Shown one piece after another: positions 1 to 23,546 of a DNA stretch of 23,546 nucleotides. The stretch's first letter is position 1, and each line of letters starts with the position of its first letter. The stretch spans positions 1 through 23,546 of the IMG/VR virus record IMGVR_UViG_3300020430_000816; one strand, given 5' to 3'. Both the position numbers and the translations under genes were made by a program. A model generated the notes under the pieces. That model searched no databases. It saw only the letters and a program-made list of their open reading frames with translations, and was not told the origin of the DNA. Origin of the DNA: a virus.

Positions 1-933
1 CTCGCACATAATTTCAGTTAGCGCCGCCAAAAGATTAATTTCTTGATCGGCAACGAAGGCAACCTGATACTGATACTTAGCAATAATAAGCACAGCAGCA
101 GGAATGGTAGAAGGTACAAGGGATGTGTAACAAGCATCGTAAATCCGACGCAGAAGTACACCAGAATCATTGTCCAAATTATTAACGACCCATTTACGTA
201 CTTCAGGGAAGTTCTTCTCCTTAAGTCGTTTAACCAACTCATCAGTCTTGACCTCACTAAAGGACGCGAGAATCGCTGCATCAATCTTACCTCCAGCAGA
301 ATAACGTTGACACTCATTCAAGACACGACGCCAATCTGGGAAGTGCTTATTGATGAGCTCTACCAGGACCTTGTTATCATATTCAACACCCTCTGCATCC
401 AGGATTTGTTGGAGGCGTCCAAAGAACTTGGATGCCATCTCTGGACGCTTGCTTGCGGGGATTGAGAACTCGACCACTGCACATCGGGAGTGGAGGGGTT
501 CAATGATTTTGTTTTTGTAGTTGCAGGTAAAGATGAACCTGCAGTTGCCAGCAAACTCCTCAGTAAACGCCCGTAGGAGGAGTTGTACGTCATGGGTTGT
601 GTTATCTGCCTCATCAATGATGATGACTTTGTGCTTAGCAGTTGACGTAAGAGATACGGTCGAAGCGAAGTTCTTCGCATTGTTTCTGACAGTATCAAGG
701 AATCGTCCTTCATCGGATCCGTTGATGACATAAACATCTACCCCCAGTTCGTTGCAGAGTGCTTTAGCAATGGTTGTCTTACCACACCCAGCAGGTCCAG
801 CAAGAAGGAGATTAGGAACCTCACCCTTAGACAAGAATTCCAAAAAGGTCTTCTTGATCTCCTTGGGGAGGATACAATCTTCAATTGTTTTGGGTCGATA
901 CTTCTCAACCCAAAGGAATTCATCACGAGTCAT
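1..933 (-). CDS. 44: Clamp loader subunit gp44 (AAA+ ATPase), 3' end cut by window edge
   Basis: This is the ATPase subunit that, with gp62, opens the gp45 sliding clamp and loads it at primer-template junctions. The 311 codons visible read in frame from an ATG at 933 down to base 1 with no stop, so only the C-terminal few residues are missing (T4 gp44 is 319 aa). The N-terminus reads MTRDEFLWVEKYRPK, the WVEKYRP box typical of clamp loaders. Walker A is at residues 46-53 (GPAGCGKT), Walker B at 104-110 (IIIDEAD) and the SRC arginine-finger motif at 149-151. The start overlaps the end of a 40-aa ORF by 11 nt. Assignment is firm from the motifs and from gp45 lying just upstream. Confidence 0.95.
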   Translation of the reverse strand, partial: MTRDEFLWVEKYRPKTIEDCILPKEIKKTFLEFLSKGEVPNLLLAGPAGCGKTTIAKALCNELGVDVYVINGSDEGRFLDTVRNNAKNFASTVSLTSTAKHKVIIIDEADNTTHDVQLLLRAFTEEFAGNCRFIFTCNYKNKIIEPLHSRCAVVEFSIPASKRPEMASKFFGRLQQILDAEGVEYDNKVLVELINKHFPDWRRVLNECQRYSAGGKIDAAILASFSEVKTDELVKRLKEKNFPEVRKWVVNNLDNDSGVLLRRIYDACYTSLVPSTIPAAVLIIAKYQYQVAFVADQEINLLAALTEIMCE

Positions 934-1045
934 ATCCAATCTTGTTTTTTGGATCAGTAATAAAGAGAATGAAGCATAGACCCAGATGTGGATGAACCAA
1001 ACACTTAGACAAAAGTAGGAGGGTCATCGCTTGGGTTATGTTCAT
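923..1045 (-). CDS. Tiny hydrophobic protein (40 aa), unknown function
   Basis: This short reading frame begins MNITQAMTLLLLSKC and ends KNKIGYDS. Its ATG at 1045 overlaps the stop of the upstream 70-aa membrane ORF as ATGA, and its own stop lies 11 nt inside gp44. The chain 70 aa to 40 aa to gp44 is therefore tightly packed, and the ATGA suggests translational coupling. The middle (about residues 7-30) is leucine- and isoleucine-rich with a few cysteines and histidines and could be a single weak membrane segment. There is no recognised family. The support is the overlap architecture and the fact that it exactly fills the gap between two genes. It could be a chance frame. Confidence 0.5.
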   Translation of the reverse strand: MNITQAMTLLLLSKCLVHPHLGLCFILFITDPKNKIGYDS

Positions 1046-1254
1046 TGTACCAGTTTTGACATTGAAATTGCCAGTAGGAATGATAACATAATTACCACAT
1101 CCCAGGCTTTTGTTTTTGCAAAATACGGAATTGAGATCAGATCAGCAATGAAGTTGATGATCACTCCCGTAAGAACATTGACATGGAGGATAATGAAATA
1201 GGCAGCAATGACACCAATGCTGCCCACAATCCTCATCAACGTAAGAGTACGCAT
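1042..1254 (-). CDS. Small membrane protein (70 aa), unknown function
   Basis: The protein begins MRTLTLMRIVGSIG and is strongly hydrophobic. Stretches at about residues 8-26, 27-42 and 51-66 could form two or three membrane helices, with a short basic turn (AKTKAWD) near residues 46-52. Its ATG at 1254 overlaps the gp45 stop as TAATG, and its stop overlaps the next tiny ORF as ATGA. It is therefore embedded in the clamp/clamp-loader transcript and probably translated by coupling. I do not recognise the family. A membrane protein between two replisome subunits is not explained by their function, so it is likely a passenger expressed at replication time. Confidence 0.75.
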   Translation of the reverse strand: MRTLTLMRIVGSIGVIAAYFIILHVNVLTGVIINFIADLISIPYFAKTKAWDVVIMLSFLLAISMSKLVQ

Positions 1255-1916
1255 TAGAAGTTAGAATCGGGTTCCAAAGCAATATAATAGGTCAGATCAT
1301 AGTCAGTGTTGACAAACTTTGACAAAAGTTTACTGGAGATGCTGACCTTGTAATCACCAGGAATAACCTTGATGTTCTCCACCTTGAAGTGGAAGCAGAA
1401 CTCTCCATCAGTCTCACCAACGAGAACTTGGAAGTCGTTAGAGGTGTCATTCTTCTTGTCATGAACAACAAGTTTGACAACTCCAGCTTCACCAATAACC
1501 GAGAGATCAGGAAGTTGGAATGCAAGGACTGCCTTGCGAATCTTTTCAAGTTGCTCTGCAGCAAGTTCAAACTCTACATCCATTGTGGGAAGAGTTAGAG
1601 ACTTCTCAGGGGGTACTACAATTACGCTGGGATCAGCAAAGAAGTACTTAGAGCGAGTCTTGCCTTCTCGAATGACAACATGCCCGTCGTTAGCAAAATC
1701 AAGTTCTGGTTGATTGTGCAGGAATACACCCCGAAGGAATTGAGTCAGATCGTAGATTGCGAAGTCTTTAGGGAAGTCTTCCTGAATCTCCGCTTCTGCC
1801 ATGATGTTCTTCATCACAGAGATAGTGCGAAGTTTGTTGCCCTTCTTGAACAAGATGGACTGGTTGATGTCCGAGAAGTTCTTCAGAAGGTTGATAGTCT
1901 TATCAGAAAGTTTCAT
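1254..1916 (-). CDS. 45: Sliding clamp gp45 (DNA polymerase processivity factor)
   Basis: This is the ring-shaped processivity clamp of the phage DNA polymerase; in T4 the same ring is also the activator of late transcription with gp55 and gp33. The length is 220 aa, close to T4 gp45 (228 aa). The N-terminus MKLSDKTINLLKNFSDINQS and the basic surface stretch KKGNKLRTISVMKNIMAEAE are typical of the family, and the position directly upstream of gp44 fits. I chose the ATG at 1916 because AAGGG lies 6-7 nt before it. An in-frame ATG at 1934 would add six residues (MKLRAP) but has a poorer ribosome-binding site. The start overlaps the end of the upstream DUF3310-like gene by 14 nt. Confidence 0.93.
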   Translation of the reverse strand: MKLSDKTINLLKNFSDINQSILFKKGNKLRTISVMKNIMAEAEIQEDFPKDFAIYDLTQFLRGVFLHNQPELDFANDGHVVIREGKTRSKYFFADPSVIVVPPEKSLTLPTMDVEFELAAEQLEKIRKAVLAFQLPDLSVIGEAGVVKLVVHDKKNDTSNDFQVLVGETDGEFCFHFKVENIKVIPGDYKVSISSKLLSKFVNTDYDLTYYIALEPDSNF

Positions 1917-2487
1917 AGGTGCCCTTAGTTTCATTATGAAGTCCAGAGAAGTGGTAGAGAAGAACGCAATAGTGAATTGCTTTCAAAATGTCTTGCTTTG
2001 ACTTACCATTCTTCTTGCCGAATCGAGACAAGTATTTGATTGCATTAGACCGACAGAATGGTTCTGCATCACCAATGCCTTGGATCAGATCAAGAGTCTG
2101 TGTCTTTGACTCTTGAGAGGTGTAGTGAGATTTGTATGTTGATGAGAGGTACTCACGAACCTCTTTCATAGTTTTATCTTCTTCGTACTTCCAAAAACCA
2201 TTGGTCGTAAGTTGGTCAAGATTCAAATCAATTTTATCGTTAGGTTCCATATCAAGGTTAAAAGAAATAGAGTCTTGGTGGGTCAGTCCCCAAATGTGAT
2301 CGGTAGGAACTGGTTGAGCCGCACCAAAATCAATAGTATCTGGTGAAGGGTTAGGATTACCAGTCAAGCTAATGCCGTCATCCTCCCAAAAACTTTGATC
2401 ACCAAGATTAGTGAAAGGGTTTGGTCTGTTCAAATCATTACGATCATAGTCGTAATAGTATTTTGAATGTTCAGTCATAGTACTCAT
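1903..2487 (-). CDS. DUF3310-like (SaV-type) protein
   Basis: About 194 residues. The N-terminal two thirds are polar and rich in Asn, Asp and Pro with no recognisable fold. Near the C-terminus the stretch NAIKYLSRFGKKNG, followed by KQDILKAIHYCVLLYHF, matches the core of the DUF3310/SaV-like family seen in many phages (NAIKYLwRagkK...DlkKAi.YL). The biochemical role of that family is not established. The start is uncertain. ATGs at 2487 and 2478 have no Shine-Dalgarno. A GTG at 2508 has GGGAGGA just upstream, but that sequence is locked in a hairpin with CCTCCC. A strong host-type promoter overlaps the end of cobS just upstream, so this gene may start a transcript that runs into gp45 and gp44. 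Confidence 0.8.
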   Translation of the reverse strand: MSTMTEHSKYYYDYDRNDLNRPNPFTNLGDQSFWEDDGISLTGNPNPSPDTIDFGAAQPVPTDHIWGLTHQDSISFNLDMEPNDKIDLNLDQLTTNGFWKYEEDKTMKEVREYLSSTYKSHYTSQESKTQTLDLIQGIGDAEPFCRSNAIKYLSRFGKKNGKSKQDILKAIHYCVLLYHFSGLHNETKGTYETF

Positions 2488-2499
2488 AATGAAAGAGGA

Positions 2500-2520
2500 G
2501 GGAGGCACTATTGTCCTCCC
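2500..2520 (-). promoter_or_regulatory. Leader hairpin covering a Shine-Dalgarno-like sequence
   Basis: On the minus strand GGGAGG (2520-2515) pairs perfectly with CCTCCC (2505-2500) across a 9-nt loop that contains a GTG in frame with the downstream gene. It lies immediately after a TATAAT box, so it would form the extreme 5' end of the promoter's RNA and an internal hairpin in read-through RNA from cobS. The following sequence (TCCTCTTTC) is pyrimidine-rich but is not a clean U-tract, so a terminator role is possible but weak. Confidence 0.55.
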
Positions 2521-2522
2521 AT

Positions 2523-2551
2523 ATTATATCAGGATCCCAGATCCTGGTCAA
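2523..2551 (-). promoter_or_regulatory. Host-type sigma-70 promoter, TTGACC-N17-TATAAT
   Basis: On the minus strand TTGACC (2551-2546) is followed by exactly 17 nt and a perfect TATAAT (2528-2523). The -35 element and spacer lie inside the last codons and stop of cobS. The predicted start point near 2516-2518 falls at the base of the adjacent GGGAGG hairpin. It would drive the DUF3310-like gene, gp45 and the genes beyond as early or middle genes using host RNA polymerase. Confidence 0.65.
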
Positions 2552-3614
2552 CATTTACTTGCTCACCAGTGGCAGTGAGATCAAAATCTGCATCAACCTT
2601 GTCGTAGAGTTCCAGGAACGCTTGCTTAGTATCGTCATCAAATCGGTTGATGCACACTTGCATTGCCTTCTCCTTATTGCCAAAGATTTCATATGCTCTG
2701 ACAATGTGAACCAAACGACGAGTGCTGATTACTTCCTCAATACCACCGTCATAGAAGGTCTTACGGATGATATCTGCCCAGTCAACCAAGCGGTGACAGA
2801 ATTCTTCATCGCTACAGACTTTAGAGAGAATACTCTTCTCAATAGAGACGGTAGGGTAAGACTGCTCAAAGGTTACAGGGAATCGCTCAAGGAATGCTTC
2901 ATTCAACACATTGGTGCCAATAAAGCGACCATCATCAGAACCCTTACCTTTAGTATTGGCAGTGGCAAAGATTTGGAATCCTTCAGCAGGTCGAACAAAC
3001 CTACCAATCTTCTTCAGAAACACCCCCTTACCCTCAAGAATGGATTGTAGGCAGAGGATTTTGTTGCTAGCCAAGTCAACCTCATCGAGGAGCAAGATTG
3101 CCCCACGTTCGAGTGCTTCAATGACAGGTCCGTTATGCCAAACAGTTGCCCCATCGACAAGGCGAAACCCACCAATAAGATCGTCTTCATCAGTTTCAAT
3201 AGTAATGTTGACTCGAATCAATTCTCGTCCGAGTTGAGCACACGCTTGCTCAACCGACAGCGTTTTGCCGTTGCCAGATAGTCCAGTAATGAACGCTGGA
3301 TAGAATAGACGGGACTGAATAATTTTTTTAACATCGCTGAAATTGCCAAACTTGACGAAGGTATCATCTTTCGCGGGGATAAGGTTTTGCTCAACTGCAG
3401 GCATAGCAGCAGGTGCCTGATAATCCTGTTCGAGTTTCTCAGTGATCGTCAGATTCCAACGACCACGACCAACCTTACAATCAGAAATTTTGTTGGTCAC
3501 CGTCTGATAGTTACAATCATTCATAGCACACCAGGCACGAATGTCTGCCGCTGTGACAGAATCTCCGTAGAGATCCTGAAGGGAATTCATAATGCCTTCT
3601 TTGGAGAGACCCAT
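2529..3614 (-). CDS. cobS: CobS-like AAA+ ATPase (MoxR-type, cobaltochelatase subunit homologue)
   Basis: 361 aa. CobS is the AAA+ motor that, with CobT, drives cobalt insertion into the corrin ring by CobN; the family belongs to the wider MoxR group that remodels or loads metal proteins. An N-terminal region of about 70 residues looks like a small helical domain, followed by an Ala/Pro linker. Walker A is at 111-118 (GLSGNGKT), the ETDEDDLIGGF signature follows at 140-150, and Walker B is at 173-180 (ILLLDEVD); the sensor region reads FATANTKGKG. CobS is a frequent auxiliary gene of T4-like cyanophages. The second in-frame ATG (3590) has AAAGAAGG just ahead of it and may be the true start. 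The CobT-like partner is directly upstream on the same strand, which supports a working pair. Confidence 0.88.
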   Translation of the reverse strand: MGLSKEGIMNSLQDLYGDSVTAADIRAWCAMNDCNYQTVTNKISDCKVGRGRWNLTITEKLEQDYQAPAAMPAVEQNLIPAKDDTFVKFGNFSDVKKIIQSRLFYPAFITGLSGNGKTLSVEQACAQLGRELIRVNITIETDEDDLIGGFRLVDGATVWHNGPVIEALERGAILLLDEVDLASNKILCLQSILEGKGVFLKKIGRFVRPAEGFQIFATANTKGKGSDDGRFIGTNVLNEAFLERFPVTFEQSYPTVSIEKSILSKVCSDEEFCHRLVDWADIIRKTFYDGGIEEVISTRRLVHIVRAYEIFGNKEKAMQVCINRFDDDTKQAFLELYDKVDADFDLTATGEQVNVDQDLGS

Positions 3615-3651
3615 TTGTTTGTTGGAACTGAAGTTAGTATAGTGGATAGGT

Positions 3652-3670
3652 GGGGGAACTTAGGTCCCCC
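3652..3670 (-). promoter_or_regulatory. GC-rich hairpin between the cobT-like gene and cobS
   Basis: GGGGGA (3652-3657) is a perfect inverted repeat of TCCCCC (3665-3670) with a 7-nt loop. It starts 13 nt past the cobT-like stop. No U-tract follows on either strand, so it is not a standard intrinsic terminator. RNA stabilisation, processing or weak attenuation are alternatives. A TATACT box follows before cobS, but no matching -35 was found. Confidence 0.45.
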
Positions 3671-3682
3671 ATGGACAGTTTA

Positions 3683-5815
3683 TCAAGCGACTAGATCAAT
3701 AAACTCATTGAGAACTCGCTTGTTCATTTTTTTAGTGCGAAGACTCTTCACAAAAGCACTCTTGATCTGAGACTTAGTTGCATCTTCCTTGACTTCAAAA
3801 CTATTGTCTTGAGCTAAGGAAGTAGCAGAGATGGCAAAATAAGAGTGGTATCCAGAATTGGTAATAGTAAAAGTGCGTTCTTTCCTCCAACCAGCATGAA
3901 TACGATCATGCTCATCATTCCATCGACCATAGTAGCGAGCGATAAATGCATGGGCATCACGACCTTCAAGAACACGGATACCAATAAAGTTGGTGTCTTG
4001 AAACTTGTCTCTGAGATGATTCAACAGAGTATCAGTTAGATCATACCAATTGCCACCCAAAGCATATGTAGTTCCCAGCTTACGGTCACGAAGAATGCAA
4101 TTCATAGATACCTGACGAATACCCAGGTATGGTTCATTCTCCCAATGACGCTGAACCATTTTATGATACTTCAACGGAGGTGCTTCACCATCAGTGAGGA
4201 TGACACATTGAACTTTTTCCAGACCATGTTGCTTCTTGAACTGAGGAATGATCTCATGAAGACAAACCAGAGTGTCATTTAAGGGAGTTCCAGACAAAGA
4301 CAGACCGTTAGGAATACTGTAGAAGGTGTAGTAGGTACGACTAAATCCTTCAGCAACACGGAAGATAGTTTTCATCTGATCATCAAGTTCTTTCGCTTTG
4401 GTTTTACTAGAGAACATATTCATCAGAGAGAACTGCTCATAAAGATGAATTACACCATCCCGCTTTTTATATGGAGTTGGTGGAAAAACAGGAACACGGT
4501 CACCGTTATGATTAATCTCATATTTGATCTTGGGATAATCCGAGGTGAATGCATAAACATCAAAAGGAATATTGACTTTTTTACAGAACCAAATCAAATT
4601 ATAGAGTTGTTTAATTGTGTCCGTCAGAACATCACACATAGATCCAGACCAGTCCAAAATAAAAATTAGACCATGGTTCTTACCGTCAGGAACAACAGTA
4701 ACCTTTCGGAATAGATCTTCGTTGTACTTATAACTATGAAGTTTAGAGCAGTCTAGAACACCAGTTCTTGATGTCGTAGCACGAGCGTATGCACTAGCAG
4801 ACTTGCGACATTCAAACTCCTTCACAAGATAATTAACTTCCTTCTGTGCGGACTTCTTGAATTCAGCGTATCTCTTATCTACATCATAGAAGAACTCTGG
4901 TTTAGTATCACTCCAAGCATCAGGAACATGCTGATACACATCCTCATTAGAGATGATGACAGAATCCAGATTTACTTTGGGAAGTTCCAAATATTGATTT
5001 TCAATATCATTCTCGTCAATAAGATCTTTGATGGCATCCTCAAAGGACTTCATCGTATTCACATCAATATCAGAGTCATCACCACCAGAGTTTACATTGG
5101 AGGAAGATTCCTGAATATCATGATCGACAGAATCGTCGGATCCTTGAACGGATTCGCTGGACGAGGGTTCTGATTCTCCCTCCTCACTATCTGACTCCTG
5201 TGATTCGGGGGAAGACCCACCATTATTCGGCTGTAGTTGTACGTCTGAAGGGGACTCTTGTTGTTGCTGTTCATTTTTGCAGTACTTATAAATTTCTTCT
5301 GACGCATCAAGAACTTCACTGAAGGTCTCACAGTCGCGAACCATGAGAAGAAGTTTTTCTTCTTCCTCAGTAAAAGGAATATCCTCATAATTACCAATCT
5401 TGCAGTAAAGATTGATTTTGTCTGCAAGGTTGAACGTTGACAGGTCTTCGTCCTCAATGGAGAAGAAGTCTTCCGCTGCCAACTCTTCATATCCTCGGTA
5501 GAAGGTTTTAGAGAGACCAGCATACCGACGCTTCATCATCTTCTCAATACGAGCGTCTTCGACAACGTTGACGATCTGTGGTGGGATCTTACGATCCTTG
5601 ATCCAATCTTCATCTGGTGTATATAGGGCGTGACCAACTTCATGACCCACCAGAAGGTCATACACATTGTTAGATGCCTTGTTCCACTGAGGGAGCGTCA
5701 GCACGCGAGTATGGACATTGAACTGAGCAGTATCTACAGCGCGATGCTCAACCACCAGATCTTCAGTGGCAAGCAGTTTGGCAAGTTGTCCTTTGACTTC
5801 GTGGTTGATAGTCAT
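3683..5815 (-). CDS. CobT-like protein: HExxH metallopeptidase-like domain plus acidic linker plus VWA domain
   Basis: 710 aa in three parts. Residues 1-180 carry HEVGH at 58-62 and NVVEDARIE at 83-91, the pattern of a gluzincin-type zinc site (two His plus a downstream Glu) as also seen in CobT-family proteins. Residues 182-251 are a Ser/Glu/Asp/Gln-rich low-complexity linker. The C-terminal half is a von Willebrand A domain with MIDAS motif DWSGS at 388-392 and a downstream TDGE at about 541-544. CobT is the partner of AAA+ CobS, and the gene pair here is transcribed cobT-like then cobS. By family knowledge the pair could stimulate cobaltochelatase, but no CobN large subunit is in the window, so it could equally be a MoxR/VWA chaperone or metal-insertion machine. 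Whether the HExxH is proteolytic is unknown. Confidence 0.85.
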   Translation of the reverse strand: MTINHEVKGQLAKLLATEDLVVEHRAVDTAQFNVHTRVLTLPQWNKASNNVYDLLVGHEVGHALYTPDEDWIKDRKIPPQIVNVVEDARIEKMMKRRYAGLSKTFYRGYEELAAEDFFSIEDEDLSTFNLADKINLYCKIGNYEDIPFTEEEEKLLLMVRDCETFSEVLDASEEIYKYCKNEQQQQESPSDVQLQPNNGGSSPESQESDSEEGESEPSSSESVQGSDDSVDHDIQESSSNVNSGGDDSDIDVNTMKSFEDAIKDLIDENDIENQYLELPKVNLDSVIISNEDVYQHVPDAWSDTKPEFFYDVDKRYAEFKKSAQKEVNYLVKEFECRKSASAYARATTSRTGVLDCSKLHSYKYNEDLFRKVTVVPDGKNHGLIFILDWSGSMCDVLTDTIKQLYNLIWFCKKVNIPFDVYAFTSDYPKIKYEINHNGDRVPVFPPTPYKKRDGVIHLYEQFSLMNMFSSKTKAKELDDQMKTIFRVAEGFSRTYYTFYSIPNGLSLSGTPLNDTLVCLHEIIPQFKKQHGLEKVQCVILTDGEAPPLKYHKMVQRHWENEPYLGIRQVSMNCILRDRKLGTTYALGGNWYDLTDTLLNHLRDKFQDTNFIGIRVLEGRDAHAFIARYYGRWNDEHDRIHAGWRKERTFTITNSGYHSYFAISATSLAQDNSFEVKEDATKSQIKSAFVKSLRTKKMNKRVLNEFIDLVA

Positions 5816-5816
5816 C

Positions 5817-5858
5817 GGGATTCGTTTGAACTGAACACAGTATACAAAGAAGAATCCC
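5817..5858 (-). promoter_or_regulatory. Long-loop inverted repeat touching the cobT-like start codon
   Basis: On the minus strand GGGATTC (5858-5852) can pair with GAATCCC (5823-5817), a perfect 7-bp stem with a 28-nt loop that ends one base before the ATG at 5815. The upstream arm is preceded by further G residues. Such a fold could influence ribosome access. No convincing Shine-Dalgarno or -35/-10 pair is visible in this gap, although TATACT occurs inside the loop. Confidence 0.3.
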
Positions 5859-5870
5859 CCCTATGGTCGA

Positions 5871-6788
5871 TCAAGAACCAGTTTTTACATCGTCCACTGC
5901 TTTGGCAACCCAGTCTTTGAGATGAATTGTAGGTTCCCATCCAAGAGTAGTACGAAGTTTAGTATTATCTGCCAAAGTAATTCTCGCTTCTCCAGGACGA
6001 GCATCAATAAATTTCTGCTCTGTTGAGATCATGTCTGCAATCTCATTTACAGAATAGTTTTGACCATTGCCCACATTGTAAACCTGACCATAATCTTCTT
6101 CTTTAAGATCTTTGGTCGCTGCAAGAATGTTCGCATTTACAACATCAGAGACATGAGTAAAGTCTCTACGTTGTTCACCATCTCCAACAATTGTCAGTTC
6201 TTCGCCAGCAGCAAGTTGACGTAAGAAGATGCCAATGACTGGCGCATACTGTCCTTTAAGTGGTTGACGCTCACCATAAACATTGAAGTATCTAAAAATA
6301 AAAGTCTTCAAATCAAAGAGGTCCGTATACATGGAGCACAATTTTTCTCCTGCAACTTTTGATACTGAGTAAGGATTCAAGCAGTCATCGGCTTGAGTCT
6401 CATCATTAGGTGCAGAGTTAAACCCATATGCGGAAGAGGTTGATGAATATATCACTCGATCAACACCTGCTTCTCTAGCGCACTGTAAGACAGTTGCTGT
6501 CCCTAAGGTGTTAATCCTAACAGCGTTCAAAGGATTTTTAATCGCTGGTTGAATTCTAGCTTCTGCCGCAAGATGAAATACTACATCAACACCATGATAA
6601 AAGGTTCTAGTCAACTCATAGTTTGATATGTCCTGTTTGGCATACTCTGCTTTATCATTGACATAGAACTGCTCATGAGCATCAGAATATTCATTATCAA
6701 TGACAAGAACTTCATGCCCCTGATCGATCAGAGCATCCACCAAATTAGATCCAATGAATCCTTTACCACCAGTTACTATGCACTTCAT
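5871..6788 (-). CDS. NAD-dependent nucleotide-sugar epimerase/dehydratase (extended SDR)
   Basis: 305 aa, the usual length for GalE/WbpP-type epimerases. The Rossmann fingerprint TGGKGFIG is at residues 6-13, the NAD-binding HLAAEA at 72-77, the serine/threonine-rich SSTSSAYG at 115-122, and the catalytic YxxxK at Y140-K144. These define the extended short-chain dehydrogenase family acting on NDP-sugars; the exact sugar (UDP-glucose, UDP-GlcNAc, UDP-glucuronate or dTDP-glucose) cannot be told. Its ATG at 6788 overlaps the gp46 stop as ATGA, so it rides on the recombination-nuclease transcript. It is an accessory gene, probably of cellular origin, that could feed phage or host glycan synthesis, including the glycosyltransferase at 18165-19091. 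Confidence 0.88.
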   Translation of the reverse strand: MKCIVTGGKGFIGSNLVDALIDQGHEVLVIDNEYSDAHEQFYVNDKAEYAKQDISNYELTRTFYHGVDVVFHLAAEARIQPAIKNPLNAVRINTLGTATVLQCAREAGVDRVIYSSTSSAYGFNSAPNDETQADDCLNPYSVSKVAGEKLCSMYTDLFDLKTFIFRYFNVYGERQPLKGQYAPVIGIFLRQLAAGEELTIVGDGEQRRDFTHVSDVVNANILAATKDLKEEDYGQVYNVGNGQNYSVNEIADMISTEQKFIDARPGEARITLADNTKLRTTLGWEPTIHLKDWVAKAVDDVKTGS

Positions 6789-8497
6789 TTCGCCAACCTA
6801 CTGAACCCTTTTACTTTTTCAAATTTTAGCACATTCATGAACTTGTCACGCATGCCTTCCTTATGGGAGATTACAAACGTATTAGAATCCTTAATGACAA
6901 ATCTAATAATCTTCATAAATTCATCTGTTCCAAACCCATCAAGAGAGGAGTCAAATGTTTCGTCAAAGATGATGAGGTTGCAGTTCAAAGAGTTCTTAAT
7001 TTTAGCAATCTCTCTCCACGTAAACAAGAGAGCAAGATCGATACGCATTTTCTCACCTTCACTGAATGAAGAGTAAGAGAAGTCCTCTTGAATAGGAGAC
7101 TGAATCGATTCATTAAATTCTTCATCAAGACAAAAATTGATAAAAAATTCCATCATCTGCAAATACTTATTAACTTGATTGTTAATAAGTGGCAGATACT
7201 TTCTAATGATTTGTGTTTTTACTCCTCCGTCTTTTAGGAGATCGTACACAAAATTATAATTCGCCAGTTGATCCTTCTTAGATTCTGTCTCTTCGGAAGC
7301 AACTTTGAATTGAGTTTCTAGTTCATCTAGCTTCTCATGTTCAGTATTTCTTTCTGCAAGTCGAGTGGTAACAGTTTGAATTTCCTGTTCAAGATCTCGG
7401 ACTTGTCTTTGATATCCAGAGATCTTAGTATTGATTTGAGAAATCTCATGCGTAAGGTCTGTAACCTCTTTAGAAACTGTAGAGAAGTGACGCTCTCGCT
7501 CTTCTTCTTCTTTAATTGCCTCTTCCAGTTGTATAAAACCAGAACGCAACTCTTTTGCTTTATTTTGAGCGTCTTCAATTCTATTTATTCTGAAGGTCTC
7601 TTCAATAGACTGAGTACAGGTGGGGCAAACCGTATTCTCAGAAAAGAACTTATGTTCTTTAGTAATTACAGATACCTTCTGAGAGATCTTACCTTTTAGA
7701 TTACCTAACTGCCTCAACTTTTTAGTTGCACCAGAATACTTCTCAAGATCTTTTTGTTTTTTAATCAAATCATTCTCAAAATTTAAAGAATCATTTAAAA
7801 GATTATCTTGAGTGTCTGAAAGATTTTTTATCTGTTCTCTTTTTGCATCAATATCTTCTGTAGCAAGTCTACCAACTTCAGCAATGAAGTTCTTCTGCAT
7901 CTTGACTTTTTCTTCAAGATTATCTGACTTGTATTGTAATGTAGTAATATCTGTCTTATTCTCTTTTATCCGATCTCTTACAACAGTATTCATTGATGAG
8001 AAGATCTTGATGTCCAATAAATCTTCAATAACCTCTCTCCTAGATGCTGCAGGTAATTGCATGAAGGGGATGAAGTTACTACTACCCAGAATAACAATCT
8101 GAGTAAACGACTTATAGTTCATCTTAAGAACTACTCTCTCTAACCAACTTTGCTGATCTTTAGCGGCTGCATCAGAGTTAAGTAGTTCACCATCCTTATA
8201 AATTTGAAATACTGCGGGTTTGATTCCACGTACAACTTTCCAAGCAGTATTTCCAATCTTAAATTCAATCTCAACAAGACAGTCTTTCTCGTTAATAGAA
8301 TTGATCAAGAGTGGTTTATTGACACCACGATAAGACTTACCAAACAAAGAGAAGGTCAAAGCATCCAACATCGTGCTCTTACCCGCACCATTGTTTCCGA
8401 CTACAAGAGTAGTGTGTGTTTTATTAAACTCAAGTTCGGTAAACTGGTTGCCAGTGCTAAGAAAGTTCTTATAACGAATCTTTTCAAAACAAATCAT
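6785..8497 (-). CDS. 46: Recombination endonuclease subunit gp46 (Rad50/SbcC-like ATPase)
   Basis: 570 aa (T4 gp46 is 560). This is the SMC-like ATPase of the gp46/gp47 complex that resects DNA ends to start recombination-dependent replication and helps degrade host DNA. Walker A (GNNGAGKS) is at residues 34-41 near the N-terminus. Two long coiled-coil arms follow, separated by a zinc-hook CPTC at 291-294. The C-terminus carries the ABC signature FSEGEKMRIDLALL and Walker B LIIFDETFD. The start overlaps the stop of an 86-aa ORF as TAATG and the end overlaps the epimerase start as ATGA. gp47 lies two genes upstream, as in T4-like cyanophages. Confidence 0.95.
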   Translation of the reverse strand: MICFEKIRYKNFLSTGNQFTELEFNKTHTTLVVGNNGAGKSTMLDALTFSLFGKSYRGVNKPLLINSINEKDCLVEIEFKIGNTAWKVVRGIKPAVFQIYKDGELLNSDAAAKDQQSWLERVVLKMNYKSFTQIVILGSSNFIPFMQLPAASRREVIEDLLDIKIFSSMNTVVRDRIKENKTDITTLQYKSDNLEEKVKMQKNFIAEVGRLATEDIDAKREQIKNLSDTQDNLLNDSLNFENDLIKKQKDLEKYSGATKKLRQLGNLKGKISQKVSVITKEHKFFSENTVCPTCTQSIEETFRINRIEDAQNKAKELRSGFIQLEEAIKEEEERERHFSTVSKEVTDLTHEISQINTKISGYQRQVRDLEQEIQTVTTRLAERNTEHEKLDELETQFKVASEETESKKDQLANYNFVYDLLKDGGVKTQIIRKYLPLINNQVNKYLQMMEFFINFCLDEEFNESIQSPIQEDFSYSSFSEGEKMRIDLALLFTWREIAKIKNSLNCNLIIFDETFDSSLDGFGTDEFMKIIRFVIKDSNTFVISHKEGMRDKFMNVLKFEKVKGFSRLAK

Positions 8498-8757
8498 TAA
8501 TCTTCATCGGGTGGTATTACAAGATCATTTGCAGTGATGATAGTATAATTATACTCATGCAGTTCACAAGTCTGAATCATAAGATCATCATCCACTTCCA
8601 CAACATCCAATTCTGGATATTCCCTATCCTCTAACATCATAGAAAAACGAGTAGCATCATCCTCTTGCTCAAATATGTACAGGATTTGAGTCCCATCACT
8701 ATTAGCAACAGAGTATGCACCTTCTTGATTCTTTCCAGATAGAGTAAGGATAAACAT
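8497..8757 (-). CDS. Conserved-position small acidic protein (86 aa), unknown
   Basis: Begins MFILTLSGKNQEGAYSVANS and ends VIPPDED. It is acidic overall with alternating hydrophobic strands (ILYIFEQEDDATRFSMML; TIITANDLVI), suggesting a small alpha/beta fold; no signal peptide or membrane segment. It sits exactly between gp47 (one base after the gp47 stop) and gp46 (TAATG overlap), so it must be translated with them. I do not recognise the family. The location argues for a helper or neutral passenger of the gp46/47 nuclease. Confidence 0.8.
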   Translation of the reverse strand: MFILTLSGKNQEGAYSVANSDGTQILYIFEQEDDATRFSMMLEDREYPELDVVEVDDDLMIQTCELHEYNYTIITANDLVIPPDED

Positions 8758-8758
8758 A

Positions 8759-9802
8759 TTATATCAATTCACATGCTTGTTTGTAAACCTGGTGTATCAA
8801 ATGTTTGATTTCTGCTTTATTTAGAGACATCTCAGATTCATCAATATACTTACTCAAAATAGAGATTGTATCTTCAGATTCTGGATCATAGTCATCAAAG
8901 TTAGTCTCAACATCAGCAAAGGTTTCAACAATCTTCATTTCGTTGATATTAGATCCAAGAAGTTTATCTACAAACTTCTCATATTTTTTAGGATCACTCT
9001 TCTTCTGTACGATTAATTTTACAATCTTACCTTCATACTGCCTAGTATCAAAGGTTTGATGTGGGGTATCGTTATAGTTAATAACCTCATACATGGTGTA
9101 TGGATTATCAAATGCTTCCAACTCCATTGTAGATGTTTCTAGGATATGGAATCCACGAGGATCTCCAATATCATTTGAGTAAATCTCATATGGATTACCC
9201 AAATAACTTATACGCCCGTCTGTTGATCTAGTGTGATAGTGTCCGCTGTAGACATGGGAGAACGACGCAAATAATTTGCCATCAAGACCCTCTTCCATGA
9301 TGTGTCCACGATAAGCAGCGAATCCTCGTAACTCAAGGTGCCCCATCGCGCACTTGCTATTGCTAGCTTTAATAGCCGCGAAGGTATCATCAGAATTCTC
9401 ATCATTAATCCAAGGAATAAACAATACAGGTAACTTACCCAACTTGACTTCAGTTGGTTCAGAATATACTTTTACGTTTTTATATTCTCTAAGTAAAAGG
9501 TCTACTGCATTCAAATCATTAGTATTTTTGTAGTATGCAGTATGGTTACCGACAATAGTATGAACGGTAATACCCATCTCTTTTAGTCTATCATAGTAAT
9601 TGTCTTTTGCCCACGCAAGAGCAGCAAAGTCAATCCCCTTACGACTATCAAAGGTATCGCCCATATCAACTACAGTTTTAATTTTATGCTCTTCCAACGT
9701 AGGGAAGAAGACATCATTGTAAAACTTTAAGAAGTAATCGTGGAACTGTTTAGAGTTTTTACGGGCACCAAAATGCTGATCAGTAATAATCGCAACTTTC
9801 AT
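8759..9802 (-). CDS. 47: Recombination endonuclease subunit gp47 (Mre11/SbcD-like)
   Basis: 347 aa (T4 gp47 is 339). This is the metal-dependent nuclease of the gp46/gp47 complex. The calcineurin-type phosphoesterase motifs appear in order: DQH at residues 8-10, GDTFD at 48-52, GNHTAYY at 85-91, GHLE at 154-157 and GHYH at 187-190, which give the two-metal site. The rest is a capping and Rad50-contact region. Its ATG at 9802 overlaps the gp55 stop as TAATG, indicating coupling to the sigma factor upstream. Confidence 0.95.
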   Translation of the reverse strand: MKVAIITDQHFGARKNSKQFHDYFLKFYNDVFFPTLEEHKIKTVVDMGDTFDSRKGIDFAALAWAKDNYYDRLKEMGITVHTIVGNHTAYYKNTNDLNAVDLLLREYKNVKVYSEPTEVKLGKLPVLFIPWINDENSDDTFAAIKASNSKCAMGHLELRGFAAYRGHIMEEGLDGKLFASFSHVYSGHYHTRSTDGRISYLGNPYEIYSNDIGDPRGFHILETSTMELEAFDNPYTMYEVINYNDTPHQTFDTRQYEGKIVKLIVQKKSDPKKYEKFVDKLLGSNINEMKIVETFADVETNFDDYDPESEDTISILSKYIDESEMSLNKAEIKHLIHQVYKQACELI

Positions 9803-10296
9803 TAATATCTAGATTTGGAGTGAATACTATCCTTAATTTGATTATAATCGGAATAATTTGCTCCGTCAATTGTATTATCATCATAAAAGACTTCATCATA
9901 TCCAGTCTTTTCTAGAATCTTATTCTTAATCTCAAGTTGTTTCTTTTCCTTCTGAATACGACGTAGAAACGCGTAGTGAATGATTTGAGTAAAGTAAGCA
10001 AAGGGATTCTGAGACTTCGCAGGATCAAAATTATGGATGTACTGAACACAGTTCTCAATACCATCCGAAATCATATCATCTTTAAAAATATAATTTACAA
10101 AGTTTGGTTTGAAGGATAAGTGTGTTGCAATCTTTAAGAAGCACTCTCCTAAGTAATTTGTAATCTGTGGTTTAGGATCTCCTCTACTTGCTGCTAACTC
10201 CACTGATTCTCTATATGCAATCAATGCTGCTAAGAATTCTTTGTTGTTGACATAGTGTACTGATCTCTTGCGTTTAGTCATAGGTCCAATTGCCAT
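9802..10296 (-). CDS. 55: Late-transcription sigma factor gp55
   Basis: 164 aa; T4 gp55 is 185 aa. In T4 this highly reduced sigma protein directs RNA polymerase to TATAAATA late promoters, helped by gp33 and the gp45 clamp. Visible support is the region-2-like stretch DDMISDGIENCVQYIHNFDPAKSQNPFAYFTQIIHYAFLRRIQKEKKQ (about residues 73-119), which carries the aromatic and basic -10 recognition helix pattern, and the position between the UvsW region and gp47. The start at 10296 lacks a Shine-Dalgarno; an in-frame ATG at 10281 is possible. A host-type promoter precedes it, as expected for a gene needed before late transcription. Confidence 0.92.
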   Translation of the reverse strand: MAIGPMTKRKRSVHYVNNKEFLAALIAYRESVELAASRGDPKPQITNYLGECFLKIATHLSFKPNFVNYIFKDDMISDGIENCVQYIHNFDPAKSQNPFAYFTQIIHYAFLRRIQKEKKQLEIKNKILEKTGYDEVFYDDNTIDGANYSDYNQIKDSIHSKSRY

Positions 10297-10328
10297 AATA
10301 GTATATCTATGTTCACAGTGATATAGTT

Positions 10329-10357
10329 ATTATATCAGTATGAACGTTTGAGCACAA
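10329..10357 (-). promoter_or_regulatory. 55: Host-type promoter for gp55, TTGTGC-N17-TATAAT
   Basis: Minus-strand TTGTGC (10357-10352) is followed by 17 nt and a perfect TATAAT (10334-10329). The predicted start is near 10322, giving a leader of about 26 nt before the gp55 ATG at 10296. The -35 is weak (3 of 6) but the -10 is perfect and the spacing ideal. Confidence 0.5.
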
Positions 10358-10360
10358 GGC

Positions 10361-10389
10361 TTGACAAGACCCCTGAATCTGTGTACAAT
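10361..10389 (+). promoter_or_regulatory. Near-consensus sigma-70 promoter on the opposite strand, TTGACA-N17-TACAAT
   Basis: Plus-strand TTGACA (10361-10366) is a perfect -35, followed by exactly 17 nt and TACAAT (10384-10389). It points away from gp55 and, from about 10396, would transcribe antisense through the Sm-like gene and uvsW. No plus-strand gene lies downstream. It is back-to-back with the gp55 promoter inside the same 120-bp gap. A non-coding or antisense RNA is the simplest reading. Confidence 0.55.
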
Positions 10390-10416
10390 AACCTTTGTGG
10401 AGGTTCAGAAACAATA

Positions 10417-10824
10417 TTAGCTTTCTTTAAAGAGTCTTTCCAGGATCTCTTTAGCATCTACTACGTTACCAACCCTACCCATCTTTCTATCGATTCTTTG
10501 TCTGTATCCAGTGGGATCCTCAGAATCCGAGAAGTCTTTTGACTCTCTAATCCAAGATTGGTACATAATAATCATATCGATGTCCTTAGACTCACTCATA
10601 GTGATGACATCAGACATATCAATAATAAACATATCATCACGAGAGGTCTTTAACCAAGGTTCCATCTTATATCCAGATATACCTCTCTTAGTCTTAACTT
10701 CAGAGAAGGTGATTGGATTTGAGACAAGTAAGAATGTACTTTGCTCTTCTGTACAAGGTGAGACCTTTGAGAATATCTCTTCTCCTGTTTTTAATTTTAT
10801 TGTTGCGTAAAAATCATCTTCCAT
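10417..10824 (-). CDS. Small protein with possible Sm/Lsm-like N-terminus (135 aa)
   Basis: The protein begins MEDDFYATIKLKTGEEIFSKVS. A short strand, then KLKTGEEI and further strands (TFLLVSNPITF; MFIIDMSDVITMSE), resemble the bent beta-sheet of Sm-like RNA-binding proteins. The C-terminal third is polar and charged. It lies 2 nt after the UvsW stop with AAGGA upstream of its ATG, so it belongs to the uvsY-uvsW transcript. By eye the Sm-like call is only suggestive, and no catalytic motif is visible. A 120-bp promoter-containing gap separates it from gp55. Confidence 0.7.
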   Translation of the reverse strand: MEDDFYATIKLKTGEEIFSKVSPCTEEQSTFLLVSNPITFSEVKTKRGISGYKMEPWLKTSRDDMFIIDMSDVITMSESKDIDMIIMYQSWIRESKDFSDSEDPTGYRQRIDRKMGRVGNVVDAKEILERLFKES

Positions 10825-10826
10825 AT

Positions 10827-12299
10827 CTATTCCTTTAGATTGACGTTTATGATGTCATAATTAAATTTCTCTTCATTGTAAACTTTAATTCTTTCAATCA
10901 GGTGATTCAACGTATAGTTTCTTCTTGACTTATGTGTACAATCATCAGAAATATCATAAAGCATTGCTTTAGTCTTGTTCTTGCCCTTTCTCAAGACTCT
11001 TCCGATAGATTGTAAATTACGAATTCTAGATTTACTAGGTGAAGCAAAAACCACGTTGTGTAGGTTTCTTATATTTATTCCTGTAGAGAATACGCCATAT
11101 GAAGCAACGATGATTGCATTCTCTTCTCTTTCAGTAATCTCTCTAACAAGTTCTCTTTCTTCAGTGTCTACACCACCATGAACAAAGAAGATCTTTCTAT
11201 CTCCTTTTTTAGCAGCATTGATCATCTCATATAAAGGTTTGCCATGATTCTCTACCCTTGAGAATAGAATCAAGGTATTGCCTTTAAGATCTAATGATAA
11301 GTTTTTAATAAAGTTATTTCTTCTATCATTAGATATGATGAATTGAACTTCATCTTCATAGGTTGCAAATATCTGAGGATTGTGTTTTAATACTAAGCAG
11401 GTAATATCAAGTTTAGATAGATGACCCTGTGCCATCAATTCTGCAGTTCTAATAATTTTGTAAGATGGGCCAAACAATCCTTCCAAAACCCACTTGTGAG
11501 TTTGAGTTCCATCAAGGGTTCCAGTGAATCCAAACCTGTACTTGGCATGATGGAGTTTTGTCATTATAGATATTAAAGACTTACTTTTAAAAAGGTGTGC
11601 CTCATCCCCAATCACAACCTCATAGTCCTCAAAAAATGATCTATCTAGCTTGTAAATTGATTGCCACGTAGTAATGGTCACTGGAGCATCTGTAAACTTC
11701 TCTCGACCAGAATATATCTTGTGGCAATATGACTGAGCATCCCAACCATAATCCTCAAAGTCCTTATACATCTGCTCTACAAGCGATGTCGTTGGAACAA
11801 CTAAGAGAATTTTTTTCCCTTTATCTGAGTAATACCGAACTACTGAATAAATCATCAATGATTTACCTGAGGCAGTCGGTGATATCAGCAATTTTCTATT
11901 ATGTCTTAAAGAATCGTATACTCCCTCAATTTGATAGTCTCTGGGACGAATTGAAGTAATTGAGTTCATATAATCTTTAACACCTTCTCTCGATATGCCA
12001 TCGTTTACCTCAAATGGCATACCGTAGAATTTGTTTTCTTCAAATTTATACGAATACTTATAATTATCGCAAAAAGATATAAGTTTATCTAATAGCCCAA
12101 TATATAATTGCTTCGTTCTCATGTCAAATAAATGGATCTCACCATTCCAATTCCTACCCCTATATTGGGGCATGAACTTAGCATTAGGAACTTCAAATTT
12201 AAAATGATCTCTTAACTCATATTCAATATGAGGTTCACACGTAATCTTCAAATATACTTCGTTAGACTTTTGAATGATAAGATCATGAGTATTAGCCAT
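10827..12299 (-). CDS. uvsW: UvsW helicase (recombination and repair, SF2)
   Basis: 490 aa from the ATG at 12299. In T4, UvsW is a RecG-like superfamily 2 helicase that unwinds R-loops and branched intermediates and drives the switch from origin- to recombination-dependent replication. An N-terminal DNA-binding region (about residues 1-100) is followed by motif I SPTASGKS at 140-147, motif II DEAH at 232-235, motif III-like FTGT at 258-261, and late motifs including SIGRVLRKG. A longer reading from 12332 adds 11 residues (MLLTSSNSRQD) but would overlap UvsY by 41 nt; from 12299 the overlap is 8 nt. The position after uvsY and before gp55 fits T4-like cyanophages. Confidence 0.94.
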   Translation of the reverse strand: MANTHDLIIQKSNEVYLKITCEPHIEYELRDHFKFEVPNAKFMPQYRGRNWNGEIHLFDMRTKQLYIGLLDKLISFCDNYKYSYKFEENKFYGMPFEVNDGISREGVKDYMNSITSIRPRDYQIEGVYDSLRHNRKLLISPTASGKSLMIYSVVRYYSDKGKKILLVVPTTSLVEQMYKDFEDYGWDAQSYCHKIYSGREKFTDAPVTITTWQSIYKLDRSFFEDYEVVIGDEAHLFKSKSLISIMTKLHHAKYRFGFTGTLDGTQTHKWVLEGLFGPSYKIIRTAELMAQGHLSKLDITCLVLKHNPQIFATYEDEVQFIISNDRRNNFIKNLSLDLKGNTLILFSRVENHGKPLYEMINAAKKGDRKIFFVHGGVDTEERELVREITEREENAIIVASYGVFSTGINIRNLHNVVFASPSKSRIRNLQSIGRVLRKGKNKTKAMLYDISDDCTHKSRRNYTLNHLIERIKVYNEEKFNYDIINVNLKE

Positions 12300-12726
12300 A
12301 TCCTGCCTGGAATTTGAGGAAGTCAATAGCATTCTTTATCTGGTAAGTTCGGTTCTGAATTACCTTCAGAATGCTCTCCAAATAATTCAAAGTGACATCG
12401 TAATAATCAACCTTCAAACTTATCTGGGATAATTTGTCATCAGCGTCAAGGTATTTTTGTAGAGTGTCTTTATCTCTAATTTTTTTCGGGAACGGTGATT
12501 CCACATATACTTCAGGATCTGCCTTTCCTGTAAAGTATTCGTATCTTTCGTGCCTGACGTTTTTGCGGGTTTGTTCCGCTTTTTTCTTAAGGAGAATTAC
12601 AGTATTGTAAATCTCAAAATATTTAGCATGTAACGCAGGGACCTTAATTGACTCATCATGTAGGTTATCCATATTGATGTTGGAATCTTTTTCCCACATC
12701 TTCTGAATAGATTCAAGATCGATCAT
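12292..12726 (-). CDS. uvsY: UvsY recombination mediator
   Basis: 144 aa, close to T4 UvsY (137 aa). UvsY loads the UvsX recombinase onto gp32-coated single-stranded DNA and forms a heptamer. The helical, charged sequence aligns with the T4 protein by pattern: an N-terminal LESIQKMWEKDSNI, a central basic helix KKKAEQTRKNVRHERYEYFTGKAD (T4 has a comparable KKVALKARLDYYSGRGD block), and a C-terminal helix ending AIDFLKFQAG (T4 ends HIQDMRAFEAG). Its ATG at 12726 overlaps the gp3 stop as ATGA and its end overlaps the UvsW start by 8 nt. Confidence 0.85.
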   Translation of the reverse strand: MIDLESIQKMWEKDSNINMDNLHDESIKVPALHAKYFEIYNTVILLKKKAEQTRKNVRHERYEYFTGKADPEVYVESPFPKKIRDKDTLQKYLDADDKLSQISLKVDYYDVTLNYLESILKVIQNRTYQIKNAIDFLKFQAGYG

Positions 12727-13295
12727 ACTGGGTGTCCTTCTGGATCTGTTATATTGTAGATAGTATACTTGAAATCTACCTCTGCCGTAAAGTACTCAGT
12801 GTCTGTGTTAGTAGCATCAAACGATAAATCTGACAAGTTATATGGGAACATGTCAGAGAACTCCACATTAAATACTGTTCTTTGATTACTATTCAAGACA
12901 GCAAGAGTACCATCTGAGTAGATGTTCATTCCTTTACCATCATGTCTAATTTGGGATGGGTCGTCTTTCTGCAGATCAAATATTTCTTTTTGGGATTCTG
13001 GGAATCCGAGTCCTCTCATCCACTTGTGAATCTGCATATAATTTTCTAAGTTCTCATCAACAATAAAACTTAGAGTAAAATCAGCATACTGAAGTTTATC
13101 TCCAGGAAGATCGATATTCTTCAGATATGTTGGTTGCTCAGCAACACCTAATGTAATTCCAGGAATGTTTGCTTTGTTAGAAAAGAATGAGACCTTCCGT
13201 GCTCTACTCAATGTGAATCGGAATCCAATTGAGGATAAGAAGTTCCTATTCGATATCTGATTGCTGTAGGCGTTTCCTACGTTTCCTAATACCAT
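12723..13295 (-). CDS. 3: Tail completion and sheath stabiliser protein gp3
   Basis: 190 aa (T4 gp3 is 176). In T4, gp3 caps the end of the tail tube and is needed for stable sheath and head joining. The sequence has the tube-fold-like pattern common to this gene in cyanophages: FRFTLSRARKVSFFSNKANI, then ITLGVAEQPTYLKNIDLPGDKL, then MQIHKWMRGLGFPES. The assignment rests on that pattern and on the characteristic position between gp23 and uvsY/uvsW; a tail-tube-related protein of another name cannot be fully excluded. AGGAG lies about 9 nt before the ATG. The gene begins 2 nt after the SGNH hydrolase stop. Confidence 0.78.
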   Translation of the reverse strand: MVLGNVGNAYSNQISNRNFLSSIGFRFTLSRARKVSFFSNKANIPGITLGVAEQPTYLKNIDLPGDKLQYADFTLSFIVDENLENYMQIHKWMRGLGFPESQKEIFDLQKDDPSQIRHDGKGMNIYSDGTLAVLNSNQRTVFNVEFSDMFPYNLSDLSFDATNTDTEYFTAEVDFKYTIYNITDPEGHPV

Positions 13296-13297
13296 GA

Positions 13298-14095
13298 TTA
13301 CATATGCTCCTGCATTTTTTTAATTAAGTGGTCAGCAATCTGCTTATATCCATCAGCTTTTGGATGGAATGAATATGGATTTAACATGTTATGGTCAACG
13401 GCATAAGCAAAATCATCGACACACCATGATGGCACTAATGATTTTTTTAATACTCTATCATTCTCTACAATCACTGCTAACATATCTCTTCTTATTCTTT
13501 TTTGATGATCAAAAAAGTTTGAAAGTTTTACGTTGTAATTAAATGAACAAAACGAGTCATACCAAAAATTTTTAACTCCCAACATTTTAAAATATTGGTT
13601 CCAGTGAAAAAACTCAAGCTCTAGTTCCTTTACTCTAGCTATCTCATTGTATGAGTATTTATTCAAAACTCCAGCAATCTGATCGATTGCAGTTCCTTCA
13701 TCCTGATCAGGAATAATTGGATCATCATTTACAGTATTTAAAAATATATGTCTGTAAGCGTTTTCTTCGTTTACCCACAAGTCATACCTATTGACAGAGG
13801 TTGTCCCCCATAACACATATACTTGTACACCCGATTTGAGTATGTTTTTGAATTTAGTAGATGAAAAAAATTGTTTTGCTAATCTAAATTGCTTATCATT
13901 ACTACTACCACCACAACCAAGATTTATATTGTCAAAATCAAAATGTTCAGAAACATGTCTTCTCCAACCATTCTTCCAACATATCTCTGGGTCTAGATAA
14001 ATTCTCTCATATTCTTCTTCGGTCATACCATCTTCATATGCAGAACCTTGACCAAAAGTCCAACTATCACCAAAAGTTATCAATATATCTTTCAT
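13298..14095 (-). CDS. SGNH/GDSL-type hydrolase (probable esterase), accessory
   Basis: 265 aa. The protein begins MKDILITFGDSWTFGQGS; the block I motif FGDSW puts the nucleophile at S11. Block II appears as NLGCGGSSN (about residues 58-66), a block III-like VLWGTTS follows, and the block V histidine is H244 in SFHPKADGYKQIADHL. The usual Asp three residues before that His is a Tyr here (Y241), so the catalytic triad may be a Ser-His pair or use another acid. Family members remove acyl or acetyl groups from lipids and polysaccharides. No signal peptide is visible. It has its own CTAAATA late box 21 nt upstream and is an accessory gene between capsid and tail genes, so a virion or cell-surface polysaccharide role is plausible. 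Confidence 0.8.
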   Translation of the reverse strand: MKDILITFGDSWTFGQGSAYEDGMTEEEYERIYLDPEICWKNGWRRHVSEHFDFDNINLGCGGSSNDKQFRLAKQFFSSTKFKNILKSGVQVYVLWGTTSVNRYDLWVNEENAYRHIFLNTVNDDPIIPDQDEGTAIDQIAGVLNKYSYNEIARVKELELEFFHWNQYFKMLGVKNFWYDSFCSFNYNVKLSNFFDHQKRIRRDMLAVIVENDRVLKKSLVPSWCVDDFAYAVDHNMLNPYSFHPKADGYKQIADHLIKKMQEHM

Positions 14096-14116
14096 GAGTA
14101 TGTAGATGATGTATTT

Positions 14117-14123
14117 TATTTAG
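14117..14123 (-). promoter_or_regulatory. Late promoter box CTAAATA for the SGNH gene and gp3-uvsY-uvsW
   Basis: Minus-strand CTAAATA (14123-14117) resembles the T4 late box TATAAATA. It lies directly after the U-tract of a terminator and 21 nt before the ATG at 14095, the spacing expected for a -10-like late element. The same heptamer recurs before gp21 and before the 53-aa gene. Confidence 0.55.
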
Positions 14124-14127
14124 AGAC

Positions 14128-14150
14128 AAAAAAAAGACCCTAACGGGTCT
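14128..14150 (-). terminator. Intrinsic terminator after the 57-aa ORF
   Basis: Minus-strand AGACCC (14150-14145), loop GTTA, GGGTCT (14140-14135), then a run of T to 14128. It starts 7 nt past the stop of the 57-aa ORF and closes transcription before the SGNH late promoter. Confidence 0.85.
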
Positions 14151-14157
14151 CGTGGGT

Positions 14158-14331
14158 TTAATCTAGGATATGCCTACAGATTTTTTTGCATTGAGATTGG
14201 GATAAGGCATCACATTCAATTAAACACTCGTAGTAATCATTTAGTCTTTGCTGCTCCAAAGCAAGTTCATCGATTGTATTCTCAAAATGTCTCCACTCAT
14301 CTAACTGTGAGCGTGATAATAGATTGTGCAT
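14158..14331 (-). CDS. Small helical protein (57 aa), unknown, flanked by two terminators
   Basis: This short frame begins MHNLLSRSQLDEWRHFENT, contains DELALEQQRLNDYYECLIEC and ends CRHILD. It looks fully alpha-helical, with four cysteines in the C-terminal half (about residues 36, 40, 48 and 52). A clear Shine-Dalgarno GGAGAG lies 5 nt before the ATG. It sits alone between the gp23 terminator and a second terminator, so it must have its own promoter or rely on read-through. A TATAAT at 14417-14412 lies 80 nt upstream but has no good -35. I do not recognise the family. The strong ribosome-binding site and tidy boundaries make it a credible gene. Confidence 0.7.
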   Translation of the reverse strand: MHNLLSRSQLDEWRHFENTIDELALEQQRLNDYYECLIECDALSQSQCKKICRHILD

Positions 14332-14411
14332 GGTCACTCTCCATTATAGAACAAAAAACATAACAAAAATATGGTTAAATGTTTTAGTGCATTGTTTTAT
14401 TCCCATTCTGT

Positions 14412-14417
14412 ATTATA
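14412..14417 (-). promoter_or_regulatory. Possible -10 box upstream of the 57-aa ORF
   Basis: A perfect minus-strand TATAAT occurs in the AT-rich 150-bp gap between the 57-aa ORF and the gp23 terminator. No acceptable -35 lies 15-18 nt upstream, so this is only a candidate. Nothing else was found in the gap. Confidence 0.25.
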
Positions 14418-14479
14418 TAGCACAGTTTGTGTTAATTCACTAACATTTATTGCTTTTTTACATAAGTATAAACAAATAC

Positions 14480-14505
14480 AAAAAAAGAGACCCTTTCGGG
14501 TCTCT
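14480..14505 (-). terminator. Strong intrinsic terminator after gp23
   Basis: On the minus strand AGAGACCC (14505-14498) pairs with GGGTCTCT (14493-14486) around a GAAA tetraloop and is followed by a run of T to 14480. It starts 26 nt past the gp23 stop. The 8-bp stem and GNRA loop make it the best terminator in the window. Confidence 0.92.
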
Positions 14506-14530
14506 GGTAACAGATTGTGTATCCAATGGA

Positions 14531-15934
14531 TCACATGAGGTTCTTGATCTGAACTCTTCTGTAGTAACGGTTCTGGTTGACCTTGAGGCGACCCAGACCT
14601 TGCTCGGTTCCTTCTGCGAAGGGGTTTGCAACAAGACCATAACGGGTCTTGAAGCCGATCTTGGGTTGGAAGGTGTTCTCGCCAACTGCACGTACCATCT
14701 GGAGGGGTACATATGGGCAGTAGAAGAGACCTGCGTCGTAAGGAGAGGTGCCCTTGTAACCGACAACGTAGTACTGCTGAGCAGCAACGTTTGCAGCATA
14801 AGGATCGATGTAGACTCTGTACTTACCAAGCAGAACACCAGCGAAGGTGTTACCAGTGTCATCAACGTTCAGGTTAGCGTTGAGTGCAGGGGTGTAGTCA
14901 AGTACGCCAGCCATAGACAGTGCGGATGCAACGTCAGCGGAGCACATGATCACATTGCCCTTTCCTCTACGAGTTCTTTGTGCGATTGCGTTAGCATCGC
15001 GCTCGATTTGGAACAGCAGACCCTTGAACTTCTCAACACTCCAGCGACCGTTGGAGTCGATGTCGAGGTCGAATACACCAGCAGTTGCGGTGTTTGCAGC
15101 AGCGCCTTGCTCAGCAACCTTGTAGATGGTTCTGATGACTTCGCGGTTGATCTCAGCAAGAATCTCAGTGGAGAGAATGTTTGCGAGTTCCGCTTCAGCG
15201 TTCAGACCGTGGATTGCCTTAAGGTCCTGTGCAAGCTCAAGGCTGTATTCTGCCTTCAGTGCTCTGGACTTGGCTTCAACAAGAACCTTCTCGATAGAGA
15301 ATGCCATCTCGTTGAACTGGTTGCCAGAACCATTACCCAGGTTCTCAGCATCGCCAGTCTTCATGCCCTGACCAACGTTGTAGCCAGTGGAAGATGCAGT
15401 ACCAACGGGGTTCAGGAGACCAGGGTTAGAACCAGCCTGGCTGGTAGTACCCATACCTGCAACGCCGTCAGAGAATCCTGCGGTCTCGTCAAGACCGTCG
15501 TCCTGACCTGCAAATGCGGTGTCTGCTTCGTTGAACAGTGCTTCGGTTCCGCTCTGGTTGGTGTAGCGGGAACGCATTGCGAAGATGAGTCCAGTAGGAC
15601 CGCTCATTGGTTGAACGCCTGCGAGGTCATAAGCGACCAGGTTAGGCATTGCACGTCTGATCAGGGAGATCAGAACGGGATCGAAACCAGCAACAGGACC
15701 ACCTGCAGCTGCGTCTCCACCGAATCCACCACCAGCACCAGCAGCATTACCTGCGTTGGTTGGGGTTTCGTTCAGGATTCCGCCTTGGAATGCTTGTTGT
15801 TCACGGAGGAACTTTTCTTGGTTTTCTAACAGGACAGCGGTTACTGCTCTTCTGTGGTTATCCTTGATAGGATCAATACCATCATAGTCGAGAAGTGGTG
15901 CCCACTTTTCCTGCAGATGCTCGGATTGGAACAT
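14531..15934 (-). CDS. 23: Major capsid protein gp23
   Basis: 467 aa precursor of the main head shell protein. The N-terminus MFQSEHLQEKWAPLLDYDGI and the later block RRAMPNLVAYDLAGVQPMSGP are hallmarks of gp23 in T4-like phages. The propeptide probably ends at E56: ILNE at residues 53-56 fits the (L/I)xE site cut by gp21. A Gly/Ala-rich stretch (about residues 62-82) follows. Codon usage is visibly more G/C-rich than in neighbouring genes, as is common for this highly expressed gene. AAGG lies 9 nt before the ATG, and the gene starts 42 nt after gp22. It ends at a strong terminator. Confidence 0.97.
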   Translation of the reverse strand: MFQSEHLQEKWAPLLDYDGIDPIKDNHRRAVTAVLLENQEKFLREQQAFQGGILNETPTNAGNAAGAGGGFGGDAAAGGPVAGFDPVLISLIRRAMPNLVAYDLAGVQPMSGPTGLIFAMRSRYTNQSGTEALFNEADTAFAGQDDGLDETAGFSDGVAGMGTTSQAGSNPGLLNPVGTASSTGYNVGQGMKTGDAENLGNGSGNQFNEMAFSIEKVLVEAKSRALKAEYSLELAQDLKAIHGLNAEAELANILSTEILAEINREVIRTIYKVAEQGAAANTATAGVFDLDIDSNGRWSVEKFKGLLFQIERDANAIAQRTRRGKGNVIMCSADVASALSMAGVLDYTPALNANLNVDDTGNTFAGVLLGKYRVYIDPYAANVAAQQYYVVGYKGTSPYDAGLFYCPYVPLQMVRAVGENTFQPKIGFKTRYGLVANPFAEGTEQGLGRLKVNQNRYYRRVQIKNLM

Positions 15935-15976
15935 TTGCTTTTTACCTTAGTTTATGTTTGATTGATAATTAAAAAA

Positions 15977-17173
15977 TCACTTCTTGCTAACAGCACCCAG
16001 TGTTCTGAGGTAGCTATTCATGTAGTCAGGTGAATTACCTGCTGCATCAATGTCTACTTCCTCAGACAGATTCTCGGTCTGCGCTTTTGGAGCTTTCTTT
16101 GCTGTGAAGTATGACTCCTTCAGCATCTCCAGTTTTTCACGATACTTGTCGCCACTTTCAAACTCTACACTCTCGGCAAGTGAGGCGAGCTTCTCTTTTT
16201 GACTGAGGGCAAGACCTTCAGCTACTTCATCAAAGATACCATCTGCAACCGACTCGGAGAGGCGGGAATTCAGGGTGATATTCTTCTCAATCTGCTCGTT
16301 GAGTTTTGTCTCCATTTCATCAAGTTTTTCTACCATGCTCTCAAGAACATCATATTTTTCTTCAGGGATTGATACATAATGTTCTTCAAAGAGTGTCTTC
16401 ATGCCAGAAAGGAAGGATTCGGACATTTCTGCCTTCAGACCGCTCTCAATGGCGAGTCTGTTTTCGGTGACCCATTCCTCAGCTACGTACTCAAGATAAG
16501 AATCTACTCGCTCTTGGAGAGCAGTCTTGATCTCGGTTACTTCTTCTACGAGGCGCTCCTCGTATGCTTCGTCATAAGCGGCAATCATTCCTTCCTTGAT
16601 CTCTTCGACCTTGGAACGAAGTGCTGCCTCAAAGATGGTGCGAGCTTTTTCTTGGAATTCTTCCGAGAGCTCTTCACCTTCAAGAAGGGCGGTGACATCT
16701 TCAGAGACATCAAACTCCTCTTCTTCTTCGATCTCTTCTGCCTCAGCGACAACTTCCTCTTCAGACTCTTCCTCTTCAGATACAACCTCTTCTTCGGTTG
16801 CTTCTTCCTCTTCAGATACGACTTCTTCTGCTTCTGCGGTTACTTCCTCGTCCTCTTCGATTACCTCTTCAGATTCGAGTTCTTCCTCTTCCTTCATACC
16901 CTTCATTGCATCCGCAGGCTTAGCACCTTTGTTTACAACGTCGCGCACCTGCTTGAGGGTTGCGCCAGGGGTTTTCAGCTTAGCTGATTCGTCGTCAGAC
17001 TTATAGTTGTCTGGAGTAGGACCACCAAGATCTTCATACGATCCCGTCTGACCTGCTACTGCGCCAGGAGCAAGCTTCTGCATGGGATCGCCTGCCTTTG
17101 CGCCAGCATTGACAGCGGTCTTGGATTGAGTTGTGCCTGCTTCCATTTCCTGTAAGTTGTTGTCACTAGACAT
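15977..17173 (-). CDS. 22: Prohead core scaffolding protein gp22
   Basis: 398 aa, clearly longer than T4 gp22 (269 aa). This internal scaffold directs capsid assembly and is then degraded by gp21. Residues 1-94 are polar and Gly/Ala-rich. Residues 95-159 are an extraordinarily Glu-rich tract with the unit EEVVSEEEE repeated. The remainder is a long charged helical and coiled-coil region, as expected for a scaffold. LSE near the C-terminus (in ENLSEEVDID) is a possible gp21 cleavage site. GGAGAG precedes the ATG, and overlapping ATAAATA boxes lie 37 nt upstream. The identity comes from composition and its position between gp21 and gp23. Confidence 0.9.
   Translation of the reverse strand: MSSDNNLQEMEAGTTQSKTAVNAGAKAGDPMQKLAPGAVAGQTGSYEDLGGPTPDNYKSDDESAKLKTPGATLKQVRDVVNKGAKPADAMKGMKEEEELESEEVIEEDEEVTAEAEEVVSEEEEATEEEVVSEEEESEEEVVAEAEEIEEEEEFDVSEDVTALLEGEELSEEFQEKARTIFEAALRSKVEEIKEGMIAAYDEAYEERLVEEVTEIKTALQERVDSYLEYVAEEWVTENRLAIESGLKAEMSESFLSGMKTLFEEHYVSIPEEKYDVLESMVEKLDEMETKLNEQIEKNITLNSRLSESVADGIFDEVAEGLALSQKEKLASLAESVEFESGDKYREKLEMLKESYFTAKKAPKAQTENLSEEVDIDAAGNSPDYMNSYLRTLGAVSKK
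16768..16829 (-). repeat. Internal 36-bp-offset direct repeat encoding Glu-rich units of gp22
   Basis: The plus-strand segment beginning CTTCCTCTTCAGATAC at 16768 recurs at 16804, 36 bp (12 codons) later, with few changes over about 26 bp. It encodes the EEVVSEEEE unit of gp22 twice, and degenerate versions continue on both sides. This points to recent local duplication. Confidence 0.7.
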
Positions 17174-17209
17174 TTGAGACTCTCCGATTAACCTTTGTAA
17201 TTTAATCTA

Positions 17210-17220
17210 TATTTATTTAT
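17210..17220 (-). promoter_or_regulatory. Late promoter boxes (overlapping ATAAATA) upstream of gp22
   Basis: The minus strand reads ATAAATAAATA from 17220 to 17210, two overlapping ATAAATA heptamers in an AT-rich stretch, 36 nt before the gp22 ATG. This is close to the T4 late box TATAAATA and probably serves gp22 and gp23. Confidence 0.6.
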
Positions 17221-17253
17221 TATATTTAAAAGTTGAACTGTATATATAGCGTC

Positions 17254-17907
17254 TTAAAGGTTATTCAGGAAGTCATTGAACAAGTCCAATTTCTTCTCTT
17301 CTAATACTCTTTGTCTAGATGCTGCTTCAATTCTCATTTGTGTTTGTTGAGCGAGTTTTTCGCGGAGAATTCCTCCATCCCAAACCCATTCTTTACCCTC
17401 CATGATGCCTTGAACAAAAGCATCAGGAGCAGATGGATCAGCAACAATGTCAGCAGCAGTTGCCAACATGAAGTCTTCACCAACTTCTTTGTAACCCGAC
17501 TTGACGTTATCTCTCAGAGAACCAATTCCACGAGAAGATACGCCGAGCGTTACGCCATCTTTGAGAAGTGCTTCTGCAATCTTACCCATAGGGGTATGCA
17601 GAATTTGCGCTTTACCGATAAAGTTATTACCGTCTTGCTTGAGTTCGGTAATTTTATGAGATACTCTATCGAGGTTTACGGTTGGACCATCAGGATGACC
17701 CAGTTCACCAAGTGCTCTGCCCTTAGCAACGTAATCCTTAGAATATCTCTTCACCTCTCTTTCCATGATTGGAAAGGGATACATTCTACCGTTACGGTTG
17801 ACCATCTCACTTTGAAGGAACACGCCCTTAATGAACATGTTCTTCTTACCATTTACGGTCTCAGTGAGAACTTCAACCTTCTCAATCTCTTCTCTTATAA
17901 GTTTCAT
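17254..17907 (-). CDS. 21: Prohead core protease gp21
   Basis: 217 aa (T4 gp21 is 212). This serine protease matures the T4-type prohead by cutting scaffold and capsid proteins at (L/I)xE sites. The family's catalytic positions are visible: H71 in GELGHP and the serine in GVSSRG (S124/S125), with the conserved block FIKGVFLQSEMVNRNGRMYP near residues 25-44. The C-terminal helix (RIEAASRQRVLEEKKLDLFND) is charged, as in scaffold-associated proteases. It is followed by gp22 and gp23 in the standard head order. CTAAATA and ATAAATA boxes sit 17-32 nt before the ATG. Confidence 0.95.
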   Translation of the reverse strand: MKLIREEIEKVEVLTETVNGKKNMFIKGVFLQSEMVNRNGRMYPFPIMEREVKRYSKDYVAKGRALGELGHPDGPTVNLDRVSHKITELKQDGNNFIGKAQILHTPMGKIAEALLKDGVTLGVSSRGIGSLRDNVKSGYKEVGEDFMLATAADIVADPSAPDAFVQGIMEGKEWVWDGGILREKLAQQTQMRIEAASRQRVLEEKKLDLFNDFLNNL

Positions 17908-17924
17908 CGCTGAACGTAATCGAG

Positions 17925-17939
17925 TATTTAGTTATTTAT
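17925..17939 (-). promoter_or_regulatory. Tandem late promoter boxes upstream of gp21
   Basis: On the minus strand ATAAATA (17939-17933) is followed one base later by CTAAATA (17931-17925), ending 17 nt before the gp21 ATG at 17907. The spacing suits a T4-type late promoter; one or both boxes may be used. Confidence 0.65.
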
Positions 17940-17946
17940 TATCGAG

Positions 17947-18108
17947 TCAGTCTTCAACCTCACCTTCACCATCAAACATCCCGTTTGATACCTCAGGTCT
18001 AAGTGCTTCAACTCGTTCAGCAGTCTTTGCATACAGTAAGTCTTTGATCTTATCAGAGACCTCAGATGGAGAAGCGTCACTGATAACCATATCTAAAATA
18101 TCGTCCAT
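17947..18108 (-). CDS. Small prohead core-type protein (53 aa, gp67-like by position and pattern)
   Basis: 53 aa from the ATG at 18108: begins MDDILDMVISDASPSEVSD, ends FDGEGEVED. The pattern of a short N-terminal helix, then IKDLLYAKTAERVEALRPEV, then a hydrophobic-MF and an acidic tail resembles the small core proteins encoded between gp20 and gp21 in T4-like phages (gp67/gp68). In T4 such proteins are part of the prohead core and are cleaved by gp21. A longer reading from 18177 would run through the promoter region and is unlikely. A CTAAATA box ends 23 nt upstream. The name is an inference; the reading frame itself is well supported. Confidence 0.72.
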   Translation of the reverse strand: MDDILDMVISDASPSEVSDKIKDLLYAKTAERVEALRPEVSNGMFDGEGEVED

Positions 18109-18131
18109 TGTCGTAATGTGGATTACTGAGT

Positions 18132-18146
18132 TATTTAGGATAAATA
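18132..18146. promoter_or_regulatory. Back-to-back late promoter boxes (TATTTAGGATAAATA)
   Basis: This 15-bp near-palindrome reads CTAAATA toward the minus strand (18138-18132, 23 nt before the 53-aa gene) and ATAAATA toward the plus strand (18140-18146, 18 nt before the glycosyltransferase ATG). Both resemble the T4 late box TATAAATA. It sits in the 56-bp gap between the two divergent genes and contains no other promoter-like element. It probably fires both the head genes and the accessory cassette at late times. Confidence 0.6.
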
Positions 18147-18164
18147 AAATAAAAGATTTTTTTG

Positions 18165-19091
18165 ATGGATCTTCCACATATTTACTATACTAATGTAACT
18201 AATAAGACAGAACGTAGGAAATACATGGAGAGTCAGTTCCAGACTCTGGGATTGAAGTATACAAGAATACCAATGGAACCATTTTCAAAGGATGGGACTT
18301 TTTTTGAATGGTATTTAGATGACTTAGAAGGAACATACTCGGAAGATACTTCTCATTACATAAACATAGTCTCTGCAAGTCTATTGTTATTCTTTCAAGA
18401 ATGGATTGATAGTACTAATGATGAATTCATGATCTTGATGGAAGACGATTATGATTTATCACTTGTTAGTCGCTGGCACTTTGAATGGGGTGAACTAATT
18501 GAACGTCTTCCGATTGGGTGGGATTGTTTGCAGTTAGGATTCGAGACATCAAAGGTAATACCTTTTTATTTGCATCCCACAAAACCAGAATATTCTTTGG
18601 GTCCATGCTTATTAAACAGAGACTACATAAAAAAACTTCTTAGTTTACATTATCCCAACGGCAAGTTTAAATTCGACTACAATATTGCCAATGCAATTTA
18701 CATTGATAGGGACTCTGGTATTCATGATGGACTAAGATATGAAGGAACTTCTGGTGGTCCAGATTATTTTATCAATCAATCTGGTTGTGGTTACTCTCTA
18801 CCACTAATACCAATCAATCCATACTTTACTGGTATTAGTCATATTGGAGTGTTAGAGAAACGCTCTTGGGAACCAAAACTTAGTTTTGTAAAATGCTATG
18901 AGGCATATCATGAGTGGTGGTGCTATGATAGAGATAAGTTCACACTGGACGATTTTTTCACCTATAATAAGGACACTGATGTTCTGATGGAGAGAGATAT
19001 CTCCAGATGGAACGATAAATATTTTCACGACTTGGCTATAAGAAAGAATGAAGGTTTACTTGTTCCAACCTCAGCACGAGATTTTAATTAA
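18165..19091 (+). CDS. Family 25-like glycosyltransferase (LPS/glycan type)
   Basis: 308 aa from the ATG at 18165 (a TTG one codon earlier is less likely). The N-terminus HIYYTNVTNKTERRKYMESQ matches the opening of family 25 glycosyltransferases (a strand, then a DR/ER-R helix), and FMILMEDDYDLS at about 89-99 carries the acidic EDD motif typical of the nucleotide-sugar site. These enzymes transfer sugars in lipooligosaccharide synthesis. No membrane segment is visible. It is first in a plus-strand cassette, under a late-type box. Its last 44 nt overlap the first radical-SAM gene, so its C-terminal tail (about LVPTSARDFN) is encoded inside the overlap. The acceptor is unknown; a viral structural protein or host glycan are options. 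Confidence 0.78.
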   Translation: MDLPHIYYTNVTNKTERRKYMESQFQTLGLKYTRIPMEPFSKDGTFFEWYLDDLEGTYSEDTSHYINIVSASLLLFFQEWIDSTNDEFMILMEDDYDLSLVSRWHFEWGELIERLPIGWDCLQLGFETSKVIPFYLHPTKPEYSLGPCLLNRDYIKKLLSLHYPNGKFKFDYNIANAIYIDRDSGIHDGLRYEGTSGGPDYFINQSGCGYSLPLIPINPYFTGISHIGVLEKRSWEPKLSFVKCYEAYHEWWCYDRDKFTLDDFFTYNKDTDVLMERDISRWNDKYFHDLAIRKNEGLLVPTSARDFN

Positions 19092-20775
19092 AGGGACAAA
19101 AAATTATTGGTTACCATATGCTGCTGGTTGTGTCTGGAGTTATGCAAAACAACAGATACCAGAACTTGAACTGGGAGAAATCGTATTTAAAAGAGAGCGT
19201 ATTGATAAAATTCTTGATAGAGTAAAAGACCCCGATGTTTGTGCATTCAGTACATACATTTGGAACGAGCAGTATAATTTAATTCTTGCAGAAGAGATTA
19301 AAAAAAGATATCCAAAATGTATTATTGAATTCGGTGGACCGCAAGCAACAAGAGGTCTAGTAGATAGGGAGTATGTAGATACTGTTTTACTTGGGGAAGG
19401 TGAGCAAGCATTTGTTAACTTGATCCATAGGATAAAGAATGGATACCCAATACCTCCAGTTTACGAGCGACTTCAACTAAAGAACTTGAGCTATGCTAGT
19501 CCATATGAATCTGGAATCTTTGATGATATTGTAAATCAATATCCAGAATATAATTGGGCAACTTTGGTTGAGTCTACCAGAGGTTGTCCCCATCACTGTA
19601 CTTTTTGTGATTGGGGAACTTGGATGAACAACATCAAGAAGTTTGATCTTGATCAAGTGGAGAGAGATATTAATTGGGCGTCCACACATCGAGTTGGATT
19701 CTTAATGCTGGCAGATGCAAACTTTGGAATATTTGCGGAGAGGGATCTTAAAATTGCAAAGATGTTGAGAAAGGCAGCAGACCATCCAGATGCAATCATT
19801 GATGATCTGACTGTTCAGTATACAAAAAACTCTACAGATATTGTCTTTGATATTAGTGAAGCACTTGGTCCATATGATAGGCGTGGTGTGTCTATGAGTG
19901 CTCAGTCCATGAATGGACCCACTCTTCGCGCAATCAAAAGACGAAACAACAAAAAACATGCTGAGTTTGTAAAGAAAGCAAGGGAACGTAACTTAAATGT
20001 ATATACTGAATTAATTTTAGGTTTACCTGAGGAAACTTTAGAGTCCTGGAAGGATGGTATATGTCAACTTCTTGATTACGGACAAGACAGTATTGATGTT
20101 TGGTTTTGCCAAGTGTTTGGTAATACTGAGTTGAATACTAATAGAGATAAGTATGGTATTAGCGTTGTCAACGCTGAGGACTATGTGTCATTTACAAATA
20201 AAGAAGATAATGTAAAAGAGGTTGTTGAGATCGTCAATAAAACAAATTCAATGACTACAGATGAAATGATAGAGGCATATCTTTACTCTTGGATGATCAT
20301 ACAATTGCATATTAATGGATACTCTGAGATTATCTCAGATTATTTGAATAAAGAGTTTGGAGTTAGTTATCGTAAGTTTTACGATAGTATATTTGTAACA
20401 TTGGGTAAGGACTATAGTTCTCTTGGAAAGCACTTTAGAGAGTTAAAAGAACGAGTATCTAGTTATCTAAAGAATGGAAAAATTTTGTCGGATAAAGATA
20501 CTGGGCATACTCTTGAATTGAGCATGGGAACTGACTTTGAATTTTTCTGGTCTCACAAAGAAATTGTCATCAATTACATTAGGAACTGTTGTGGGATGTT
20601 TATTCCAAATGATATTATGGCACTACAAAGAAGTTACATATATAATCCAAATGTAGAATACCCTCAACATGTTGGAGAATATTTGGTAGATAATGCTAGA
20701 ATGGAAGAAGAGAGAGATGATATCTGGGTTTTAAAAAGAAAAAATCTTCTAAAAAATAAAATCACAGCACTATGA
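19048..20775 (+). CDS. Radical SAM protein A with B12-binding-like N-terminal domain
   Basis: 575 aa. A cobalamin-binding-like Rossmann domain occupies about residues 1-140 (CAFSTYIWNEQYNL, IIEFGGPQAT, VLLGEGEQAF). The radical-SAM core follows, with the [4Fe-4S] motif CPHHCTFC: C180, C184 and C187. Later core strands include MLADANFG and ELILGLPEET. The C-terminal 200 residues form an extra domain not recognised. Radical-SAM enzymes cleave S-adenosylmethionine to make a 5'-deoxyadenosyl radical; the substrate here is unknown. The classical corrinoid-ligand motif DxHxxG is not seen. The start is supported by the paralogue downstream, which opens similarly (LYxFQPQ...YWLPY), although it forces a 44-nt overlap with the glycosyltransferase. 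It ends in an ATGA overlap with the paralogue. Confidence 0.88.
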   Translation: MKVYLFQPQHEILIKGTKNYWLPYAAGCVWSYAKQQIPELELGEIVFKRERIDKILDRVKDPDVCAFSTYIWNEQYNLILAEEIKKRYPKCIIEFGGPQATRGLVDREYVDTVLLGEGEQAFVNLIHRIKNGYPIPPVYERLQLKNLSYASPYESGIFDDIVNQYPEYNWATLVESTRGCPHHCTFCDWGTWMNNIKKFDLDQVERDINWASTHRVGFLMLADANFGIFAERDLKIAKMLRKAADHPDAIIDDLTVQYTKNSTDIVFDISEALGPYDRRGVSMSAQSMNGPTLRAIKRRNNKKHAEFVKKARERNLNVYTELILGLPEETLESWKDGICQLLDYGQDSIDVWFCQVFGNTELNTNRDKYGISVVNAEDYVSFTNKEDNVKEVVEIVNKTNSMTTDEMIEAYLYSWMIIQLHINGYSEIISDYLNKEFGVSYRKFYDSIFVTLGKDYSSLGKHFRELKERVSSYLKNGKILSDKDTGHTLELSMGTDFEFFWSHKEIVINYIRNCCGMFIPNDIMALQRSYIYNPNVEYPQHVGEYLVDNARMEEERDDIWVLKRKNLLKNKITAL

Positions 20776-22523
20776 GAAACTTATACATGTTCCAACCGCA
20801 ATATGCGGTAGAAGTTAGAAAGGAAGACACGTATTGGTTACCTTATAGTGTCGGTTGTCTTTGGGCATACTGCCTTCAATATGGTGACGTTGCTAGTGGA
20901 TATCACTTAAAAGATTTTATTTTTAAAAGAGAGAATCCTGAAGAACTTGTTGCACGATTAGTAGATCCAGTAGTTTGTGCATTCAGCACATACATTTGGA
21001 ATGAGCAATACAACTTGCACGTTGCAAAATTGATTAAAGAGAAATATCCATATTGTGTTATTGAATTTGGTGGTCCTCAAGCAACTGAAAAACTTGCAGA
21101 GTATGACTTCATTGATTGTATTATTATATCGGAAGGAGAGCAATCATTCTTGGATCTTCTTAGGAAGGTAATGATGCAAGAACCATATGAAAGAATATAT
21201 CGTAAAGAAAGAATAGAAGATCTAGACTTTCAAAGTCCATATCAACTGGGAGTGTTCAATAAAATAGTTGCAGATAATCCCGATGTTCTTTGGTCTATGA
21301 CGATAGAGACTAATAGGGGTTGTCCTCACCGATGCACTTATTGTGACTGGGGTGGAATGACATACCAAAAAGTTAAGCACTTTGAGTTAGAAAGAATTCA
21401 ACATGATATTGACTGGGCAGCAAGGAATAATGTTGGATTCATATTTAATGCGGATGCAAACTTTGGAATGTTCAAAGAAAGAGATCTTGAGATCGCCAAA
21501 CTATTTCGCGCTGCAGCAGATCGAGGTAAATTAGAAGCGATTAATGTTCAGTATTCAAAAAACTCAACAGAAGTTATTTTTGAGATTGCTCAAGTTCTCG
21601 GTGACATTAGTAGGGGTGTGACTCTCAGTGTTCAAAGTATGAATGAACCAACTCTTAAATCTATTAAGAGAAAGAACATGAGCATCAATAAAATATCTGA
21701 GCAGATTGAGAAGAGTAAAAAATATGGAGTTAAAACATACACCGAACTAATTTTAGGGCTTCCAGAAGAGACCTTGGATTCCTGGAAAGATGGATTCGCA
21801 CAAATCCTTGAATGTGGTCAACACGAATCTATTGACGTTTGGTTCTGTCAAATGTTTGGTGACACTGATTTGAATAGTGAATTATCTAGAGAAGTTTATG
21901 GGATCAAAACTATCAAAGCAGAAGATTACATGTCTTTCAGTAAAGATGAACATGATATTAAAGAAGTCATTGAGTTAATCTCAGAGACCAACACAATGAC
22001 TAATGATGAACTTATTGAAGCATATCTTTATGGTTGGTTAATCATTCAATTTCATATTGCTGGATACACTCAACTCGTTGCAAAACATCTCAATAGTCTT
22101 GGGATGGGGTATAGGTCTTTTTATGATAAATTGTTTGGTTATATAAAAAATGATCCTGGTGTTATTGGAGATCACTACAGAGAAATCGAAAGATCAGTGT
22201 CTCACTACATGAAGACTGGAAAAATCTTAGATCAAGGCAAGCACGGACACACTCTTCATGCTGCAAGTTTTGCCTTTATGTTCAGAAATAAAGAAAGTAT
22301 TTTTAATATTTTATCTGACTTGAATCTGGTTACTGATGATACTTTAAAACTTCAAAGAGCATTTATCTTTGATGAAGATACTGAGTACCCCTATCAACTA
22401 GAGTGTGGAACTGATAAGTACAATGTGGATACTGAGTTCAAAGAATTCGATAGAAATGACCCTCACACCGTATTCATTTTACGGCGCAAGGGTCTTCTAA
22501 AAAATCAATTGTCTAAAATTTAA
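20772..22523 (+). CDS. Radical SAM protein B, tandem paralogue of the upstream gene
   Basis: 583 aa. It is colinear with the upstream protein from end to end: LYMFQPQ...YWLPYSVGC, VCAFSTYIWNEQYNL, IEFGGPQAT, GCPHRCTYCDWG (cysteines C184, C188, C191), ADANFGMF, TYTELILGLPEET, WKDG, IDVWFCQ, EAYLYGW, GHTLH and a basic C-terminus RRKGLLKN. The duplication therefore covers all domains, including the unrecognised C-terminal one. No DxHxxG is visible here either. Translation is coupled to the first copy by ATGA. The stop codon shares TTAA with the stop of gp20 on the other strand. Keeping both copies intact suggests different substrates or a heteromeric enzyme. Confidence 0.88.
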   Translation: MRNLYMFQPQYAVEVRKEDTYWLPYSVGCLWAYCLQYGDVASGYHLKDFIFKRENPEELVARLVDPVVCAFSTYIWNEQYNLHVAKLIKEKYPYCVIEFGGPQATEKLAEYDFIDCIIISEGEQSFLDLLRKVMMQEPYERIYRKERIEDLDFQSPYQLGVFNKIVADNPDVLWSMTIETNRGCPHRCTYCDWGGMTYQKVKHFELERIQHDIDWAARNNVGFIFNADANFGMFKERDLEIAKLFRAAADRGKLEAINVQYSKNSTEVIFEIAQVLGDISRGVTLSVQSMNEPTLKSIKRKNMSINKISEQIEKSKKYGVKTYTELILGLPEETLDSWKDGFAQILECGQHESIDVWFCQMFGDTDLNSELSREVYGIKTIKAEDYMSFSKDEHDIKEVIELISETNTMTNDELIEAYLYGWLIIQFHIAGYTQLVAKHLNSLGMGYRSFYDKLFGYIKNDPGVIGDHYREIERSVSHYMKTGKILDQGKHGHTLHAASFAFMFRNKESIFNILSDLNLVTDDTLKLQRAFIFDEDTEYPYQLECGTDKYNVDTEFKEFDRNDPHTVFILRRKGLLKNQLSKI

Positions 22524-23546
22524 ACTATCTCGGGTGCTTCTGTGCTCCCTCCATCTTTTACTCCATCAAGATCTGGTTCTTGAATTGGAGCTCCCAAATC
22601 ATCTCCTCCAGGTTCCATTGGAGCTCCAGTTGCAGGATCAATAGGTGCATTAGGATCAGGAATAATACCTGCTTCAATTTCCCTCTTAATCAGTTTATCC
22701 TGTTCAATAATCTCTTCATCAGATTGACGGAGAATCTTACGACGGACATAATCCTGAGAGTAATACTTACCAATATAAGGTTCTGCAGTTGCAGCAATAT
22801 TGAGTCTCTCTGTCATCAACTCAGCATCTTTGAGTTCAGAGAAGTGATTATCATAAAGGAAGTCATATTGAATATGCTCAGACATTGTGTGCCAATCTTC
22901 TGGAGACACAATGTTCTTAAGAATAAGTTGAGTCTTGAGAAGATCGTTGAACATTGCAGAGAATCTCTTTCTCAATCTTCCAACAAACTTAGTGAACTTC
23001 AGTTCATCTCTTAAGATTTCAGAAGAACGACCAAGATTAAATCCTTCCTGACCACCAATTCTAGATGTAGGAACGTTCAAAGAACGGTAGAGTTTTTCTT
23101 GGAAGTATTTGATATCGGACAATTCTCCAAGATTCTGTCCGCCAGGAAGAGTTGAGATTTCTGTTCCACGACCACCTTCACGTCTAGGAAGCCAGAAGTC
23201 TTCAAGCATACTCATATACTTCTTATCATCACGGATTTCTCCAGTGTTTGCATCGTATACAAGTTTGTTACGATAACGCATCATAACATCGCGAAGGTAT
23301 TGCTCTGCTTTCATTTTGGGCAGATTACCAACGTCAATATAGAAAATCCGACGCTCAGGCGCTCTACTTAAACGGTAGATAACCAAAGAGTCTTCAATCA
23401 TACGAAGTTGATTAAGACCTTTAATTGCTTTGTGTAGATACGATAAAGTTAGATTCTTATTACGATCTACGAGACCAGATGTGCAATAAGTAATTGAATC
23501 TTTTGCAAACTTGATACCTTGAGATGCCTGATTAGATCCTCTATTT
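22520..23546 (-). CDS. 20: Portal vertex protein gp20, N-terminal part beyond window edge
   Basis: About 341 C-terminal codons are visible; the frame is open to the right edge, so the start is outside (T4 gp20 is 524 aa). The portal is the dodecameric ring through which DNA is packaged and to which the tail joins. Recognisable stretches are LHKAIKGLNQLRMIEDSLVI, YRLSRAPERRIFYIDVGNLP, MLEDFWLPRREGGRGTEIST and FQEKLYRSLNVPTSRIG, all typical of T4-like portals. The C-terminal tail is Pro/Gly/Asp-rich. An ATG at 23401 lies within the protein and is not the real start. Its stop overlaps that of the convergent radical-SAM gene in TTAA, with no terminator between them. Confidence 0.95.
   Translation of the reverse strand, partial: NRGSNQASQGIKFAKDSITYCTSGLVDRNKNLTLSYLHKAIKGLNQLRMIEDSLVIYRLSRAPERRIFYIDVGNLPKMKAEQYLRDVMMRYRNKLVYDANTGEIRDDKKYMSMLEDFWLPRREGGRGTEISTLPGGQNLGELSDIKYFQEKLYRSLNVPTSRIGGQEGFNLGRSSEILRDELKFTKFVGRLRKRFSAMFNDLLKTQLILKNIVSPEDWHTMSEHIQYDFLYDNHFSELKDAELMTERLNIAATAEPYIGKYYSQDYVRRKILRQSDEEIIEQDKLIKREIEAGIIPDPNAPIDPATGAPMEPGGDDLGAPIQEPDLDGVKDGGSTEAPEIV

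Follow-up and report, generated by a model that had tools for sequence, protein, structure and literature searches.

What might the genes of a sugar transferase and of two radical-SAM enzymes be doing among the head genes of an ocean phage, on the opposite strand? The question is posed by the window, a 23.5-kb virus record that was analysed over its whole length and represents an uncultured ocean phage of the T4-like cyanophage type.

Organisation of the locus

The evident genes outside the cassette are encoded on the minus strand, and the plus-strand trio predicted amid them (GT, rS1 and rS2, Table 1) was recovered with the expected flanks and overlaps, the latter being 44 nt between GT and rS1 and an ATGA between rS1 and rS2. 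A further overlap, of 4 nt, joins rS2 to gp20, where the 3' ends of the two converging genes meet. The placement of the cassette between the portal gene and the gp21-22-23 block agrees with the Pfam and PHROG assignments of the flanks, with a gp68-like gene intervening; the gp68-like label is positional, and PHROG 14164 has no known function. Beyond this gene lie those of the gp21 protease, the gp22 scaffold and the gp23 capsid protein, all on the minus strand. The window also carries a gene of an NAD-dependent sugar epimerase, two genes resembling cobS and cobT, and an SGNH/GDSL-like hydrolase gene, of which some related contigs have a divergent counterpart (41-64% identity) and others have none at that place.

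Table 1. Features of the cassette and of other genes in the window
Feature	Position	Strand	Remarks
cobS-like gene	2529-3614	-	PHROG 249
CobT/peptidase-like gene	3683-5815	-	PHROG 459, weak 5298
SGNH/GDSL-like hydrolase	13298-14095	-	adjoins gp23
gp68-like small head-locus protein	17947-18108	-	start codon towards the cassette; PHROG 14164/2088
Late-type promoter box	18140-18146	+	ATAAATA; 18 nt 5' of the GT start codon
GT, glycosyltransferase	18165-19091	+	308 aa from ATG
rS1, predicted cobalamin-dependent radical-SAM methylase, variable slot	19048-20775	+	575 aa
rS1 B12-binding domain	19192-19422	+	Pfam match aa 49-125; W72 aligned to TokK W76
rS1 radical SAM core	19570-20052	+	C180-C184-C187; W189 = TokK W215 equivalent
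rS2, predicted cobalamin-dependent radical-SAM methylase, constant slot	20772-22523	+	583 aa
rS2 B12-binding domain	20934-21158	+	Pfam match aa 55-129; W76 aligned to TokK W76
rS2 radical SAM core	21306-21788	+	C184-C188-C191; W193 = TokK W215 equivalent
Hairpin within the last part of the rS2 coding region, towards gp20	22458-22494		15-bp stem, -16.7 kcal/mol
gp20 portal, C-terminal part	22520-23545	-	extends past the window edge; PF07230, E 4e-140

The late-type box that had been noticed ahead of the cassette is conserved: ATAAATA occurs near the first cassette ORF (-90 to +30 nt) in 25 of 31 distinct related loci, even where the downstream gene differs, and lies outside the swapped part of the cassette. 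By number alone the motif is not significant in the window (8 observed, 5.8 expected). At the other end, hairpins in the end of rS2 are stronger where rS2 and gp20 converge directly (median -11.3 vs -6.5 kcal/mol, p = 0.017, 6 vs 31), and it is possible that the hairpin serves as a terminator shared with gp20, as if evolved within the gene.

The two radical-SAM proteins

The original prediction of two radical-SAM paralogues of about 580 aa holds (the proteins share 47% identity), and their class can be sharpened: rS1 and rS2 are very probably cobalamin-dependent radical-SAM methylases of the TokK/CysS type. Both give a Radical_SAM Pfam match above the cutoff, preceded by an N-terminal B12-binding domain, whose own Pfam matches (E 1.3e-5 and 0.0065) are below the cutoff and which was confirmed by the fold to TokK. 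Searched individually against solved structures, rS1 matched TokK with E 7.4e-64 and CysS with E 1.3e-39, and rS2 matched them with E 5.2e-74 and 1.1e-36, while a profile built from 19 viral homologues gave 7e-120 and 7e-66. The AlphaFold model of rS2 (pLDDT 88, pTM 0.86) was closest in Foldseek to TokK (E 2e-43, TM 0.87), with CysS at TM 0.78. In TokK, W76 lies at the lower face of the cobalt and W215 bridges SAM and cobalamin (PMC9692996); W75 of CysS is the tryptophan at the lower cobalt face, as W76 is in TokK (PMC9692996, PMC12846815). The motif Cx3Cx2C-x-W-G is kept in all 151 viral homologues of at least 500 aa, a set in which some loci are counted twice, and [YF]xWN in 150 of them. The enzyme class is thus well supported, by profile and fold matches to TokK and CysS and by conservation of the motifs and cofactor tryptophans. 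This type also names the chemistry, C-methylation, which rS1 and rS2 would be expected to perform, judging from their sequences.

The 19 viral proteins group together in a maximum-likelihood tree (SH-aLRT 99), and their group adjoins Clostridia arrays and Streptomyces proteins; the nearest cellular relatives are only about 31-36% identical. A viral clade with such distant cellular relatives indicates an old viral family and not a recently acquired host gene. Within it, the rS2 orthologues make up one clade, and the slot-1 proteins fall into several older clades. The Clostridia loci L103 and L106 contain 3-6 tandem TokK-like radical-SAM genes, accompanied by other B12 radical-SAM genes and one resembling GT2.

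The glycosyltransferase

The first gene had been described as a family 25-like glycosyltransferase, of which the predicted enzyme class stands and the family is weakly founded. Its product matches the PHROG 2835 glucosyltransferases across residues 2-181 (E 2.3e-25), and GT25 was rejected as a firm label, with a Pfam score (PF01755) of 13.6 bits (E 0.064) against a gathering cutoff of 24 bits; homologues in phage isolates are annotated as GT25. The best Foldseek matches of its AlphaFold model were GT-A enzymes, among them the PBCV-1 capsid glycosyltransferase, mimivirus R655 and bacterial beta-1,4-galactosyltransferases, with TM of only about 0.3-0.4 on a model of pLDDT 73, and the GT profile found no match among solved structures. 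A metal-site motif, EDDYD, at residues 93-97 is kept in 49 of 49 homologues. Assignment to PHROG 2835 and, putatively, to the GT-A fold is therefore firmer than that to family 25.

Distribution and composition of the cassette

Two scans of IMG/VR yielded 75 distinct contigs with these radical-SAM genes, which adjoin gp20 and/or gp21/gp68 in 67; seven contigs carry a relative elsewhere (L042, L043, L046-L049, L079), and one stretch is too short to place. The family can thus also sit away from gp20, as at L079 (4837-6651), a T4-like contig where an rS2 relative (65%) stands beside a helicase-like gene and one of a 2OG oxygenase. Among 29 distinct cassettes with both flanks (including L034, assigned with its GT at the contig edge), the order was GT-rSAM-rSAM in 21, rSAM-rSAM in 5, rSAM-GT-rSAM-rSAM in 2 and GT-rSAM in 1. 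The last case, L030, combines a GT of the window type (92%) with rS2 and lacks the slot-1 gene, and several relatives lack GT, leaving rS2 as the only constant member. The three genes, then, are usually found together and not apart, and the idea of a single coherent trio is right as to the shared locus and wrong as to its fixity, GT and rS1 being swapped, lost or duplicated. The GT-less cassettes L015, L017, L019 and L074 apparently begin with a small plus-strand ORF, the stop codon of which overlaps the rS1 start.

Most relatives have, between rS2 and gp20, a 220-aa gene that is absent from the window (L003:5352-6014, minus strand, and equivalents). Searches of Pfam, PHROGs, PDB (best E 0.3) and INPHARED gave no match to it, and an H-x-D ... 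H ... R pattern suggests that its product may be a 2OG-Fe(II)-type oxygenase.

No close relatives of rS1 or rS2 were found in INPHARED (about 50,700 phage records); the only two matches, both weak, come from unannotated gut phage records, neither of them a cyanophage, and were not accepted as radical-SAM proteins of this kind in isolated phages. The gp20-gp21 intervals of isolates S-SCSM1 and S-SKS1 are short. A search for gp21 led to 67 IMG/VR intervals, all of which include a gp68-like gene; four of them hold the cassette, and the others range from 166 bp to 4.2 kb, several containing same-strand genes of virion or tail-fibre-like proteins. Such variation in length and gene content marks the gp20-gp21 interval as a general cargo site, and a place among head genes is thus not enough to suggest a capsid substrate. 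The literature on radical-SAM and cobalamin enzymes of cyanophages yielded no description of the cassette; as had been supposed, no described system of this composition was found, nor an already characterised phage pathway to which the radical-SAM proteins would belong.

Selection and exchange of modules

Purifying selection acts on GT, rS1 and rS2, whose dN/dS values against relatives are 0.03-0.21, and the cassette is almost certainly a real, selected unit. The L025 contig has a gp21 identical to that of the window (100%) and an rS2 identical by 93%, while the GT and slot-1 proteins are only 62% and 53% identical; in L037 the corresponding values are 100, 93, 48 and 47%. Across 21 cassettes, GT distances correlate with those of rS1 (r 0.66; partial Mantel r 0.63 given gp20 and gp21, p 0.0005) and more weakly with those of rS2 (partial 0.49), whereas rS2 distances track gp20 (r 0.63) and gp21 (r 0.65). 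GT and rS1 are thus exchanged together as a unit, and rS2 is constant and follows the head genes. Plain linkage could explain the co-variation of GT and rS1, since the genes overlap, and for this reason the co-variation supports a joint function of the two without proving it.

Possible function of the cassette

The reading that we favour, at roughly even probability, is that of a late-expressed, exchangeable glycan-tailoring cassette at the gp20-gp21 cargo site, its sugar substrate and virion target both being presumed from context. A conserved late promoter would provide for late synthesis of a GT-A glycosyltransferase and two cobalamin-dependent radical-SAM C-methylases; the methylases would act on a sugar or sugar-linked group, which GT would attach to a glycan, most likely one on the virion being made at that time. 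The core enzyme would be rS2, with GT and rS1 as a swapped specificity module.

A glycan substrate is favoured because of the sugar genes found in four settings. One is the window itself, with its gene of an NAD-dependent sugar epimerase. The 107-kb relative L037 (L265 and L266) carries, away from the cassette, five tandem GT genes of the same family, clustered with genes of a sulfotransferase, a DegT aminotransferase, a 2OG oxygenase, a UDP-sugar dehydrogenase and a tryptophan halogenase; an epimerase gene and a GT11 gene make up part of a second glycan locus there. A GT cluster of similar kind, including a radical-SAM gene of another type, is present in isolate S-SCSM2R. In a sister group of cellular relatives (L104-L118), several genes stand beside those of GHMP kinases, aldo/keto reductases, a dTDP-sugar isomerase and a nucleotidyltransferase. 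Against a glycan substrate, the closest cellular relatives, in Clostridia and Streptomyces, lack a clear sugar operon, the GT-less cassettes and the one without rS1 show that strict coupling is not required, and the characterised TokK and CysS enzymes use antibiotic precursors, not sugars.

This last point leads to a small-molecule, antibiotic-like tailoring of the kind performed by TokK, ThnK, CysS and KedN5, which the closest characterised relatives, being natural-product enzymes, and the Streptomyces proteins among the nearest cellular relatives would suit; it appears very unlikely, as no carrier-protein domain (PF00550) occurs in eight cassette contigs (38-107 kb, all fragments) and no NRPS/PKS or beta-lactam genes were seen. 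Some radical-SAM enzymes, such as Mmp10 and MgmA, C-methylate side chains on methyl-coenzyme M reductase, and by analogy rS1 and rS2 might methylate amino-acid side chains of a virion protein that GT would glycosylate. The position and probable expression of the cassette with the head genes, and the presence of MgmA (9ccb) among the Foldseek matches, would fit such a modification, but MgmA reached TM 0.46 as against 0.87 for TokK, the cassette lacks a conserved substrate-peptide gene and the interval is a cargo site of general use, so that we regard it as unlikely.

It is also rather unlikely that the target is the LPS of the infected cell, altered so as to exclude superinfection, despite the cellular relatives in surface-sugar clusters and the documented LPS clusters of cyanophages such as P-SSM2, for which exclusion through host LPS has been proposed (PMC2984593); a late-type promoter would act late for exclusion, and the cassette has neither a transporter nor a lipid-linked step. 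As for DNA hypermodification, in which GT would glycosylate and the radical-SAM proteins methylate modified bases, it seems extremely improbable: the promoter is late-type, and no thymidylate synthase/hydroxymethylase family was found in the cassette contigs, which are fragments. DNA glucosylation is familiar in T4-like phages, but the T4 DNA glucosyltransferases are GT-B enzymes and the cassette GT is predicted to be GT-A.

A bolder reading, somewhat less likely than not, would be that virus-encoded cobalamin radical chemistry builds C-methyl-branched sugars on virion glycans and is diversified as GT and methylase modules are swapped between otherwise near-identical phages, with cobS gaining a possible consumer. 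If the methylases do act on glycans, the cassette would offer a virus a cobalamin-dependent route to unusual sugars, and close relatives a way to differ in surface chemistry. The cobS-like gene of the window was considered as a specific partner of the cassette and dismissed, since every complete cyanomyovirus is reported to have cobS (PMC2984593), and finding the gene here thus proves nothing; with a phage enzyme that would consume B12, a link to the retention of cobS by cyanophages becomes a testable idea only. In marine Synechococcus and Prochlorococcus without BluB, the corrinoid produced is pseudo-B12 (PMC5816740), and either corrinoid might serve rS1 and rS2, because a tryptophan fills the lower cobalt face in TokK and CysS.

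Comparison with known systems

The carbapenem C-methylases TokK and ThnK share with the cassette enzymes the domain order, the Cx3Cx2C motif, the W76 and W215 equivalents and the full-length fold (TM 0.87 at 26% identity). The cassette enzymes differ in being viral, tandem and shorter (575-583 vs 681 aa) and in having no beta-lactam or carrier-protein genes around them, and the sequence alignment ends ahead of the C-terminal substrate region. CysS, the iterative O-alkyl C-methylase of cystobactamids, has the same architecture and the tryptophan under the cobalt (Trp75/W76), but identity is about 20% and its gate residue, Trp271, corresponds to Q in rS1 and rS2. The KedN5 family of methylcobalamin-dependent C-methyltransferases (NF033712) is the best NCBIfam model for both proteins; membership was nevertheless rejected, as the scores of rS1 (142 bits) and rS2 (177 bits) are far under the curated cutoff of 700 bits.

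Among phage systems, the glycan/LPS clusters of P-SSM2 and S-SCSM2R combine a homologous GT family with oxidative enzymes but lie elsewhere in the genome, and the radical-SAM protein of S-SCSM2R is annotated as SkfB/NifB/PqqE-type and was not matched by rS1 or rS2 in the INPHARED search. The hyperplastic region of cyanomyoviruses, between g15 and g18 (PMC2984593), is likewise variable cargo within a structural module; the cassette cannot be assigned to it, differing in place (gp20-gp21) and in its reverse orientation. The enzyme type and the idea of phage cargo are thus already known, and the viral family, the locus and the combination are new: methylases that are very probably of the TokK type, known from antibiotic pathways, form here a deep, purely viral clade, strongly selected in common ocean phages and hosted at a fixed cargo site adjoining the capsid genes.
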